The position numbers and the translations under genes are program-made. Under the pieces are notes generated by a model that was not told the origin of the DNA, did no database searches, and was given only the letters and a program-made list of their open reading frames with translations. From Mucilaginibacter lappiensis (lineage in GTDB: Bacteria > Bacteroidota > Bacteroidia > Sphingobacteriales > Sphingobacteriaceae), in contig NZ_FTMG01000016.1 in NCBI RefSeq assembly GCF_900155965.1, forward strand, positions 92,035-156,034: a DNA stretch of 64,000 bases, written 5' to 3'. Below are positions 1-64,000 of the stretch, piece by piece. The first letter of the stretch is position 1. Each line of letters opens with the position of its first letter.

Positions 1-1
1 T

Positions 2-3000
2 TTATATAACTCAGATGATTTGAAGGTTGCCAAACCGGTAAGCCTTGATCTTAAAAATGTCCCTCTGAAAGAGGCGCTGGATATGTGCTTTGCCAACCAA
101 TTACTCACCTATGTAATTGAAAATAAAACCATATTAATTAGTAAAAAAACAGGCCAGAACGATAATATAAAACCCCCGAAAAAGGTAACAGGAAAAGTTA
201 CTGACAATAAAGGTTTTCCTCTGCCTGGGGTAACCATTAAAGAAAAGGGGACGAGAATGGGCGTAGTGACGGACAATAATGGAAATTATATCATTAGTGT
301 TAGTGACGATAATGCGATACTTGTTTTTAGCTTTGTTGGTTTTGTAACACGCGAGATACCACTTAATGGTAAGCCCCAGCTCAACATAACGCTCGAAGAT
401 AATCCAACAGATCTGAACGAGGTTGTAGTAGTGGGTTATGGCACGCAAAAGAAAGAATCTGTTACCGGAGCCATTACTTCTATTGGCACCAAAGATCTGG
501 TACAATCCCCAACTGCAAATTTGAGCAACGCGTTGGCCGGGCGTTTATCAGGCTTAACAGCTATTCAAACTTCGGGTAAACCTGGTGATGACAACTCCAC
601 TTTATATGTACGTGGTATTGGAACCTATACTGGCGTAACCGCTCCGTTAATCATGGTTGATGGTGTTGCCCGCGATACCTATAATGATATTGACCCAAAT
701 GAGGTAGAAACAGTAAGCATATTAAAAGATGCTTCTGCCACAGCTGTATATGGTGTTCGTGGTGCCAACGGTGTTATTTTGATCACTACCAAGCGCGGTA
801 AAGAAGGGGCTCCTAAGGTAAGTGGTACAGCTCAAACGGCTATATCAGAATTCTCCAGTATGCCTAATTTTGTTAACTCATATCAATATGCTTCATTATT
901 AAATGAGCAGAGTTATGAAAATTACTGGATCCAACATTCCAATGATGCTGATATAAAAACCTGGAGTGATTTTGCTCAGAAAAGAGATGCTAACTGGGTG
1001 AAGGAAGCCACGATCTATTACTCGCCAGAGGACTTGAAATATTATCAGAACGCACACACGCCAACTGTTAATGGCAAGCCAAATCCTTATTATGATCCGT
1101 ATGGTCACCCGGATCAGGATTGGAAAAAACAGATTTTCAATAAGTTCACGCCGCAAACTCAGTACAACGTTAATATCACCGGTGGAACACCATCTGTAAA
1201 ATACTTCGTATCCTTAGGCTATCTGAAACAAGGTGGTTTATTCAATACGGATTATATGCCATTCGGCGATGACATGCAATTCAAGAAAAAGCGTTACAAT
1301 TTGCGGTCAAATCTTGATTTTGATGTTAATAAAAACTTCAGGGTATCGGTTGATATAGCTACGCAGTATGTGACCATAACAGGTATGGATAATGACGAGT
1401 ATACCTGGGAAAAACGTATCCTATGGTCGTCACCACTTGGGTCACCTGGTATTATCAATGGCAAATTTGTTGTGCCGTTCAGCAATCAAAACGAGCAGCT
1501 TAACCCATTGTATGCTATAGCCAATAGCAACAATTATAATATCAATACCAATAGTACCCTAAACTCGTCCATCAAATTAACGCATAAGCTCAATTTCATT
1601 ACCGAAGGCTTGTCCATCAATGCTAAAGGCGCTTATGACAGCTATTTTCAGGATCGTTCATACGGAAAATATACACCATTATTATATGGCGTAAGAGCAA
1701 ATCCCAATGGCGATAAGTTAAACCCCATTCTGGTACAACTAACTAATGACGTAGCACCAATGCGATCTGATGATTATTATACCCAAAAATGGCGTAAGCT
1801 ATATGGCGAGGTTTCGATTAACTACAATCATACTTTCGCAAAAAAACACGCTGTTTCAGGTTTGATATTAGCGAATGCCGAAAAGCGATACGATCCAACC
1901 TATGTGCCAGACCTGCCGCATGCTTATGAAGGTGCTGCTGCAAGGATAACCTATGCCTATGATAACAAATATCTGGCCGAGTATAACATGGGTTATAATG
2001 GTTCTGAGAATTTTCCGGAAGGCAAAAGATTTGGTTTCTTGCCGGCTTATTCATTAGGCTGGATAGCCAGTAATGAATCCTTTTTCCCAAAAACTGATTT
2101 TGTAACCTTTCTGAAGATCAGGGGGAGTTTAGGTAAAGTGGGGAATGACGGTATATATGTACCAGGAAGCAACCCTCCACAATTGGCGCGCTATTTATAC
2201 TTGCCAGATACCTGGAAATATGGCGACAGCTACACCTTTGGAACATTAAACAATCAGAATAGTGTTCAGGGAGCTATGGAAAGTGTATTGGGTAATCCAA
2301 ATGTTACCTGGGAAGTTGCCACCAAATCAAATATAGGTTTAGAGGCTCACCTGTTTAACGAACGTGTTACTGTTACATTTGATCACTTTAACGAGCATCG
2401 TAAAAATATCCTTTCATACCGCGGAAGCGTTCCGGGTATTGTTCAGGCAACCCTGCCTCCATACAATTTGGGTGAAGTTAAAAACTGGGGTAATGAGATA
2501 GAGGTTAGCTACAATAGCGCACCCGGCAAATTTACCTGGTGGGTAAAAGGGAATGCCTCAACCAACAAGAACAAGATTATTTTTCAAGACGAGGCTATCG
2601 CACCCGGACAAGAGTATAATGCAGCTACTGGTCGCCCGATCAATCAGGGATCATATCTGCAAGCCGATGGTTTATATACATCGTGGTCACAATTATATGC
2701 CGTTGACGCTAACGGAAATCCAATACTATCAAGCCCGGTAAGAGCCTTAAATAAAAGTGGAAAACCTTATGTAAACGCCGCCGGGCAACCGGTTTATCAG
2801 AAAGATCTGGGTTATGCCGGGGCTCCGCTGCAACCTGGAGAGGTAAGGCTGGTTGATGTTAATGGCGACGGTATCATCAACGAAAAGGACTATGTGCGAA
2901 CCGGAAAAACGGATATCCCAGAATTGAGTTATGGTCTGTCATTCGGTTTCAACTATAAGGGCTTCGACTTTTCGGCCTTATTGCAAGGTGTTGGCGGCGT

Positions 3001-3382
3001 GGCTAAGTATGCTATGCAGGAGCTCCACTTTAACAAACAACAATCGCTTTTTGATGTGGATCTGAACCGCTTTACCCAGGAACGGTATGACAATGGCGAC
3101 AGGATCGACTTTCCTATTGCTGCCTATAATCAGGCGGCGGCTTATAACACTTTTTTCCTGAAAAGTACTTCTTACCTGCGATTGAAAAATATGGAAATAG
3201 GATACACACTTAAGCCAAGCTTTTTGAAAAAGGTAGGTATTAAATCAGCCCGTTTCTATGTGAATGGGTTGAACCTGTACACCTGGTCGCCGAATAAAAT
3301 ATGGGGCGATCCCGAAAACTTAGGCTACATCGGTTATCCGCTAACACGGACTTATAACGTGGGTTTAAATGTTAATTTTTAA
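2..3382 (+). CDS. SusC/RagA-type TonB-dependent outer-membrane transporter with STN domain (5'-truncated)
   Basis: Outer-membrane TonB-dependent transporter that imports glycans or oligosaccharides together with a SusD lipoprotein. The frame is open to the left window edge, so the signal peptide and true start lie outside; the first possible internal start is a TTG at 20. Visible in order: the end of an STN (secretin/TonB short N-terminal) domain to about residue 45, a CarboxypepD_reg-like beta-sandwich at about 55-135, the plug with the SusC signature LYVRGIG and a conserved AVYGVRGANGVILITTKRG stretch, then the barrel ending in an aromatic C-terminus (NVNF). An EF-hand-like DVNGDGIINEKD loop lies near residue 945. 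An STN domain usually means signalling to a FecR anti-sigma factor; such genes could lie upstream but are not visible. It heads a five-gene operon with the SusD gene 15 bp downstream. The substrate cannot be read from sequence. Confidence 0.95.
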   Translation, partial: LYNSDDLKVAKPVSLDLKNVPLKEALDMCFANQLLTYVIENKTILISKKTGQNDNIKPPKKVTGKVTDNKGFPLPGVTIKEKGTRMGVVTDNNGNYIISVSDDNAILVFSFVGFVTREIPLNGKPQLNITLEDNPTDLNEVVVVGYGTQKKESVTGAITSIGTKDLVQSPTANLSNALAGRLSGLTAIQTSGKPGDDNSTLYVRGIGTYTGVTAPLIMVDGVARDTYNDIDPNEVETVSILKDASATAVYGVRGANGVILITTKRGKEGAPKVSGTAQTAISEFSSMPNFVNSYQYASLLNEQSYENYWIQHSNDADIKTWSDFAQKRDANWVKEATIYYSPEDLKYYQNAHTPTVNGKPNPYYDPYGHPDQDWKKQIFNKFTPQTQYNVNITGGTPSVKYFVSLGYLKQGGLFNTDYMPFGDDMQFKKKRYNLRSNLDFDVNKNFRVSVDIATQYVTITGMDNDEYTWEKRILWSSPLGSPGIINGKFVVPFSNQNEQLNPLYAIANSNNYNINTNSTLNSSIKLTHKLNFITEGLSINAKGAYDSYFQDRSYGKYTPLLYGVRANPNGDKLNPILVQLTNDVAPMRSDDYYTQKWRKLYGEVSINYNHTFAKKHAVSGLILANAEKRYDPTYVPDLPHAYEGAAARITYAYDNKYLAEYNMGYNGSENFPEGKRFGFLPAYSLGWIASNESFFPKTDFVTFLKIRGSLGKVGNDGIYVPGSNPPQLARYLYLPDTWKYGDSYTFGTLNNQNSVQGAMESVLGNPNVTWEVATKSNIGLEAHLFNERVTVTFDHFNEHRKNILSYRGSVPGIVQATLPPYNLGEVKNWGNEIEVSYNSAPGKFTWWVKGNASTNKNKIIFQDEAIAPGQEYNAATGRPINQGSYLQADGLYTSWSQLYAVDANGNPILSSPVRALNKSGKPYVNAAGQPVYQKDLGYAGAPLQPGEVRLVDVNGDGIINEKDYVRTGKTDIPELSYGLSFGFNYKGFDFSALLQGVGGVAKYAMQELHFNKQQSLFDVDLNRFTQERYDNGDRIDFPIAAYNQAAAYNTFFLKSTSYLRLKNMEIGYTLKPSFLKKVGIKSARFYVNGLNLYTWSPNKIWGDPENLGYIGYPLTRTYNVGLNVNF

Positions 3383-3397
3383 TCAATTAATAGCTAA

Positions 3398-5239
3398 ATG
3401 ATGAAAAGAATAAATATAATCATATTGCTTTTTGTGGGTCTGATAGGCGGTCTGTCTTCAACAAGCTGTAAAAAAAGCTTTCTGGAAAAACCCAAAGGAG
3501 GATCAGTAACCGTTGATACTATTTTTGATAGCAAGAATCAGGCACAATATGCAGTAGCAGAAATGTATTACCTGTGTGTACGGGGCTATTTCCCCCAAAC
3601 CTATGATGGTTGCCGCCCCGAAGCTATTACAGACCAGCTTTACATTATACACCCGGCCTATGACTGGGCTTCAAATACAATAGGTACAGGAACGTATATT
3701 ACCGGTAACATGAGTGCTGATGCTAACTGCGATTATGGTTTTGGATCTGATAATGGCCCGGGATATGGCTGGCATTATAAAGGTATAAGACAGGCAAACC
3801 TGGTATTGAAAAATATCAATAAGGTTGCTGATGCCGATGCAAACTGGAAAACAGATGTAAAAGGGCAAGCCCTTTTTTGCCGGGCCATGCAGCACTTTGA
3901 AGCGTTTAGATATTACGGAGGTATCCCCATTGTAAATAAACCTTTAGAAGGAGACTCAAAGATAGCAGTACCACGCAGTTCGGTGCAATCTGTAGTTGAT
4001 AGCGTAGTTAAATGGTGCGACCAGGCGGCGAGTATGCTGCCTACTACACGTGGGGCGGCCGATTTTGGAAAGGTTACTAAGTTGGCTGCCCTTGCATTAA
4101 AAGCCAGGATATTGTTATATGCCGCTAGCCCGCTTTATAACACACCAGCCAATTTAAAAGCTGAAGTATCGGGAGCCCGTTTTGGTGATAGCCGCGATAC
4201 CGTATTGGCTTATCCCAGCTATGACCAGGAGCGTTGGAACAAAGCTGCTAAAGCTGCCAAAGATGTAATAGACAATGCAGGGGGCGCTGGGGTATCATTA
4301 TTCAATACTGGAAAACCTTTAACAACCGGCGAAACCTATGCCACACTTGGCGATTATGAATCGGTATGGAATGTATTTGCTAACCAGGAACTGATATTGG
4401 TGAACACGGCCAACCAGGCGGGTAGTGGCTTTGTATGGGGGCAGTATTTATCCTCAAAGTTGCGTTTGGCTCAATGGGGGGTGAAAAATAATGTGCCTGT
4501 TGAATTTATGCAGCAATATGAAAAAATGGACGGCACTAAATGGACTTTACCCGCTACAGGTGCCGATCTGCCGGTTGATATGGCTGCTCTTAATCTTGAT
4601 CCACGGTTTTACCAAACAATCGCTTATGATGGTAAATATTATAGCAGTCAGCGTGGTGTTTTAGCGTATTATAAAAAGGGTGATTATCCAACCGATGGTA
4701 ATTTGGCCAGCAGTGATGCCGGGGTTGATGGCTACGCCACAGAGGTATACAAGTTTGTTGCCCGTGTTGATAACATGACCGACAATCACCTGGCCTGGCC
4801 GGTATTTCGTTTAGCTGAATTTTATTTAAGCTATGCAGAAGCCTTGAATGAATATCAGGGCCCGGGCGGTGATGCTACTAATTACCTTAACCTGATCAGG
4901 TTAAGAGCCGGAATGCCCCCAAAACAACCTGCCGATCCCAGTTCATTCCGGGATGCCATACAAAATGAACGCACTATTGAATTAGCTTATGAAGGTCACC
5001 GGTATAATGATCTTAACCGTTGGCTGAAGGCAAAATCGGTGTTAAACGGCACTTTACATGGTATACAAACCACCGCAAGAAAAGGCACAGACGGGCAATT
5101 AAAACGAACCTGGCAGGTGGTACCTTTTGTTGCAAGAGTATTTCCCCCAAAATACTATTACGTTCCTTTCCCCAGTAAAGAGATCAGTTTAAGATATCTG
5201 GGCACGAAGGCGTGGGATGGACAAAATCCGGGGTGGTAA
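3398..5239 (+). CDS. SusD/RagB family glycan-binding outer-membrane lipoprotein
   Basis: Surface-exposed lipoprotein lid that captures glycan for the SusC pore encoded just upstream (15-bp gap). A hydrophobic signal sequence ends in a lipobox-like STSC with the lipidated cysteine at about residue 24. The TPR-like helical SusD fold is indicated by the family markers: KGIRQANLVLKNIN near 130, an ALFCRAMQHFEAFRYYGGIP segment, an LSYAEALNEY helix, and NERTIELAYEGHRYNDLNRW near the C-terminus, which ends in QNPGW as many SusD proteins do. At 613 aa it is slightly long for the family. The partner is the SusC at 2-3382. Ligand unknown. Confidence 0.94.
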   Translation: MMKRINIIILLFVGLIGGLSSTSCKKSFLEKPKGGSVTVDTIFDSKNQAQYAVAEMYYLCVRGYFPQTYDGCRPEAITDQLYIIHPAYDWASNTIGTGTYITGNMSADANCDYGFGSDNGPGYGWHYKGIRQANLVLKNINKVADADANWKTDVKGQALFCRAMQHFEAFRYYGGIPIVNKPLEGDSKIAVPRSSVQSVVDSVVKWCDQAASMLPTTRGAADFGKVTKLAALALKARILLYAASPLYNTPANLKAEVSGARFGDSRDTVLAYPSYDQERWNKAAKAAKDVIDNAGGAGVSLFNTGKPLTTGETYATLGDYESVWNVFANQELILVNTANQAGSGFVWGQYLSSKLRLAQWGVKNNVPVEFMQQYEKMDGTKWTLPATGADLPVDMAALNLDPRFYQTIAYDGKYYSSQRGVLAYYKKGDYPTDGNLASSDAGVDGYATEVYKFVARVDNMTDNHLAWPVFRLAEFYLSYAEALNEYQGPGGDATNYLNLIRLRAGMPPKQPADPSSFRDAIQNERTIELAYEGHRYNDLNRWLKAKSVLNGTLHGIQTTARKGTDGQLKRTWQVVPFVARVFPPKYYYVPFPSKEISLRYLGTKAWDGQNPGW

Positions 5240-5262
5240 TCAGCTATACACATTAATAAGTA

Positions 5263-8124
5263 ATGAGAAAAATGAAAAAAGAATATATAACCCTTTTTGC
5301 ATGGATTTTTACGTTCTGTAGTTTTTCTGTCGCTAATGCGCAAACTACAAATGTTACTCAGGCAGATTCCACTAAAGCCAGCAATAGCGCTACAAAAGCC
5401 ATAGTTGATGGTGGAATAAAAGCTGAAAAATCCTGGAGAAATACAGGTGCGGTTTTTACCCTTCCGGGTGAAGATTTAACCCATATGACGGTAGGTAATT
5501 TACTAAATACACTTCAGGGACGCATTCCCGGTTTAACGGTGGTAACCGGATCTGGTGAGCCCGGCTACGATAATCCTACACTTTATGTGAGAGGGCAAAG
5601 CAGCTGGAATATAGCCGGAAACCAGGTACTCATTTATCTGGATGGTTCGCAGGTTGATATGGGGGCCCTAAGTGGTTTGTCGGCCTATGAAATAGAATCG
5701 GTAACACTGTTAAAAGACGCTGCCGCATTAGCCGTATATGGTTTACAAGGAGGTGCTGGTGTACTCAGCATTAAAACCAAAAGAGGTACGGAGATACCCA
5801 AAACCCAGATAACCGTTAACGGCAGATATGGGATACTCAGTGCTATTGACCTGCCCACAGTGATGGATGCTTATGGCTATACAACAGGCTACAATCAGGC
5901 ATTAAAAAATGACGGATTGCCCATTAAGTACCCTAACCCAGAGTTGTATAAAGCAGCCAATGATCCATATCACCCTAATGTGAATTGGTATGACCAACTG
6001 TTAAAAAATACATCAACAATTCAGGATTACAATTTTTCTTTTAGGGGGGGTAATGCCACAGCGAAGTATTTTGTATTGATGAACTATACCAACTTTGATG
6101 GTTTATACAAAAATGCCGATGTCATTGATAAGGACTTTGGTACAAATGCCAAATATACCAAGTTAAATCTTCGGGCTAATGTGGAACTGCAATTGAATAA
6201 AAACCTGTCGGTAATGGCCAATATCAGTGGTATAACCGAAGATAGGAACACTCCATCGGGCTTTGCCGCCGGCGACGTATTCAACGCGCTGATGTATCTG
6301 CCTGCTTCTGCCTTCCCGGTAAAAAATCCGAATGGCTCATGGGGAAACAACTCGGTATATAACTTTAACCCGGTTGAGCTTTTACAACAAAATGGGGTAT
6401 ACAGCTCCCATACCCGAACCCTGCAAACTACCTTTAGCTTTACCCAGAAACTGGATGCTATAACCAAAGGCTTAGATCTGCGCGGGTTGGTATCGTTTAG
6501 CAATCAGTATGTTGGTGTTTATCAGAAACTTTTCTCGGTACCTTCTTATGAGATTGTAAAAGATGCCAATGATCAGCCAGTAATGTCAAACGGAACTGTG
6601 GTTTATAAAACGATAGGTACTATCAGTCAGTCAAGCAATGATAACGGCGGTCCGTTTTGGAACCGTACTACCGTACAGGCTGGTTTTGATTATGACCGTA
6701 GTTTTGGTAAACATACTTTTACCGGTATGATTATGGCCCGTAGACAGGGCTATAGCCACAACGGTTTAACCTACCAGGTGCGTACGCAAGGTTTGTCTGG
6801 TGATTTAACCTATGACTATGATCAAAAGTACATTGTTGATTTTTCTGCCGCCTACAACGGATCTGATGATTTTGAGCCAGGTAACCGGTATGGTTTTTTC
6901 CCTGCGGTTGGTTTAGGTTGGATAGTATCTAAGGAAGACTTTTTAAAAGACAATGCGGCTTTCAGTTTTCTGAAATTAAGAGCTTCGTACGGCTCTACAG
7001 GTAATATCAACGAAAAATACCGTTTCCTGTATCAACAGTTTGCTCAAAGCACCCCGGGCTGGATCACCGGTACTGCCAACAACAATCATACTGGCTTAGC
7101 AGAGGGACCTTTCACTAACGCGAACGCGGCTTGGGAAAAGAAAACCACGCTTAATATTGGTGTTGATTGGGAGTTATGGAAAAAGTTTTCGGGTACCATT
7201 GATGTATTTACAGAGAAACGGACTGGTATCCTCGAGATCCCATCAGCAGGTGTGCCTGACTACACGGGTTTTAACTTGCAATATGCTAACACTGGCGAGG
7301 TACATAATAAAGGACTTGAGGCTTCCCTTAAGTTTGATGAAAAGCACCGTAATTTTGAATATTATGTAGGAGGATCGGTGGCCTTTGCCCGGAATAAAAT
7401 AGTCAAACGGTCTGAGGCTCCACAACCTTATAACTATCTATACACGCAAGGTTACCCTATTGACCAGATGCGGGGATTGGTTTTCAAGGGTTTCTATCAG
7501 CAGTCTGATTTTGATGCTAATGGTAACTTAAAGAAAGGGGTACCAGCTTCTTCTTATACCAATGTGAAACCAGGTGATCTGAAATTTGCCGACCAGGATG
7601 GCAATGGTATCATCAATGATTATGATAAAGTACCCTTAAATTATACCAAACTGCCCGAAATTACTATCGGCTTTAACCTTGGGTTCAAATTTAAAGGATT
7701 TGATTTTGACGCCTATCTGCAAGGGGTAATGCACCGCACGGTAAGTCTGCTTGATGATGCTCCTTATTATATTAAACCATTTGTAAACAATAATAACATC
7801 ACTGCATTTTCGGCCAATAGCTGGACCCCTGAAAATGCGACTACAGCAACTTCACCGCGCCTTTCAACCTTGAGCAATGCCAATAATACCCAGGCATCTG
7901 ATTTTTGGATGCGTAATGGCGATTTCTTGAAACTGCGTAGCATTGAACTGGGCTATACTTTACCTCAAAAAGGCTTTTTAAAGAAATTGGATGCCGTGCG
8001 AATATTTGTGAACGGAACCAACTTGTTTACATGGGACAAAATTGCCGATCTGGAGGCCGAAGGTCTTTCTATGGGATATCCTTTAATGAAAACGGTAAGT
8101 TTTGGTATGAAAGTGAAATTGTAG
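5263..8124 (+). CDS. SusC-like TonB-dependent transporter lacking the N-terminal carboxypeptidase-like domain
   Basis: Second TonB-linked outer-membrane transporter of the operon, 953 aa. The signal peptide ends at about residue 26 (VANA, then Q). After a short linker the protein goes almost directly into the plug (LQGRIPGL, TLYVRGQSSWN, LKDAAALAVYGLQGGAGVLSIKTKRG) and then the barrel with a DQDGNGIINDYD calcium-loop-like motif near 785. Unlike the first SusC it has neither an STN nor a CarboxypepD_reg domain, so it is about 100 residues shorter at the N-terminus. The canonical ANG of the plug motif reads GAG here. It starts 23 bp after the previous SusD stop and is followed 25 bp later by its own SusD. 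An alternative ATG four codons in is possible. It may be a helper or alternative-specificity pore for the same glycan; that is inference. Confidence 0.92.
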   Translation: MRKMKKEYITLFAWIFTFCSFSVANAQTTNVTQADSTKASNSATKAIVDGGIKAEKSWRNTGAVFTLPGEDLTHMTVGNLLNTLQGRIPGLTVVTGSGEPGYDNPTLYVRGQSSWNIAGNQVLIYLDGSQVDMGALSGLSAYEIESVTLLKDAAALAVYGLQGGAGVLSIKTKRGTEIPKTQITVNGRYGILSAIDLPTVMDAYGYTTGYNQALKNDGLPIKYPNPELYKAANDPYHPNVNWYDQLLKNTSTIQDYNFSFRGGNATAKYFVLMNYTNFDGLYKNADVIDKDFGTNAKYTKLNLRANVELQLNKNLSVMANISGITEDRNTPSGFAAGDVFNALMYLPASAFPVKNPNGSWGNNSVYNFNPVELLQQNGVYSSHTRTLQTTFSFTQKLDAITKGLDLRGLVSFSNQYVGVYQKLFSVPSYEIVKDANDQPVMSNGTVVYKTIGTISQSSNDNGGPFWNRTTVQAGFDYDRSFGKHTFTGMIMARRQGYSHNGLTYQVRTQGLSGDLTYDYDQKYIVDFSAAYNGSDDFEPGNRYGFFPAVGLGWIVSKEDFLKDNAAFSFLKLRASYGSTGNINEKYRFLYQQFAQSTPGWITGTANNNHTGLAEGPFTNANAAWEKKTTLNIGVDWELWKKFSGTIDVFTEKRTGILEIPSAGVPDYTGFNLQYANTGEVHNKGLEASLKFDEKHRNFEYYVGGSVAFARNKIVKRSEAPQPYNYLYTQGYPIDQMRGLVFKGFYQQSDFDANGNLKKGVPASSYTNVKPGDLKFADQDGNGIINDYDKVPLNYTKLPEITIGFNLGFKFKGFDFDAYLQGVMHRTVSLLDDAPYYIKPFVNNNNITAFSANSWTPENATTATSPRLSTLSNANNTQASDFWMRNGDFLKLRSIELGYTLPQKGFLKKLDAVRIFVNGTNLFTWDKIADLEAEGLSMGYPLMKTVSFGMKVKL

Positions 8125-8149
8125 TATAAACTATTGTAATTACAAGGAA

Positions 8150-9838
8150 ATGAAAAAAAATCGATATATAATAACATTGCTGGCAATAGGCACAATGTTT
8201 TACTCCTGTAAACGTGATTATCTGGATGTGCAAACTTTACAGGCAGGTGTTACTGTTGATAAACTTTACAGCAATTATACCTATGTACAGCAGCAGGTTT
8301 GGAATGTTTACAGTTATTTGCCCGATGGCCTTGCCAATTTGGATATGGAAGCAGCTACCGATAACGCGGAAGCTACTAACCCGTTAGATACATCGCAAAC
8401 TTTTAACACCGGTACCTGGAACCAGTACAATAACCCTGCTGATGTATGGGCCAGGAATTTTAAAGGTATAAGACAAGCCAATCTTTATCTGAAAAATAAG
8501 AATGCGGTTGATATTTCCTATATCAAGGATAAGATCACTTCATCAGATTCCACAACTTATTTTAACGCTCGCGATAACGTTAAATTTATGGAAGGTGAAG
8601 TGCTTTTCTTAAAAGCGTTTTTCTACATGGAACTGGTTAAACGTTACGGAGGGGTACCTATTTTTGATCAGCCGTTTGATTATGATGATGCTAATACCTG
8701 GAAAAATGTACAACGAAACTCTCTTGATGAGTCTCTTAAATACATCGTTTCCTTATGTGATAAGTCGGCGGCTATTATACCTGCTAACCTTGGCTCTTAT
8801 TCCTGGTACGAGGCTGGCCGTGTTACACAGGGGGCTATAAAAGCGCTAAAAGCTAAGGCCTTATTATATGGAGCAAGCCCGCTGTTCAAGGATAATGGTT
8901 CAACGGTAACCTGGGCTCAGGCTGCTGCGGCTGCACATGATGTTATGGCTTTAGGCTCTTATTCGCTCGATGCCAATTACACCAATTTATTTGGAGCAAA
9001 TAACACAACATCGGCCGAGCTTATTTTTTATCGCCGTTACGGCGCTATAAATACGGTTGAGTATGCTAATTATCCAATCGTATTTCAAAATAGCCAAGGT
9101 AAGAGCATTGCTCCAACTGAAAATTTTGTCGAGAGTTTTGAAGTACTTCAAAAGGATGGTTCAGGTAATATAACCGGTTCGGTACCCTTTAGCTGGAGTG
9201 ATCCGGTCCAGGCTGCTAATCCATACCAAAACCGGGATCCCCGTTTTGCGGCCACAGTGGTGTATAATGGGGCTACGTTTAATGCCACAACTATCGAAAC
9301 ATTTGCCGGTGGTAATAGCGGCTTACCCAAACAAAATGCCACCAAAACAGGCTATTATATGTCAAAATGGGTTAATCAATCTATCGATCTGGTTAATAAA
9401 ACCACAGCCAATCATGCCTGGGTCTATTTCAGGTATGGAGAACTCCTGCTGAATTATGCCGAGGCCATGTATAATGCCTATGGTGCCAATGCCGACCCGC
9501 AAGGATACGGGATGACTGCCCTGCAAGCTATTAACAAGGTAAGGCAGCGTGTCAAAATGCCGGTATTAACGGTGTTGAACCAGCAAGCTATTGAACATGA
9601 GCGCAACGTGGAGCTAAGCTATGAGGATCAACGTTTCTGGGATGTGCGCCGGTGGAAAGAAGGTTCAATATATTTCAAGACTCCGGTAAATCGCATCGAG
9701 ATCACTAATTCAGCGGGCTCAAATAGCTATGCGGTTAAACAATTGGAAGAAAGGATATTTGACGAAAAAATGAATTGGTTTCCTATTCCGCAAAGCGAGA
9801 TCGCGAAAACCAATTGGAAACAAAACCCAGGCTGGTAA
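8150..9838 (+). CDS. SusD/RagB family lipoprotein (second of the operon)
   Basis: Partner lipoprotein of the SusC-like transporter immediately upstream. The signal sequence has a lipobox ending at Cys20 (MFYSC, then KRDYLD). Family landmarks are NFKGIRQANLYLKN near 105, EVLFLKAFFYMELVKRYGGVP near 155, LLNYAEAMYNAY near 430 and ERNVELSYEDQRFWDVRRW near 485, with the C-terminal NPGW ending. The length of 562 aa is normal. It is clearly diverged from the first SusD, so the two SusCD pairs are not a recent tandem duplication. Cotranscription is likely from the short gap. Confidence 0.94.
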   Translation: MKKNRYIITLLAIGTMFYSCKRDYLDVQTLQAGVTVDKLYSNYTYVQQQVWNVYSYLPDGLANLDMEAATDNAEATNPLDTSQTFNTGTWNQYNNPADVWARNFKGIRQANLYLKNKNAVDISYIKDKITSSDSTTYFNARDNVKFMEGEVLFLKAFFYMELVKRYGGVPIFDQPFDYDDANTWKNVQRNSLDESLKYIVSLCDKSAAIIPANLGSYSWYEAGRVTQGAIKALKAKALLYGASPLFKDNGSTVTWAQAAAAAHDVMALGSYSLDANYTNLFGANNTTSAELIFYRRYGAINTVEYANYPIVFQNSQGKSIAPTENFVESFEVLQKDGSGNITGSVPFSWSDPVQAANPYQNRDPRFAATVVYNGATFNATTIETFAGGNSGLPKQNATKTGYYMSKWVNQSIDLVNKTTANHAWVYFRYGELLLNYAEAMYNAYGANADPQGYGMTALQAINKVRQRVKMPVLTVLNQQAIEHERNVELSYEDQRFWDVRRWKEGSIYFKTPVNRIEITNSAGSNSYAVKQLEERIFDEKMNWFPIPQSEIAKTNWKQNPGW

Positions 9839-9910
9839 TGATATCCGGATCATCATATGGACAAAGTATGATGACCCCTCTTAAATAAGTAAGGATTTAA
9901 AAAATATTTT

Positions 9911-10948
9911 ATGAAAATTCATATATCATCAATGCTAAAATGGACTGCTTGTTTAGTATTGACCATAGCTTCCTGCAAACAGGAATACCTGGAAGGGGTA
10001 AAATCGAATCCTGCGGTAAAAGTTTATTTACCACAAGCAGAAAAACCGAATGGACTTGTTGATGCGCTTGTTGATGGCAAGTTATTGGTTGACAGCGTAG
10101 CCGGCACAGCTAATTTTTCGGTTCTGGTTTATCGTGGTGGCGAATCAAACTTTGATGCTTTAACTGTGGATGTAGGTATTGATAATACCGCTATAGCCGG
10201 TTTGATCACGTCAGGCGCGTTACCGGCCAATACCGTTATACTAGACCCGGCCGATTATACTTTACCGTCAAAAGATTCTGTGACGCTCAATAATAACATC
10301 ATGAAAGGTGCTATCATACCTAAAATAAAGATCGCCTCTATGACCAAATATGGTGGAAAAACCGCAGCTTTAGGTATCAAAATAGCCAATTCATCAAAGC
10401 AGGCTATCAATACCGATATGAATAAAGTGATCATTTATTTTAATGTGGATCAGCTACTGGACGCGGTTACGCCTAAAACCAATATGGTTGATAAAACCAA
10501 ATGGACGGTTTTAAAGATCGCTTCAAATGACAACGTTACGTTTAAGGTTAATGATGATGGAAGCATACTGGCATCCGGAGGCAGTGGCGGGCATCAGGGC
10601 GTTTATCAACCTTTTGAAGTAAGAGCCAACAAACAATATAAGATTGATTTTAATGTACAGGGACAGGGTGCTACCAACACTTGGTTTGAAGTTTACCTCA
10701 GTACCTTACAACCAACACAAAACAAAGATTATAGTGATGGTGGCATACGTATGGCTCTGAATACCTGGACAGGTTGCGGTAATACACCATTTAATGGCTT
10801 ATTATCAGCTGTTAAATGTGCGGGCAGTGGCAACGTGGTTTCATTCCCAAATGCTGGTACAGTTTGGCTGGTTATCAAATCTGGAGGGGATAACCTGGGT
10901 ACCGGTGGTATAAAACTTACTAATATTGATTTTAGAAGGGTTAATTAA
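9911..10948 (+). CDS. DUF1735-type surface lipoprotein, last gene of the SusCD operon
   Basis: Predicted lipoprotein (lipobox IASC, Cys22) of 345 aa. Residues about 35-150 have the layout of DUF1735 domains: VYLPQAEKPNG, an immunoglobulin-like strand pattern and TVILDPADYTLPSKDSVTL. The C-terminal half (about 180-345) looks like a beta-sandwich, with TWTGCGNTPFNGLL and a glycine-rich IKSGGDNLGTGG stretch, as in surface glycan-binding proteins of polysaccharide loci. Such genes commonly follow SusD and supply extra carbohydrate binding. It lies 72 bp after the second SusD and just before a strong terminator, so it probably closes the operon. The gap holds a small hairpin (TCATCATA/TATGATGA at 9850-9874). 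Binding specificity is unknown. Confidence 0.8.
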   Translation: MKIHISSMLKWTACLVLTIASCKQEYLEGVKSNPAVKVYLPQAEKPNGLVDALVDGKLLVDSVAGTANFSVLVYRGGESNFDALTVDVGIDNTAIAGLITSGALPANTVILDPADYTLPSKDSVTLNNNIMKGAIIPKIKIASMTKYGGKTAALGIKIANSSKQAINTDMNKVIIYFNVDQLLDAVTPKTNMVDKTKWTVLKIASNDNVTFKVNDDGSILASGGSGGHQGVYQPFEVRANKQYKIDFNVQGQGATNTWFEVYLSTLQPTQNKDYSDGGIRMALNTWTGCGNTPFNGLLSAVKCAGSGNVVSFPNAGTVWLVIKSGGDNLGTGGIKLTNIDFRRVN

Positions 10949-11005
10949 CCCATGATATTGAAGATCTCTTTTGAGATATAGTTGATGTAGTATATACATA
11001 CTATG

Positions 11006-11038
11006 AGCGTCCCGGGGTGAGATACGGGGCGCTTTTTT
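11006..11038 (+). terminator. Rho-independent terminator of the SusCD operon
   Basis: AGCGTCCC pairs with GGGGCGCT (one G-T pair) around a 12-nt loop, followed by a run of Ts. It lies 58 bp after the last gene of the operon and before the separately transcribed EamA gene. Confidence 0.8.
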
Positions 11039-11148
11039 GTTTCTATATTTCAAGCTATTACAACCAAGCAGACTATCTTAGGCACAGTTTCTATATAAAT
11101 TGTTTATTATTCGCGCACAAATTTTCAAATATAGAGTACCTTCAAAAA

Positions 11149-12054
11149 ATGTTAAATAAAAAGTTAATAGGCTTAAGTAGTATATTGTTTGTCATGATTG
11201 TTTGGGGCAGCAGTTACCCTGTAACCAAGATGATTATCAATGATATCCAGCCGTTAACACTTGCTTTTTGTCGTTGTTCTATAGGCGCTATTACGTTATT
11301 ACTTATATTTTTGATCAATACAGATAAACCCATCAAGGAGTATTTGGTTGGTGTGCCATGGTTCTCTATTATATTTATGGGCTTAACGGGAGTTACTTGC
11401 TTTTATACACTTTTTAATCTTTCGGCCCAACTTACTTCGGCATCAGTAGGATCATTGATACAGGGGTTTATCCCGGTTTGTATAGCGCTGTTTGCTGCAG
11501 TATTTCTTAAGGAAAAATTATCTGTTGTACAGATAGTTGGAATAACAGCCTCTTTAGTAGGTGTAATGCTCATTGGGTTTTTATCAAGCGATAATAACAG
11601 TGATACCCGGAACAGCATAACGGGGAACCTGTTAATGATTATTGCTGTAATTTCATGGGGTGCATATACTATTATGTCAAAAAAGACTGCTGCTCATTTT
11701 AATCCGTTACTGATTACCAGCCTAAGCACATGTGTTGGTTCATTGTGTTTACTGCCTGCCGCTATATTTGAAAACCGGCATTCCGGCTGGCCGGTTATAC
11801 ATCTGAATTCATTGCTGGCGATCCTTTATCTTGGAGCTGTATCCTCGGGTGTCTGCTATTTACTATATAGTAAATCGCTACAATTATTAACCGCGGCACA
11901 GGTTGGGAATTTTGCTAATCTCGACCCTGTAGTTGGATTGATTATATCTCTTGTTTTTTTAAATGAACATATTAATATTTTACAAATAGCCGGCGCAGTT
12001 TTAGTTTTGGGTGGTATTGTACTTAGTACCAGGAAAAGCCGGTTGGCTGGTTAA
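11149..12054 (+). CDS. EamA/DMT-superfamily inner-membrane exporter
   Basis: Ten-helix drug/metabolite transporter of 301 aa with two EamA repeats. The first begins VMIVWGSSYPVTK and contains a typical LAFCRCSIGAITLL helix 2. The second starts at IAVISWGAYTIMSKKTA and ends in an LNEHINILQIAGAVLVLGGI helix. The frame extends upstream to 11017, but that stretch carries the preceding terminator's loop and right arm, so the ATG at 11149 (MLNKKLIGL) is chosen. The family exports amino acids, purines, cofactors or toxic compounds; the substrate is not predictable. It stands alone between the SusCD terminator and a small VOC gene 41 bp downstream, which may be cotranscribed. Confidence 0.9.
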   Translation: MLNKKLIGLSSILFVMIVWGSSYPVTKMIINDIQPLTLAFCRCSIGAITLLLIFLINTDKPIKEYLVGVPWFSIIFMGLTGVTCFYTLFNLSAQLTSASVGSLIQGFIPVCIALFAAVFLKEKLSVVQIVGITASLVGVMLIGFLSSDNNSDTRNSITGNLLMIIAVISWGAYTIMSKKTAAHFNPLLITSLSTCVGSLCLLPAAIFENRHSGWPVIHLNSLLAILYLGAVSSGVCYLLYSKSLQLLTAAQVGNFANLDPVVGLIISLVFLNEHINILQIAGAVLVLGGIVLSTRKSRLAG

Positions 12055-12095
12055 AAATAATTCGGACAGGGCTGCATTTATAAATATAAATATCG

Positions 12096-12446
12096 ATGAA
12101 AGTTAAACGCATTGTATCCAATATCAGCACACCTGATGTTGCAAAAGCTAAAAGTTTTTATCAGGATGTATTGGGGCTTGACGTAGTAATGGATCACGGT
12201 TGGATAGCAACATACGGTTCCCCTGATAACATGAGTATACAGATCAGCTTTGCATCTGAAGGTGGCTCCGGTACGCCCGTTCCTGATGTTTCTATAGAAG
12301 TTGATGATATTAACGCCGCGATTGAACGGGTGCGTAAAGCAGGATTCAAGATAGAATATGGGCCTGTTGATGAACCCTGGGGCGTAAGGCGTTTTTATGT
12401 GCGCGACCCATTTGGCAAATTGATCAATATATTAGCCCATCTATAG
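12096..12446 (+). CDS. VOC/glyoxalase-fold protein (glyoxalase/bleomycin-resistance/dioxygenase superfamily)
   Basis: A 116-aa single VOC module with two beta-alpha-beta-beta-beta units: VSNISTPDVAKAKSFYQDVLGLDVVMDHGW at the N-terminus, and VSIEVDDINAAIERVRKAGFKIEYGPVDEPWGVRRFYVRDPFGKLINIL at the C-terminus. The usual metal ligand at the end of the second unit is absent (it reads KLINI, not a Glu-containing motif), so metal-dependent catalysis is doubtful. Proteins of this form include antibiotic-binding proteins and uncharacterised lyase relatives. It lies 41 bp after the EamA exporter and converges with the large T9SS cargo gene, 12 bp apart. A detoxification or resistance role is conceivable, not shown. 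Confidence 0.82.
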   Translation: MKVKRIVSNISTPDVAKAKSFYQDVLGLDVVMDHGWIATYGSPDNMSIQISFASEGGSGTPVPDVSIEVDDINAAIERVRKAGFKIEYGPVDEPWGVRRFYVRDPFGKLINILAHL

Positions 12447-12458
12447 TATACCGACCTG

Positions 12459-15059
12459 TTATCGGATAATAGCTACCCATCCTGCTAAAGGTTTGCTGCC
12501 ATTCTTTAAATCGATGATATAGTAATAAGTGCCTGGTGGTACCTTGTCACCATGATAGGTGCCATCCCAAGGTGTCCCATAGCCGTTGGTATGAAATAGA
12601 GCCTGGCCATAACGGTTGAATATATTAACCGTACAATTTGGATAGTTGACCAGATCGTCAATCTTCCACACATCATTAAACCCATCACCATTGGGTGTAA
12701 AAGTATTGGGGACATGAATGGGTGTTATTACAGTAACCGTAACCGGAACGGTGGTTTGACAGCCGATTGATGAGGTAGCCGTGAGATAATAAGTTGTTGT
12801 AACACCAGGATTGGCCAGTGGATATGGCGTACTGGTACTACTCAGACCAAATGCAGGCGACCAGTTTAGAGAGACAATATCTCCTGAGAGTTGTGGAACC
12901 AAAGTTACACTTTCGCCCAGCTTTATAGTTGGATTCTGATTGAAAACAACTCCCGGTGCCGGATTAATATGAACTTGTATAGGCTGACTGGTTTGAGGCA
13001 CGGTACAACTCACATTGTTAGCCGTAATACAGGTAACTACGTCATCGTTTTGCAGGGTACTGCTACTAAAGGTTGGCTGATTGAATCCGGCATTAACACC
13101 GTTTACCTGCCATTGATAACTGTTAACTGTAGTACCAGCTGGTATGCTTGCTGTAAAGTTTATCGCATTGCCGGCGCACACGGTAGCATCTGCCGGTAAA
13201 GAACTAATGGTGGGGGTGATGCCATCTTGTGGAGAAGTAGAGTTAATAGAACTTACCACCGTTACCGGTACATTGATAGAAACTGTACCACCCAACATGG
13301 CAGGGGTGTTGGTATTACCATTATTATTGCCAACGATGCCATTTCCGGCAATGGTAGTAAGCTGACCTGCCGGGGTTATGCGTACAATACGCTCATTATC
13401 GGTGTCAACTACGATGAGGTTACCAAAGGGATCCAACTTTATACCGATAGGGTTATTTAAAGTGGCCTTATCCCCTGGGTTGGTGGTGTACAATTGAAGC
13501 GTGGTGACCTTACCCGAAGGATCGATTTTACGGATGGCATTATTTTTTGAATCGGTAACGTATAAATTCCCCTGGCTATCCCCGATAATACCTTTCGGTT
13601 GGTTAAAACTTGCCGCGGCTCCTGTACCATCTGTAAACCCCGAACCATCGTGGCCTGCTATGATGGTTATGGTGCCATCGGGAGCTATTTTTTTGATGGC
13701 GCTGGTATAATCGGTTATGTATAAATTCCCTAATGGGTCTGTAGTGATACCTATGGGGTTGTTTAATTTTGAAACAGATGAAGGTGAGGTAATGGTAGTA
13801 ACCATACCACCTGGTGTTACTTTACGGATCAGATAATCGCCCTGTGTTATATATAAACTGCCGGCAGCATCTATCGTGATCCCTTTCGGATCTTTAAAAC
13901 TCGCGGCTGTACCCAATCCGTCAACCGTTTTATTTTGACCGTCACCGGCCAGGGTAGTAACGGTACCATCGGGCGTTATCTTCCTCACGCGGTCATTCTC
14001 ATCAATTACATACGAATTTCCGGCCGGGTCAATGGTGATGCCATTAACCACTTTGAATTTTGCTATAGCGCCGTTACCGTCTGCGTATCCGCAGCCACTG
14101 CCACCCGCAAAAGTTGTTACCGCGCCATTGCTTGCAATTTTTCTGATGCTGCAGCTATAACTGTCGGCTACGTAAATGTTACCAGCTGCGTCGGTTACCG
14201 CATCGGAAGGTACACTAAAAGTAACAGCCTGTGGGTTTGGTCGTAAATTGCTGCTGGTAAGCGTAATGGTTTGGTTTCCGAGATTTGCACAGCTTAAATT
14301 TGGAGGGCTTATCGTATTCGTTAGTGTACTGCCATCACATACGAACGGTTGGCCCAGATCTGCTACCTGTACCTCGTAACTTCCGCTCTCACTTAATTTA
14401 AGTGTTATAGGTTTGGGTTTTGGAAAAATTACCGGGACAGCATATGGGGTAACCGAAAAAAAAACAGCTGTAGTGCCCCCAAACTGATCACCGGCAGTGA
14501 GTGTAATAGTGGTAGGTTGGTTTACAGTTAATGCTGTGCCCGCAACAGGTTCCTGTTTAATACTAAGTGTGACATTTGTACAAATATCATGAGGTGCAAA
14601 CATTACGGTATAATCAGGCAAAACGGTATTACAGCTATTGTCTGCCGGAATAGTTACATCGTGGTAATTTGAAAATATAGGAGTACTGACAACTATAACC
14701 GGTATTGCTTTTGTTTGAGTAGTGCCTGGTGTACCATTACTGGCCGTAACGGTTATGGTTTGCGGGCCAAGTGATGAACAATCGAGTTGAGAAGGATTAA
14801 CCGTAACGCTACCATTTACAGCAAGTCCGCTGATATCGGCAACATCTGTAGAGGTGATGGTTTTATGACCGGTTTCGTCAAGTTGTAGCCTTACGGCCAT
14901 TTTAGGGGTAATCTGCGGAGTTTGCGCCTGAGCCGTGCCAAAGACAAAAATTAACAGACAAAATAAACAAAGACTTTTTTTTAATGCTGGGGATGCACCA
15001 GCAATTATCCTATGGTTTTTTAGGTAATAGGCAGAGGCTGAAATAAAGGTTGAACGCAT
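12459..15059 (-). CDS. Secreted NHL-repeat protein with C-terminal gliding-motility-type T9SS sorting domain (CHU_C/type B)
   Basis: Large secreted protein of about 866 aa. A hydrophobic segment ends in GTAQAQ, giving a Sec signal peptide. Two or three Ig-like modules follow (to about 280), then at least five NHL beta-propeller repeats (about 285-600) with the recurring pattern GNLYITD...IKKIAPDGTITIIAG. After further Ig/PKD-like modules the end matches the gliding-motility-associated C-terminal domain: VPNTFTPNGDGFNDVWKI, then NRYGQALFHTNGY and PPGTYYYIIDL. That domain sends proteins through the type IX secretion system for surface attachment or release. The frame extends to 15092, but the ATG at 15059 gives the better leader. 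Role unknown; an adhesin or extracellular binding scaffold is plausible. Confidence 0.88.
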   Translation of the reverse strand: MRSTFISASAYYLKNHRIIAGASPALKKSLCLFCLLIFVFGTAQAQTPQITPKMAVRLQLDETGHKTITSTDVADISGLAVNGSVTVNPSQLDCSSLGPQTITVTASNGTPGTTQTKAIPVIVVSTPIFSNYHDVTIPADNSCNTVLPDYTVMFAPHDICTNVTLSIKQEPVAGTALTVNQPTTITLTAGDQFGGTTAVFFSVTPYAVPVIFPKPKPITLKLSESGSYEVQVADLGQPFVCDGSTLTNTISPPNLSCANLGNQTITLTSSNLRPNPQAVTFSVPSDAVTDAAGNIYVADSYSCSIRKIASNGAVTTFAGGSGCGYADGNGAIAKFKVVNGITIDPAGNSYVIDENDRVRKITPDGTVTTLAGDGQNKTVDGLGTAASFKDPKGITIDAAGSLYITQGDYLIRKVTPGGMVTTITSPSSVSKLNNPIGITTDPLGNLYITDYTSAIKKIAPDGTITIIAGHDGSGFTDGTGAAASFNQPKGIIGDSQGNLYVTDSKNNAIRKIDPSGKVTTLQLYTTNPGDKATLNNPIGIKLDPFGNLIVVDTDNERIVRITPAGQLTTIAGNGIVGNNNGNTNTPAMLGGTVSINVPVTVVSSINSTSPQDGITPTISSLPADATVCAGNAINFTASIPAGTTVNSYQWQVNGVNAGFNQPTFSSSTLQNDDVVTCITANNVSCTVPQTSQPIQVHINPAPGVVFNQNPTIKLGESVTLVPQLSGDIVSLNWSPAFGLSSTSTPYPLANPGVTTTYYLTATSSIGCQTTVPVTVTVITPIHVPNTFTPNGDGFNDVWKIDDLVNYPNCTVNIFNRYGQALFHTNGYGTPWDGTYHGDKVPPGTYYYIIDLKNGSKPLAGWVAIIR

Positions 15060-15312
15060 CTTTTTCCTTGCATTACAGATAATGCATCCCATTATCCATC
15101 AGTTAACACAAAGTTGTTAATTAACAAATTAAACGAAAAAGCAGTTCATTATGTTCAGTGCGCTTGTATCCATATTATTCATTATTAACAGCTGACGGAT
15201 AAAAGGTGACATGCTTTAAAAGAAAGTATAAGGTTTAAAATTTAAATTGACGTGTGTTCGGGATAGAAGGCGAACTCATGTTATCTTAGTAATCCTTAAA
15301 AAGTGGGTTTAC

Positions 15313-16098
15313 ATGGTAGAGGTTATGAAACTAGAGCGATATTTTCCTGCTGATATTTTAAAGCCCTTTATTGAAAATTACCTGTTCATCGAAAGCGAAC
15401 AGGGGATGGAAAACTGTGTGCTGCCAGATACGTCCATAGTTATGGGTTTTAGGTATAAAGGCGCTATAAGCGATGAAATTGAGGGGATTAAAAACAATTT
15501 GCCTGGAGCTCTCCTAACCGGATTGAGGAAATCTGTTCGTTTGATCAATTATTCAGGACAGACCGCTATGTTGCTTGTAGTTTTTAAACCGGGAGGAGCA
15601 GCAACATTTTTTAAAGAACCACTCCATGAACTGTTTGGCCTAAGCTTAGCACTGGACGCCTTGATTGGTCAGCAGAAATTGACTGAGGTAGAAGAACAAC
15701 TAGCAGAAGCAAGTGATAATTTTCAGCGGATTGCCGTCGTAGAGCGATTTTTACTTTCGAGATTATATCTGGCCAAATCCGATTTGCTTATCCAACATGC
15801 CATTAAACAGATCCGTTTGACTAAAGGAACCTTACGAATAAAAGACCTGGTAAGCACATTTCCTATTAGCCATGATCCCTTCGAAAAGCGATTCCGGAAA
15901 ATAACAGGCACCTCGCTCAAGCAGTTTTCATCCATAGTTCGTTTACGAAACCTGATAGAAAAGTATGATCCAACGATCGATCTCACCGAAACGGCTTTGG
16001 CTGCCGGTTATTTTGATCAGGCTCATTTTATAAAAGACTTCAGAATATTTACCGGCCAAACCCCGCATGAGTTTTTCAGATCGACCATTCACTGGTAA
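15313..16098 (+). CDS. AraC-family transcriptional regulator
   Basis: About 261 aa. The N-terminal half has the form of the DUF6597-like sensor found in this AraC subgroup (ERYFPADILKPFIENYLFIES, and MLLVVFKPGGAATFFKEPLHELFG). The C-terminal AraC helix-turn-helix pair occupies about the last 95 residues: KGTLRIKDLVSTFPISHDPFEKRFRKITG, then AALAAGYFDQAHFIKDFRIFTGQTPHEF. The open frame begins with a TTG at 15247, but ATGs at 15313 and 15325 match the family start; the latter has AGAGG upstream. It precedes a small monooxygenase gene by 74 bp in the same direction and faces a PRISE-like reductase, so it may control one or both. Confidence 0.88.
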   Translation: MVEVMKLERYFPADILKPFIENYLFIESEQGMENCVLPDTSIVMGFRYKGAISDEIEGIKNNLPGALLTGLRKSVRLINYSGQTAMLLVVFKPGGAATFFKEPLHELFGLSLALDALIGQQKLTEVEEQLAEASDNFQRIAVVERFLLSRLYLAKSDLLIQHAIKQIRLTKGTLRIKDLVSTFPISHDPFEKRFRKITGTSLKQFSSIVRLRNLIEKYDPTIDLTETALAAGYFDQAHFIKDFRIFTGQTPHEFFRSTIHW

Positions 16099-16172
16099 AT
16101 CAATGATTTTTTACAATTATTAGTTCCTTGCTTTGCTGAATTTTGGATCAACAAATAATTCAGTAAAACATC

Positions 16173-16487
16173 ATGAAACAAATATTCATCGACAAATTTG
16201 TAATCCCCCAAAACGGCAAACAGGAATTTACCCAAAGGATGAACTTCAATCGGGATTTTATTAAAAACTTACCAGGCTTTTTAGGCGATGCAGCCTACGA
16301 ACGCGCAGACGACAACGGAAACATGATTTGTATAACCGTGGCCAACTGGGAAAGCGAAGACGCTTTAAACCAGGCCAAACAGAAGGTACAGGCAGAATAC
16401 CAACGTATTGGCTTTAATCCGGCCGAATTGCTCGCTCGCCTGAATATTACGATGGAACGGGAAATTTTTCAGCCCTTAGCCAATTGA
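16173..16487 (+). CDS. Antibiotic biosynthesis monooxygenase (ABM) family small protein
   Basis: A 104-aa protein with the ferredoxin-like ABM dimeric alpha/beta-barrel layout: FIDKFVIPQNGKQEFTQRMNFNRDFIKNLPGFLGDAAYERADDNG, then ICITVANWESEDALNQAKQKVQ. The family covers cofactor-independent monooxygenases, YgiN-like quinol oxygenases and heme oxygenases, so the reaction is not predictable. It sits 74 bp downstream of an AraC regulator on the same strand and converges on a PRISE-type reductase gene 55 bp away. The group may handle a small aromatic or quinone-like compound, which is inference from context. Confidence 0.82.
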   Translation: MKQIFIDKFVIPQNGKQEFTQRMNFNRDFIKNLPGFLGDAAYERADDNGNMICITVANWESEDALNQAKQKVQAEYQRIGFNPAELLARLNITMEREIFQPLAN

Positions 16488-16542
16488 TTAAAGCATCAGC
16501 AGGTATATTTTATTTGTATGCCTGCTGATACTTCATTCAGAC

Positions 16543-17613
16543 TTAAGGGATCACTTTTTTACGACGGAATTCATCAAACAGATCCACAAACATTTGTTCG
16601 GTATCTACATACTCGTGAAAGCCAAAACGGCGTGCTTTGGAGCCATCGGCAAAAAAGTCATAATTCCAGGAGAAAACAAAATCTCCAAAACCCCAGTACG
16701 AAATAGTTTCATATCGATGTTTTTCGAGCCCATATTTTTCCTGGATCTTTTCCCATATTGGAGCTTTATCGGCCATCACGGTTTGCAAAGGCATTTGCAG
16801 TGGAGATGCGATTTCGAGATCAAAATAACGGGCAATTTTTGGCCACATTTCATTCCATCGGAATAGATCGCCATTGTTGATATTAAAGGCCTGATTAGCG
16901 CACCTTGGATCGGTAGCCGCCCATACCGTTGCTTTCGCCAACAGCCGGGCATCAGTCATTTCCATCAGTTTATCATAAGCTCCAGGTTTGCCCGGAAAGC
17001 GCAAAGGAATGCTTAATTCTTTAGAAATAGTAGCATAGACAGCAATAAGCAGGGCCAGGTTCATGGGGTTACCCAGCGCTGTACCGCCCACAACCGAAGG
17101 CCGGATAGCCGACCACGTCCAGGTTTTGCCTTGCTGCCGCTGCTTCAGAAAATTTTGCTGATCAACATTAAATTCCGGTGGCATATGACCTGCGTCGCTC
17201 TCTTTAGCGGGTGTTTTAAAAGGGCCAAGGTGAGCGCCATAAACCTTATATCCCTGCATCAGGCTTATATGTTGCAGATTCAAAGCAATAGGCTCAATAA
17301 CATCAACCAAGTTTACCAGCATGGTTAAATTGGGTTCTACCAGTTCGGCCCAGGTGGGTTTATCCTGGTAGGCGGCATAAAATATATGAGTGACAGCGGA
17401 TAATGAGCTTAGCTGTTTAGTAGTATCCTCCTTATCGAGTAAATTCACCGGGATGTAGGTAAGGTTTGTTGAAGAAATACCCCCACGTCTGGAGAGCCCG
17501 ATAATATTCCAATCACCAAGGGATACCAGATGGTTGATAAGGTTAGTGCCAATTACGCCATTGGCGCCAACTATTAACGCTGTTTTAGCAGGGTTTAAGA
17601 TTTGGTTGTACAT
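16543..17613 (-). CDS. NAD(P)-dependent SDR-family oxidoreductase, PRISE/progesterone 5-beta-reductase-like
   Basis: Extended short-chain dehydrogenase of 356 aa. The Rossmann NAD(P) motif is near the N-terminus (LIVGANGVIGTNLINHL), with an SRRG arginine pair that would favour NADPH. The substrate domain resembles the plant and bacterial PRISE enone reductases: THIFYAAYQDKPTW, LMQGYKVYGAHLGPF, and FNINNGDLFRWNEMWPKIARYF. The YKVYG motif matches the PRISE variant, in which the catalytic Tyr is not in the usual YxxxK order. It is expected to reduce activated C=C bonds such as enones. It reads away from the PadR gene and converges with the ABM gene. Confidence 0.87.
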   Translation of the reverse strand: MYNQILNPAKTALIVGANGVIGTNLINHLVSLGDWNIIGLSRRGGISSTNLTYIPVNLLDKEDTTKQLSSLSAVTHIFYAAYQDKPTWAELVEPNLTMLVNLVDVIEPIALNLQHISLMQGYKVYGAHLGPFKTPAKESDAGHMPPEFNVDQQNFLKQRQQGKTWTWSAIRPSVVGGTALGNPMNLALLIAVYATISKELSIPLRFPGKPGAYDKLMEMTDARLLAKATVWAATDPRCANQAFNINNGDLFRWNEMWPKIARYFDLEIASPLQMPLQTVMADKAPIWEKIQEKYGLEKHRYETISYWGFGDFVFSWNYDFFADGSKARRFGFHEYVDTEQMFVDLFDEFRRKKVIP

Positions 17614-17731
17614 GATATTGTTTGTTGCTTATATCAAAATTCAAACTTTTGAGCCCTCTGAACCCTGTAAAAAACAAGCATTAGTATGTAAGATTTGGGT
17701 AAAATGGACATAAAAATTTTTTCTAAATACA

Positions 17732-17761
17732 TTGTAATACGATGTTATTTGTATAGCTTTG
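17732..17761 (+). promoter_or_regulatory. Bacteroidota-type promoter of the PadR gene with a very short leader
   Basis: TTG at 17732-17734, a 19-bp spacer, then TAGCTTTG at 17754-17761, matching the primary-sigma consensus of Bacteroidota (TTTG-N19-TAnnTTTG). The PadR ATG at 17766 lies 4 nt after the -7 box, implying a leaderless or nearly leaderless mRNA. The spacer region has a partial dyad (ATACA near 17727, TTGTAT ending at 17754) that could be an autoregulatory PadR operator. Confidence 0.6.
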
Positions 17762-17765
17762 TATT

Positions 17766-18098
17766 ATGGAATCCAATGTTATAGCCAAATGGGAAACGCA
17801 AATGAAAAAGGGTACGCTTGATTTCATTATTTTATTGCTTTTAAAAAAGAAAGACCAATACGGGTACGAATTATTAGAGCAAATTAAGTTAGCCTCTGGA
17901 TATGATATCAGCGAAGGAACCATTTATCCGCTTTTGAACCGTTTAAAAGATGACCGGTTCATTGAATCAAAATGGGTAGAAATGGAAACCGGTATGCCCC
18001 GGAAATATTATAGTATTACGAATAGCGGACAGACATCTTTAGAAAAAATGACCGCATTTTGGGCCACGTTATCCGCCAATCTTGAAAACCTTATTTAA
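17766..18098 (+). CDS. PadR-family transcriptional regulator
   Basis: A 110-aa winged-helix repressor: the PadR core KGTLDFIILLLLKKKDQYGYELLEQI, then GYDISEGTIYPLLNRLKDDRFIES, the wing MPRKYYSITNSGQTSLEKM, and a short C-terminal dimerisation helix (subfamily 2 size). It is followed 12 bp later by a HAAS-domain membrane protein, the usual partner of such PadR genes, so the two form a small operon that probably senses membrane or envelope conditions. The start is set by the promoter 4 nt upstream. Confidence 0.94.
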   Translation: MESNVIAKWETQMKKGTLDFIILLLLKKKDQYGYELLEQIKLASGYDISEGTIYPLLNRLKDDRFIESKWVEMETGMPRKYYSITNSGQTSLEKMTAFWATLSANLENLI

Positions 18099-18110
18099 AA
18101 ATATTAAATC

Positions 18111-18692
18111 ATGAACAAAGACACCTTACTGAATGATCAGCATTATAAAGCCTATATGAAAAAGGTACATAGTATGATCAACAAATTGCCTAAGCATGAT
18201 CAGGCTGATATTCAAAGAGAAATCAGTAGTCATATTTTTGAAAGCCTGAATAACTACCCCGAGACAACGATAGAACAGGCCCTGGAAAACCTGGGAGAGC
18301 CACAAACCTATCTATCAGAATGGGTAGTAACCAAAAAATTGGAAAGAGCTGTGAGCACGTATAATCCTTTCCGCATTATATGGGGACTGATTACCGGGAT
18401 TATTAAGCATGGTGCATACGCATTTAAATACATTCTTTTTGGTTTACTGTATTTATTTACGTTTACATTCGGCTTTCTTTGTATCGCTAAAATCATTGCT
18501 CCAAGCCATACCGGTTTATTCATCTCTTCACAAAGTTTTGTTTTTGGTTTTAGCAGTGATATCAGCAATGCGCATGAAGTGCTTGGGGCAAAATTTATTC
18601 CAATTTGCTTATTCATCACCATTTTGCTGTATATGGTTATCACCGTTTTATTAAAGATGTCGTTAGTGAAAGCTAAAGAACGACTTTTTTAA
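18111..18692 (+). CDS. HAAS-domain membrane protein paired with PadR
   Basis: A 193-aa protein. Residues about 1-75 form the three-helix HAAS module (YMKKVHSMINKLPKHDQADIQREISSHIFESL, then TTIEQALENLGEPQTYLSEWV), typical of DUF1700-like proteins encoded next to PadR regulators. The rest carries two to three hydrophobic helices (about 90-125 and 160-185). HAAS modules are thought to act as small intracellular sensors joined to membrane parts. It is translationally close to PadR (12 bp). Specific function unknown. Confidence 0.8.
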   Translation: MNKDTLLNDQHYKAYMKKVHSMINKLPKHDQADIQREISSHIFESLNNYPETTIEQALENLGEPQTYLSEWVVTKKLERAVSTYNPFRIIWGLITGIIKHGAYAFKYILFGLLYLFTFTFGFLCIAKIIAPSHTGLFISSQSFVFGFSSDISNAHEVLGAKFIPICLFITILLYMVITVLLKMSLVKAKERLF

Positions 18693-18718
18693 CGATGTTT
18701 TAAGGAAAGGGGGCGGTC

Positions 18719-20065
18719 TTATTCCAGACCGTATTCCTTCAGTTTTCTGTATAAGGTAGCTATCCCGATGTTTAGCAGGTGAGCGGCTTCGGCGCGGTTG
18801 CCATGGGTATGGTTCAGTACCCGCTGAATGTGTAACTTTTCTACTGACGACAGATCAAAAGCCGATATAGGGATGCCTGTTTTTACCTGTTGCTGCTGAA
18901 TTTCGTATGGTAACAGAGTTTCATCTAAAATATGAGTATCAGCCAGGATCACCGCCCGCTCAATCACGTTTTTGAGCTCACGGATGTTGCCGGGCCATGG
19001 ATAATCTTCCAGTTTGCGCACAAACTCATCGCTTAGCTCATTGAGCTGTTTTTTTACCTTTAAGGTAAAGTGCTGCATAAAATACTCAGCGAGCAGTTTG
19101 ATGTCTTTTTTACGCTCGCGCAGGGCAGGTAAGGTGATCTGGAAAACTGAAAGCCGATAAAAAAGATCAGACCGGAAATGGCCCTCAGTAATTTCGTTTT
19201 GCAGGTTACGGTTGGTTGCTGCCAATATCCTTACGTTCACCTGGGTTGGTTTAATATCGCCGATTTTTAAAAACTGCTGCGATTCCAGCACCCGGAGTAA
19301 TTTGGCTTGCAGATCATGGTCAAGCTCACCTATCTCATCTAAAAAAATGGTACCTCCGTTGGCTTCTTCAAACAACCCTTTTTTATCCTTCAGCGCCCCG
19401 GTGAATGATCCGGCTTTGTGGCCAAACAGTTCACTTTCCAATAGGTCCTTGGTGAAAGCACTGCAGTTTACCGCTACAAATGATTTGGTATTGCGGTTGC
19501 TGGCCTGGTGAATGGCTTCGGCAAAAATTTCCTTGCCGGTACCTGTTTCACCCAATAATAAAACAGTGGTATCGGTTAAGGCTACCTTTTGTGCCAGCTT
19601 GATCACATCGCTAATGGCGGTTGATCTGCCGATGAGCCTGTCGAAACCAAACTTATCATTCAGCTTGCTTTGCAGTTCTATAACGGTTTGCTGCAACAGG
19701 GCTTTATCCATAGCCTTGCTTACCAGCGGGATGATCTTTTCGTTATCATCGCCTTTGGTGATATAGTCAAAAGCCCCGGCTTTAATGGCTTTTACGCCAT
19801 CGTTAATGGTGCCGTAGGCTGTTAGTACAATAATTTCTGTTGAAGGATAATTCTTCTTGATAGTTTCTGACAGGGTGATGCCATCAGTATCAGGTAGTTT
19901 TACATCACTGAGGACTACGTGTATATATTCCTGCTGTAATTTGCGCAGACCTTCTTTTCCATTGGCGGCAGTGAAAACCTCGTGTCCTTCCAATTGCAGG
20001 ATACGGGCCAGCAGGTTGCGTAACCGTTCCTCGTCATCAATAATTAAGAGCTTACCTTTTTGCAT
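18719..20065 (-). CDS. Sigma-54-dependent response regulator (NtrC family)
   Basis: 448 aa with three domains: a receiver domain (phospho-acceptor Asp54 in LSDVKLP, Lys in AFDYITKGDDN near 104), an AAA+ sigma-54 activator domain (Walker A GETGTGKE at 172-179, Walker B FLDEIGE at 241-247), and a Fis-type helix-turn-helix at the C-terminus (NRAEAAHLLNIGIATLYRKLKEYG). The sigma-54-contacting loop reads GSFTGA at 219-224 instead of the usual GAFTGA. No histidine kinase is adjacent. Regulators with this ITKGDDN receiver style are, to my recollection, often linked with kdp loci in Bacteroidota, and the kdp island of this window has a kinase but no regulator, so it is a candidate partner. Its upstream region is filled with repeats. 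Confidence 0.95.
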   Translation of the reverse strand: MQKGKLLIIDDEERLRNLLARILQLEGHEVFTAANGKEGLRKLQQEYIHVVLSDVKLPDTDGITLSETIKKNYPSTEIIVLTAYGTINDGVKAIKAGAFDYITKGDDNEKIIPLVSKAMDKALLQQTVIELQSKLNDKFGFDRLIGRSTAISDVIKLAQKVALTDTTVLLLGETGTGKEIFAEAIHQASNRNTKSFVAVNCSAFTKDLLESELFGHKAGSFTGALKDKKGLFEEANGGTIFLDEIGELDHDLQAKLLRVLESQQFLKIGDIKPTQVNVRILAATNRNLQNEITEGHFRSDLFYRLSVFQITLPALRERKKDIKLLAEYFMQHFTLKVKKQLNELSDEFVRKLEDYPWPGNIRELKNVIERAVILADTHILDETLLPYEIQQQQVKTGIPISAFDLSSVEKLHIQRVLNHTHGNRAEAAHLLNIGIATLYRKLKEYGLE

Positions 20066-20081
20066 CCTTCAGATGTGCCGA

Positions 20082-20255
20082 TTTTAGATGTGCAAATGTG
20101 GTGATATTATTCGGGATGTGCAGGTTTTAGATGTGCAAATGTGGTGATATTATTCGGGATGTGCAGGTTTTAGATGTGCAAATGTGGTGATAGATGTGAA
20201 GGTTTTAGATAACTAAAATCATTTGCACATCTGAAATTTGCACATCCGCACATCA
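20082..20255. repeat. 43-bp tandem repeat plus inverted copies in the regulator's upstream region
   Basis: A 43-bp unit starting TTTTAGATGTGCAAATG is present at 20082-20124 and 20125-20167, with a shortened third copy from 20168. The same core word then occurs inverted (ATTTGCACATCT at 20221-20232 and ATTTGCACATC at 20237-20246), so the block can fold into hairpins. It fills nearly all of the 196 bp between yqaE and the response-regulator start. There are no variable spacers, so it is not a CRISPR array. Confidence 0.85.
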
Positions 20256-20261
20256 ATTCAC

Positions 20262-20465
20262 CTACCATGCCCTTGCCCGACGAGTGGCGCGCATTAGCTG
20301 GCGGTGCCTTTTAGCCTCGTAATAATCGTTGGTTACCAGTATGGAATGTATTACGCCTGGTATCCAGAAACACAAGGTTAAAAAAATATTCAATATAAAT
20401 GCTCCGATACGGCCAGTGGTCAGAATGGCCAGCGGAGGGAATAAAAAACATAAAAAGTATCTCAT
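20262..20465 (-). CDS. YqaE/Pmp3 family small membrane protein
   Basis: A 67-aa protein with two transmembrane helices: the Pmp3 signature FLCFLFPPLAIL, then GAFILNIFLTLCFWIPGVIHSILV, and a basic tail rich in Arg (RHRQLMRATRRARAW). Family members are stress-induced inner-membrane proteolipids that affect membrane potential and ion leakage. It is encoded downstream of an NTF2-like gene (24-bp gap) and ends just before the repeat block upstream of the response regulator. Confidence 0.9.
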   Translation of the reverse strand: MRYFLCFLFPPLAILTTGRIGAFILNIFLTLCFWIPGVIHSILVTNDYYEAKRHRQLMRATRRARAW

Positions 20466-20489
20466 GGCGCTAAAATTTAACAGTAAAGT

Positions 20490-20864
20490 TTATTGTAAAA
20501 GGACACTACTCACTGCTATGATTTTCCAATCATCGTCAAACATCTTCCAAATCCTGGTAAAACGGAACGTACCAGCAAACGCCTCATCGTTATATTTTCC
20601 GGAAATATATTTTTTAACGGCAACAATAGCTACATCCTCCATCAAATGAATAACCTGTTCACTAGTCTGGATATCATGAATGCGGAGGCTGCCTGATCGA
20701 TGGGCGTCTAAGTCCATTTCTTTGGTTAATACCTGTCCCATATGATTGGTAAAGATCAGCTCATCATGCAGTAAATAATCTAAGACCGAAATATCACTAT
20801 TTTTCATGGCAGTCAGCAGTAACTGCTCATTTGTAATAATTTCGTCTTTGCTTATTATCTTCAT
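20490..20864 (-). CDS. NTF2-like (DUF4440-type) protein
   Basis: A 124-aa cone-shaped alpha+beta (NTF2/SnoaL-like) protein: an N-terminal helix-rich part NEQLLLTAMKNSDISVLDYLLHDELIFTNHMGQVLTKEMDL, then strands RIHDIQTSEQVIHLMEDVAIVAVKKYISG and FRFTRIWKMFDDDWKIIAVSSVLL. This fold includes isomerases, dehydratases and non-enzymatic binding proteins, so no reaction is assigned. The start is the ATG at 20864 (MKIISKDE). It lies between the thioesterase and yqaE on the same strand. Confidence 0.82.
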   Translation of the reverse strand: MKIISKDEIITNEQLLLTAMKNSDISVLDYLLHDELIFTNHMGQVLTKEMDLDAHRSGSLRIHDIQTSEQVIHLMEDVAIVAVKKYISGKYNDEAFAGTFRFTRIWKMFDDDWKIIAVSSVLLQ

Positions 20865-20908
20865 TATAGCATTTAGACCGCGAAACTATTTTTTTGTTAC
20901 GGCCGCTA

Positions 20909-21448
20909 TCAATCGCGCAGGTTGAGCGGTAACTGATCGCCAAAAAACAAGGCTTTTAGCTCGGTAGCGTCATTAGGCTGCATTTTACCACCCAGTATCA
21001 ACCGTAGTTGGCGGCGGCGTAGGGCTCCTTCAAAAAAGGCTATTTCTTCTTCCGTTTCCGGTATTAGTGCAGGTACTGTTGTTTTTTGCCCTTCACTGTC
21101 AAGAGCCACAAATGTGTAATAAGCCTCATTGCTTTTTACGCGGGTGCCTGAGGGAATATTTTGTGCCCACACATCCATCCTTACCTCAACCGAGGTGGTG
21201 AACGCCCGGGTTACTTTGGCCTCAATACTAATCACATCCCCCAGCTTAATTGGTGATTGGAACGATACATTATCAACCGAAGCGGTTACCACAATACGGT
21301 TGCAATGTTTTTGAGCGGATATGGCCGCGGCAATATCCATCCAGTGCAGCAGGCGCCCTCCCATCAGGTTGTTTAAAGTATTGGTATCATTGGGTAACAC
21401 CAGTTCGTTCATGATGGTATATGATTCTTTGGGCGATTTTCCGGTCAT
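20909..21448 (-). CDS. Acyl-CoA thioesterase, hotdog fold
   Basis: A 179-aa hotdog protein of the YciA/BFIT-type acyl-CoA hydrolase group. Recognisable parts are the N-terminal MNELVLPNDTNTLNNLMGGRLLHWMD, in which Asn and Asp are the catalytic-type residues, ASVDNVSFQSPIKLGDVISIEAKV forming the hotdog strands, and MDVWAQNI. A C-terminal tail of about 40 residues (RRRQLRLILGGKM) is basic. It should hydrolyse acyl-CoA to free acid and CoA in the cytoplasm. It is first in a short minus-strand run with the NTF2-like and yqaE genes. Confidence 0.92.
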   Translation of the reverse strand: MTGKSPKESYTIMNELVLPNDTNTLNNLMGGRLLHWMDIAAAISAQKHCNRIVVTASVDNVSFQSPIKLGDVISIEAKVTRAFTTSVEVRMDVWAQNIPSGTRVKSNEAYYTFVALDSEGQKTTVPALIPETEEEIAFFEGALRRRQLRLILGGKMQPNDATELKALFFGDQLPLNLRD

Positions 21449-21522
21449 GTGCTTACATTTTATGCAAAGATATGCAATAAGTCCGGTTAGGCTAAATCCT
21501 CAGGAATCAATTAAGGCTTTGT

Positions 21523-21657
21523 TTATTTTTTTGCCATCAGCTCATGGGTAGCCTTCCCATCTTTGATGCCGATTTTTACAACATCTTTAGCAACATGATA
21601 AGCCAAAACAACAAAAGCTATAATGGCGGTACGGGCAATATTTTTAGGTTTGTTCAT
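21523..21657 (-). CDS. 44-aa miniprotein with one hydrophobic helix (hypothetical)
   Basis: A short frame from ATG (21657) to TAA (21523) encodes MNKPKNIARTAIIAFVVLAY, then a basic/polar tail of 24 residues ending HELMAKK. The layout is a positively charged N-terminus, a hydrophobic segment of about 11-14 residues and an amphipathic lysine-rich end, as in small membrane-associated proteins. It sits alone in the 255-bp gap between the thioesterase and the T9SS plug gene, on the same strand as both. I do not recognise a family. Coding status rests on composition, its clean start and stop, and its placement. Confidence 0.55.
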   Translation of the reverse strand: MNKPKNIARTAIIAFVVLAYHVAKDVVKIGIKDGKATHELMAKK

Positions 21658-21703
21658 AGCCACAATTTATGAAATATTGTTCTTTAAATGAATATGTTGT
21701 ATA

Positions 21704-22960
21704 TTATTTCTTCACCGTGTTCAGTTCACCAAAACCAACCAGTTCGTCCCAGCGGCTGGTAGGCGCGCGATAGTAAATAAGCAACTGGTAATCATTTTCG
21801 GTTTCAAAGTGGCTGCCTTCCAGTGGGATATCACTGGCCCTTTTGGTAGCGTTATCATACCAGACATACTCATAATCATATACGCCTTGTTTTAGCAATA
21901 AATTGATATGGTATTTGCCATCCTCGCCAAAAATCAGCTTGCTGCGGTCATCCAGCTTATAGTCATTAAAGGCGCCAACGATGTACGGGCTACCCTCTGA
22001 TTGAGACTTATAGGCAGCCAGGCCAAAATAGATGTGCGCGTAATCGGCATCTATGCGCGGGTCGCTGCCATCTTGGTTTAGCACAAAAAACTTGCCATCA
22101 TTATCATACAGCAACAGGTAATCCGGGCTATCACGAATAGGATCCGTAAGCAGCACCACATTGTTGGCCGTATCTTTTATAATACGCGATATGCGCTGGG
22201 AATTAAGCTTTAACGTACGGGTATCAAACAGCCTGAACTCGTTGCGGCCTGGAAAATCATTGATCGATACATCATTATAAACCAATTGTGTGCCACGCAC
22301 ATAGGTTGGCTGTGTATTTAAAATACCGGTTTGCGTACGAGCGTTCTGCATCAGTAAAGCGCGGATCTCGAACGAAGGGTTTTGTACGGGTAAGCCGGCA
22401 TAATCAACCGTGAAATTTACCTTTTGATTGGTTTTGCGGGTTTGCACATCCGGCGAGGTGCCAACGGTAGCCGCTATAGATACCTTTTTGTTGACCACAT
22501 ACAAGCGGCGGGTAAGCACAGGTTTCGACTGGTCGCCATTTTCATAAACTTTGAGTATGTAATTGCCTGATATTTTGGGCGCTATATTGTTGTTTGGCAG
22601 CTTGAGCTCATAGTGTGTATATTTTTGGATGGTACCGGTTGAGTAGGTATAGGTATACAAACGATCGTCGGTAAAGCTTTGCAGGTATTCGGCGGTAGAT
22701 AGGTTCGACGAGTTCCAGCGGGTATCACAGTGCTCAATGGTATAATAGAAATTACGACTACCGCCATGCAGATCGTCAAAAGCGAGCAGTACTTTTTCGG
22801 TTGATCCTAAGGTGATTACCGGGAATGATCCCTGTTTTTGGGTGTTGTAAAACTCCACGCTTTTGATAGCTGGGTCGTACACATTATTATCATAAGGTGA
22901 TTGCGCAAATCCATGCAGGGTAATGAATAAGAGAACCAATAGGTAGTAATGTTTTCTCAT
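21704..22960 (-). CDS. Type IX secretion system plug protein (DUF5103)
   Basis: About 418 aa, exported (signal sequence [20 protein letters not shown]). The body matches the DUF5103 layout: a [13 protein letters not shown] start, [62 protein letters not shown], and a C-terminal [15 protein letters not shown]...[17 protein letters not shown] module. DUF5103 proteins include the plug that closes the lateral or periplasmic gate of the SprA translocon of the T9SS. The open frame begins with a TTG at 22969, but the ATG at 22960 gives the natural leader. It fits the presence of a T9SS type B cargo in this window. Confidence 0.88.
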
Positions 22961-23288
22961 TTTTATCAATTTACTTTATTGTCCGATCCAGGCAGGATCG
23001 GTGTGGCGAAATTTAAGAATTTTCAGAATAGAAATAACCCCGGTGCTGCTCATTTAAAAAATTATCCTTTAGCGAAACCTTTTTAAACCTTGAATTTTAA
23101 CACTTTTCTGTCCGAAAACGCGATAAAATCGTTCAAAAAGGGACTCAAAACCATAGATTTTAACACTTTTTAACAAATTTTAACACGGTTTTGAGTGGTT
23201 TTTAAAACTTTAAAAAGTATTAAAATATTGATTGTCAAATAATTAAATACCAAATAGTCGGTTTTTGGGCCTGTTTGTCCCTTAACTA
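22961..23288. other. AT-rich intergenic region with a thrice-repeated ATTTTAACAC motif
   Basis: The gap between the plug gene and the ABC-F gene is 450 bp with no convincing ORF. ATTTTAACAC occurs exactly at 23094-23103, 23157-23166 and 23177-23186; the first two copies extend to ATTTTAACACTTTT. This is the region upstream of the plug gene (minus strand), so the copies could be regulator sites or simple AT-rich drift. No clear TAnnTTTG promoter was found by eye. Confidence 0.4.
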
Positions 23289-23329
23289 AAACAGCCCGGC
23301 TCTCTGTTATTCAGAGAACCGGGCTGTTT
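23289..23329 (-). terminator. Strong hairpin terminator downstream of the ABC-F gene
   Basis: AAACAGCCCGG and TCTCTG pair with CAGAGA and CCGGGCTGTTT around a 5-nt loop, with one C-A mismatch near the middle. Ts follow on both strands. It is oriented to end the ABC-F transcript 82 bp after its stop. Confidence 0.8.
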
Positions 23330-23410
23330 GTATAAATATACGAAAAATCTGGGAGAATGCGGAAGTCTTTTAGTAAACATCTGCACATCAAAGTTCCCCC
23401 TTTAGGAGGC

Positions 23411-25336
23411 CTAAGCTTCCAGTTCGAGGATCTGCTCGGCCAGAGCTTCCCATTTTTGCTGAACTTGTTTTAGTTCGGCTTGCTTTTGGGCATAGCTCGC
23501 GTTGGTATCTTTTAATTTGTTGCTATCGGTATAAATTTTATCGTCGGCCAGTTGGGCTTCCAGTTGTTTTACTGTCTTTTCAAGCTCGGCAATCTGTTCT
23601 TCCATTTTGGCCAAATCCTGGTTCAGTTTTTTCAATTGCTGGAATTTGTTTTCGCTTTGTGGCTGTTTAACAGGCTCAGGCTTTTTCTCTTCCTTTTTGG
23701 GTTGAGGTGCAGCTGGTATGGCTGTTTTAGGTTCGAGTTTGCGTTTAGCTGCCCACTCATCGTACTCGGCGTAAGTGCCCGGGTAAATTTTGATCTTCTG
23801 ATCTTCAATAAACCAGATCTTGTTAGCCACATTATCCAGGAAAAACCTGTCGTGCGATACCACGATGAACGTGCCTTCGTATTGCTCCAGTGCCTGGATC
23901 AGGATGTTTACGGATTGCATATCCAGGTGGTTGGTGGGCTCATCCAGTACCAGGAAGTTGGCATCGGCAGTAAGGGCCTTGGCCAAAGCCACGCGCGATT
24001 TTTCGCCACCCGAAAGCACCTTGATCTTCTTGAATACATCATCTCCGGTAAACAGGAAGGAACCTAATATGGTACGCAGCTCTGTATCGGTATGTTTTGG
24101 GGCAAAAGCCTGTAGCTCCTGCAATACCTGGTTTTCCAGGTGCAGGGATTCCAACTGGTGCTGGGCAAAAAATGTAGTGCTTACATTATGCCCGGTAGTT
24201 ACTTTACCTTTATAATCGTGATCTGCCGAAGCGATAATGCGTAACAAGGTCGATTTACCTTTACCGTTGGCACCGATCAGGGCAATTTTGTCGCCTTTTT
24301 CAATTACAGCTTCACCGCCATTCAAAATATCAATAGCAGGATATTTTTTGACAATATCTTCCAATGTGATTACGTGCCTGCCCGATTGTTTAGAGAAACG
24401 GAAAGCGAAGTTAACTGATGGATTATCATCATCCACATCATCCACACGCTCCATTTTATCCAGCATTTTGATACGCGACTGCGCCATTTTTGCTTTGGAA
24501 GCCTTGGCACGGAAACGCTCAATCAAACGCTCTTCCTGTTTTATTTTTGATTGCTGGTTTTTGAATTCACCGCGCTGGATTTCTTCGCGCTGGGCTTTTT
24601 CTTCCAGGTAAAAAGTATAGTTGCCCGCGTAAACGGTCAGTTTGCCTTTGCGCGATTCTACCGTACGGTTGATCACCTTATCCAGGAACCACCTATCGTG
24701 CGATACAATAATGATAGCGCCGTTAAATGCTTTCAGATAATCTTCCAGCCATTGAATAGATGGTAAGTCCAGGTGGTTGGTAGGCTCATCCAGCAGCAGG
24801 ATATCGGGAGCCTGTAATAATATTTTAGCCAGCATTACCCGCATGCGCCATCCACCCGAAAAAGTGTTGAGCTTGCGTGCGCAATCGCTGTCGCTAAAGC
24901 CCAAACCGGCTAAAATTTCGCGCGCCTTGTATTCAATGTTATAACCATCAAGCAGCTCAAACTCATGTTGTTTATCGCTCAGCTTGTGTAAAAGATCTTC
25001 GGTATAATCGGTTTCCAGCTTTTTAAGCAGGTTTTCTATCTCGTCATGCAGCTGGTTCTGGCGCTCAAAAGCCTCCATAGCCACGTGCACAATAGTTTTA
25101 TCAGATGAGTATGACAGCAAATCCTGGTTCAGGTAACCCATGGTAAGGTCCTTAGCCATGGATATGGTGCCCGATGTAGGTTTATAGTCGCCTACAATAA
25201 TTTTTAAGAGGGTAGTTTTCCCGGTTCCATTGGCACCTATTAAACCAATTTTTTCACCGGGTTTTATATGCCAGTTGGCTTCATCGTAAAGGGCCCGCGC
25301 ACCAATCTCAAACGTAAGGTTATTTATAGCAATCAT
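23411..25336 (-). CDS. ABC-F family ATPase (ribosome-associated type)
   Basis: A 641-aa protein with two fused ATP-binding cassettes and no membrane domain. First cassette: Walker A GANGTGKTT near 35, signature FSGGWRMR, Walker B LLLDEPTNHLDL. Second cassette: GANGKGKST near 360, LSGGEKSRVALAKAL, FLVLDEPTNHLDM. Between them is the P-site tRNA-interaction-motif-like linker rich in Lys/Arg/Gln (about 240-300). The C-terminal 90 residues form a Lys/Glu-rich coiled coil, as in Uup/YdiF-type members. ABC-F proteins act on the ribosome as translation factors or antibiotic protectors. There are no flanking resistance genes, so housekeeping use is more likely. Confidence 0.96.
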   Translation of the reverse strand: MIAINNLTFEIGARALYDEANWHIKPGEKIGLIGANGTGKTTLLKIIVGDYKPTSGTISMAKDLTMGYLNQDLLSYSSDKTIVHVAMEAFERQNQLHDEIENLLKKLETDYTEDLLHKLSDKQHEFELLDGYNIEYKAREILAGLGFSDSDCARKLNTFSGGWRMRVMLAKILLQAPDILLLDEPTNHLDLPSIQWLEDYLKAFNGAIIIVSHDRWFLDKVINRTVESRKGKLTVYAGNYTFYLEEKAQREEIQRGEFKNQQSKIKQEERLIERFRAKASKAKMAQSRIKMLDKMERVDDVDDDNPSVNFAFRFSKQSGRHVITLEDIVKKYPAIDILNGGEAVIEKGDKIALIGANGKGKSTLLRIIASADHDYKGKVTTGHNVSTTFFAQHQLESLHLENQVLQELQAFAPKHTDTELRTILGSFLFTGDDVFKKIKVLSGGEKSRVALAKALTADANFLVLDEPTNHLDMQSVNILIQALEQYEGTFIVVSHDRFFLDNVANKIWFIEDQKIKIYPGTYAEYDEWAAKRKLEPKTAIPAAPQPKKEEKKPEPVKQPQSENKFQQLKKLNQDLAKMEEQIAELEKTVKQLEAQLADDKIYTDSNKLKDTNASYAQKQAELKQVQQKWEALAEQILELEA

Positions 25337-25410
25337 TTGCGCGCAAAGATACGATTTTTGAGCTTAAAGCAGAAGGCTGAAAGCGAAAGGCTTAGAGAGT
25401 AATGTCTAAC

Positions 25411-25490
25411 ATCGAATTTTGAATTTCGAATGACGAAGCAGCATCTATTTTGTTACCTCGATATTCGAAATTCAGCATTCATTATTCGAT
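25411..25490. repeat. Hairpin-forming array of the word GAATTTCGAAT
   Basis: GAATTTCGAAT at 25421-25431 is followed by its exact inverse ATTCGAAATTC at 25463-25473, and the flanks repeat related words (ATCGAATTTTGAA; ATTATTCGATATT). It lies between the ABC-F and SGNH hydrolase genes. The upstream stretch 25365-25392 has another word pair (AGAAGGCTGAAAGCGAAAGG). It has the same architecture as the arrays at 20082, 33354 and 55880. Confidence 0.7.
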
Positions 25491-25516
25491 ATTAAATTAC
25501 CAAAACTTTAAGCCTC

Positions 25517-26302
25517 TCAGGCTCCCACTGCTTTAAGCCATGTTTGCGCCATCAATGCTTCGCCGGGTACGCTGGGGTGTACGCCATCCATGCTCCAGTA
25601 AGGGGCGGGGGCTACTTCCAACGCTTTATCAAACGCGGCCTGGTAGGGTACAAAAACGGCTCCGAATCCGGCAGCGATATCGCGTGCGGCTTTGCGGAAC
25701 AGATCAAACGTGGGGTACCATTTATCGTCCACGGCCCGCACACCTTTGGTGGCAAAAGGCTCGCATATCACCAGTTTAACATCGGGCAGCGTTTGTTTGG
25801 TAAGGGTAAGTAGTTTTTTATAGTCGGTAATGTAAGTATCGATGGTGCCTGTATAGCCGCTGGTAAGGGTATGCCAAAAATCGTTCACGCCAATGTGGAT
25901 GCTCAGGATATTCGGTTTCATGTCAAGGCAATCGCTGGTCCAGCGTTCTGCCAGTTGATAAACCTTATTGCCGCTGATGCCTTTGTTGTATATTTTCAGG
26001 TCTTTGCTGGCATGGTCAAGCAATAGTTTGGAGGCGGTGATCAGGGCATAGCCCGAGCCTAATGCGCTGGTGGTATTGGGTTCGGTTTTTGTATGATCGC
26101 GGCCCCAGTCGGTAATGGAGTCACCCTGGAACAGGATCACATCGCCATTATTGAATTTCAATTTAGGCCCACTTTTTTCGGTGGCTAATGCTGCCGATAC
26201 AATTTGCGGGATACCCACCGCAGCTATTGATCCTACAGCAGTGGTTTTCAAAAAATTGCGGCGACCTTGTTTAAAAGTGTCTCTTAATGTTTTCCTGATC
26301 AT
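25517..26302 (-). CDS. SGNH/GDSL hydrolase (secreted esterase-like)
   Basis: 261 aa with an N-terminal leader containing RRNFLKTTAVGSIAAVG, a twin-arginine (Tat) signal. SGNH blocks are visible: block I FQGDSITDWG (nucleophile Ser), block III-like GVNDFWHTL (Asn), and block V DGVHPS with the catalytic Asp-His. Such enzymes remove acetyl or other acyl groups from polysaccharides or lipids; Tat export implies folding before periplasmic delivery. It is followed by REP/RAYT sequences. Substrate unknown. Confidence 0.9.
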   Translation of the reverse strand: MIRKTLRDTFKQGRRNFLKTTAVGSIAAVGIPQIVSAALATEKSGPKLKFNNGDVILFQGDSITDWGRDHTKTEPNTTSALGSGYALITASKLLLDHASKDLKIYNKGISGNKVYQLAERWTSDCLDMKPNILSIHIGVNDFWHTLTSGYTGTIDTYITDYKKLLTLTKQTLPDVKLVICEPFATKGVRAVDDKWYPTFDLFRKAARDIAAGFGAVFVPYQAAFDKALEVAPAPYWSMDGVHPSVPGEALMAQTWLKAVGA

Positions 26303-26379
26303 TCTGGATTTGTTTTAGGCGTAACTGAATTTTCGAAAATACAGATTTGCGGTGTTTTTTTTAATAAAATAAATTACTA

Positions 26380-26438
26380 CCGCGAGTTTAGCGATAGCGT
26401 AACTCGTGGTGTAGCATGGAGTAAGCTTCCAGCTTACC
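26380..26438 (-). repeat. REP element, left flank of the RAYT gene
   Basis: Two adjacent hairpins: CGAGTT...AACTCG (26382-26405) and GTAAGCT-TCC-AGCTTAC (26421-26437). It is the inverse complement, with small differences, of the elements at 27028-27087 and 27167-27228, so the transposase gene sits between oppositely oriented copies. It is 12 bp from the RAYT stop codon. Confidence 0.8.
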
Positions 26439-26450
26439 AAACCAAAATAT

Positions 26451-26999
26451 TCAACCCATTAAAATAATATCGATTAACCCTTTACCACCGGCATAATCCC
26501 TTGCACTGCCGTACAGATAATGTTCAGGTTCATCAACCCAGCCTGCAGTTACAGGATTATGATGCAAATAGTTGAGTTTCTGATCTATTATCTCATTACT
26601 CCACAATTCGATAGGATGATTTCCTTGCTGCCAAAATTGATAGTGTTCGTTGTTTGAATTCGCCTTACCCTCCCGTTCAAAAAACCATAACATCCATTCA
26701 CGACGGCTTTCCTGACTGTTTTCATCGATGGCTTTTATGATAGCTTTTGAAGTGTGTCTTTTTATATCTCTTAAGATATCCTGCATCGGTTTATTTTTGG
26801 TGCCGATGATGAGATGGATGTGATTGCTCATGATTACCCAGGCGTATAGTTGGAGCCCTTTATGTGCGATGCAGTATTTAAGACTGTCAACGATAATTTC
26901 TTTGTATTCTCGTCTGGTAAATACGTCGATCCATCTTACGACGGTAAAAGTTACAAAATAAGGTCGCTCCTGATCGTGGAATTTGTAATTACTGCTCAT
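26451..26999 (-). CDS. REP-associated tyrosine transposase (RAYT, Y1_Tnp/HUH family)
   Basis: 182 aa, IS200/IS605-like single-Tyr HUH nuclease domain. Visible motifs: N-terminal HDQERPYFVTFTVVRWIDVF, the HUH metal motif SNHIHLIIG, and the catalytic-Tyr region LNYLHHNPVTAGWV. RAYTs are domesticated transposases that recognise and spread REP hairpins rather than moving as an insertion sequence. REP-like double hairpins on both sides of the gene in opposite orientation support this. The gene's first 50 bp and its leader are duplicated just upstream (27091-27228). The frame is intact, so the protein may be active. Confidence 0.93.
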   Translation of the reverse strand: MSSNYKFHDQERPYFVTFTVVRWIDVFTRREYKEIIVDSLKYCIAHKGLQLYAWVIMSNHIHLIIGTKNKPMQDILRDIKRHTSKAIIKAIDENSQESRREWMLWFFEREGKANSNNEHYQFWQQGNHPIELWSNEIIDQKLNYLHHNPVTAGWVDEPEHYLYGSARDYAGGKGLIDIILMG

Positions 27000-27027
27000 G
27001 GGGGAGTTAAGTTAGTAAAGTTGTGTT

Positions 27028-27087
27028 AAAGCTGAAAGCTTTACCATGCTATACCACGAGTTACGCTGCGCTAAACTCGCGGCAGCG
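27028..27087 (+). repeat. REP element, right flank copy 1
   Basis: A hairpin AAAGCT-GAA-AGCTTT (27028-27042 region) followed by the CGAGTT...AACTCG hairpin and a GCGGCAGCG tail. It is inverted relative to the left-flank copy at 26380. Confidence 0.8.
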
Positions 27088-27090
27088 CCA

Positions 27091-27140
27091 GTTGCAAAAT
27101 AGGGCCGTTCCTGATCATGAAATTTATAATTGCTGCTCAT
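27091..27140 (-). pseudogene. Truncated duplicate of the RAYT 5' end
   Basis: From the ATG at 27140 the frame reads MSSNYKFHDQERPYFAT, matching the first residues of the intact RAYT (MSSNYKFHDQERPYFVT), then runs into REP sequence and stops at 27012 after 42 codons. It is the gene fragment carried in the tandem duplication; no transposase domain remains. Confidence 0.85.
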
Positions 27141-27166
27141 TGAGGAGTTAAGATAGTAAAGTTGTT

Positions 27167-27228
27167 GTAAAGCTGGAAGCTTTGCCATGTTATACCACGA
27201 GTTGCGCTGCGCTAAACTCGCGGCAGCG
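27167..27228 (+). repeat. REP element, right flank copy 2
   Basis: The AAAGCT-GGA-AGCTTT hairpin (27169-27183) plus the CGAGTT...AACTCG hairpin and GCGGCAGCG tail, in the same orientation as copy 1, 141 bp further on and about 80 bp before the pyrD start. Confidence 0.8.
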
Positions 27229-27296
27229 TTCGCTCTATTAGAGTAGCCAAATCAAAAAATCCTAAAATTCTGGTTTACACACATAAAGGAATGTGC

Positions 27297-27304
27297 TAAC
27301 TTCG
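27297..27304 (+). promoter_or_regulatory. Candidate -7 element of pyrD
   Basis: TAACTTCG, one base off TAnnTTTG, 4 bp before the pyrD ATG. The -33 side is weak (GGTTTAC at 27272-27278, about 19 bp upstream). If used, the transcript would be almost leaderless. Confidence 0.4.
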
Positions 27305-27308
27305 CGGC

Positions 27309-28352
27309 ATGTATTTTTTATTAAAACCCATCCTGTTCCAGTTCGATCCCGAAAAAGTACATTATTTTGTAACCCGTAACTTAAAACGGTTTAATCGTTT
27401 TCCGGGTGGCGCTGCTTTGAGCAGGGCCATTTGGGATGTCAACAATCCACGACTGGAAAAAGAGGTGTTTGGCCTTAAGTTTAAAAACCCGGTAGGACTG
27501 GCGGCCGGTTTTGATAAAAATGCCGAACTCATGGGCGAAATGGCCAACATGGGTTTTGGTTTTGTGGAGATAGGTACCGTTACCCCGTTGCCGCAACCTG
27601 GTAACCCTAAAACGAGAATGTTTCGCTTACCTTCTGATGGTGCGCTTATCAATCGCATGGGTTTTAATAATTTTGGTGTTGATGTAGCTGCAGAGCGCAT
27701 TGCCGCTTTCCGCAGAAATGCGAAAGGGGCTCAGAAAGATCTGATCATCGGCGGTAACATCGGCAAAAATAAAGTTACCCCCAACGAAGAGGCCGTTAAC
27801 GATTATATCAAATGTTTTGACCGCTTGTTTGATGTGGTTGATTATTTTGTGGTGAATGTGAGCTCGCCTAATACACCGGGTCTGCGCGAATTGCAGGAAA
27901 AGGAACCGTTGATGCACCTGCTGAATACCTTACAACAACGGAATTCAAAAAATGGCACCAGTAGGCCTATTCTTCTGAAAATAGCTCCAGACCTCACCGA
28001 TTCACAGTTGGATGATATTGTTGATATTGTACAGCAAACCGGCATAGCAGGTATTATTGCTACCAATACTACTATCAGTCGCGAAAATTTAACCGCTGCC
28101 GAAAGTTTAAAGAATGAACTGGGCGGACTGAGCGGCAAACCATTAACCAAACGCTCCACCGAGGTGGTCCGTTACCTTCACCAAAAATCAAACGGATCGT
28201 TCCCCATCATTGGCGTAGGGGGCATACATTCTGCCGATGACGCGATGGAAAAACTACAGGCCGGCGCTTCGCTGGTGCAGCTGTATACCGGCTTTATTTA
28301 TGAAGGCCCGTGTTTGATTGGCCGGATTAACAAGAAGCTGCTGGCTATTTAG
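27309..28352 (+). CDS. pyrD: Quinone-dependent dihydroorotate dehydrogenase (class 2)
   Basis: 347 aa, the usual class 2 length. Oxidises dihydroorotate to orotate in pyrimidine synthesis, passing electrons through FMN to membrane quinone. The N-terminal amphipathic helix for membrane attachment is present ([24 protein letters not shown]). The FMN barrel shows [61 protein letters not shown] (with the class 2 catalytic Ser in place of Cys), TNTT and [33 protein letters not shown]. It is transcribed alone, between the REP cluster and a terminator hairpin. Confidence 0.97.
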
Positions 28353-28372
28353 TTAGAGATTTTTCTATCGTA

Positions 28373-28401
28373 GAGGCACATCACATGTGTCTCTTTTTTT
28401 T
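28373..28401 (+). terminator. Terminator of pyrD
   Basis: GAGGCACAT pairs with ATGTGTCTC (one G-T pair) around CAC, followed by eight Ts, 20 bp after the pyrD stop. Confidence 0.8.
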
Positions 28402-28415
28402 GCACCTTATAACAC

Positions 28416-28440
28416 GAAAGACGCATGTAATGCGTCTTTC
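28416..28440. repeat. Perfect short palindrome GAAAGACGCAT/ATGCGTCTTTC
   Basis: Eleven-base perfect arms with a 3-nt loop, flanked by CGTAG-like words. It resembles the pyrD terminator hairpin just upstream and the GACGCAT-type intergenic palindromes common in Bacteroidota, suggesting both are relics of one repeat family. Confidence 0.6.
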
Positions 28441-28460
28441 TACGGAAAATAAAATCCATA

Positions 28461-28496
28461 AAAAAATCCCACCGGTTTCTGAAACCAGCAGGATTT
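28461..28496 (-). terminator. Terminator of the small basic protein gene
   Basis: Read on the minus strand, AAATCC and GGTTT pair with AAACC and GGATTT across an imperfect stem, then Ts. It lies 42 bp after the stop at 28539. Confidence 0.65.
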
Positions 28497-28538
28497 ATAA
28501 GATCTTTTAAACGCGGTTAAGCGCTCAAACAGAAAAAA

Positions 28539-28718
28539 TTATTTTGCAGCAGCGATAGCTTTTGCTAGAACTTCGTTGTTTTTAGCAATCTGGCTATGTT
28601 TTGACTCAGCAGAACGGCTTCCGTACTCCAGGTTAGTAGCCAGTTTCAAAAACTGAACTTCTAAACGTGAAGTAGTTTTGTTTTTTCTATCTTTTCTTTT
28701 TAAACGAGTAACGCCCAT
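28539..28718 (-). CDS. Small conserved basic protein (59 aa), unknown function
   Basis: Begins MGVTRLKRKDRKNKTTSRLE, strongly basic for the first third, then a helical part LKLATNLEYGSRSAESKHSQIAKNNEVLAKAIAAAK. The reading frame stays open upstream through the tRNA-Cys gene, but that extension is not coding; ATG 28718 is the sensible start. The basic N-terminus suggests RNA or ribosome contact. I recall proteins of this form as conserved in Bacteroidota but cannot name a family. It lies 34 bp downstream of the tRNA on the same strand, so the two may be one transcript. Confidence 0.78.
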   Translation of the reverse strand: MGVTRLKRKDRKNKTTSRLEVQFLKLATNLEYGSRSAESKHSQIAKNNEVLAKAIAAAK

Positions 28719-28752
28719 GGTCTTGTTATTTTTAATTTTTTTAATACCCTTG

Positions 28753-28823
28753 AGGTCGGGAGCGGATTCGAACCGCTGTAAAAGGTTTTGCAGACCTCTG
28801 CCTAGCCACTCGGCCACCCGACC
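28753..28823 (-). tRNA. tRNA-Cys (anticodon GCA)
   Basis: A cloverleaf on the minus strand: acceptor arms GGTCGGG and CCCGACC, D-arm with GGCCGAGTGGCTAGGC, anticodon stem-loop AGGTCTGCAAAACCT with GCA, and T-arm GCGGTTCGAATCCGC. The discriminator base is U, as conserved in tRNA-Cys. The CCA end is not encoded. Confidence 0.96.
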
Positions 28824-28873
28824 ATTTTTTAAGGACTGCAAAAATAGTAATTTATTTTTTGGAAAGCCAATAT

Positions 28874-29623
28874 TTATTTCATTGATTTTCTTTTTATCTC
28901 AGAACATAGTATCGCCGTGGCAATGGCCACGTTCAATGATTCGGCATTTCCGGCCCTGGGGATGGTTACTGCGCTGGTTATCAATTGCTCAACCGGGGCG
29001 CTTATACCGTTCCCTTCGTTACCCATCACCAGCAGGCCCTCAGTTCCAAAATGGGTGTTATATATATTTTCACCATTGAGCATAGCTCCGAATATGGGCA
29101 GTTTGATCTGGGGCAGTACGTTTAACAGATCGGCATAATGTACGTTAACACGTGCCAGTGAACCCATGGTAGCCTGTACTACTTTGGGGTTATATACGTC
29201 GACGGTATCTTCTGAACAGATAATATCCTGTATGCCAAACCAATCGGCAGTACGTATAATGGTGCCCATATTGCCCGGATCCTGTATGCTATCCAACACC
29301 AGCGAAAACTTTTTTTCGAGCGCTTTATAATTTAATACCGGCCATATTGGTATCTTGACCAAACCAATTACCTCCTGCGGTGTTTTCAGGGAGCTGATTT
29401 TTTGGAGTTCATTTAATGAAATTTCCTGAAAGTTTATTTTTCGGGATAAATTCAGCAATTTTGGAGCAATTGCAGGGGTATGGTAAATGGTATCAACCTG
29501 GTAGGCAGAGTTTATAAATTCCGTAACTGATTTGTAACCCTCAACCATAAATAAACCATGTTCCCTGCGAAACTTTTTATGTTGTAAGGATGATAATAAA
29601 CTGATTTGTGATTTTGAAAGCAT
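28874..29623 (-). CDS. TrmH/SpoU-family RNA 2'-O-methyltransferase
   Basis: 249 aa. The N-terminal substrate-binding module (KFRREHGLFMVEGYKSVTEFINSAY) is followed by the SPOUT knot with its motifs: LDSIQDPGNMGTIIRTADWFG (motif 1, catalytic Arg), VMGNEGNGIS (motif 2) and VTIPRAGNAESLNVAIATAILCSEI (motif 3). Uses S-adenosylmethionine to methylate a ribose 2'-OH of tRNA or rRNA; the target nucleotide cannot be told. Its start codon overlaps the start of the divergent TamL gene by 16 bp. Confidence 0.94.
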   Translation of the reverse strand: MLSKSQISLLSSLQHKKFRREHGLFMVEGYKSVTEFINSAYQVDTIYHTPAIAPKLLNLSRKINFQEISLNELQKISSLKTPQEVIGLVKIPIWPVLNYKALEKKFSLVLDSIQDPGNMGTIIRTADWFGIQDIICSEDTVDVYNPKVVQATMGSLARVNVHYADLLNVLPQIKLPIFGAMLNGENIYNTHFGTEGLLVMGNEGNGISAPVEQLITSAVTIPRAGNAESLNVAIATAILCSEIKRKSMK

Positions 29624-31989
29624 ATATAAACCCTGCTGTTTTCCGCCTTACAATATTAAGTATTTTGCTGCTCATTATCGGATCGGGATGCAGCAGTACC
29701 CGTGGTTTGAAAAAAGACCAGGTAATAGTACGCAAAATTACTATTCATGGCATCGATAAAGAATTTGCCGAAGCTGCTGTAAATTATGTAGATAAGGAAC
29801 AGCAACCCAATAACTGGCTCAACCTGCAGTTTTATTATACTTTCAGTAAAAACGGCAAGCGTAATTTTGGCGAAGCCCCATCTATCCTGGATAGTAACCT
29901 GGTTGAATTTTCCCGTTTTCAGATAGAAAAATACATCCAGAACCGCGGTTACCTCAAAGCTAAGGTAAAGGATAGTATCGTTGTAAAAAAACAAAAGGCC
30001 GAGCTGGTTTTTACCGCCCACGAGGGGCCCATGTTCAGGATTCGCAAGGTAACGGATAGCATTGCCGATAAAAACATAAAGAATTTATACAACGCCAACC
30101 GTAACAAGATATCCCATATTTCGCCCGGAGCGCGTTTTGATACCGATAGTCTGGCCCATGACCGGGATGAGCTTTACGCGCTGATGAAACGGAATGGCTA
30201 CTTTGATTTTTACAGGCAATACATCAGTTTTGATTACGATTCCACCTTTAATAGTAGCGTGGTTGATGTAAAAATGAACATTGATAACCCGGCTGGTAAA
30301 AAGGAGCACCCGGTTTACACCATCAATAATACGCTGATCACCATTTCGCGCAGTAACGGGCGCACACCAGGTAAAGCAGATACCCTGCAGGTTGATTCGC
30401 AGTTTAGGTTTGTTGATTTCTCGGGTCGCTTTAAGCCACGGGTAGTAAAAGATTATACCTTTCAGCGTAAAGGCGATCTTTACAATGCCGACAATCAAAC
30501 GCTTACAACTACCCGACTTTCGGAATTAAGCGTGTTTCGTAATGTGCCCAACCCCACTTACGAAAAACTGCCCGATAGTTCAAACCGGCTCAATACCAAA
30601 ATTGATATTGTACCACTCAAAAAAATGTCTGACAGGGTGGAGGGCGAGGTGCTATTTAGCGGGGGGCGCTTTGGTTATAACGTAGGTACCACTTTCACCA
30701 ACCGTAACCTGTTTAAACAGGCCGCTATATTACAGGTGAAATTAAACTGGAGTATCTTATTTGATAACGGGCATAGTATTCAAAACCAGGAGTTGAGAGC
30801 GGGGGTTAGCCTCATTTATCCACGTATTTTAACACCCTTTGATTTTCCGCTGTTAGGTAAATTTGGGGTGCCTCATACTACTTTTTCCAGTAACTATTCC
30901 CTGTTTTATCAAAAAGACCTGGTTAGGCGCGAAAGTTTCATTAACTCCATTAGCTATGACTTTTTTGAAACCGGGCGTAAGCAACATACCATTACACCTA
31001 TCAGTATTGAATTTTCACGCGGCATACTCGATCCGGCAGCCAGGGATACGTTTATTAAACAAAACAGGCTTTCCTATGTAAAATTAATTGGTCGTACCAC
31101 CTTTACAACGGGCAGCCAATATACTTTTCAGTATAACGCGCTGGAGTTAAACTCTTACAAAAGCTTTACGTATTTCCGGGGTAGTTTGGATATTGGGGGT
31201 AATTTCCTGAGCCTTGCGAGCAGCGTGTTCAATACATCAAGAGATGCGGATAATGAACGTAAAATGTTTGGCTATACTTTTTCACAATATGCCAAAACGG
31301 AACTTGATCTGCGTATTTACAAATCATTGGGAGATGAGCGGCAGTTTATATTCCGTATAAACCCGGGTATTGGTATCCCATATGGTAACAGTAACCAGTT
31401 GATATTCGAAAAAAACTTTTACACTGGTGGTGCCAACGATATCAGGGCCTGGTTGCCTCGCACATTAGGCCCGGGACAGTTTAATCGTGGTACTTTTTAT
31501 GGTAATGATTACAATACCCGTGCAGGTCTACAATACCTCGATCAGTTTGGGGAAATAAAAATAATTGGTAATGCCGAATACCGGTACACGTTGGCTAATA
31601 ATCTTTGGGGAGCCAAACTAAAAGGGGCCTTATTTATGGATGCTGGTAACGTATGGCGCCTGGGTAAGAAAGCAGAAAACCCCGACGGTGAGTTCAGGTT
31701 TGATAACCTGCTGCAATCTACAGCTGTGGGTATTGGTACAGGCCTGCGGTTTGATCTCGGTTTCTTTATCTTCAGGCTCGATGCGGCATTTAAGTTTAAA
31801 GATCCGCAGTTTAACGGTTCGGATCAATGGGTGCTCATCAAACACTTTGGCGAGCTATTTAACGATGGTCCGTTTAAAAAGGCTTATTATCAAAACAATG
31901 CAACTGCCAAGGATAGCAATGGTAACGTTACAAAAGGCGACAGCTATAACTTTATGCAGCTGAATTTTGGTGTAGGGCTGCCTTTTTAA
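29608..31989 (+). CDS. TamL-type BamA/TamA-family outer-membrane assembly lipoprotein
   Basis: 793 aa. Starts with GTG, signal sequence then lipobox GSGC with Cys near residue 28, as in the lipidated TamA homologue (TamL) of Bacteroidota. POTRA-like domains follow: KITIHGIDKEFAEAAV, SRFQIEKYIQNRGYLKAKVKDS, and DRDELYALMKRNGYFDFYR. The 16-stranded Omp85 barrel has KNFYTGGANDIRAWLPRTLGPG (the conserved loop with an Arg) and ends NFGVGLPF. It probably helps insert outer-membrane proteins with an inner-membrane TamB partner not present here. It shares its start region with the divergent methyltransferase gene. Confidence 0.92.
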   Translation: MILKAYINPAVFRLTILSILLLIIGSGCSSTRGLKKDQVIVRKITIHGIDKEFAEAAVNYVDKEQQPNNWLNLQFYYTFSKNGKRNFGEAPSILDSNLVEFSRFQIEKYIQNRGYLKAKVKDSIVVKKQKAELVFTAHEGPMFRIRKVTDSIADKNIKNLYNANRNKISHISPGARFDTDSLAHDRDELYALMKRNGYFDFYRQYISFDYDSTFNSSVVDVKMNIDNPAGKKEHPVYTINNTLITISRSNGRTPGKADTLQVDSQFRFVDFSGRFKPRVVKDYTFQRKGDLYNADNQTLTTTRLSELSVFRNVPNPTYEKLPDSSNRLNTKIDIVPLKKMSDRVEGEVLFSGGRFGYNVGTTFTNRNLFKQAAILQVKLNWSILFDNGHSIQNQELRAGVSLIYPRILTPFDFPLLGKFGVPHTTFSSNYSLFYQKDLVRRESFINSISYDFFETGRKQHTITPISIEFSRGILDPAARDTFIKQNRLSYVKLIGRTTFTTGSQYTFQYNALELNSYKSFTYFRGSLDIGGNFLSLASSVFNTSRDADNERKMFGYTFSQYAKTELDLRIYKSLGDERQFIFRINPGIGIPYGNSNQLIFEKNFYTGGANDIRAWLPRTLGPGQFNRGTFYGNDYNTRAGLQYLDQFGEIKIIGNAEYRYTLANNLWGAKLKGALFMDAGNVWRLGKKAENPDGEFRFDNLLQSTAVGIGTGLRFDLGFFIFRLDAAFKFKDPQFNGSDQWVLIKHFGELFNDGPFKKAYYQNNATAKDSNGNVTKGDSYNFMQLNFGVGLPF

Positions 31990-32043
31990 TTAATTATTGA
32001 GTTAGCGAATTAGTGATTGGGGGAAGCCTGAGTTTTAAAGGGT

Positions 32044-32090
32044 GCCTCTGCGCACAAGTCTTCGACAAGCTCAGACTGACAGCCCTTTTT
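32044..32090. repeat. Dispersed repeat half-element (GCCTCTGCGC...TCTTCGACAAGCTCAG)
   Basis: GTCTTCGACAAGCTCAGACTGACA at 32058-32081 recurs exactly at 34443-34466, with similar flanks (GCCTCTGCGC before, GCCTTTT after). This copy lacks the inverted left arm seen at 34394. Confidence 0.75.
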
Positions 32091-32198
32091 TGTATTGTTT
32101 GTAGCGTGACTTCCACAACACAGCATCGGCATGGACGAAGGATCTATTCACACCCTGAAAAGGAGCTTTCAGCTTTTTGACTTCCGCTTTCAGCTTAT

Positions 32199-32732
32199 CT
32201 AAAACATTCCCTTTAGCCCGTCAATAATGCTTTCAAAAAAGGTGGGCATACTTAGGCCGTTGTGATAGTTAAAGTATAGGAATATACAGAATATCACCAC
32301 CGCAATAATAATAAACCGCTTAAACATATAGGCCAGCAGCACCAGTGCTAGCGGAATGGCCACCAGCAATATCCAGCTAATATGGAGTGGACTTAGTTTA
32401 CTATCATGCTTGTAAATGTAATACAGAATGGCGTGCGTGCCACTGTCGTTCATGTGTTTGGCATATAAAAAGGCCGAGCGGTCGAGTTTGTGACGATAGA
32501 AAGCTGTTCCTTTTTCAAATTTCAACTGTTCCTGGAAACCGTTCATTACAAAGGTGAATACCCCGTTCACATCCTCCTGTATCACACCGGCGGTATCGGT
32601 AGCAACCACCGCAACCTCATCAACAGCAAAAGGATTTTCTTTTATCACAAAGTGATTTATCGCTATCGATTTTGCAAAGCCGAAGCTATGAGCGGCTGTA
32701 ATAAGGCTTAGTAAAAGAAATAGTTTCTTCAT
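32199..32732 (-). CDS. Membrane-anchored exported protein, unknown function
   Basis: 177 aa: signal sequence MKKLFLLLSLITAAHSFGFA, a soluble exported part of about 100 residues (strand-rich, VVATDTAGVIQEDVNGVFTFVMNGFQEQLKFEKGTAFYRHKLD), two adjacent transmembrane helices (ISWILLVAIPLALVLLAYMF and IIIAVVIFCIFLYFNY), and a short amphipathic tail FFESIIDGLKGMF. I do not recognise the family. It stands alone between TamL and the cupin gene. Words of the AGCTTTCAGCTT type just beyond its stop resemble degraded hairpin repeats. Confidence 0.7.
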   Translation of the reverse strand: MKKLFLLLSLITAAHSFGFAKSIAINHFVIKENPFAVDEVAVVATDTAGVIQEDVNGVFTFVMNGFQEQLKFEKGTAFYRHKLDRSAFLYAKHMNDSGTHAILYYIYKHDSKLSPLHISWILLVAIPLALVLLAYMFKRFIIIAVVIFCIFLYFNYHNGLSMPTFFESIIDGLKGMF

Positions 32733-32995
32733 TTTTTCAATTGGTCGGTTATGTTACCGTATAAATATGTCCGCAATAAAAATAGTGTTTTAAAGCTGTT
32801 GGTTCAAGAAATATATGCCAGCATTTAATACCTCCTGCAATATGTACCCAAAACGAGTAAGATCATAACAGCCATGAGGCCATTTTGTTGAACGTTTAAT
32901 TGCTTCAATAATTTACAATGCCGTTATGCAGGCTTTACTGCTAAAATATTAAAATACCTTAGCTTAGCGGCCATTGCAAATAGCGCTCCATAAAA

Positions 32996-33361
32996 ATGAT
33001 CAAAGCATATAAATTATATACCGGTGCCGACGGTAATTCGCACATACAAACAGGCAGCGTAGCCGAGGCTGAGTTTAACGAGGCGGTGTCTATCCGGTTC
33101 CAGGAATCGCCACCACATTCATTCTTTGATTGGCACAATGCGCCTACCAATCAATACGTGATCACCCTGTTAGGGACATTGGAGTTTGAAACCCGTACCG
33201 GCGAAACTTTTATATTGAAACCCGGCGAAATACTGATAGCTACCGACACTACCGGCACTGCTCACAAATGGCGACTGATTAATGACGAACCCTGGCGCCG
33301 CGTTTACGTAACATTTGACCAGGAAAACCAGGTGAATTTTATACCGGACGTTGAGTCGTAA
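32996..33361 (+). CDS. Small single-domain cupin protein
   Basis: 121 aa with one cupin barrel: SIRFQESPPHSFFDWHNAPTNQYVITLLGTLEFETRTGETFILKPGEILIATDTTGTAHKWRLIND. Metal-ligand-type residues include the two His before and after DW and the His in TAHKW. Such proteins bind small polar ligands or act as dioxygenases or isomerases; none can be assigned. Its last three codons and stop lie inside the left arm of the inverted repeat at 33354-33435. Confidence 0.82.
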   Translation: MIKAYKLYTGADGNSHIQTGSVAEAEFNEAVSIRFQESPPHSFFDWHNAPTNQYVITLLGTLEFETRTGETFILKPGEILIATDTTGTAHKWRLINDEPWRRVYVTFDQENQVNFIPDVES

Positions 33362-33435
33362 GTCTGAAGTTCTAAGTCTTGTGTCATAAGTCAAAAGAAT
33401 CTCTTCTCCCAACTTGAGACTTCGGACTTACGACT
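33354..33435. repeat. TAAGTC-word inverted repeat overlapping the cupin stop codon
   Basis: AGTCGTAAGTCTGAAGT (33354-33370) pairs with ACTTCGGACTTACGACT (33419-33435) with one mismatch. The spacer repeats the same word family (TCTAAGTCTTG, CATAAGTC), and GGACTCCTGACT follows. The stop codon of the cupin gene is within the left arm. Confidence 0.8.
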
Positions 33436-33547
33436 TTGGACTCCTGACTATTTTTATTCTCCTGCTGATTTTAAACCACATAATTATTTGTATAAATGAT
33501 ACCTGTTTGTAAATTACACGCAAATTCTTTTTGTATACCCTGATACC

Positions 33548-34372
33548 ATGATTATTGTTATTCAATGTAAAGACCAGGTTGGCTTGGTAGGCTCCATAGC
33601 CACTATACTGGCCAAGCACCAGCTCAATATCGTTTCCATGCGCGAACATGTAGATAAGGCCGAAAATATCTTTTTTGTACGCCTGGAAATAGAGGATGGA
33701 GATACCGGGGGATTGGAGGAGACATTGAAAGAAGTATTACCCCCTGGCGCAATTATAGCTGTAAACCCCAACCCGCATAAAAAAATAGTGGTGATGGTGA
33801 CCAAAGAGTACCATTGTTTGGCCGATATACTGATACGTAATTATTTTAAAACCCTGGGGGCAACGGTGCAATGTGTCATCGGCAATCATGCCACCCTGCA
33901 GGATATTTGCGAACGCTTTGATATGCCTTTTTACCACCTGTCGCACGAGCAATATGGCCGGAAAGAGCTGGAGCAGCAAATGGGGGATGTAATACAGCAA
34001 TATGCCCCTGATTATATTGTGCTAGCCAAGTTTATGCGAATCCTGTCCCCAGCGTTTGTAGCCAGGTTTCCGATGCGCATCATCAATATACACCATTCTT
34101 TTTTACCAGCATTTATTGGCGCCAATCCTTATAAACAAGCTTTTGAGCGTGGCGTAAAATTGATTGGCGCTACTGCCCATTTTGTATCCAACGAGCTGGA
34201 TGAAGGGCCCATCATTGCCCAGCAGATCATCCCGGTAAATCATTCATTTACGGCCGCTACTATGGTAAAAGCCGGTCAGGAAATTGAAACAGCGGTATTA
34301 GCCAATGCCCTTAAACTGGTTATTGAAGATCGTGTTTTTGTGTACGGGAATAAAACGGTTGTTTTTGGGTAG
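33548..34372 (+). CDS. purU: Formyltetrahydrofolate deformylase
   Basis: 274 aa. The N-terminal ACT domain (about 1-75) reads VIQCKDQVGLVGSIATILAKHQLNIVSMREHVD. The C-terminal formyl-transferase-like hydrolase domain has VMVTKEYHCLADILIRN, then the catalytic set Asn/His/Asp in IINIHHSFLPAFIGANPYKQAFERGVKLIGATAHFVSNELDEGPII. Hydrolyses 10-formyl-THF to formate and THF, supplying formate for purine synthesis and balancing one-carbon pools; the ACT domain is the regulatory part (Gly/Met in E. coli). Monocistronic, between two repeat blocks. Confidence 0.95.
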   Translation: MIIVIQCKDQVGLVGSIATILAKHQLNIVSMREHVDKAENIFFVRLEIEDGDTGGLEETLKEVLPPGAIIAVNPNPHKKIVVMVTKEYHCLADILIRNYFKTLGATVQCVIGNHATLQDICERFDMPFYHLSHEQYGRKELEQQMGDVIQQYAPDYIVLAKFMRILSPAFVARFPMRIINIHHSFLPAFIGANPYKQAFERGVKLIGATAHFVSNELDEGPIIAQQIIPVNHSFTAATMVKAGQEIETAVLANALKLVIEDRVFVYGNKTVVFG

Positions 34373-34393
34373 GCAAAAGTAATAAAAACAGGG

Positions 34394-34466
34394 TGTCATG
34401 GTGAGCTCCGTCGAACCATGGTGGGCAGGCCTCTGCGCGCGCGTCTTCGACAAGCTCAGACTGACA
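34394..34466. repeat. Imperfect palindromic dispersed repeat (TGTCA...TGACA)
   Basis: TGTCATGGTGAGCTCCGTCGAA pairs imperfectly with TTCGACAAGCTCAGACTGACA; the right half is identical to 32058-32081. It lies 21 bp after the purU stop and could double as a transcript end. Confidence 0.7.
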
Positions 34467-34561
34467 GGCCTTTTACAATTTAGTAATTTACTTCGCTAAT
34501 TAACCTCTGTTTAATACGCAGGCTTTATTTTTACCACCTATAAATATTTGTTAAAACCACC

Positions 34562-35440
34562 ATGAAAAAAATCATTCTTCTTTTAGTCCTTTCTATTGCC
34601 ATCTGCACAGCCGGCTTTGCCCAGCAATTTACCGTGGCTACCTACAATATGCGTAATGATAATGCCAGTAATGACGATTCGGTACGCGGTAATGGTTGGA
34701 AACAGCGCCTGCCGGTAATTGTAAAACTGATACAGTTTCATGACTTTGATATATTCGGCACGCAGGAGTGTCTTATCCACCAGTTACAAGGCCTTAAAGC
34801 CAGCATGCCCAATTACGCATATACCGGCATAGGCAGAGACGATGGTAAAACCGAAGGTGAGTTCTCGGCTATTTTTTATAAAACTACTAAGTTTAAGCTG
34901 TTGGCCCATGGCGATTTTTGGTTGGCCCCAGTTACCGATAAGCCAAACAAGGGCTGGGATGCTGCCTTACCACGTATTTGTTCATGGGGTGCCTTCCAGG
35001 AGATCAAAACAGGGTATAAATTCTACTACTTTAACCTGCACATGGATCATATTGGCGTAGTGGCCCGCCGCGAAAGCGCTAAACTGGTTTTAACCAAGAT
35101 CAAGACCATAGCTGGTACTGCCTCGGTTATATTTTCGGGCGATTTTAATGTCGATCAAACTTCTGATAGTTATGCGGTGATCAATACATCGGGTACTTTA
35201 AAGGATGCTTATGAGCTGTCGCCCATCAAATATGCCGAGAATGGTACTTTTAATGATTTTAATGCCAATACCAAAACTACGTCACGTATCGACCATATAT
35301 TTTTAACTAAAGATTTTACCGTAAAAAGGTATGGGATATTGACTGATAGTTATAGAGCAAAAACAAAAGGAGGGGATAAATACGAGGCCAAACTTCCGTC
35401 TGACCATTTCCCGGTAATGATAGTGGTGGATCATCAATGA
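34562..35440 (+). CDS. Secreted endonuclease/exonuclease/phosphatase (EEP) family enzyme
   Basis: 292 aa with signal peptide (MKKIILLLVLSIAICTAGFA, then QQ). EEP motifs in order: VATYNMRNDN (Asn), DIFGTQECL (metal-binding Glu), YFNLHMDHIG (His), FSGDFNVDQTSDSY (Asp/Asn), SRIDHIFL and SDHFPVMIVV (final Asp-His pair). The family includes phosphodiesterases for sugars or lipids and nucleases. Exported single-domain forms of this length in Bacteroidota are often near carbohydrate loci. The GH30 gene converges 40 bp downstream. Confidence 0.92.
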   Translation: MKKIILLLVLSIAICTAGFAQQFTVATYNMRNDNASNDDSVRGNGWKQRLPVIVKLIQFHDFDIFGTQECLIHQLQGLKASMPNYAYTGIGRDDGKTEGEFSAIFYKTTKFKLLAHGDFWLAPVTDKPNKGWDAALPRICSWGAFQEIKTGYKFYYFNLHMDHIGVVARRESAKLVLTKIKTIAGTASVIFSGDFNVDQTSDSYAVINTSGTLKDAYELSPIKYAENGTFNDFNANTKTTSRIDHIFLTKDFTVKRYGILTDSYRAKTKGGDKYEAKLPSDHFPVMIVVDHQ

Positions 35441-35480
35441 CCCACCACACCAGAGATATAGTTGATTAGTATAAGGCTTT

Positions 35481-36941
35481 TTATTCTACAATAAGCGTAG
35501 CGATGGAGTGAGGTAAGCTGGTAGTTTTAGCGGCTTTGCCTTTTATCCATAAATAGTATTCAATTTTTTCGTCGGTTTTGTTCATCACCACTACGGCCAG
35601 TTTACCATCGGTATTCAAGTACGCGGTGGTTAACAGTTTATCCCTGCTAGCTACCGCGCTTACACGTTTGGCGCCCGGACGGATAAACTTAGAGAATTGG
35701 CCCAGGTAATAGTAAGAGCTGGTATAAATGAGATTACCGGTTTGGGTATCAGCATGTACCGGAGCAAAGCAATAGTTACCCACGTGGTTTGGTCCGCCTT
35801 TTTCATCAAGCAAAATGTTCCAATCGGTCCAGGCTACGGTACCGGCGTTAAAATCATTGATCATGGATAGTCCGTATCTTTCGCCCAGGGCCCAGTCGTT
35901 AACTTTAGCAAAATCAAACTTTTCGATACAGCCTTCTGTAAAAATCAGGTTTTTATCGGGGAATGATTCATGTACGCGACGGGTGCTTTCAAATTGCTGA
36001 CCGGCACCTGTCCAGGTTTCATACCAATGGAAACCTACACCCCATATGTATTTGGCGGCTTCAGGGTCTTCTAAAATGGTGCTGGCACGCTGGTAAAGCA
36101 AGTCGCGGTTATGATCCCATACAATCAGTTTCTTATCGGCCAGGCCTTGTTTGTGCAGGGTTGGACCTAAAAAGTTCTTTACAAAATCGCGTTCCTCTTC
36201 AGCAGTGAACATGCACGACTCCCAGCTTTGTTTAGCCATAGGCTCGTTCTGTACTGAAAGACCCCATACCGGGATGCCTTCTTTTTCGTAGGCTTTTATA
36301 AATTTTACATAGAAATTGGCCCAGCTTTGATCAAATTCCGGCTTCAGTTTGCCACCGTGCAGTACATCGTTATTGTCTTTCATAAAAGCCGGAGGGCTCC
36401 ATGGCGAAACAAACAGGGTTAATTTTCCCCCAGCCGCAGCCATAGCCGCTTTGATAAAAGGGATTCGGTAAGTTTTATCGTGGCTGATGTCGAACGTTTT
36501 CAGGTCGGCATCACCTTCTTTTACATAACTGTAGCTTGCGCTCGAAAAATCGCAGCTTTGGATATTGGTACGGGCCACGGTGTAACCAATACCCTTGTCT
36601 TTATCGAAATAGGCGGTTAAAAATTCCTTTTGTTTATCTTTTGGCAGTTTGGCAAATACCTCGGCCGATGCATCGGTTAAGGCGCCACCCACGCCCAGCA
36701 TGGTTTGGAATGTTTTAGCCGGATCAACAAAAACAGAAACCTCGGTTTCGCCGGGTTGTGGTTTATCCGTAAATTGGAGTGTTTCGGTTTGAGTAAGCTT
36801 ATAGCCCGCCTCTTTTTCGGACACAATTACCTTTACCGATTTGTTGTTTATAGAAAACGGAGCTGTCCCCTGGGCATTTACAAAGCCAGCTTTTACAAGG
36901 CCGCCCGCGATAAAACAAGCAATTAAAATTTTTTTCTTCAT
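35481..36941 (-). CDS. Glycoside hydrolase family 30 (glucosylceramidase/endo-beta-1,6-glucanase-like)
   Basis: 486 aa from ATG 36941, signal peptide MKKKILIACFIAGGLVKAGFVNA then Q. A (beta/alpha)8 barrel with GH30 hallmarks: LGVGGALTDASAEVFAKLP, YTVARTNIQSCDFSS, LFVSPWSPPAFMKDN, acid/base Glu at about 233 in SVQNEPMAKQSWE, nucleophile Glu at about 336 in LIFTEGC. The rest is the side beta-domain (SKFIRPGAKRVSAVAS). It retains configuration on beta-glucosidic or beta-1,6-glucan bonds; the subfamily cannot be set by eye. The frame extends upstream to 36998, but the promoter-proximal ATG has the signal peptide. Confidence 0.94.
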   Translation of the reverse strand: MKKKILIACFIAGGLVKAGFVNAQGTAPFSINNKSVKVIVSEKEAGYKLTQTETLQFTDKPQPGETEVSVFVDPAKTFQTMLGVGGALTDASAEVFAKLPKDKQKEFLTAYFDKDKGIGYTVARTNIQSCDFSSASYSYVKEGDADLKTFDISHDKTYRIPFIKAAMAAAGGKLTLFVSPWSPPAFMKDNNDVLHGGKLKPEFDQSWANFYVKFIKAYEKEGIPVWGLSVQNEPMAKQSWESCMFTAEEERDFVKNFLGPTLHKQGLADKKLIVWDHNRDLLYQRASTILEDPEAAKYIWGVGFHWYETWTGAGQQFESTRRVHESFPDKNLIFTEGCIEKFDFAKVNDWALGERYGLSMINDFNAGTVAWTDWNILLDEKGGPNHVGNYCFAPVHADTQTGNLIYTSSYYYLGQFSKFIRPGAKRVSAVASRDKLLTTAYLNTDGKLAVVVMNKTDEKIEYYLWIKGKAAKTTSLPHSIATLIVE

Positions 36942-37000
36942 GGATTTATATAATAGAATACCGGGGTTGAATAACGCTGAAAATGGACGTTCCGGCAATC

Positions 37001-37033
37001 CAAATTTATTAAAGTTAATGAGAATAAAGCAAA
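37001..37033 (-). promoter_or_regulatory. Bacteroidota-type promoter of the GH30 gene
   Basis: On the minus strand TTTG (37030-37033), a 21-bp spacer, then TAAATTTG (37001-37008), about 60 bp upstream of the GH30 ATG. The -7 box is a perfect TAnnTTTG match; the spacer is at the long end. Confidence 0.5.
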
Positions 37034-37215
37034 AAGACTTGTATAAATAATTGATTTATAATTACTTGGTATAAAATTGATACGCTTTAATACCGGAGTT
37101 GTTTAGTAGCAAAAAAACTCATAATCAGACTGTTCCGTTCAGGGCGTTACAGTCCTAATTAAATTTTGATGCGCTTAAATACAAAATGAATTATGTGTAT
37201 CAGCCGGGGCAAAAA

Positions 37216-37602
37216 TTACTTTTGCGCCTTGATCTCTTCCTCTATCCGCAGGCTTTCTTTATGGATGGCGTTCATTAGCTCGGTTACAAAGGTTTCTGAC
37301 AAGCTTTCTTTTTTACCGGCTTCAATACTCTTTTCGATCACCTGCTTAAAGCGATCGGCCTGCAATGCGGGGATGTTGTTCTTGGCTTTGTAAACACCAA
37401 TTTCTTTAACCACCCTTTCGCGTTCGCCAAGTAAGGCTATGAGCGCTTTATCAAGCGAGTCAATTTTTTTGCGGCTTACCTGCAGGGTTTGATCATTGCC
37501 TTTGGACGTTTTCATTGGTGCTGTTTGTGCGCTCACTAAACTATAACTAAACAGGGATACTAATAATAAGCCAAACGCGCGGCTGTATAATTTTACTTTC
37601 AT
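37216..37602 (-). CDS. Secreted chorismate mutase, AroQ fold
   Basis: 128 aa with a Sec signal peptide (FGLLLVSLFSYSLVSA, then Q near 26), so it acts in the periplasm. The mature 100 residues match the three-helix AroQ fold. Positional comparison with the E. coli enzyme gives Arg44 (R11), Arg61 or 63 (R28), Lys72 (K39), Arg84 (R51) and Ser117 (S84) in place, with Glu121 at the position of Q88, as in mutases with acidic pH preference. Converts chorismate to prephenate. Exported mutases are known in some Gram-negatives and mycobacteria, where their role is unclear. Monocistronic after the DUF998/lipoprotein operon terminator. Confidence 0.86.
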   Translation of the reverse strand: MKVKLYSRAFGLLLVSLFSYSLVSAQTAPMKTSKGNDQTLQVSRKKIDSLDKALIALLGERERVVKEIGVYKAKNNIPALQADRFKQVIEKSIEAGKKESLSETFVTELMNAIHKESLRIEEEIKAQK

Positions 37603-37659
37603 GCTTTTTTAACCAATAAACCTATAAATTATTGCAAGTGTTTTCAATTATACATAAAA

Positions 37660-37685
37660 AAAGCAGGCTTCTGTAAACCTGCTTT
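37660..37685 (-). terminator. Terminator of the lipoprotein/DUF998 operon
   Basis: On the minus strand AAAGCAGG pairs with CCTGCTTT around a 10-nt loop and is followed by Ts; 19 bp past the lipoprotein stop. Confidence 0.75.
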
Positions 37686-37703
37686 CCATTTAGCTTTTGC
37701 GCC

Positions 37704-38066
37704 TTACCTGCCATCGGCATTATGACCATGTTTAATCATGTCTTTAACCGCCTGGGCTAAAAATTCCTTATCGCCATCATTAAGCATGGTTTGTTTCCCG
37801 CCATCGTTTAGTTCATAGGTGATCTTGCCATAGTGATCACTCTCGGCAATTAACTGTTTGTCGTCGCGGGAGTATTTTACATACCCGTTTGGTGAAATAC
37901 TTTGAATGCCGGTGCCATCGGGGGTAAAATAGGTTTGCCCCACATATTCTATTTTTACGGTGCGGCCGTTATTATTTTCCACGATAGTGGTATGCCTTTT
38001 GCCAAATCGGCACGCGGACACCGATAAAAGGATAACGATGGCCGCAATCAATTGTAGTTTTTTCAT
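37704..38066 (-). CDS. Small lipoprotein, unknown function
   Basis: 120 aa from ATG 38066; lipobox LLSVSAC with Cys19, then RFGKRHTTIVENNNGRTVKIEYVGQTYFTPDGTGIQSISPNGYVKYSRDDKQLIAESDHYGKITYELNDGGKQ, a strand-rich domain with a regular turn pattern, then a helical end DKEFLAQAVKDMIKHGHNADGR. The frame continues upstream into the DUF998 gene out of register and that part is not coding. It lies 11 bp after the DUF998 stop, so it is the second gene of that operon. Family not recognised. Confidence 0.78.
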   Translation of the reverse strand: MKKLQLIAAIVILLSVSACRFGKRHTTIVENNNGRTVKIEYVGQTYFTPDGTGIQSISPNGYVKYSRDDKQLIAESDHYGKITYELNDGGKQTMLNDGDKEFLAQAVKDMIKHGHNADGR

Positions 38067-38077
38067 GATATAAATTT

Positions 38078-38683
38078 TTAATGATTTAAAAGTTGTTGAT
38101 TTTCCTGTAACGACACTAGCCTGATGAGTCCGATGCTTAGCCCTATGAACCAAACCGACCAGCCCAAATGCACAAATCGTTGAATAAGGCCCGGGTATGT
38201 ATTTTGAATAGCAGGTATAAAGCGTAAAAATATCAGCAGCATCAGCGCCAGGCTTATTACGGATGTTACCCTCACAGATACCAGCTCCCGTCTGCCCCGC
38301 CATAAAACGGCAACTAGTAGTGTACCTACATAGAACAGTAAAAAAGCCGGACCCGAAGCCGAATGTAGATGATCTCCTGCATGAAACATGGCTGCCCAAC
38401 CCATCATAAAAGTAAATGCGGGCAGCGTAAATACCGGGATTAGGTTAAGGTCTAATTGTTTACAGGCGCCGTATACACCCATTATAAAAAACATACTTAA
38501 AATGGCGCTAAACATAGTTAAGGTAGCCATTAAAGGTTCAGACGGGGTGCCGGTAGCGCCAAGCTCGCTGATGGTGCCGCTCAGATGATTATAATTTCCA
38601 TGTATAAAACCGCATAGTATAGTTGATGCCCAAAAAACTATGGGGATAATAATGCCGGTGTATAGTAACATTTTGATGTTCAT
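38078..38683 (-). CDS. DUF998-family integral membrane protein
   Basis: 201 aa from ATG 38683 (MNIKMLLYTGIIIP), six hydrophobic helices. The DUF998 pattern is visible: a first helix, a loop containing YNHLSGTISELGATGTPSEPLM, then MGWAAMFHAGDHLHSASGPAFLLFYVG with conserved His residues. Function of the family is unknown. It is the first gene of a two-gene operon with the small lipoprotein, under a promoter covered by a dyad at 38729-38749. Confidence 0.85.
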   Translation of the reverse strand: MNIKMLLYTGIIIPIVFWASTILCGFIHGNYNHLSGTISELGATGTPSEPLMATLTMFSAILSMFFIMGVYGACKQLDLNLIPVFTLPAFTFMMGWAAMFHAGDHLHSASGPAFLLFYVGTLLVAVLWRGRRELVSVRVTSVISLALMLLIFLRFIPAIQNTYPGLIQRFVHLGWSVWFIGLSIGLIRLVSLQENQQLLNH

Positions 38684-38709
38684 GATAGTAGCTAAGGTTA
38701 AAATTGAAA

Positions 38710-38749
38710 CAAATATATACAAAACATGGTACTATACAATACATAGTAC
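38710..38749 (-). promoter_or_regulatory. Promoter of the DUF998 operon with an overlapping operator-like dyad
   Basis: On the minus strand TTG (38737-38739), exactly 19 bp, then TATATTTG (38710-38717): a full consensus promoter. The perfect dyad GTACTAT-ACAATAC-ATAGTAC (38729-38749) is centred on the -33 element, as expected for a repressor site. Its form resembles PadR or GntR operators. It lies 231 bp before the divergent FtsX-type permease gene. Confidence 0.65.
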
Positions 38750-38980
38750 TATATTTGGTAAAATATTTTAATTGTAACCTAACTGTTTAAAAGTGGGTCA
38801 TATAGATGTGTGTATGCGAAATGAATAGCGTAAATGATTCAAAAGCGAACGGCCTGTACGAATCCGAACAGATTAATTGATATCGATTGTTGTTAATTGT
38901 CTGTAAAACAATTTGTTACGATATTGGCATATATTTTATTATAGAACAAGCTCTACCTAATTAATTAAGCTGTTATCCAA

Positions 38981-41755
38981 ATGAATACAGAAGATCGCAT
39001 CTGGAACCTGGTGATAAAAAAGCTAACCCATGAAGCATCTGAACAGGAGCTGCAGGAGTTAGCTATACTGCTTAGTGAAAATCCGGATATTGATGATAGC
39101 GTAAACTTGATGCTCAAATGGTGGCAACCCCAAACGGAACAGACACAGGAGGGACACAGCTATTTTCTTTTTAAAAAAATACTTAATCGTATCAAAGAAG
39201 CAGAAACGAAATTGCCGTTAACTAACCTTTCTCAAGAAACAAAGGCCGGTAATTTTGAACCGGGCTTTAAAAAAAAAGCACTAAGCAATCCAATTAATCA
39301 CTTCGTAAGCCATATCACCATGATAAAGAATTATTTAAAAATTGCAGTAAGGCAGTTGCTCAAACAAAAAATGTATGCGGCCATCAAAGTTGGAGGCTTT
39401 GCGCTGAGTATTGCTGCCTGCTTACTTATTGCTTTATATATACGAGAAGAATTAAGCTTTGACAAAAGCTACCCCGATGCCGACAGTATTTACAGGATTG
39501 TAGGGATATACAATATGGACAACATCCATGAAAAAGGAGTTGATTGGCCGGCTGTAATGGGCAGAACAATGAAAGCTGATTTTCCGGAGGTGGAAAAGTT
39601 TGGTCGCTTAATGCCCAATTCACTTTTTTGGGGTGCAGGCAGCAATGAGTTGAAACGGAGCGATGCGCCCGAAAATACACATGAGGAGGGTTTTGTGTAT
39701 GCAGATCAGTCGCTTCTTGATATATTAAAGTTGCCCATGATTTATGGCGATAGGGCGCATGCGCTTGCTGAGCCTTTAACCATGGTGATATCAAAAAGTA
39801 AGGCCGATAAATATTTTCCGGGTCAAAACCCTGTTGGTAAGGTGATGTACCTTAATAATAACAAAAGCAAGCCCTACAAAATTGGCGCCGTGATGCAGGA
39901 TATCCCAACCACATCACACCTGCATGAATATAATTTTTTCCTAACGCTTGCCGGTGTGGAATTTTGGAATGGCGAGCAGACTACCTGGCAAGCAAGTAAT
40001 TACCGTATTTATGTTGCACTAAAACCGGGGACTAATATGGCCCAGTTTAACAAAAAGGTAACCGATGGGATAATTAACAATTATTATATCCCTGATATGA
40101 TCAAAAGCGGGGATAAAAATGCCTCAAAAATTAAAAATGCATTAACCATGCGCGTCCAGAATGTTGAAGATATCAATCTCCGGTCATATGATATTCATGA
40201 TGGCATGTCGCATGGCGATATCCGTTTCATTTGGTTGTTTGGTGCTGTTGCCGGCTTTATACTGCTTATAGCCTGTATCAATTTTATCAATCTTTCCACC
40301 GCCAAATCGGCTAACCGTGCTAAAGAAGTAGGTTTACGCAAAGTGGTAGGCTCGCAACGCAGTGGCTTAATCCAGCAATTTTTAACCGAATCATTACTGT
40401 ATAGCTTTTTTTCTTTCGCCCTGGGTTTAATCCTGGCGGTTATACTGCTGCCTTATTTTAATATGCTTGCCTCCAAATCATTAACTATCCCCTGGCAACA
40501 ATGGTGGTTGTTGCCAACAGTGTTGGTATCGGCTGTTATTATTGGGGTAGTTGCAGGGATTTATCCGGCCTTCTATCTTTCGGGCTTTAAACCTGCCGAA
40601 GTATTGAAGGGCAAGCTGAGTTCTGGCAGCAAAAGTTCAGGACTGCGTAATGGCTTAGTGGTTTTTCAGTTCACCACATCCATTATTTTAATCATCAGCA
40701 CGTTTATTATTTACAACCAGATGCAATTCATCCTCAATAAAAAAGTGGGGTTTGAGAAAGACCAGGTGGTGATGATACAAGGCACCAATACCCTGGATAA
40801 TGAGGTAAAGAATTTTAAAGAAGAATTGTTAAAGCTGCCGGCAGTAAAAAGTGTATCCATAAGTGATTTTTTACCGGTAGCTGGTACCAAGCGAAATGGA
40901 AACCCATTTTACAATGAGGGAAAAGTTAAGACAGAAACTTCAGTCGGCGGTCAGTTTTGGGATATAGATGCCGACTATATCAAAACTTTTGGGATGAAAC
41001 TGGTTGCCGGCCGCAATTTTAATCCAGCAATGAAAACTGATTCGCAGGCAGTTATCATTAATCAAACCTTGGCTAAAAGACTTAACCTTAAAAATCCGGT
41101 AGGTAAAAGGATCAGCAATGGCGGAGATCCGATGTTGGTGATTGGTGTAGTACAGGATTTTAATTTTGAATCGTTGCGCGATGGGATAGAGCCTTTGGTA
41201 TTGCATCTAAGTAACAGCAACTCCATCGTATCGGTAAAAGTAAAAACCGGCGATATGAAAAATACGCTGGCCGAGATCACCAGAACCTGGAAAAGCTTTT
41301 CACCAAACCAGCCTATACGTTACACTTTCATGGATGAACGTTTTGCCAGCATGTATGCTGATGTACAGCGCATGGGGCGCATATTTACCAGTTTTGCCAT
41401 ACTGGCTATTATAATAGCCTGCCTGGGCCTGTTTGCCCTGGCTGCCTATATGGCCGAGCAACGGAGCAAAGAGATAGGCATCCGTAAGGTGCTGGGCGCA
41501 AGTATCGGCAACATCACCACGTTGTTATCCCTCAATTTTATAAAACTGGTGTTTATTGCCATTGTCATAGCGTCGCCTATAGCCTGGTGGGCCATGACCA
41601 AGTGGTTACAGGATTTTACTTATCGCATTCCTATTGGCTGGGAAGTATTTGTATTTGCAGGTATAGTTGCCATAAGTATTGCCCTGTTAACGGTAAGCTT
41701 TCAATCTATCAAGGCGGCCATTGCCAACCCCATCAAAAGTCTCAAAAGCGAATAA
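38981..41755 (+). CDS. FtsX/MacB-type ABC permease with N-terminal prefix domain
   Basis: 924 aa. Residues 1 to about 110 form a soluble prefix (RIWNLVIKKLTHEASEQELQELAILLSENPDIDDSVNLMLKWW) that resembles the N-terminal helical part of FecR-like proteins and the permease prefix domain. Then comes a double MacB_PCD/FtsX permease: TM1 (IKVGGFALSIAACLLIALYI), an exported core domain, an FtsX bundle with STAKSANRAKEVGLRKVVGSQRSGLIQQFLTES, a second exported core, and a final FtsX bundle with RSKEIGIRKVLGASIGNITTLL. The two halves repeat the ExGxRKVxG motif. The ATPase partner is not in the window. Such permeases export lipoproteins, peptides or sense envelope stress. Confidence 0.92.
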   Translation: MNTEDRIWNLVIKKLTHEASEQELQELAILLSENPDIDDSVNLMLKWWQPQTEQTQEGHSYFLFKKILNRIKEAETKLPLTNLSQETKAGNFEPGFKKKALSNPINHFVSHITMIKNYLKIAVRQLLKQKMYAAIKVGGFALSIAACLLIALYIREELSFDKSYPDADSIYRIVGIYNMDNIHEKGVDWPAVMGRTMKADFPEVEKFGRLMPNSLFWGAGSNELKRSDAPENTHEEGFVYADQSLLDILKLPMIYGDRAHALAEPLTMVISKSKADKYFPGQNPVGKVMYLNNNKSKPYKIGAVMQDIPTTSHLHEYNFFLTLAGVEFWNGEQTTWQASNYRIYVALKPGTNMAQFNKKVTDGIINNYYIPDMIKSGDKNASKIKNALTMRVQNVEDINLRSYDIHDGMSHGDIRFIWLFGAVAGFILLIACINFINLSTAKSANRAKEVGLRKVVGSQRSGLIQQFLTESLLYSFFSFALGLILAVILLPYFNMLASKSLTIPWQQWWLLPTVLVSAVIIGVVAGIYPAFYLSGFKPAEVLKGKLSSGSKSSGLRNGLVVFQFTTSIILIISTFIIYNQMQFILNKKVGFEKDQVVMIQGTNTLDNEVKNFKEELLKLPAVKSVSISDFLPVAGTKRNGNPFYNEGKVKTETSVGGQFWDIDADYIKTFGMKLVAGRNFNPAMKTDSQAVIINQTLAKRLNLKNPVGKRISNGGDPMLVIGVVQDFNFESLRDGIEPLVLHLSNSNSIVSVKVKTGDMKNTLAEITRTWKSFSPNQPIRYTFMDERFASMYADVQRMGRIFTSFAILAIIIACLGLFALAAYMAEQRSKEIGIRKVLGASIGNITTLLSLNFIKLVFIAIVIASPIAWWAMTKWLQDFTYRIPIGWEVFVFAGIVAISIALLTVSFQSIKAAIANPIKSLKSE

Positions 41756-41773
41756 CCTATCTTAACCTGTCAT

Positions 41774-41817
41774 AAAAAAAACAGCCCCGGGTAAAAACCG
41801 GGGCTGTTCTGTTTTTA
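41774..41817. terminator. Bidirectional terminator between the permease and the SusD gene
   Basis: ACAGCCCCGG (41781-41790) and CCGGGGCTGT (41798-41807) form a perfect 10-bp stem with A-rich and T-rich flanks on the two sides, serving both converging transcripts. Confidence 0.85.
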
Positions 41818-41832
41818 TTTGTATAATACTAA

Positions 41833-43344
41833 TTAAAAGCCTGGGTTATTAGGCAATAATTTGGGATTAACATCTGTTTCCTGTTTTGGTAAAGGGAACA
41901 ATAGTTGTTTTTCGGAATAAGTTGCATTGAATACTGTTTTATGACCTACAAAATTATCCCAGTTACCAGTAACATCGTTATGTATTTTGCGGGTGCGCAC
42001 CATATCAAACCACATTTTGTTTTCAAAGCAAAGCTCAAAATAACGTTGCAGCCATACTTCCTGCTCAAATGAGGTTTGGCTTAAAGCGCCAATCGGAGCC
42101 AGCGTAGCCCTTGCACGGATCTGATTTACATACTGAATGGCATTGCCATTTGGCGCCCCTTCGGCACGGTTTGAAGCTTCGGCATACATGAGCATCACAT
42201 CGGCCAAACGATAAATGGTATAGTTCAAGTCTGACTTGGTTGTACTGGTAACCGCGTTTACATCAAACCATTTATAAATGTAATGATTTTTAAACACAAC
42301 TGGCGCGTTCGGTGCTTTAATGGCAGGATAACTGGTGTAAAAGAATTGTTTTTCTGCTACACGTTTATCACCTGCCGGGAATGAAGCAATGAACTGATCT
42401 GTAGGCCAAACCGATCCATATTCATCAGAATAGGAAGATATGCCTGAAAAGTTAGGAATGGTAAGTGGGGTAAGTGGGTTGGTTGTAGGAACCGAGGCCG
42501 CGTACTGTATCTGGAAAATAAACTCACCATTATTTTTGTTAGCCGGAAGTATCATATCAGTATAATTCGGGAACAGGGTATATCCACCATTCTGAATTAC
42601 ATCTAATGAGCGTTTTGCCGATTCGGCATAGTTGGCGGCCCCTCCATTAATGGCAGCACCTGCATAGGTTAAATAAACATCGGCCAATAATGACTTTACC
42701 GCAGCCATAGATACTTTACCGGTAACATCTTTCCAGGGTAGTGTTGATTTTTCTGCTAAAAGCAAATCGGGGATAATGATCTCATCATAAATTTGCTTTG
42801 CCGGTACACGTGCAACCTGTAAGTTCAGATCCTTGGCCGGTTCAGTTATTTTAGGCACAGCGCCATACATACGTACCAGGAAAAAATAATATAAGGCCCG
42901 CAGCGTATGAGCTTCGGCTAACATATTGGTTTTAGATGCATCACTTAAATCGGAGGCATTAATGGTTGGTATCCTTTGTATGGCCAGGTTAGTTGCTCCA
43001 ATACCCAGGTACATTTGTTGCCACCAGGTGTCAAAATAAAAGGAAGTGTTGCTATAAGTAAGTGTTTGAAAATTTACAAACCCGGTTTGCCCCAGATCAC
43101 TATTGGCTTTGCCTGTCATAAACTCCATCAGGTTCCAGGTATTACCACCGTATGAGCCAGATTGGCCAGCAAGTAAACCACCAAGGTTTTGATAACCCGC
43201 GTTAGCAAAGGCCCGGGCTACTTTAGAGCTTGAAAGATCAGAATTGGGGCCTAAAAAAGAGGTAGGCTTTTCTTCCAGGAACTTTTTGCATGAGCATGAA
43301 AGCAACATGCACGATACGATTAATATATTTTTTAATGTTTTCAT
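41833..43344 (-). CDS. SusD/RagB family lipoprotein of the second polysaccharide locus
   Basis: 503 aa; lipobox LLSCSC with the lipidated Cys near 17-19, then KKFLEEKPTSFLGP. SusD landmarks: LAEAHTLRALYYFFLVRMYGAVPKI near 150, AAVKSLLADVYLTYAG, YTIYRLADVMLMYAEASNRAEG, and EVWLQRYFELCFENKMWFDMVRTRKI, ending LLPNNPGF. It follows its SusC by 78 bp on the minus strand and ends at a shared terminator. Binds the same glycan as the SusC pore; identity unknown. Confidence 0.94.
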   Translation of the reverse strand: MKTLKNILIVSCMLLSCSCKKFLEEKPTSFLGPNSDLSSSKVARAFANAGYQNLGGLLAGQSGSYGGNTWNLMEFMTGKANSDLGQTGFVNFQTLTYSNTSFYFDTWWQQMYLGIGATNLAIQRIPTINASDLSDASKTNMLAEAHTLRALYYFFLVRMYGAVPKITEPAKDLNLQVARVPAKQIYDEIIIPDLLLAEKSTLPWKDVTGKVSMAAVKSLLADVYLTYAGAAINGGAANYAESAKRSLDVIQNGGYTLFPNYTDMILPANKNNGEFIFQIQYAASVPTTNPLTPLTIPNFSGISSYSDEYGSVWPTDQFIASFPAGDKRVAEKQFFYTSYPAIKAPNAPVVFKNHYIYKWFDVNAVTSTTKSDLNYTIYRLADVMLMYAEASNRAEGAPNGNAIQYVNQIRARATLAPIGALSQTSFEQEVWLQRYFELCFENKMWFDMVRTRKIHNDVTGNWDNFVGHKTVFNATYSEKQLLFPLPKQETDVNPKLLPNNPGF

Positions 43345-43422
43345 TTTAATGCGATTTATTAGATGGTTTCTATTATATCCTTCAAGCTATTATTCTATCT
43401 GTTTTGATCATATCGCCAATTT

Positions 43423-46400
43423 TTAGAATCCTACCTGTAAGCCAAGGTTCCAGATACGTGGACGTGGGTTAGCGAAGAAATCTATATTTTGTGAAAATGC
43501 AGGATTTGAACCATAGCTGCTGTTAAACGTATCAACCTCAGGGTCGTAACCGGTGTATTTGGTGATCACGAACAGGTTTTGAACGCTTGCATAGATACGT
43601 AAACGGCTCATGTGTACGCGTTGCAGCATAGCAGTTGGGAAGGTATAACCCAATATGAAGTTTTGGCCGCGAATAAATGAACCATCTTCTACCCACCAGG
43701 TATCAAAGTGCGAATCCTGTGCATATTTGTAGTTACGCACTTGTGATATAGAGGTGTTTTGGTTGTTTGGGGTCCATCCGTTTAATACAGTTTTTAAGCT
43801 GTTTGATATGGTTTGCCTGTCTTCAGACGAGTGTTTGAAGTTAGCGGCAGTATTTACACCTTCAACAAAGCGGATATCGAAGGAGAAATCCCAATGTTTG
43901 TATTTGAAACTACTGCTGAAAGTACCTGTCCATTTTGGATAAGCGCGACCAATGATGCTGTATTGGTTGCTGCCATCGGCATTATAGAGATATTTTCTGT
44001 CGCCGGCTTTTAAACCATGTTTGGCGGCTTCGGCAATATCAGCAGGCGAATCACTGTAAGTACCCACACGGGTCATACCGTAGAAAGAACCCAATGGCTG
44101 ACCAACACGGATCACATAGTTTTGACCCAGGAAGTTGGGGCCAGGGAATATATCGGCACCACCATCATTCAATTTGGTTACTTTGTTTTTGTTGGATGCA
44201 AATATGAAATTGGTTGTCCATTCAAAATCAGAGGTTCTAACGTTCACAGTGCTCAGAGCAAGCTCAATACCGGTGTTTCTAACCGAACCAACGTTTTTGT
44301 AAACGTTTGCCGTGGTAAAACCTGCAGACCATGGAATAGGTGTTTGCAACAACAGGTCGCTGGTGTTTTTGATGTAGAAATCAGCATTCAGGTTTACCCT
44401 GTCGCCAAATAATCCCAGTTCAACACCACCATCCAGCATTTTGGTTCTTTCCCATTTCAAATCGGGGTTACCCAAATAGGCAGGCAATAAAGATATCTGC
44501 GCAGCGCCGTTCAAAACAGTTTGACCTGTTCCGTATTGTGCAAGTGAACGATAGTTACCAATTTCCTGGTTACCGGTTATACCGTAACTGGCCCTCACCT
44601 TTAAGTTAGATACAGATTTGCTGTTTTTCAGGAAATCTTCCTGAGATACGCGCCATGCCGCACCAACTGAAGGGAAGAAAGAGAATTTATTTTTTTCGCT
44701 GAACCTGGATGAACCGTCATAACGGCCTGTTGCGGTGAACAGGTATTTTTCATCAATGTTGTAGCTGATACGGCCGTAGTAGGAGTTTAATGAATTACTC
44801 TCATCCTGTGATTCATTGGCGCTTTTTACAGAACCGGCTTGCTGATAATGATATTGGAAAAAATCATCAATAAAGTTTTGTGTTTCTGATCTTACCCTTT
44901 CGTACCCGTTTCTGTTAAAAGATATACCCGCTAAAGCTGTAAACCTTTGGTGGTCATTGATCTTTTTGTTCCAGGTAAGGTAGTTTTCTGTTTGCCAGAA
45001 ATAGTTTTGATAAGCGTTGATATTTGCTACACCACCCTGGTCGGCAGATAAATGCTGCAGGGCTAATGACGAGTAGAAATTGTTTTTTTGTGAGCTCAGG
45101 TTATAACCAAAATCAGTTTTAAAATCAAGCTCTTTTGATATCTTGAACTGGAAGTATACGTTACCCAACATTTGCATGTTATTATTAAGCGTATAACGCT
45201 CATTAGCAATTTGGATAGGGTTTGGCGCACCTTCAAGACCGGCTATATCAAAGTTACCGGCATAAACTCCGTTAGGATATTTGATAGGTACCAGAGGTAC
45301 TTCTTCGGTAACCGCGCGGGGTACGTTCAAACTACCGTTGCCATCAGTTACCAAACGCTGGCGGCTGCTGATCAGGTTAATACTACCACCTATTTTTAAC
45401 CAGTCTTTAACATCGTTATCCATAGTCATTTTAATGGAATAGCGTTTAAAGGCCGACGTAGGAGTTAAACCATGTTGATTAAGGTACCCTAATGATAAGC
45501 TGTAAACTGATTTTTCGCTACCACCCTGAATGTTTAATTGGTGGCTTTGTGAAAAAGAAGGTTTGTAAGTTTCTTTTTCCCAGTTGGTATCATATTTAGG
45601 GGTGTTATCCGGATTAAACAGTAATGGGAAATTTTGATAGTTAAGCGCTTTTGCTGGTGTTTGTACCGCGCCGGTAGGATCAAATTTTGCCCCATTGGCA
45701 AATGATTGGTTGTAAATGTCTATAAATTCTTTAGAATTAAGTGTGGGTACATGACGATAAAGTTCGCTGATGTTTGTGTTAGCATCGTAGCTAATGGTTG
45801 CAGGGCCTTTTTTACCACGTTTGGTGGTTACCATGATAATACCATTAGCACCACGCACACCATAAATGGCTGTTGATGATGCATCTTTTAAAACTTCGAT
45901 AGAAGCGATATCATTAGGGTTAATAGAGTTGGGGTCAACACCTACAACACCGTCTACCACATAAACCGGATCGATATTGGAGTTGATGGAACCGATACCT
46001 CTGATGCGCACTTTTGCGCCCGCGCCTGGTGCGTTGCTGTTAACGCTTACATCAACACCGGCAACTTTACCCTGTAAAGCCTGGGTTAAGTTAGGTACGG
46101 GTTTGTCAAGCAACTGCTCGGCTTTGATAGTAGTTACAGCACCGGTAAGGTCAGATTTTTTTGCTGTACCATAACCAATAACCACTACCTCATTCAGGTT
46201 GCTGGCGGTTTCTTTTAATTGAACATTAATAGTACTTCTGCCATCGGCGCCTACTTCCTGGGTTGCAAAACCAGTATAGGAGAATATTAAAACGGCATTA
46301 GCATTTGGTAAGGAGATGTTGTAGTTTCCGTTTGCATCGGTCACGGTACCACTTGATGTTCCCTTTATTTTTATGCTTACAGCAGGTAAAGGCGAGTTGT

Positions 46401-46497
46401 CTTGCGCACTGGTAACCTTTCCGCTAATTTTTATCTGTGCCATGGCCTGCAGGGAAAGCAGGGTGAACAGGATCGAGTAAATAAGGCTTTTCTTCAT
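43423..46497 (-). CDS. SusC/RagA-type TonB-dependent transporter of the second polysaccharide locus
   Basis: 1024 aa from ATG 46497 (signal MKKSLIYSILFTLLSLQAMA, then Q). CarboxypepD_reg-like domain about 23-105 (GKVTSAQDNSPLPAVSIKIKGTSSGTVTDANGNYNISL), TonB box-like region NEVVVIGYGTAKKSDLTGAV, plug with LQGKVAGVDVSV and KVRIRGIGSINSNIDPVYVVDG, AIYGVRGANGIIMVTTKRG, then the 22-strand barrel ending LGLQVGF. Unlike the first SusC there is no STN domain. The upstream glycosidase gene ends 207 bp before; that gap is T- and G-rich with no obvious promoter. Confidence 0.95.
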   Translation of the reverse strand: MKKSLIYSILFTLLSLQAMAQIKISGKVTSAQDNSPLPAVSIKIKGTSSGTVTDANGNYNISLPNANAVLIFSYTGFATQEVGADGRSTINVQLKETASNLNEVVVIGYGTAKKSDLTGAVTTIKAEQLLDKPVPNLTQALQGKVAGVDVSVNSNAPGAGAKVRIRGIGSINSNIDPVYVVDGVVGVDPNSINPNDIASIEVLKDASSTAIYGVRGANGIIMVTTKRGKKGPATISYDANTNISELYRHVPTLNSKEFIDIYNQSFANGAKFDPTGAVQTPAKALNYQNFPLLFNPDNTPKYDTNWEKETYKPSFSQSHQLNIQGGSEKSVYSLSLGYLNQHGLTPTSAFKRYSIKMTMDNDVKDWLKIGGSINLISSRQRLVTDGNGSLNVPRAVTEEVPLVPIKYPNGVYAGNFDIAGLEGAPNPIQIANERYTLNNNMQMLGNVYFQFKISKELDFKTDFGYNLSSQKNNFYSSLALQHLSADQGGVANINAYQNYFWQTENYLTWNKKINDHQRFTALAGISFNRNGYERVRSETQNFIDDFFQYHYQQAGSVKSANESQDESNSLNSYYGRISYNIDEKYLFTATGRYDGSSRFSEKNKFSFFPSVGAAWRVSQEDFLKNSKSVSNLKVRASYGITGNQEIGNYRSLAQYGTGQTVLNGAAQISLLPAYLGNPDLKWERTKMLDGGVELGLFGDRVNLNADFYIKNTSDLLLQTPIPWSAGFTTANVYKNVGSVRNTGIELALSTVNVRTSDFEWTTNFIFASNKNKVTKLNDGGADIFPGPNFLGQNYVIRVGQPLGSFYGMTRVGTYSDSPADIAEAAKHGLKAGDRKYLYNADGSNQYSIIGRAYPKWTGTFSSSFKYKHWDFSFDIRFVEGVNTAANFKHSSEDRQTISNSLKTVLNGWTPNNQNTSISQVRNYKYAQDSHFDTWWVEDGSFIRGQNFILGYTFPTAMLQRVHMSRLRIYASVQNLFVITKYTGYDPEVDTFNSSYGSNPAFSQNIDFFANPRPRIWNLGLQVGF

Positions 46498-46704
46498 AAC
46501 GTTAATTAATAATTTAAGAATGGATTCTTTAGGGGAATATCCCATCGGATATTAAAAGACGGCTGATGACTAAGGGGGCTGGTGATACGCGGGAGGGGTA
46601 CCCTTAAAAAAGGGCAAAGCAATCCACGCTACCTTAACGGTATTATTTTTTTTCATGAAAATTTATTACTAAGTGGTTTCTAAAGTTGTACGCTAATCAA
46701 TAGT

Positions 46705-48003
46705 TTATTTATTTTTAATAGCCCATTGTTTTAAAACTGTGATGGCATCAAACAAAACACCGGCTTCGCCCCTGAAATCGCCAGAGCCTTTTGGGGCGCC
46801 GGTTTGTACATCGTACCATTCATAAAAGCCTTTGTGCGCAATGGCCCTGTCAACCATTGGTATTAATTCTTGATATGCTTCTTTTGCCTGACCGTTTGCA
46901 ATCAGGGCAGCTATCATGCGTCCGCCAAACCAGGTCCAGTCGCCGGCGTTTTGATAAATGTAAGGGTGCATATTGGGGAACTGTGCTGCCGGGTAGGCTG
47001 GATAAACCGTTTTACCAATAGTGGCATACTTATCTTTGGCTGCAGCGGCCAGTAACTGTTTGTTTATTTCTTTAACCTCGGCGGGAGTATTAAACCCGGC
47101 CAGTATGGCGCAGATAGATCCACCGCTATACAGGATTTCGTCTTCATTAAAATCTTTGGAGAATGGGCTGCCGTTCATATAAATATGCGGGCGGTATTTC
47201 TGAGCCGAAGTCATCCACAGGTGTTTACGAACATTTGTTTTGATGGTATTGGCTATGGTTGTCCAGTTTTGTTTGGTTTGATAATCCTGCGGCTTCATGG
47301 CCATAAAGTCATGGATGGCAATTACATACATGGCATTATCATAAATATCAATGGCCCATTTGGTTTTATCATTGATGGCTACACCCCAGCCGGTTTCGGG
47401 TTGTACATCGCCCCAGTCAATGGTGGTGGCACCTGTTACCAAACCGTATTTGGCCGACCATCTGTCTTTTTGGATATAAGCAAAGGCATCCTCTATTCTT
47501 TGCAGAACCGTTTTAGCACCTATTACTTCAAAAAGTATTGACCTGTCGCCGGTTACATCTATGTATTTTTTTACAGCCTGAATAAGGGATGATTCCTGGT
47601 CGGTTTCGACGGTGTTTTTATGGGCCGCCCAACCTGGTAATAACTTGGAGTAGCGGTATTGGTAACCTACACCCGCTCTGGCACTATCAACCACACCGTC
47701 AACAATATTGCCGTCATCGCCCTGAATTTTAAAAAACATCAGGAGCATTTCTTTTACCTTTTCTTTGGGGTGTACTTTTAAGGATCCTTTGATAAAAGTG
47801 TTAAAATCCCTGATCCATACTTCGTTATAGGAAGTGCCTGCGGAGAAACCGGAAAGCAATTTTAAGCCCCGTGCCTGTATGGTATCCAAACGGCTATCTG
47901 CCAGTATAGAACCGGCCAAAGCAGACTTATCTTTTACCTGCGCGTTTGCGCTCAGATAAAATAGACACAGGAATATAAGCACACCTAGTAAACGTATCTT
48001 CAT
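46705..48003 (-). CDS. Secreted (alpha/alpha)6-barrel glycosidase-like enzyme
   Basis: 432 aa from ATG 48003 with signal peptide (LLGVLIFLCLFYLSANA, then Q). The helical repeat pattern and motifs EVWIRDFNTFIKGSL, NTVETDQESSLIQAVKKYIDVTGD, TTIDWGDVQPETGWG, AIDIYDNAMYVIAIHDFM, ILYSGGSICAILAGF and HPYIYQNAGDWTWFGGRMIAALI fit a six-hairpin glycosidase related to amylo-1,6-glucosidase or GH116/GH63-type clans. The exact family, catalytic residues and linkage cannot be fixed by eye. First gene of a minus-strand cluster with SusC and SusD, so it probably trims oligosaccharides taken up or made by that system. Confidence 0.75.
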   Translation of the reverse strand: MKIRLLGVLIFLCLFYLSANAQVKDKSALAGSILADSRLDTIQARGLKLLSGFSAGTSYNEVWIRDFNTFIKGSLKVHPKEKVKEMLLMFFKIQGDDGNIVDGVVDSARAGVGYQYRYSKLLPGWAAHKNTVETDQESSLIQAVKKYIDVTGDRSILFEVIGAKTVLQRIEDAFAYIQKDRWSAKYGLVTGATTIDWGDVQPETGWGVAINDKTKWAIDIYDNAMYVIAIHDFMAMKPQDYQTKQNWTTIANTIKTNVRKHLWMTSAQKYRPHIYMNGSPFSKDFNEDEILYSGGSICAILAGFNTPAEVKEINKQLLAAAAKDKYATIGKTVYPAYPAAQFPNMHPYIYQNAGDWTWFGGRMIAALIANGQAKEAYQELIPMVDRAIAHKGFYEWYDVQTGAPKGSGDFRGEAGVLFDAITVLKQWAIKNK

Positions 48004-48236
48004 GCAGGGATAGTTAAAGGATGTAATATGATTAAAGGTATTTTGAACAGACAAAATACGCAGTGTGAAATTGGTTATATTATATGTACAAACATACGTA
48101 CATTAAATTCATTTCCAAATTTTTGTATTATAAAATGGTTAATCTTTAGGTGTTTTGTTATTATTAAATCTTAATCGGCGGCTAAAGGTAAACTATTTGT
48201 TACAAAAGTTGCCATAAAGATTTAAACTTAATCGAT

Positions 48237-48316
48237 TAAGAAGTTTAATTTAACTGATAATTCTGATATGTAGCTATATGATATGTACTTTCATAACTTT
48301 ATATGAAAGTACATAT
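48237..48316. promoter_or_regulatory. Two perfect palindromes in the 365-bp gap upstream of the glycosidase gene
   Basis: CTTAATCGATTAAG (48237-48250) is a perfect 14-bp palindrome of LacI/GntR-operator style. ATATGTACTTTCATA (48281-48295) pairs perfectly with TATGAAAGTACATAT (48302-48316) around a 6-nt loop; no T-run follows, so it is unlikely to be a terminator. The gap separates the polysaccharide locus (start 48003, minus) from the Crp/Fnr gene, whose stop is at 48369. Otherwise it is AT-rich with no ORF. Confidence 0.55.
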
Positions 48317-48368
48317 TTAATTAAGTGTTAATCGTTAAGTAATGCAGATAAGTTTGGTCCACAAATGA

Positions 48369-48938
48369 TTAACTGAAAATTCGTTTACGGATGCGTGATA
48401 ATGACTGTGGTTTGATACCCACATAGGAAGCAATATGGTATTGCGGAATCCTTTGAGTAAGATCGGGGTAATGATTCAGGAACTGCTGATACCGCACCTC
48501 GGGAGGATCGGTATACAAGGAATCTAACTGTTGTATGGCCGATAAAAAGACCTGTTCAATAGCCACCCTGCCAAATTTCTCGCCTTCGGCCACCTCCCTG
48601 TAAAAACGCTGTAGCTTTTCATAGCTGATCACATATAGCCGTGTTGCTTCCAGTGCCTGGATATTTTTGTCGGATGGTACCTGCGGTAAAAAGCTGATGT
48701 AATTACAAACAAACTCGCCTTCCTTGTTAAAAAACATGGTTCGTTCGTCGCCATCGTTATTAATAAAATACCGAACGAGACCTTTATTAATAAAAGCCAC
48801 ATGCTTACACACTTGTCCATCCCTAAGCAGGTATTCGCCGGGTTTGAGGTTTAACTCGGTAAACAGGTTTTTAATAATAGTTTCTTCTTCGGCAGAGAAG
48901 GATATCAGTTGTTTAATGGTACTGATCAATGATTCCAT
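48369..48938 (-). CDS. Crp/Fnr-family transcriptional regulator
   Basis: 189 aa. Cyclic-nucleotide-binding-like beta-roll at about 25-115 (LKPGEYLLRDGQVCKHVAFINKGLVRYFINNDGDERTMFFNKEGEFV), dimer helix, then a C-terminal helix-turn-helix PQYHIASYVGIKPQSLSRIRKRI. The Arg-Ser cAMP pocket of true Crp is not obvious, so it likely senses another signal or none. There are no Cys ligands for an FeS cluster near the N-terminus. Member of the large Bacteroidota Crp-like group. It lies between the polysaccharide locus and an HxlR regulator. Confidence 0.92.
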   Translation of the reverse strand: MESLISTIKQLISFSAEEETIIKNLFTELNLKPGEYLLRDGQVCKHVAFINKGLVRYFINNDGDERTMFFNKEGEFVCNYISFLPQVPSDKNIQALEATRLYVISYEKLQRFYREVAEGEKFGRVAIEQVFLSAIQQLDSLYTDPPEVRYQQFLNHYPDLTQRIPQYHIASYVGIKPQSLSRIRKRIFS

Positions 48939-48990
48939 TGGCGTGTATATAAACCGGGTTTTACAAGTGAGATAGGCCGGCCATAATTTA

Positions 48991-49392
48991 TTATTCCTGA
49001 GTTGTTAATTCTACATCTGCAGATTGGCGACGATTAGCAATTATTCGCTCACGGTGTTGCGTTCCCCATTTTTTCAATTCTTCTAATACCGGTTCTAATG
49101 TCTGACTATAGGAGGTAAGTTCATAAGTGACGGTAACCGGCGTGGTTGAAAAAACATTCCGCTTCACAAACTCGTTCAACTCCAGTTCTTTTAACTCTTT
49201 TGATAATATCTTGGGGGTAATGTCACCCAACGCTCTTTGAATATCATTAAAACGCAGGGGCCCGTCAGAGAGGGTGGCGATAAGCGGCAATTTCCATTTT
49301 CCGTTGAGTACATAAAGGGCATCCCTAACCGCGCCTCCGGCAGCCTTACAGGCTTCTGAACCATGATCTCTTTTTTTAAATTGACCTTCCAT
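48991..49392 (-). CDS. HxlR-family transcriptional regulator
   Basis: 133 aa winged helix with the HxlR core CKAAGGAVRDALYVLNGKWKLPLIATLSDGPLRFNDIQRALGDITPKILSKELKELELNEFVKR, then TYELTSYSQTLEPVLEELKKWG. A Cys in the N-terminal part (SEACKAAGG) is at the place used for redox or electrophile sensing in HypR/YodB-type members. Divergent from a DoxX gene, with an operator-like dyad in the 94-bp gap. Confidence 0.94.
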   Translation of the reverse strand: MEGQFKKRDHGSEACKAAGGAVRDALYVLNGKWKLPLIATLSDGPLRFNDIQRALGDITPKILSKELKELELNEFVKRNVFSTTPVTVTYELTSYSQTLEPVLEELKKWGTQHRERIIANRRQSADVELTTQE

Positions 49393-49410
49393 AAATAATA
49401 AGCGCTATCT

Positions 49411-49450
49411 AAAAAGATACCACTATCCTTTGGTATAGTAGTATCTTTTT
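49411..49450. promoter_or_regulatory. HxlR-type operator dyad in the hxlR/doxX intergenic region
   Basis: AAAAAGATACCACTAT (49411-49426) and ATAGTAGTATCTTTTT (49435-49450) are inverted copies with one mismatch around 8 nt. The inner TACCACTAT...ATAGTAGTA resembles the TACTAT...ATAGTA sites of YodB/HypR-type regulators. It overlaps where the -33 element of the doxX promoter would sit. Confidence 0.65.
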
Positions 49451-49465
49451 AATAGTAAAGGTAGC

Positions 49466-49473
49466 TAAGTTTG
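49466..49473 (+). promoter_or_regulatory. -7 element of the doxX gene
   Basis: TAAGTTTG, a perfect TAnnTTTG match, 13 bp before the doxX ATG. The expected -33 position 19-21 bp upstream falls in the right arm of the operator dyad and has no clear TTG. Confidence 0.5.
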
Positions 49474-49486
49474 CTGAAAAAAGAAA

Positions 49487-49870
49487 ATGAAAGCAATTAA
49501 AATTACTTACTGGGCAACCACAACCATAGTAGCCTTAATGATGACCTACTCGGCCTATGCCTACTTAACACAGGCAGCCATGTTACAGGCTTTTAATCAT
49601 CTTGGCTACCCGGGCTATTTCAGGGTGGAACTGGCCCTGGCTAAATTGGCCGGTGCGGCTTTGTTGTTGATCCCCCTAAAGTCATTGATCAAGGAGTGGG
49701 TTTACGCGGGTTTTACGTTTACTTTTATCTCGGCTTTTATAGCCCACAGCGCATCCGGCGATCCTGTGAATTATCGCGTAATGCCGGTTATTTTCCTGGT
49801 GTTCCTGGCTGTTTCTTATATTACCTATCATAAGGTAAAACAAGCTACGACCAAAAACCCTGCACTTTAA
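49487..49870 (+). CDS. DoxX-family membrane protein
   Basis: 127 aa with four transmembrane helices: ITYWATTTIVALMMTYSAYAYL, the DoxX-like loop AFNHLGYPGYFRVELALAKLAGAALLLI, VYAGFTFTFISAFIAHSASGD and VIFLVFLAVSYITYHKV. DoxX-like proteins take part in quinone or thiol redox systems, but many are uncharacterised. Control by the divergent HxlR regulator is likely. Its 3' end overlaps the converging siderophore-interacting protein gene by 26 bp. Confidence 0.88.
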   Translation: MKAIKITYWATTTIVALMMTYSAYAYLTQAAMLQAFNHLGYPGYFRVELALAKLAGAALLLIPLKSLIKEWVYAGFTFTFISAFIAHSASGDPVNYRVMPVIFLVFLAVSYITYHKVKQATTKNPAL

Positions 49871-50555
49871 TTTGCCCCGACGGATAACCCTGGTTTTTGA
49901 GCAGTTTACGCAGTTGCGCTACCATGGTGTTATTACCGGCCAGGTAAAATACTGTGTTTTCGAGACTGTATTGCTGTTCAAGTACCCACTCAATAAGGCT
50001 GTGATGGCCAAAAATATCTTTGCGTGCCACTGGTTGCAAGGGCGACCAAAAGTATTCATGAAAAAGCCTGCGGTGATGCTCGTTGCCAATCACCAGGCCA
50101 CCCGAAAAACGGGTGTGGGGCAATACCATTTTTTGCAGGGCCAGCAAGTGGCCCATGCTGCTCTCGTCGCCAAGGGCAACAACTGCCGAGGTGGGTACGG
50201 GACTATGGTTGGTTGAGCCTATTTTAAGATAGCTCACTATGTCGTTTTGTTGGAGTTGCTGAGCCCATCTGCTGCCCGGCCCATTGTGTGCCGCATCAAC
50301 ATAAATGGTACAGGTACTGGTTTCCGCATCCCAGCCCGATGGGGTATAATCGCGGAAGGTAAAATCGTCGACCCTGAATTTTATATATGGTATTTCGTTC
50401 CATTGTGCTATGTCGGCAAAAGGAAGGTGCAGGTCGATCTCAATCAAAGTTGATGGCTCCCAATGCCGCACTTCAAGCACCCGGCCAGATTGTAATCTGT
50501 GTTCAAACAGCTTTCCGGCTTTTCTTCTGATTTTTTGAAAAGAGGATGTTTCCAT
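49845..50555 (-). CDS. Siderophore-interacting protein (FAD-dependent ferric reductase)
   Basis: 236 aa. N-terminal FAD-binding barrel (RVLEVRHWEPSTLIEIDLHLPF, YIKFRVDDFTFRDYTPSGWDAETSTCTIYVDAAHNGPGSRWAQQLQQND) with the RxYTP-type flavin motif as RDYTP. C-terminal NAD(P)H-reductase-like SIP domain (VVALGDESSMGHLLALQ, and AGNNTMVAQLRKLLKNQGYPSGQIKVQGFWS). Reduces ferric siderophore to release iron in the cytoplasm. The stop region overlaps the DoxX gene by 26 bp in convergent orientation. It is followed upstream by an AraC regulator that could control it. Confidence 0.92.
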   Translation of the reverse strand: METSSFQKIRRKAGKLFEHRLQSGRVLEVRHWEPSTLIEIDLHLPFADIAQWNEIPYIKFRVDDFTFRDYTPSGWDAETSTCTIYVDAAHNGPGSRWAQQLQQNDIVSYLKIGSTNHSPVPTSAVVALGDESSMGHLLALQKMVLPHTRFSGGLVIGNEHHRRLFHEYFWSPLQPVARKDIFGHHSLIEWVLEQQYSLENTVFYLAGNNTMVAQLRKLLKNQGYPSGQIKVQGFWS

Positions 50556-50631
50556 GGGTAGTTCTTTTAGTTATACAAAGAAACCGCGTATTTGCCCCCA
50601 AGTCAATGACCATCTTGAGGTAATGATTGGA

Positions 50632-51486
50632 TTATTTACGGTAATGTGTCCGGAATAAAAGAGGAGTGGTGCCCTCTACTTTTTTAAACAGTCGTGAAAA
50701 GTAAGTGTGATCGGTGTAACCAAGAGCGTGGGCAATTTCTTTTACGTTCATTTCGCTATAGTACAGTAAGCGTTTAGCTTCAAGCAACACCTCCTGTTGT
50801 ATCCAATAGCTTACTGAAAGACCGGTTACTTTTTTTAAAGCTTCATTCAAATAAGTTTCCGAAACATTAAGCATAGAAGCGTAAGCAGAAGGGCTTTTAA
50901 CCTGCCTGATATTGTTGATCAGCAGTTTTTTAAATTCCTGCGCTAATTGAACCGGTCGCGACAAGGCAAACTGCAGATTATCAAACCCACTGAAACAACA
51001 GGCTGCTATCCCCACAAATGATTGCACCAGTGAGTGTACCACCTGTAAGTAAAAGGGGCCGGGATTATCTTCCTGGTATTTTTCCCGCATCAGGCACAAC
51101 AGATCGGTACATTGACGCATTTTTATGGCATCTAATGCAAAGGGCTGTTGCAGCACCAGTTGGCTTTCAAAAACATTGCGGTAATCAGGGGCTATCAACA
51201 GGGCGTCGATAGCTATAAACCAACCGTAACCTACCTCATTGCGAATACGGTGGTGTACTTGTCCTGGCAGTATATAATATAAGGAAGAAGCGCCGAACCT
51301 TAACTCCTGAAAATCGATCATGAGCGATGCTGTGCCTTCTTCAATAACAAAAAAGATATAATGATCATCCCGGTGCGCACCCAGGGTATCAGCATCATCG
51401 TCGGGTATATCCCCGGCAACAAAACGCCTGATTTCGAGGCCTGTGGAGGCCCGTTCCCTGAGCTGATGAACTGGAATGTCTCTCAT
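50632..51486 (-). CDS. AraC-family transcriptional regulator
   Basis: 284 aa. N-terminal cupin-like sensor (DDHYIFFVIEEGTASLMIDFQELRFGASSLYYILPGQVHHRIRNE) and C-terminal AraC helix-turn-helix pair (SPSAYASMLNVSETYLNEALKKVTGLSVSYWIQQEVLLEAKRLLYYSEMNVKEIAHALGYTDHTYFSRLFKKVEGTTPLLFR). It lies 76 bp upstream of the siderophore-interacting protein gene on the same strand and probably regulates it. Confidence 0.94.
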   Translation of the reverse strand: MRDIPVHQLRERASTGLEIRRFVAGDIPDDDADTLGAHRDDHYIFFVIEEGTASLMIDFQELRFGASSLYYILPGQVHHRIRNEVGYGWFIAIDALLIAPDYRNVFESQLVLQQPFALDAIKMRQCTDLLCLMREKYQEDNPGPFYLQVVHSLVQSFVGIAACCFSGFDNLQFALSRPVQLAQEFKKLLINNIRQVKSPSAYASMLNVSETYLNEALKKVTGLSVSYWIQQEVLLEAKRLLYYSEMNVKEIAHALGYTDHTYFSRLFKKVEGTTPLLFRTHYRK

Positions 51487-51568
51487 TTTTTTGTTATCTG
51501 TGCCAATATATGGCTATTTGGGCAGAAGAAATCTTCTTGAAATGTCAAAATAATTGGGGCTTGGAGCA

Positions 51569-51676
51569 CCCCTCTAAACGGCGAAGCCCTCATGTAATAA
51601 TCTCCCCCAAAGGGGGAGACTTTTAAAAGGACATTCTAAAGCCCTCGTCTTTGGAGAGGGTTGGCTGAGGTCCAAT
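51569..51676. repeat. Palindromic dispersed repeat (CTCCCC/GGGGAG family), left side of the kdp island
   Basis: The first 40 bp (51569-51608, beginning CCCCTCTAAACGGCG) recur exactly at 62083-62122. A CTCCCCC-AAA-GGGGGAG hairpin and a degenerate right arm (CCCTCGTCTTTGGAGAGGG) follow. It fills the middle of the 358-bp gap between the AraC gene and the first kdp gene; the rest of the gap is AT-rich. Confidence 0.85.
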
Positions 51677-51803
51677 CCAACTCCCACTTTGATATTTAAG
51701 CCTATCATTTTGATAGCTTTATTTTGATCATAAACCTCCCGGTAATTTTAATGAACTAAGTAAATGGCTGTTTTATAGCTATTTAATACTATATTGTATT
51801 TAT

Positions 51804-51818
51804 TGGCATTTGCTTGGT
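51804..51818 (+). promoter_or_regulatory. Sigma-54-like -24/-12 site before the kdp operon
   Basis: TGGCATTTGCTTGGT compares with TGGCACGNNNNTTGC: the -24 box matches TGGCA, the -12 box has TGGT instead of TTGC, and the GG-to-GT spacing is right. Predicted start would be near 51830, 15 bp before the first small gene. No TAnnTTTG element was found in this region. The -12 C is missing, so this is a weak call. Confidence 0.35.
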
Positions 51819-51844
51819 AAAGGACTCTTAAAATATTTAATACT

Positions 51845-51937
51845 ATGGATGTTTTACAAGTTATTATTTACGTGGCGGTCTTTGCAGCCATCTTCTGGAT
51901 CTTTTTTAAATCAGTTAATTACTTCGAAAAAATCTAA
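51845..51937 (+). CDS. 30-aa single-helix miniprotein at the head of the kdp operon
   Basis: ATG to TAA encodes MDVLQVIIYVAVFAAIFWIF, then FKSVNYFEKI: one transmembrane helix (about residues 4-21) with a short polar C-terminal tail holding Lys, Glu and two aromatics. It ends 5 bp before kdpF, which is a similar-sized membrane peptide but of different sequence. The layout suggests a second small subunit or regulator of the KdpFABC pump, or a leader peptide. Not a family I recognise. Confidence 0.65.
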   Translation: MDVLQVIIYVAVFAAIFWIFFKSVNYFEKI

Positions 51938-51942
51938 TCACC

Positions 51943-52020
51943 ATGATCGCATTATTCATTGTGGCCATAGCCGTGTTTGTATACATGGTGTACGTGCTGC
52001 TTAAACCCGAAAAATTTTAA
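51943..52020 (+). CDS. kdpF: K+-transporting ATPase subunit KdpF
   Basis: 25 aa: MIALFIVAIAVFVYMVYVLL, then KPEKF. A single membrane helix with the KPEKF-type end characteristic of KdpF, which stabilises the KdpABC complex in the inner membrane. Gap of 11 bp to kdpA. Confidence 0.9.
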   Translation: MIALFIVAIAVFVYMVYVLLKPEKF

Positions 52021-52031
52021 TTATTTAAACC

Positions 52032-53747
52032 ATGAACACTGAAATTTCAGGTGTAATATTTACCTACCTACTCACACTCGCGCTGGCTATACCCTTGGGC
52101 CGGCACATCGCCCGTGTTTTTAAAGGCGAAAAAAACTGGCTGGATTTTATGGCCCCGTTGGAACGTTTCATTTTCCGTTTCAGTGGTATCGATACCAAAA
52201 AAGAAATGAGCTGGAAACAGCATTTATTCGCCCTGCTTACTATTAATAGTGTATGGCTGATATATGCTTTTGTTTGTTTAATGGCACAAGGGCACTTACC
52301 GTTAAATCCGGATGCAAACCCTGGCCAGTCGCCAGATACTGCTTTTAATACCGCTATCAGCTTTTTGGTCAACTGTAACCTGCAGCACTACTCGGGCGAA
52401 AGCGGCGCTACTTATTTTACACAGCATTTTGTATTCATGTTCCTGCACTTTGTATCCGCAGCCACCGGTATTGCCGCGCTGATTGTGGTTTTCAGGGCCA
52501 TGAAAGATAAGATAACTGATAAATTAGGGAACTTTTGGGATTACTTTGTAAAATCAATCACCCGTATATTATTACCGATTTCCTTTGTAATAGCTGTAAT
52601 ATTTGCCTTTAATGGCATGACCACCAGCTATGCAGGTAAAGACACCTTTATTAGTATGCAGGGCGATACCGTTCACGTATCCCGCGGACCTGTTGCTGCC
52701 CTGGTTGCTATCAAACACTTAGGTACAAACGGTGGCGGCTGGTTTGGAGCCAACTCTGCCCATCCTATCGAAAACCCTAACTATTTAACTAACACTACCG
52801 AATTGGTAGCACAATGTTTAATACCTATAGCCTTGGTATTTGCTTTAGGTTTTTATTTGAACAAGAAAAAATTCTCCTATGTGATATTCGGAGTGATGAC
52901 CATAGGGATGCTGCTATTCATGATCCCGACCATAAATGCCGAATTGAATGGAAACCCGGCTATAGCCCATATGGGTGTCAGTCAAACAACCGGAGCTATG
53001 GAAGGTAAGGAAGTAAGGTTTGGCCCGGCTAACTCAGCATACTGGAGCGTTATGACCACCATTATATCTACAGGTTCGGTAAACTCCATGCATGACAGCG
53101 CCATGCCTATGTCTGGTACCATGATGCTAATGGGTATGATGGTGAACTGCTTTTATGGTGGTTGCGGGGTAGGTATCCTCAACTTCTACATCTTTATCAT
53201 CATCGCAGTATTTATATCTGGATTGATGGTAGGGCGAACACCGGAATTTTTTGGGCGCAAGATAGAGGCCCGCGAAATGAAGATCGCATCCATCATTGCT
53301 TTGCTTCATCCTTTTATTATCCTGGTTGGCGCTGCTATATCATCCTATGTAATTGTACACATGCCGGGTGCCGATTGGGCCGTTAAACCATCTGCCTGGT
53401 TAAACAACCCGGGTAACCATGGGTTTGCTGAAATGCTGTATGAGTACACTTCATCAGCAGCTAACAATGGTTCGGGCTTTGAAGGTTTGGGCGATGGTAA
53501 CATTTTCTGGAACGTTACTACAGGTATTGTGATGGTACTGGGCAGGTTCCTGCCTATTATTGGTCCGCTGGCTATTGCCGGTTTACTGGCCAATAAAAAA
53601 TTCATCCCTGCATCAGCCGGTACATTAAAAAGTGATACCTCAACCTTTGGGATAATGATCTTCGCGGTAATCATGATCATTGCTGCCCTGTCATTCTTCC
53701 CTGCACTGGCATTAGGTCCAATTGCCGAACACTTTTCATTAAAATAA
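52032..53747 (+). CDS. kdpA: K+-transporting ATPase subunit A (channel-like)
   Basis: 571 aa, ten-helix superfamily-of-K-transporters protein that binds and passes K+ for the Kdp pump. Selectivity-filter loops are recognisable: VNCNLQHYSGESG (second), GTNGGGWFGANSAHP (third) and NNGSGFEGLGDGN (fourth). High-affinity K+ uptake at micromolar K+. The stop is only 5 bp before a 76-bp hairpin that separates it from kdpB. Confidence 0.97.
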   Translation: MNTEISGVIFTYLLTLALAIPLGRHIARVFKGEKNWLDFMAPLERFIFRFSGIDTKKEMSWKQHLFALLTINSVWLIYAFVCLMAQGHLPLNPDANPGQSPDTAFNTAISFLVNCNLQHYSGESGATYFTQHFVFMFLHFVSAATGIAALIVVFRAMKDKITDKLGNFWDYFVKSITRILLPISFVIAVIFAFNGMTTSYAGKDTFISMQGDTVHVSRGPVAALVAIKHLGTNGGGWFGANSAHPIENPNYLTNTTELVAQCLIPIALVFALGFYLNKKKFSYVIFGVMTIGMLLFMIPTINAELNGNPAIAHMGVSQTTGAMEGKEVRFGPANSAYWSVMTTIISTGSVNSMHDSAMPMSGTMMLMGMMVNCFYGGCGVGILNFYIFIIIAVFISGLMVGRTPEFFGRKIEAREMKIASIIALLHPFIILVGAAISSYVIVHMPGADWAVKPSAWLNNPGNHGFAEMLYEYTSSAANNGSGFEGLGDGNIFWNVTTGIVMVLGRFLPIIGPLAIAGLLANKKFIPASAGTLKSDTSTFGIMIFAVIMIIAALSFFPALALGPIAEHFSLK

Positions 53748-53752
53748 ACAGA

Positions 53753-53828
53753 CAGCCCCCACCCAAACCCTCCCCGGAAGGGGAGACTTTTAAAGCCCTC
53801 CCTTCCGGGGAGGGTTTGGGTGGGGCTG
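53753..53828. repeat. Long palindromic repeat between kdpA and kdpB
   Basis: A left arm of 30 nt (starting CAGCCCCCACCCAAACCC) and a right arm of 29 nt (ending GGGTTTGGGTGGGGCTG) are complementary apart from one bulged C, around a 17-nt loop. It is the best-preserved copy of the family seen at 51569 and 62083. It begins 5 bp after the kdpA stop and ends 17 bp before the kdpB start. Confidence 0.9.
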
Positions 53829-53845
53829 ACCTAAAAATATAAGTT

Positions 53846-55876
53846 ATGAACTCAAATCAAAATACATTATTCCAGGGCGATCAGATGAAAGAAGCTTTTA
53901 AGCAATCATTCATCAAACTAAACCCACGCATCCTGTTCCGTAACCCGGTGATGTTCACTGTAGAGATCGGCACGGCGGTAATGCTCATCGTAAGCATTTA
54001 CTCTTTTGCCAATAAGGGTCAGGGTAGTTTTGCCTACAACTTTACCGTATTCATCGTTTTATTTTTAACCGTACTGTTTGCCAACTTTGCCGAAGCTATT
54101 GCCGAAGCACGTGGTAAAGCACAAGCCGAAAGCCTGCGCAAAACCCGTGAGGAAACACCTGCCCGCCTGCTGGTTAACGGCAAGGAGCAAATGGTGATGT
54201 CATCCCAACTTAAAAAAGGCGATGTGTTTATCTGCGAAACAGGTGATAACATCCCTACCGATGGCGAGATCATTGAAGGTATCGCTACCATTGATGAATC
54301 GGCGATTACGGGAGAATCAGCTCCGGTGATCCGCGAATCAGGTGGTGATAAATCATCTGTTACCGGTGGTACCAAAGTATTGTCAGACAAGATCAAGGTA
54401 ATGGTGACCACCCAGCCCGGTGAAAGCTTCCTGGATAAAATGATTGCTTTGGTTGAAGGTGCATCGCGTCAGAAAACACCCAATGAAATCGCTTTAACTA
54501 TTTTGTTATCAGGCTTTACACTCATCTTCGTGATTGTGTGTGTTACCCTGAAACCATTTGGAGATTATGCAAATACCCCTATAACTATAGCTGCTTTTAT
54601 TTCCCTGTTTGTATGTTTAATCCCTACCACTATCGGCGGTCTGTTATCAGCCATCGGTATTGCAGGGATGGACAGGGCTTTACGTGCCAATGTGATCACC
54701 AAATCTGGTAAAGCAGTAGAAACTGCCGGTGACCTGGATACTTTGCTACTGGATAAAACAGGTACCATCACCATAGGTAACCGTAAAGCCACCAACTTTT
54801 ATCCGGCCACAGGTATCACTCGTGAAAACTTTGTTGCTGCCTGCGTACTAAGCTCATTGGCTGATGAAACTCCCGAAGGTAAATCAATTGTTGAACTGGC
54901 CCATGAGGACAAAACCATGCCTAAGGTGGCTGCTCCCCAGGATTCAGTATTTATCAAATTTACTGCCGAAACCCGCTCCAGCGGTTTAGATACTCCAGAA
55001 GGTTTGCGGATCCGCAAAGGCGCGTTTGATTCTATCCGTAACATAGCCCTAAAGGCCGGTCACCCGTTCCCAACCGAGGTAGAAGATAATGTTAAAAAGA
55101 TCTCTTCAAACGGCGGTACCCCATTAGTGGTATCACAAAACGAACAGATCATGGGGGTTATCGAGCTGCAGGATATCATTAAACCCGGTATTGCCGAACG
55201 TTTTGAACGCCTGCGTAAAATGGGTGTTAAAACCGTAATGGTAACTGGTGATAACCCGCTTACCGCCAAATTTATAGCCGAGAAGGCCGGTGTGGATGAT
55301 TTTATTGCCGAGGCCAAGCCCGAGGATAAAATGAACTACATTAAAAAAGAGCAGCAAGGTGGCAAACTGGTAGCTATGATGGGCGACGGTACAAACGATG
55401 CTCCGGCCCTGGCACAAGCCGACGTAGGCGTGGCTATGAACAGTGGAACCCAGGCTGCTAAGGAAGCCGGTAACATGGTGGATCTGGATAACGACCCAAC
55501 CAAGCTGATTGAGATTGTGGAGATAGGTAAACAGTTATTGATGACCCGCGGTACGCTAACCACTTTTAGTATAGCTAATGACGTGGCCAAATATTTTGCC
55601 ATTGTGCCTGCCCTGTTCATGGTATCTATACCATCACTAAAAGCCCTGAACATCATGGACCTGCACAGCCCGGAATCGGCCATATTATCTGCGGTAATAT
55701 TTAACGCCATCATTATACCAATGTTAATACCACTGGCATTAAGAGGTGTGGAATATAAACCAATAGGTGCAAGCGCGCTGTTGCGCCGTAACCTGCTGAT
55801 ATACGGTTTAGGCGGTGTACTGATACCATTTATAGGTATTAAACTGATTGACCTGGCAGTAGGCGTATTTTTATAA
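53846..55876 (+). CDS. kdpB: K+-transporting P-type ATPase subunit B
   Basis: 676 aa P-type ATPase that energises the KdpA pore. Motifs: actuator ITGESAPV, phosphorylation Asp303 in [14 protein letters not shown], nucleotide-binding [40 protein letters not shown] and [38 protein letters not shown]. Membrane helices include the [17 protein letters not shown] segment and [14 protein letters not shown]. Inner membrane. Confidence 0.97.
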
Positions 55877-55879
55877 ACA

Positions 55880-56050
55880 GATATGAGATTTGAGATATGA
55901 GATGTGAGACAAAAAACTCCATATCTCATATTCAGAATCTCAAATATAAATTCAAATCTTTAACCAGATATGAGTATTGAGCTAAAGGCTTCTCCAAAAA
56001 ACATAGAGTTGAAGTCTCAAATCTCAAATCTCATGTCTCAAATCTCAAAT
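55880..56050. repeat. GAGATTTGA-word array between kdpB and kdpC
   Basis: The left part repeats ATGAGATTTGAGATATGAG-type words (55880-55910); ATATCTCATATTCAGAATCTC follows at once, and the right part (56014-56050) repeats the inverse, TCTCAAATC four times. The block can fold into several alternative hairpins. It ends one base before the kdpC ATG at 56052. Confidence 0.85.
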
Positions 56051-56051
56051 C

Positions 56052-56618
56052 ATGAAAACATATTTGTTGCCCTCATTAAAGTTAACGCTCATTTTGATCG
56101 TGATAACAGCAGGCATATATCCACTGGCCATTGCCGGTGTAGGTAAATTAACTCCAGGCCATGGTGATGGCGAAACTTTAACTTATAAAGGCCGTGTAGT
56201 AGGCTACGCACTGGAAGGCCAGAAATTTACTAAGGACGAATACTTCTGGGGCCGTCCATCGGCAGTTGATTATAACGCTGCCGGATCAGGTGGTTCAAAC
56301 AAAGGTCCGTCAAACCCTGATTACCTGAAAGACGTTGAAAAACGTATTGAGGACTTCTTAAAGCATAACCCCGGTGTAACCCGCGCACAGATCCCTGCCG
56401 AAATGGTTACCGCATCGGGCAGTGGTTTGGATCCTGATATTTCGCCAGCCGGTGCGCAGGTACAGGTAGCCCGTATTGCTAAAGTGCGTGGTTTATCTGC
56501 CGATCAATTAACCAAACTGGTTGATGAGCATACCGAAAAACCATTGTTTGGCTTGTTTGGCCCAAGCAAAGTAAATGTGCTTAAACTGAATATAGCTTTA
56601 GAAGAGCTGAAAAAATAA
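56052..56618 (+). CDS. kdpC: K+-transporting ATPase subunit C
   Basis: 188 aa with one N-terminal membrane helix (LLPSLKLTLILIVITAGIYPLAI), then the exported KdpC domain: FTKDEYFWGRPSAVDYNAAGSGGSNKGPSNPDYL and VTASGSGLDPDISPAGAQVQVARIAKVRGLSADQLTKLVDEHTEKPLFGLFGPSKVNVLKLNIAL. Stabilises the KdpFABC complex and aids K+ binding. The start codon directly abuts the word array; no Shine-Dalgarno is visible. Confidence 0.97.
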   Translation: MKTYLLPSLKLTLILIVITAGIYPLAIAGVGKLTPGHGDGETLTYKGRVVGYALEGQKFTKDEYFWGRPSAVDYNAAGSGGSNKGPSNPDYLKDVEKRIEDFLKHNPGVTRAQIPAEMVTASGSGLDPDISPAGAQVQVARIAKVRGLSADQLTKLVDEHTEKPLFGLFGPSKVNVLKLNIALEELKK

Positions 56619-56779
56619 GAAATCATCGTAGCTCCTTTAATTCAACCTGCTTATTGATTAATTGAGTAATTAAATTTAATCCATGACTCCTTTTTTAACT
56701 AAAAGAACCGGAGGGGGGTAAGTACATACCCATGGGTTTGAAATAAAATAAATCTCAAAAAAAATATTCATAAACAGTA

Positions 56780-58114
56780 ATGAAAAAAATAGTTCTAATG
56801 ATAGTTGCCATGGCGGTTATCACCTTACATGCACACGCACAAAAGGATACAATCAAGGTTAAAAAAATCAAAAAAGATACCGTGGCACGTTCGTTACCAT
56901 CCCCAATTTCTTCACTTCCATTTCCGGTTTCGGATTGGGATGGTGCTCCTTTAATTGGGGCGGATGCTACTGCGCCCGATTATCCTTTGCAAAAGGCCTT
57001 GGGCATAACAAAAAGTAAAGTGAAAATTTATGGGTGGGTTGATGTTGGCGGCGATATTAGTTCGTCAAAACATTCAAATGCCCCTACTTCATATGATCTT
57101 ATCCCTAATTCGGTGTTTCTTGATCAGGTAGGTTTAAAGTTTGATAAACAACCCAACACGGTTCAAACAGATCATTTTGATTATGGATTTTTATCAACCA
57201 CCATATTTGGGACCGATTACAGGTACACTACAGGCAAGGGCTATTTTAGTGATCAGTTGCTTAAACACAATAATAAATATGGCGTTGACCCGGCCGAAAT
57301 TTATGGCCTCTTATATTTTCCTAAAGTAGCCGATGGCTTATTAGTAAAGGTAGGGCGATTTATATCTCCGGCTGATATTGAAGCGCAATGGGCTACTGAT
57401 AATTATTTGTATACCCACTCCCTCATGTTTACGGTTGACCCTTATACATTTACCGGCGCTCAGGCAACCTTTAAACTGGGCTCGCACTGGCAACTGGAAG
57501 TAGGCATACATGGTGGTAATGATGTTGCCCCATGGAGTAAAGCAGCAAGTGTAAATGGCTTACTAATGGCCAGATGGGTATCAAACGATAATGACGATTC
57601 TATTTATGGCGGTATAAACGCCCTGGGAGCAGGTAAATACAAAGACAACCATGACGATCTGCAAATGGTAGTAGCTACATGGGGACATAAATTTAACAAA
57701 ACATTGCACATGATGACCGAGGTTTATTATATGTGGCAACATGATGCCTTAGTTGGCGGAACAGTGATTGATGGTCCTCCGCAGCCTTTTTACACTAATG
57801 TTGGTGCAGGCAGTCCTATACCGGGAGCAGCGCAGGCAGTTGGTGCAGTTAACTATTTCCAGATCAAACTGTCAACGCATGATTATATATCTATACGTAA
57901 CGGTTATCTGAGCGATCCGCAGGGCAACAGAACAGGTTTTGCAACAAGTTATTCCGATCATACCATAGGGTTTGTACACCACTTTAATAACTACATACGC
58001 ATACGTCCCGAAATACGGTACGAGCGTGCTTATGCCAATGGTGTCACTCCTTACGATAACGGAACAAAAAGAGATCAATACTCTGCGGCTATGGATTTAA
58101 TTGTACGCTTTTAA
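56780..58114 (+). CDS. BBP2-type outer-membrane porin (OmpL-like)
   Basis: 444 aa. Signal peptide MKKIVLMIVAMAVITLHAHA then Q, a linker rich in Lys/Thr, then a beta-barrel: VKIYGWVDVGGDISSSKHSNAP, NSVFLDQVGLKFDKQPNTVQTDHFDYGFLSTTIFGTDYRYT, YFPKVADGLLVKVGRFISPADIEAQWATDNYLYTHSL, and IRPEIRYERAY...MDLIVRF at the C-terminus. Fits the putative beta-barrel porin-2 family. Its position between kdpC and the kdp sensor genes suggests it lets K+ through the outer membrane when K+ is scarce. Confidence 0.85.
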   Translation: MKKIVLMIVAMAVITLHAHAQKDTIKVKKIKKDTVARSLPSPISSLPFPVSDWDGAPLIGADATAPDYPLQKALGITKSKVKIYGWVDVGGDISSSKHSNAPTSYDLIPNSVFLDQVGLKFDKQPNTVQTDHFDYGFLSTTIFGTDYRYTTGKGYFSDQLLKHNNKYGVDPAEIYGLLYFPKVADGLLVKVGRFISPADIEAQWATDNYLYTHSLMFTVDPYTFTGAQATFKLGSHWQLEVGIHGGNDVAPWSKAASVNGLLMARWVSNDNDDSIYGGINALGAGKYKDNHDDLQMVVATWGHKFNKTLHMMTEVYYMWQHDALVGGTVIDGPPQPFYTNVGAGSPIPGAAQAVGAVNYFQIKLSTHDYISIRNGYLSDPQGNRTGFATSYSDHTIGFVHHFNNYIRIRPEIRYERAYANGVTPYDNGTKRDQYSAAMDLIVRF

Positions 58115-58194
58115 AACCTGTCATATATAAAAACAATAGTATACCGGTTATCCTGCAATAATTGGCTATATGAGTAACCATAAATAGTAAAAAA

Positions 58195-58767
58195 ATGAAA
58201 AATTTTAAATTAACCCTGATCATGTTGCTGGGCATCATGGGGTTTGTTAAAACATCAATTGCACAAATTCAACCAAATGGCTTGTATTTATCTTTTAACG
58301 ATTACCGGCAGCATAAATTAAGCTACGCTAATAATGGTAAAGGTAATAAAATCGTAATTCATGATTTTTTACAACAAAAAAATATTACAGTTACAACTGA
58401 TGGTACAAAGCAGGTATTTGCTAAAAATTCAATATATGGCTATCGCAACAACAGTCATGATTACCGTTTGTTGGGTAATAAAGGTTACCAAATAATAGAT
58501 ACTGTTGGCTTTTATATATATAGCAGTGACGTATTGAGCCAGGAAGGTAAAGGTTTAAAACCTGTAAAAACTGATTTCTTTAGTACTAAAGGCGATGGCG
58601 AAATAATGCCCTTAACGCAGGACAATATTGCAAAAGCTTTTGTTAAGAATCATAAATTCAGATACCTGGTTCAGGCCGAATTTAAATCAGACAGGGATAT
58701 GGACGAATATGATAATGGTGTTAAAGAATATAAAATAAAAGAGCTTTATATTGATAGTAACAAATAA
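58195..58767 (+). CDS. Secreted protein of unknown function in the kdp island
   Basis: 190 aa; signal peptide MKNFKLTLIMLLGIMGFVKTSIA then Q. Mature part rich in Tyr, Lys and Asn with short strands: PNGLYLSFNDYRQHKLSYANNGKGNKIVIHDFLQQKNITVTTDG, SIYGYRNNSHDYRLLGNKGYQIIDTVGFYIYSS, and an acidic/basic C-terminus DEYDNGVKEYKIKELYID. Not recognised. Located 80 bp after the porin and before the sensor, with a terminator downstream, so it ends the first kdp transcript. Confidence 0.75.
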   Translation: MKNFKLTLIMLLGIMGFVKTSIAQIQPNGLYLSFNDYRQHKLSYANNGKGNKIVIHDFLQQKNITVTTDGTKQVFAKNSIYGYRNNSHDYRLLGNKGYQIIDTVGFYIYSSDVLSQEGKGLKPVKTDFFSTKGDGEIMPLTQDNIAKAFVKNHKFRYLVQAEFKSDRDMDEYDNGVKEYKIKELYIDSNK

Positions 58768-58872
58768 AGATATATTCGCTTATCTGGGCGTGTTTAATGA
58801 TACGTATGGATTGTTTTTTATAATTGATTTTGATTGTTAATTATAAGTTTGGTTGACGAACATTCATACTAT

Positions 58873-58900
58873 AAAAGGGGATTTTTCGGAATCTCCTTTT
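58873..58900 (+). terminator. Terminator after the secreted-protein gene
   Basis: AAAAGGGGATT pairs with AATCTCCTTTT (one G-T pair) around TTTCGG, followed by ATTAGTTTT. It separates the kdpFABC-porin transcript from the sensor genes. Confidence 0.65.
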
Positions 58901-58926
58901 ATTAGTTTTATAAAAAATTATTAGCC

Positions 58927-59055
58927 ATGAAAATGCTAAGTTTAAGCAAAGGTAGTGCAGTTTCCTTCTCAGGAGGGATTGGGAAATTGGATATAAAGAA
59001 AATCGATAATTTTAAAGTCTCCCCTACTGGGGCAGATTTAGAGAGGGCTTCATGA
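58927..59055 (+). CDS. 42-codon leader ORF overlapping the kdpD start
   Basis: ATG 58927 to TGA 59055 encodes MKMLSLSKGSAVSFSGGIGK, then 22 more residues ending SPTGADLERAS. Its stop and the KdpD start share ATGA (59052-59055), the usual arrangement for translational coupling. The last 12 or so codons come from a remnant of the CTCCCC/GGGGAG repeat family. Whether it is translated is not shown; it may be an incidental frame. Confidence 0.4.
   Translation: MKMLSLSKGSAVSFSGGIGKLDIKKIDNFKVSPTGADLERAS
59010..59055. repeat. Decayed CTCCCC-family repeat providing the kdpD start region
   Basis: TTTTAAAGTCTCCCC (from 59010), then GGGGCAGATTTAGAGAGGGCTTC, matches in shortened form the family copies at 51569, 53753 and 62083 (TTTTAAAG, CTCCCC, GGGGAG, GCGAAGCCCTC inverse). 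The kdpD ATG sits at its right edge. Confidence 0.6.
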
Positions 59056-60182
59056 GCGAAGAAAATAAAGAGCAGTCGGTTGAGCATTTCCTGGAGCTGA
59101 TTAAACGTTCGAGGAGGGGTAAATTTAAGGTTTACATAGGCATGAGCGCCGGTGTGGGTAAAACCTACCGCATGCTGCTGGAGGCCCAGGCCCTGATGCG
59201 TAATGGCATTGATGTTAAAATAGGCTACGTTGAAACCCACGGTCGTAAAGAAACTGTGGCGCAGTTGGAAGGTTTGCCGGTAATACCCCGCCGAAAGTTG
59301 TTTTATAAAGGTAAGGAGCTGGAAGAGATGGATCTGAAAGCCATCATCAGCCTGCGCCCCGAAGTGGTGATAGTTGATGAACTGGCCCATACCAATATTG
59401 AAGGCAGCAGTAACGAAAAACGCTGGCAGGATGTAATGCAGATCCTGAACGCGGGTATCAACGTGATCAGTGCGGTAAACATTCAGCATATGGAAAGCCT
59501 GAATGAGGAAGTACAGCGCATTACCGGGGCAACCATTACGGAACGCATCCCCGACAAGGTGTTGCAAATGGCCGATGAAGTGGTGAATATCGACTTAACT
59601 GCTGACGAATTGATTGATCGTTTAAAGGAGGGAAAGATATATGATGAAAAGAAAGTACCGCTGGCGCTCAATAATTTTTTCCAGGCCGAAAGGATATTAC
59701 AACTGCGTGAACTGGCCCTGCGCGAGGTGGCCCACCAGGTAGAACGGAAAATTGATATCGAGATACCCAAAAATATCAAACTGCGGCCCGAACTCTTTTT
59801 GGCCTGCATCAGTACCAATGATGCATCAGCAAAAATAATTATCCGCAAAACGGCCAGGCTGTCATCATACTATCGTTCCAAATGGTATGTACTGTATGTA
59901 CAAACCTCGCGCGAAAGCAGCGACAAAATAAACCTGGCATCACAGCGCCATCTCATTAACAACATGAAACTGGCTACACAGTTGGGCGGCGAGGTACTCA
60001 AAGTAAAAAACGACCAAATAGCTAAAGCCATTTGGGAAACGGCCGAAAAATATGATATCACCACCATTTGTATTGGTAAACCAAGGTTTAAGTTTTACCA
60101 GGTGATCATGAAAACGGCGGTGTTTACTCAATTGTTGAATAAAATGTCTAAAACGGATATTGACCTTGTAATACTATCATAA
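59052..60182 (+). CDS. KdpD-type K+ sensor protein without kinase domain
   Basis: 376 aa. KdpD N-terminal P-loop domain (VYIGMSAGVGKTYRMLLEAQ, Walker A at about 30-38; GYVETHGRKETVAQLEGL; VDELAHTNIEGSSNEKRWQDVMQIL; VNIQHMESLNEEVQRITG) to about 215, then a universal-stress-protein domain (FLACISTNDASAKIIIRKTARLSS to the end). The four membrane helices and histidine kinase of full KdpD are missing; a separate kinase gene follows after one base. Cytoplasmic; presumably binds nucleotide and modulates the kinase in response to low K+. Confidence 0.92.
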   Translation: MSEENKEQSVEHFLELIKRSRRGKFKVYIGMSAGVGKTYRMLLEAQALMRNGIDVKIGYVETHGRKETVAQLEGLPVIPRRKLFYKGKELEEMDLKAIISLRPEVVIVDELAHTNIEGSSNEKRWQDVMQILNAGINVISAVNIQHMESLNEEVQRITGATITERIPDKVLQMADEVVNIDLTADELIDRLKEGKIYDEKKVPLALNNFFQAERILQLRELALREVAHQVERKIDIEIPKNIKLRPELFLACISTNDASAKIIIRKTARLSSYYRSKWYVLYVQTSRESSDKINLASQRHLINNMKLATQLGGEVLKVKNDQIAKAIWETAEKYDITTICIGKPRFKFYQVIMKTAVFTQLLNKMSKTDIDLVILS

Positions 60183-60183
60183 C

Positions 60184-61896
60184 ATGACCATTAAAAATAA
60201 ACTACGTACAGGCATCGGTTTTTTGTTTGTCCTGTCATTCATCTGCTGCGGCTTGTCGGTGTATTTCCTCAACCGTTTATCGGCCGATGCGGGTGCTATT
60301 CTAAAAGATAATTATAAATCATTGCAGTACGGCCAGCAGATCCTGTCGGCGGTAGATGCTAATGGAGGTCCGCTTAGCCCGGCGCAATTAAAAACTATTG
60401 AAACCAACCTGGTGCTGGAAGAACATAATATTACCGAACCCGGCGAAGGTCAAACAGCTGCTTCGCTGCGCACCGTTTTTGAAAAAATAAAACTGGTAAA
60501 TAACGATGCTGCCCAGCTACCTGCATTACGTGCACAGGCCAGGCAATTGGTTTACAGCTTTATGCAGCTAAATATGACGGCCATTTCGCATAAAAATGAT
60601 ATTGCCAAAGGTACAGCCAACCGCGCCACTATACTGGTTGCATTTTGCGGGGCGTTCTTGTTCCTGGTAGCCTTTAGTTTCGCGGTTAATTTCCCGGGTT
60701 ATATAGCTAATCCGCTTAAGGAGCTTACCGCCCGCATCAAAGAGGTATCCAACCGTAACTATCATCAACAGATCGATTTCCGGTCTGATGATGAATTTGG
60801 CGAACTGGGCCATGCCTTTAACACCATGACCCGCAAGCTGGATGAATTTGAGAACAGCAACCTGGCCAGTATCCTTTTTGAGAAAAAACGGATTGAAACC
60901 ATCATCAATTCCATGCACGATGCTATTTTGGGTCTGGACGAGAAAATGATCATCATATTTGCCAATGAAGTAGCTTGCTCACTCATCGGGATGACAGCCG
61001 ATCAGTTGAATGGCCGCTATGCGCCTGATGTGGCTATCGAAAACGACCTGCTCCGCAACTTGCTGATGAACGATCAAAGCCGGCTAAAAATATTTGCCGA
61101 TAACCGGGAGAGTTTTTACTCGCGCGAGTCGCTATCTGTAAGCAGTAAAGACAGGGTGATAGGCAAGGTGATTATCCTGAAAAATATTACCGAATATCAG
61201 CAACTGGATGAGGCTAAAACCAATTTCATCGCCACCATATCGCATGAATTAAAAACCCCGATATCGTCTATCAAAATGAGCCTTAAGTTATTGGAGGATG
61301 TACGCATTGGTGATGTAAATGCCGAGCAAAGGCAACTGCTGGAGAACATTGAAGAAGATGCCCGTCGTCTGCTGCAAATAACCGGCGAACTGCTGGATAT
61401 GGCACAGGTAGAAACCGGCAAGCTACAGCTTAACTTCGGAAAAACCCATCCTAGAAATATTGTAGATTACGCGGTGAAGGCCATCAAATCTATAGCCGAT
61501 CAGAAACAGGTTATCATTAAAGTTCAGTGCGATGAAAACCTGCCCGATGTACATGCCGACCTGGATAAAACCACCTGGGTGCTCATCAATCTGCTATCCA
61601 ATGCCATCAAATACAGTCACGAAAAATCAACCGTGGAGCTGGTGGTGAAAAAGCGCCACACCGACGAGATCGAGTTTTCTGTACAGGATCATGGCAAGGG
61701 TATCGAAGAGCAGTACCTGTCGCGCTTGTTCGAACGCTATTTCAAAGTCCCCAACGCCACCGCCGATCAAACCGGCACAGGTCTGGGCCTGGCCATTGCC
61801 AAAGATTTTATCGAAGCACAATCAGGGAAAATTGCTGTGGATAGCGAACTGGGTGCAGGCAGCAGGTTTGCCTTTACTTTGAAAAGAGTGGCTTAA
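60184..61896 (+). CDS. HAMP-PAS sensor histidine kinase
   Basis: 570 aa: TM1 (GIGFLFVLSFICCGLSVYFL, about 10-29), exported sensor about 30-145, TM2 (ATILVAFCGAFLFLVAFSFAV, about 147-168), HAMP about 170-225, PAS about 235-340, HisKA with the phospho-accepting His354 in FIATISHELKTP, then HATPase_c with N-box NLLSNAIKYS, G1 DHGKGIEE and G2 GTGLGLAIAKDF. It starts one base after the KdpD-like gene stop, so the pair is cotranscribed and probably acts as a split KdpD. No response regulator follows; the cognate partner must lie elsewhere. Confidence 0.95.
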   Translation: MTIKNKLRTGIGFLFVLSFICCGLSVYFLNRLSADAGAILKDNYKSLQYGQQILSAVDANGGPLSPAQLKTIETNLVLEEHNITEPGEGQTAASLRTVFEKIKLVNNDAAQLPALRAQARQLVYSFMQLNMTAISHKNDIAKGTANRATILVAFCGAFLFLVAFSFAVNFPGYIANPLKELTARIKEVSNRNYHQQIDFRSDDEFGELGHAFNTMTRKLDEFENSNLASILFEKKRIETIINSMHDAILGLDEKMIIIFANEVACSLIGMTADQLNGRYAPDVAIENDLLRNLLMNDQSRLKIFADNRESFYSRESLSVSSKDRVIGKVIILKNITEYQQLDEAKTNFIATISHELKTPISSIKMSLKLLEDVRIGDVNAEQRQLLENIEEDARRLLQITGELLDMAQVETGKLQLNFGKTHPRNIVDYAVKAIKSIADQKQVIIKVQCDENLPDVHADLDKTTWVLINLLSNAIKYSHEKSTVELVVKKRHTDEIEFSVQDHGKGIEEQYLSRLFERYFKVPNATADQTGTGLGLAIAKDFIEAQSGKIAVDSELGAGSRFAFTLKRVA

Positions 61897-61917
61897 TGGG
61901 GCGCTCTTCTTCAATTT

Positions 61918-61995
61918 TGTCATGCTGAGGAACGAAGCATCTATTATTAAACTTTGCAATCGCGAAATAGATCCTTCACTCCGTTCAGGATGACA
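61918..61995. repeat. 78-bp palindromic dispersed repeat, copy 1
   Basis: TGTCATGCTGAGGAACGAAG at the left is imperfectly inverted at the right (CGTTCAGGATGACA region). A second 78-bp copy is at 62366-62443. It lies 22 bp after the histidine kinase stop. Confidence 0.85.
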
Positions 61996-62035
61996 ACTTA
62001 TATCGGATTTTCAGTTCCCTCTCCACGGGAGTGGT

Positions 62036-62211
62036 CAATGTCATTAAGTTAAGGGGAAACGCAAAAGCAATTCCGCAAAAGCCCCCTCTAAACGGCGAAG
62101 CCCTCATGTAATAATCTCCCCCGGAAGGGGAGACTTAGCTTCAATTTTTTAAAGTCCTCCCTACCGGGGAGGATTTAGGTGGGGCTCCATGTGCTTAACT
62201 TAATGACATTG
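62036..62211. repeat. Composite palindrome: 18-bp outer inverted repeats around the CTCCCC-family repeat
   Basis: CAATGTCATTAAGTTAAG (62036-62053) is exactly inverted at 62194-62211. Inside is a full copy of the CTCCCC/GGGGAG repeat (62083-62190), whose first 40 bp equal 51569-51608. The whole 176 bp has the form of a small non-coding inverted-repeat element. The remainder of the 562-bp gap (61897-62458) is GC-mixed intergenic sequence with no ORF seen. Confidence 0.8.
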
Positions 62212-62365
62212 CGGGAGGGGTGCGGATGGATTATGCTGTGGCAGGGAGGGGTTTATGCGTGATACATGTCCGCAAGGTGTTATAAATCCCTTCCTCTTCC
62301 CGAGGGAAGGAATCGCACGCGGCCCGGGCTTTTAATGAAATATCATGGCCCCCTAAAGAACCCTT

Positions 62366-62443
62366 TGTCATGCTGAGGAACGAAGTATCTGTTATTAGGC
62401 TTTGCAATTATGAAAACAGATCCTTCAACCGTTCAGGATGACA
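62366..62443. repeat. 78-bp palindromic dispersed repeat, copy 2
   Basis: Same length and ends as the copy at 61918-61995 (TGTCATGCTGAGGAACGAAG ... CGTTCAGGATGACA), same orientation, with scattered differences in the middle. It ends 15 bp before the stop of the GH42 gene. Confidence 0.85.
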
Positions 62444-62458
62444 AAATCCACATATTTA

Positions 62459-64000
62459 TCAATCAACCTCAATGATCTTCACATCCCAGGGCATTAATTG
62501 TACAGCAGCATTCTTACTCACACCATTGCCTGATAATAGCTCCTTGCCATCATGATAAGGATAAGTGAAACTGGTTTGTTGATCAGAATAATTTAAATAA
62601 TAGTGTACCGTTTTCCCTCTTTGGTTAACGCCCGATTTGGTGATGACAGGGAACGAAAGCAATTGATCTTCATTCCATAGTCCTGCTTTTTTAACCGCGT
62701 CGGCCAGGATCTTATCGGTCACGGCGCTGGTAGTGAGGCAGCCTATGTAAGTAGCTATCCCTTTTCCATAATTATTTTCGGTAATAGCCGCGTATTTGCC
62801 CCACACCGGGTGATCGTAATAGGCCAACACTTTGGCAGTTGTGGGGGTGATCAGCTCCATCCAGGTATTGATCTTTTTATCAGCCGCGTTTAGGCCCAGG
62901 TCGCCTTTAAGCGATACATTTTCGGGTACGGTGAATTGGCTGTAATAAATGCCGCAGGCCTCATCAATAATGCCGGGTTGGCGTGTGGTACGAACCTTTA
63001 CGTTTTCGTCGGAGAAGCCACTTTTAAAAGTATAAATAACGTGACCGCCGTTTTTTACAAAACGGTTTAAACGCTGCAGCAAACTATCGGGTGCAGCATA
63101 CAGCAGGGGCACAATGAGCACTTTGTAATTTTCGATGCTTGAGCTGCTGGGGTCAACAAAATCACAGGGGATGTTCATATGGTAAAGACCATCGTAAAAC
63201 TGTCGCAGTACATCATTATAACCCGTGTGCACGCCCCATCCAAAACCAAAGGCTTTAAAACCGCTTATGGCCTCGTTGCTAAACAATATGGCTACATCAC
63301 TTTTCTTTTTCAGGTTGATGAGCTGCGGACTTAAGCGGGCAAAATCTTTACCGATGGTTTTCGCTTCGTCATAAACCGGGTTGGGCTCAAAGTCATGGCT
63401 CAGCAAACCTTTCCAATAAGTTTCGGCCGAGTTATGGATGGAATGCCAGGGCCAGTACTCCACCATGTTGGCTCCCGATGCCAGGTGACTAAAAGCCTGC
63501 AAACGCAGCTGCCCTGGGTAAGGTGTCCATTGCGGAAAGCCTTGTGCTTCGGTTTCCATCACCAGGTAATTTTTAACACCCTTCATGGAGCGTGCCACAT
63601 CGCCTCCAAAGGAAATTTCGGCACCGGTCAATTTATCCTGACTGGGGTGGTAAATATCAACCCCGGCAATATCCAATGCCTTAGCCGCTGCAAAATGGTC
63701 AATCTCAGTTTGTATGCCAAAGGTATAACCCCGCCAATCAAAATCGAAGTTATGGGTGATAAATTGGTCGGGGCGTTTATATTCCCTGATAATAGCTGCC
63801 TGCCAGGCCATATAATCGGTAACCAGCTGCCGCTGAAATTTGGCGAACTCGGCAGCCAGACTGCCGTTGATAGTACCGTTCATCGACGGGAAATCGTCCC
63901 AGTTATTGATGCGGTTGCTCCAGTAATCCAGGCCGAATATTTTATTGATGTTATCCAACGTTTTGTATTTGGCCTGCATGTATTTTACAAACAAGGCCTG
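62459..64000 (-). CDS. Glycoside hydrolase family 42 beta-galactosidase (5'-truncated by window end)
   Basis: At least 513 residues visible; the frame is open through the right window edge, so the N-terminal part of the (beta/alpha)8 barrel, including the acid/base Glu, is outside. Visible: YKTLDNINKIFGLDYWSNRINNWDDFPSM, FIT HNFDFDWRGYTFGIQTEIDHF, the nucleophile Glu (about 147 in window numbering) in NYLVMETEAQGFPQW, and the GH42 hallmark MVEYWPWHSIHNSAETYWKGLLSHDFEPNP. A trimerisation-type Rossmann domain (VAILFSNEAISGF...YKVLIVPLL) and a C-terminal beta domain follow. Removes beta-linked galactose from oligosaccharides; the cell location depends on the missing N-terminus. Confidence 0.93.
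   Translation of the reverse strand, partial: QALFVKYMQAKYKTLDNINKIFGLDYWSNRINNWDDFPSMNGTINGSLAAEFAKFQRQLVTDYMAWQAAIIREYKRPDQFITHNFDFDWRGYTFGIQTEIDHFAAAKALDIAGVDIYHPSQDKLTGAEISFGGDVARSMKGVKNYLVMETEAQGFPQWTPYPGQLRLQAFSHLASGANMVEYWPWHSIHNSAETYWKGLLSHDFEPNPVYDEAKTIGKDFARLSPQLINLKKKSDVAILFSNEAISGFKAFGFGWGVHTGYNDVLRQFYDGLYHMNIPCDFVDPSSSSIENYKVLIVPLLYAAPDSLLQRLNRFVKNGGHVIYTFKSGFSDENVKVRTTRQPGIIDEACGIYYSQFTVPENVSLKGDLGLNAADKKINTWMELITPTTAKVLAYYDHPVWGKYAAITENNYGKGIATYIGCLTTSAVTDKILADAVKKAGLWNEDQLLSFPVITKSGVNQRGKTVHYYLNYSDQQTSFTYPYHDGKELLSGNGVSKNAAVQLMPWDVKIIEVD

Follow-up and report, generated by a model that had tools for sequence, protein, structure and literature searches.

A conserved single-span membrane miniprotein encoded directly before kdpF, a candidate extra subunit of the KdpFABC potassium pump

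The KdpFABC pump of Escherichia coli is presented in a passage of PMC6255902 as a complex of four subunits, of which KdpF is a "lipid-like single spanner." The title of Gassel 1999, as cited in PMC11364881, has KdpF stabilizing the complex in vitro, and a passage of PMC11018627 states that the N-terminal domain of KdpD phosphorylates KdpB at Ser162 in E. coli. The pump of E. coli K-12 is fully active and structurally solved, and it comes without a gene for the peptide described here. Small single-span regulators of pumps or kinases include AcrZ and MgrB. These two, CydX, and further accessory or regulatory miniproteins with one span offer a functional parallel to our peptide (i.e., one helix accompanying a membrane protein or complex), with no claim of sequence relation. 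An Alicyclobacillus operon, kdpZFABCN, reportedly described by Schleussinger in 2006, is said to carry kdpZ before kdpF and a split kdpD. By that description, kdpZ would resemble our peptide in its position before kdpF and in the accompanying split kdpD, and it may be an earlier naming of, or a precedent for, the peptide.

We analyzed a window of 64,000 nucleotides (i.e., the whole stretch of DNA under study) from Mucilaginibacter lappiensis. It contains a kdp operon with the following features.

51803..51819, + strand: sigma-54-like box TTGGCATTTGCTTGGTA, -24 GG and -12 TTGG (consensus only)
51845..51937, + strand: predicted 30-aa single-span membrane miniprotein (frame, conservation, selection, AlphaFold2)
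51943..52020, + strand: kdpF, 25 aa (Pfam PF09604, E 2.6e-8; TIGR02115)
52032..53747, + strand: kdpA (PF03814, E 3.5e-222)
53846..55876, + strand: kdpB (P-type ATPase domains)
56052..56618, + strand: kdpC (PF02669, E 3.2e-71)
56780..58114, + strand: outer-membrane porin of the OmpL/BBP2 type, after kdpC (PF07642, E 3e-30)
59052..60182, + strand: separate KdpD N-terminal domain protein, from a split KdpD (PF02702, E 7.5e-92)
60184..61896, + strand: sensor histidine kinase, HAMP-PAS-HisKA-HATPase (domain matches)

An earlier note on this DNA had described a membrane miniprotein of 30 aa upstream of kdpF. We confirmed its ATG-to-TAA frame at 51845-51937 on the forward strand (MDVLQVIIYVAVFAAIFWIFFKSVNYFEKI, stop TAA), and the kdpF start lies 5 bp (tcacc) past the stop, as had been claimed. 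The single membrane helix proposed there agrees with the AlphaFold2 model, which predicts one helix spanning residues 3 to 29 (mean pLDDT, 95.7). Given its acidic start and the lysines near its end, the peptide appears to be oriented N-out and C-in. Across 24 diverse Bacteroidota peptides, W18, K22, F27, and I30 were invariant, and E28 was nearly so. The conserved part of the peptide is the short polar tail K..V.YFEKI. KdpD is split (59052-61896), with adjoining but separate genes for its N-terminal domain and for the histidine kinase.

The earlier note had tied its proposal to conservation of the frame, and the frame is kept where close relatives keep kdpF (61/61 loci in the genus). An initial search covering 60 relatives placed all strong peptide matches directly ahead of kdpF. 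Across 61 surveyed genomes of the genus, the peptide was directly before kdpF at every one of the 61 kdp loci: all 60 Pfam kdpF matches were paired with a peptide 8 to 18 nt upstream (measured as the gap from one profile match to the other), and the one peptide left without a Pfam partner (G353) precedes a kdpF below the Pfam cut-off, MIALFIISIAVFMYMIYVLLKPENF, which was recognized by eye. Five genomes of the genus without the peptide were also without a kdpF match; three of these are 58 to 71% complete.

A sample of the phylum consisted of 62 KdpA loci and was anchored on KdpA so that the peptide itself did not choose the loci. A frame was counted if it encoded 24 to 48 aa with one strongly hydrophobic stretch and if its end adjoined kdpF. 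The script count of 46/56 was corrected by hand to 46/55 kdpF-bearing Bacteroidota loci with a one-helix open reading frame (ORF) before kdpF: G161 was not kdpF, off-frame noise at G232 was removed, and G304, where the real peptide is about 75 nt ahead of kdpF and thus outside the distance rule, was added. Under the same rule, control intervals further upstream gave 3/168 and the opposite strand gave 0/56. The one-helix ORF was missing at nine kdpF loci (G338, G104, G232, G138, G077, G293, G347, G081, and G170), the frames at five of which held no clear peptide remnant; such a peptide was likewise not seen at the six sampled KdpA loci without kdpF. In several other lineages, the stop codon of the peptide and the start codon of kdpF overlap (ATGA), a common arrangement for coupled subunits. 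At four loci of one family (f37; L176, L177, L181, and L183), the one-helix ORF upstream differs in sequence (e.g., MNVYQTLYLGILIFLVIAGLGALAGIIFHL) and has no tail motif.

To assess selection, we compared 43 distinct sequences from the genus. Mean pS was 0.60 and mean pN was 0.157 (ratio, 0.26), the median corrected dN/dS was 0.16, and codon positions 1 and 2 were almost fixed over the last ten codons while third positions were variable. Given that this set had been picked partly by similarity, the comparison was repeated on 11 KdpA-anchored loci of another genus (g30, probably a member of Flavobacteriales), with similar results (pS, 0.52; pN, 0.11; ratio, 0.21). The numbers of variable sites at codon positions 1, 2, and 3 of the latter set were 14, 7, and 25 of 26, respectively. 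Neutral substitution, named in the earlier note as evidence that would speak against the frame, was thus not what we observed; the pattern is strongly non-neutral in both sets (pN/pS, about 0.2 to 0.26). Judged by these sequence comparisons, the frame is a gene that codes for protein, with purifying selection acting at the amino-acid level.

One-helix ORFs in the same position next to kdpF, mostly unannotated or misnamed, were also found in Pseudomonadota, Actinomycetota, Deinococcota, and Bacillota. The sample from other phyla is a few plasmid records rather than a systematic count; kdp loci with such an ORF were on plasmids of Burkholderia, Mycetohabitans, Caballeronia, Rhizobium, Sinorhizobium, Shinella, Acetobacter, Novosphingobium, Deinococcus, Nonomuraea, Listeria, and Niallia. 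In Rhizobiaceae and relatives, the peptide was present in 164 plasmid records (Rhizobium, 139; Sinorhizobium, 13; Azospirillum, 8; Phyllobacterium, 3; Shinella, 1), at identities down to below 60% and mostly without an annotated gene. The gene order in Allomeiothermus is kdpF-peptide-kdpA, and in Deinococcus radiodurans kdpB comes first, yet the peptide and kdpF still precede kdpA. Deinococcus sp. QL22 (L209) has two kdpF-like one-helix ORFs in tandem, with the ends RAERF and MPEKL, in the 180 bases before kdpA. The E. coli K-12 and Halobacterium loci have kdpF alone, and no peptide was seen at the kdp loci of Synechocystis and Picosynechococcus.

Some of these ORFs are annotated, as "hypothetical protein" or "potassium ABC transporter ATPase." Small ORFs bearing the latter RefSeq name (e.g., WP_338861741.1 of Mycetohabitans) lie before kdpF and encode one span in 26 to 36 aa, like our peptide; the name is incorrect for a peptide of 34 aa, and the hhalign probability against the Bacteroidota peptides is 11%. 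The alignment of Bacteroidota with other-phylum peptides covers 27 columns at this probability (E 0.0027, for one comparison), and HMM scores between the two groups were only slightly above those of shuffles. Many other-phylum peptides end in an acidic, a basic, and an aliphatic residue, [DE][KRN][LI]. Place, size, topology, and this ending argue for common ancestry of the two groups, which the profiles do not establish.

A KdpF-like role is the simplest reading because a helix of the same size is encoded beside kdpF and kdpA and is under amino-acid selection. We consider it reasonably likely that KdpFABC has the peptide as an additional single-span subunit, which would be synthesized along with KdpF and KdpA. 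It would insert in the membrane with its N terminus outside and its C-terminal tail facing the cytoplasm. Within the membrane portion of the complex, the helix would pack close to KdpF and KdpA, with the conserved tail touching KdpA or KdpB on their cytoplasmic side, and it may stabilize the complex or tune its cycle, a role resembling that of KdpF in E. coli. Some lineages, E. coli among them, would manage without it; Kdp transport as such does not require the peptide because 9/55 Bacteroidota kdpF loci and E. coli K-12 are without it. We propose the class "Kdp-associated single-span miniprotein" for single helices of about 26 to 30 aa whose gene lies next to kdpF and precedes kdpA, as is the case here.

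Conservation beside KdpF is linkage, not physical contact, and the same pattern would be expected of a regulator that acts on KdpB or the kinase. The product could then be a regulatory membrane peptide, not a stoichiometric subunit, that acts on pump activity, KdpB serine phosphorylation, turnover, or the sensor kinase. Single-span regulators of the AcrZ and MgrB kind exist, and the operon encodes a free KdpD N-terminal domain whose E. coli counterpart phosphorylates KdpB Ser162, so that a membrane partner is conceivable. However, the peptide travels with kdpF and kdpA and not with the KdpD N-terminal domain or the kinase, as seen in D. radiodurans and Allomeiothermus, and we regard this alternative as unlikely. 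Of the roles suggested in the earlier note, that of an extra subunit fits the sequence evidence best; a role as "regulator of pump turnover" forms a sub-case inseparable by sequence.

The peptide could also be a diverged duplicate of KdpF, the pump then having two copies of one helix subunit. The two proteins are alike in size (25 to 30 aa), in having one span and adjoining genes in the operon, and in their short charged C-terminal tails with E-K before the last hydrophobic residue, and the tandem ORFs of Deinococcus sp. QL22 would fit such an origin. In contrast, the tails themselves differ: the peptide ends in KSVNYFEKI (K..(V/I)..FE(K/N)I as a family), which is neither a KdpF-type (K/R)PE(K/R)F C terminus such as KPEKF nor close to one. 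The adjoining kdpF matches PF09604 and TIGR02115, and the peptide matches neither; its matches in Pfam, NCBIfam, and PDB were at chance level (the best in NCBIfam being CydP, E 0.13), and it has no family model. The Bacteroidota profile aligned to KdpF with a nonsignificant probability of 27%, over the helix only, and unlike KdpF the peptide is absent in E. coli. The assertion that it is distinct from KdpF thus holds as far as sequence tells, and descent by duplication appears improbable; such an origin would leave the extra-subunit model unchanged.

Even less probable is a leader peptide or translational-coupling ORF, whose translation would control kdpF and kdpA expression and whose product would be irrelevant. 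The peptide is the first frame past the predicted promoter, and the distance from its stop to the kdpF start is short or negative through overlap. The sigma-54-like pattern had one match in the window (25 of 100 shuffled windows also held at least one), and a box of this type was present in 35/91 loci, 38 to 46 nt before the peptide ATG in 32 of these, compared with 2% of background 140-nt windows. Fis-type C-terminal ends of sigma-54-dependent regulators were encoded upstream of kdp in many relatives. From the position of the box, we infer a transcription start at about 51830. This would leave a 5' untranslated region of only about 15 nt, and the 5 bp before kdpF give no room for attenuation. 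The RNA fold of 51830-52040 was ordinary (z, -0.23) with no stable leader structure, no riboswitch or other known RNA of Rfam matched the leader above chance, and the one terminator-like match, inside kdpF, was within chance variation. Selection acts on the amino acids, and in Allomeiothermus the peptide lies between kdpF and kdpA. On these grounds, the leader role offered by the earlier note is disfavored. A chance ORF or an annotation artifact, conceivable for a frame of only 30 codons, is ruled out for practical purposes by conservation, selection, and linkage to kdpF.

The description of the peptide as new stands for both function and family: a PubMed Central search returned no description of it, and the passages available from the D. 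radiodurans and Caulobacter kdp papers make no mention of such a peptide. Besides KdpF, most Kdp operons sampled carry a second predicted membrane helix of 26 to 30 residues, absent from E. coli and probably an overlooked subunit. More tentatively, and with somewhat more doubt than confidence, the Kdp pump may have five subunits across most bacterial phyla, one of them a second single-span helix. If so, this helix would have escaped notice as E. coli, the basis of the structural work, has none; the model organism would show a reduced version, the textbook four-subunit pump, and the second helix would offer a direct handle on how small helices stabilize or tune P-type ATPases. Automatic annotation is corrected as well, given that genome records lack or misname the peptide ORFs.

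The same genome has a second complete kdp operon (G000 contig C24) in the order peptide-kdpF-kdpA-kdpB-kdpC-porin-KdpD N-terminal domain-kinase-sigma-54 regulator. In both operons, a BBP2-type porin, perhaps a potassium entry porin, sits between kdpC and the gene for the KdpD N-terminal domain (window 56780-58114; L186 9420-10493). Past the second operon lies a solitary, more divergent second kdpA (E 7e-188; L186 14971-16674, about 272970-274673 of contig C24), with neither kdpF nor the peptide ahead of it. Within the window, no response regulator follows the histidine kinase, and the next gene is on the opposite strand. In the second operon, a sigma-54-dependent response regulator comes after the kinase, and it may serve both operons.
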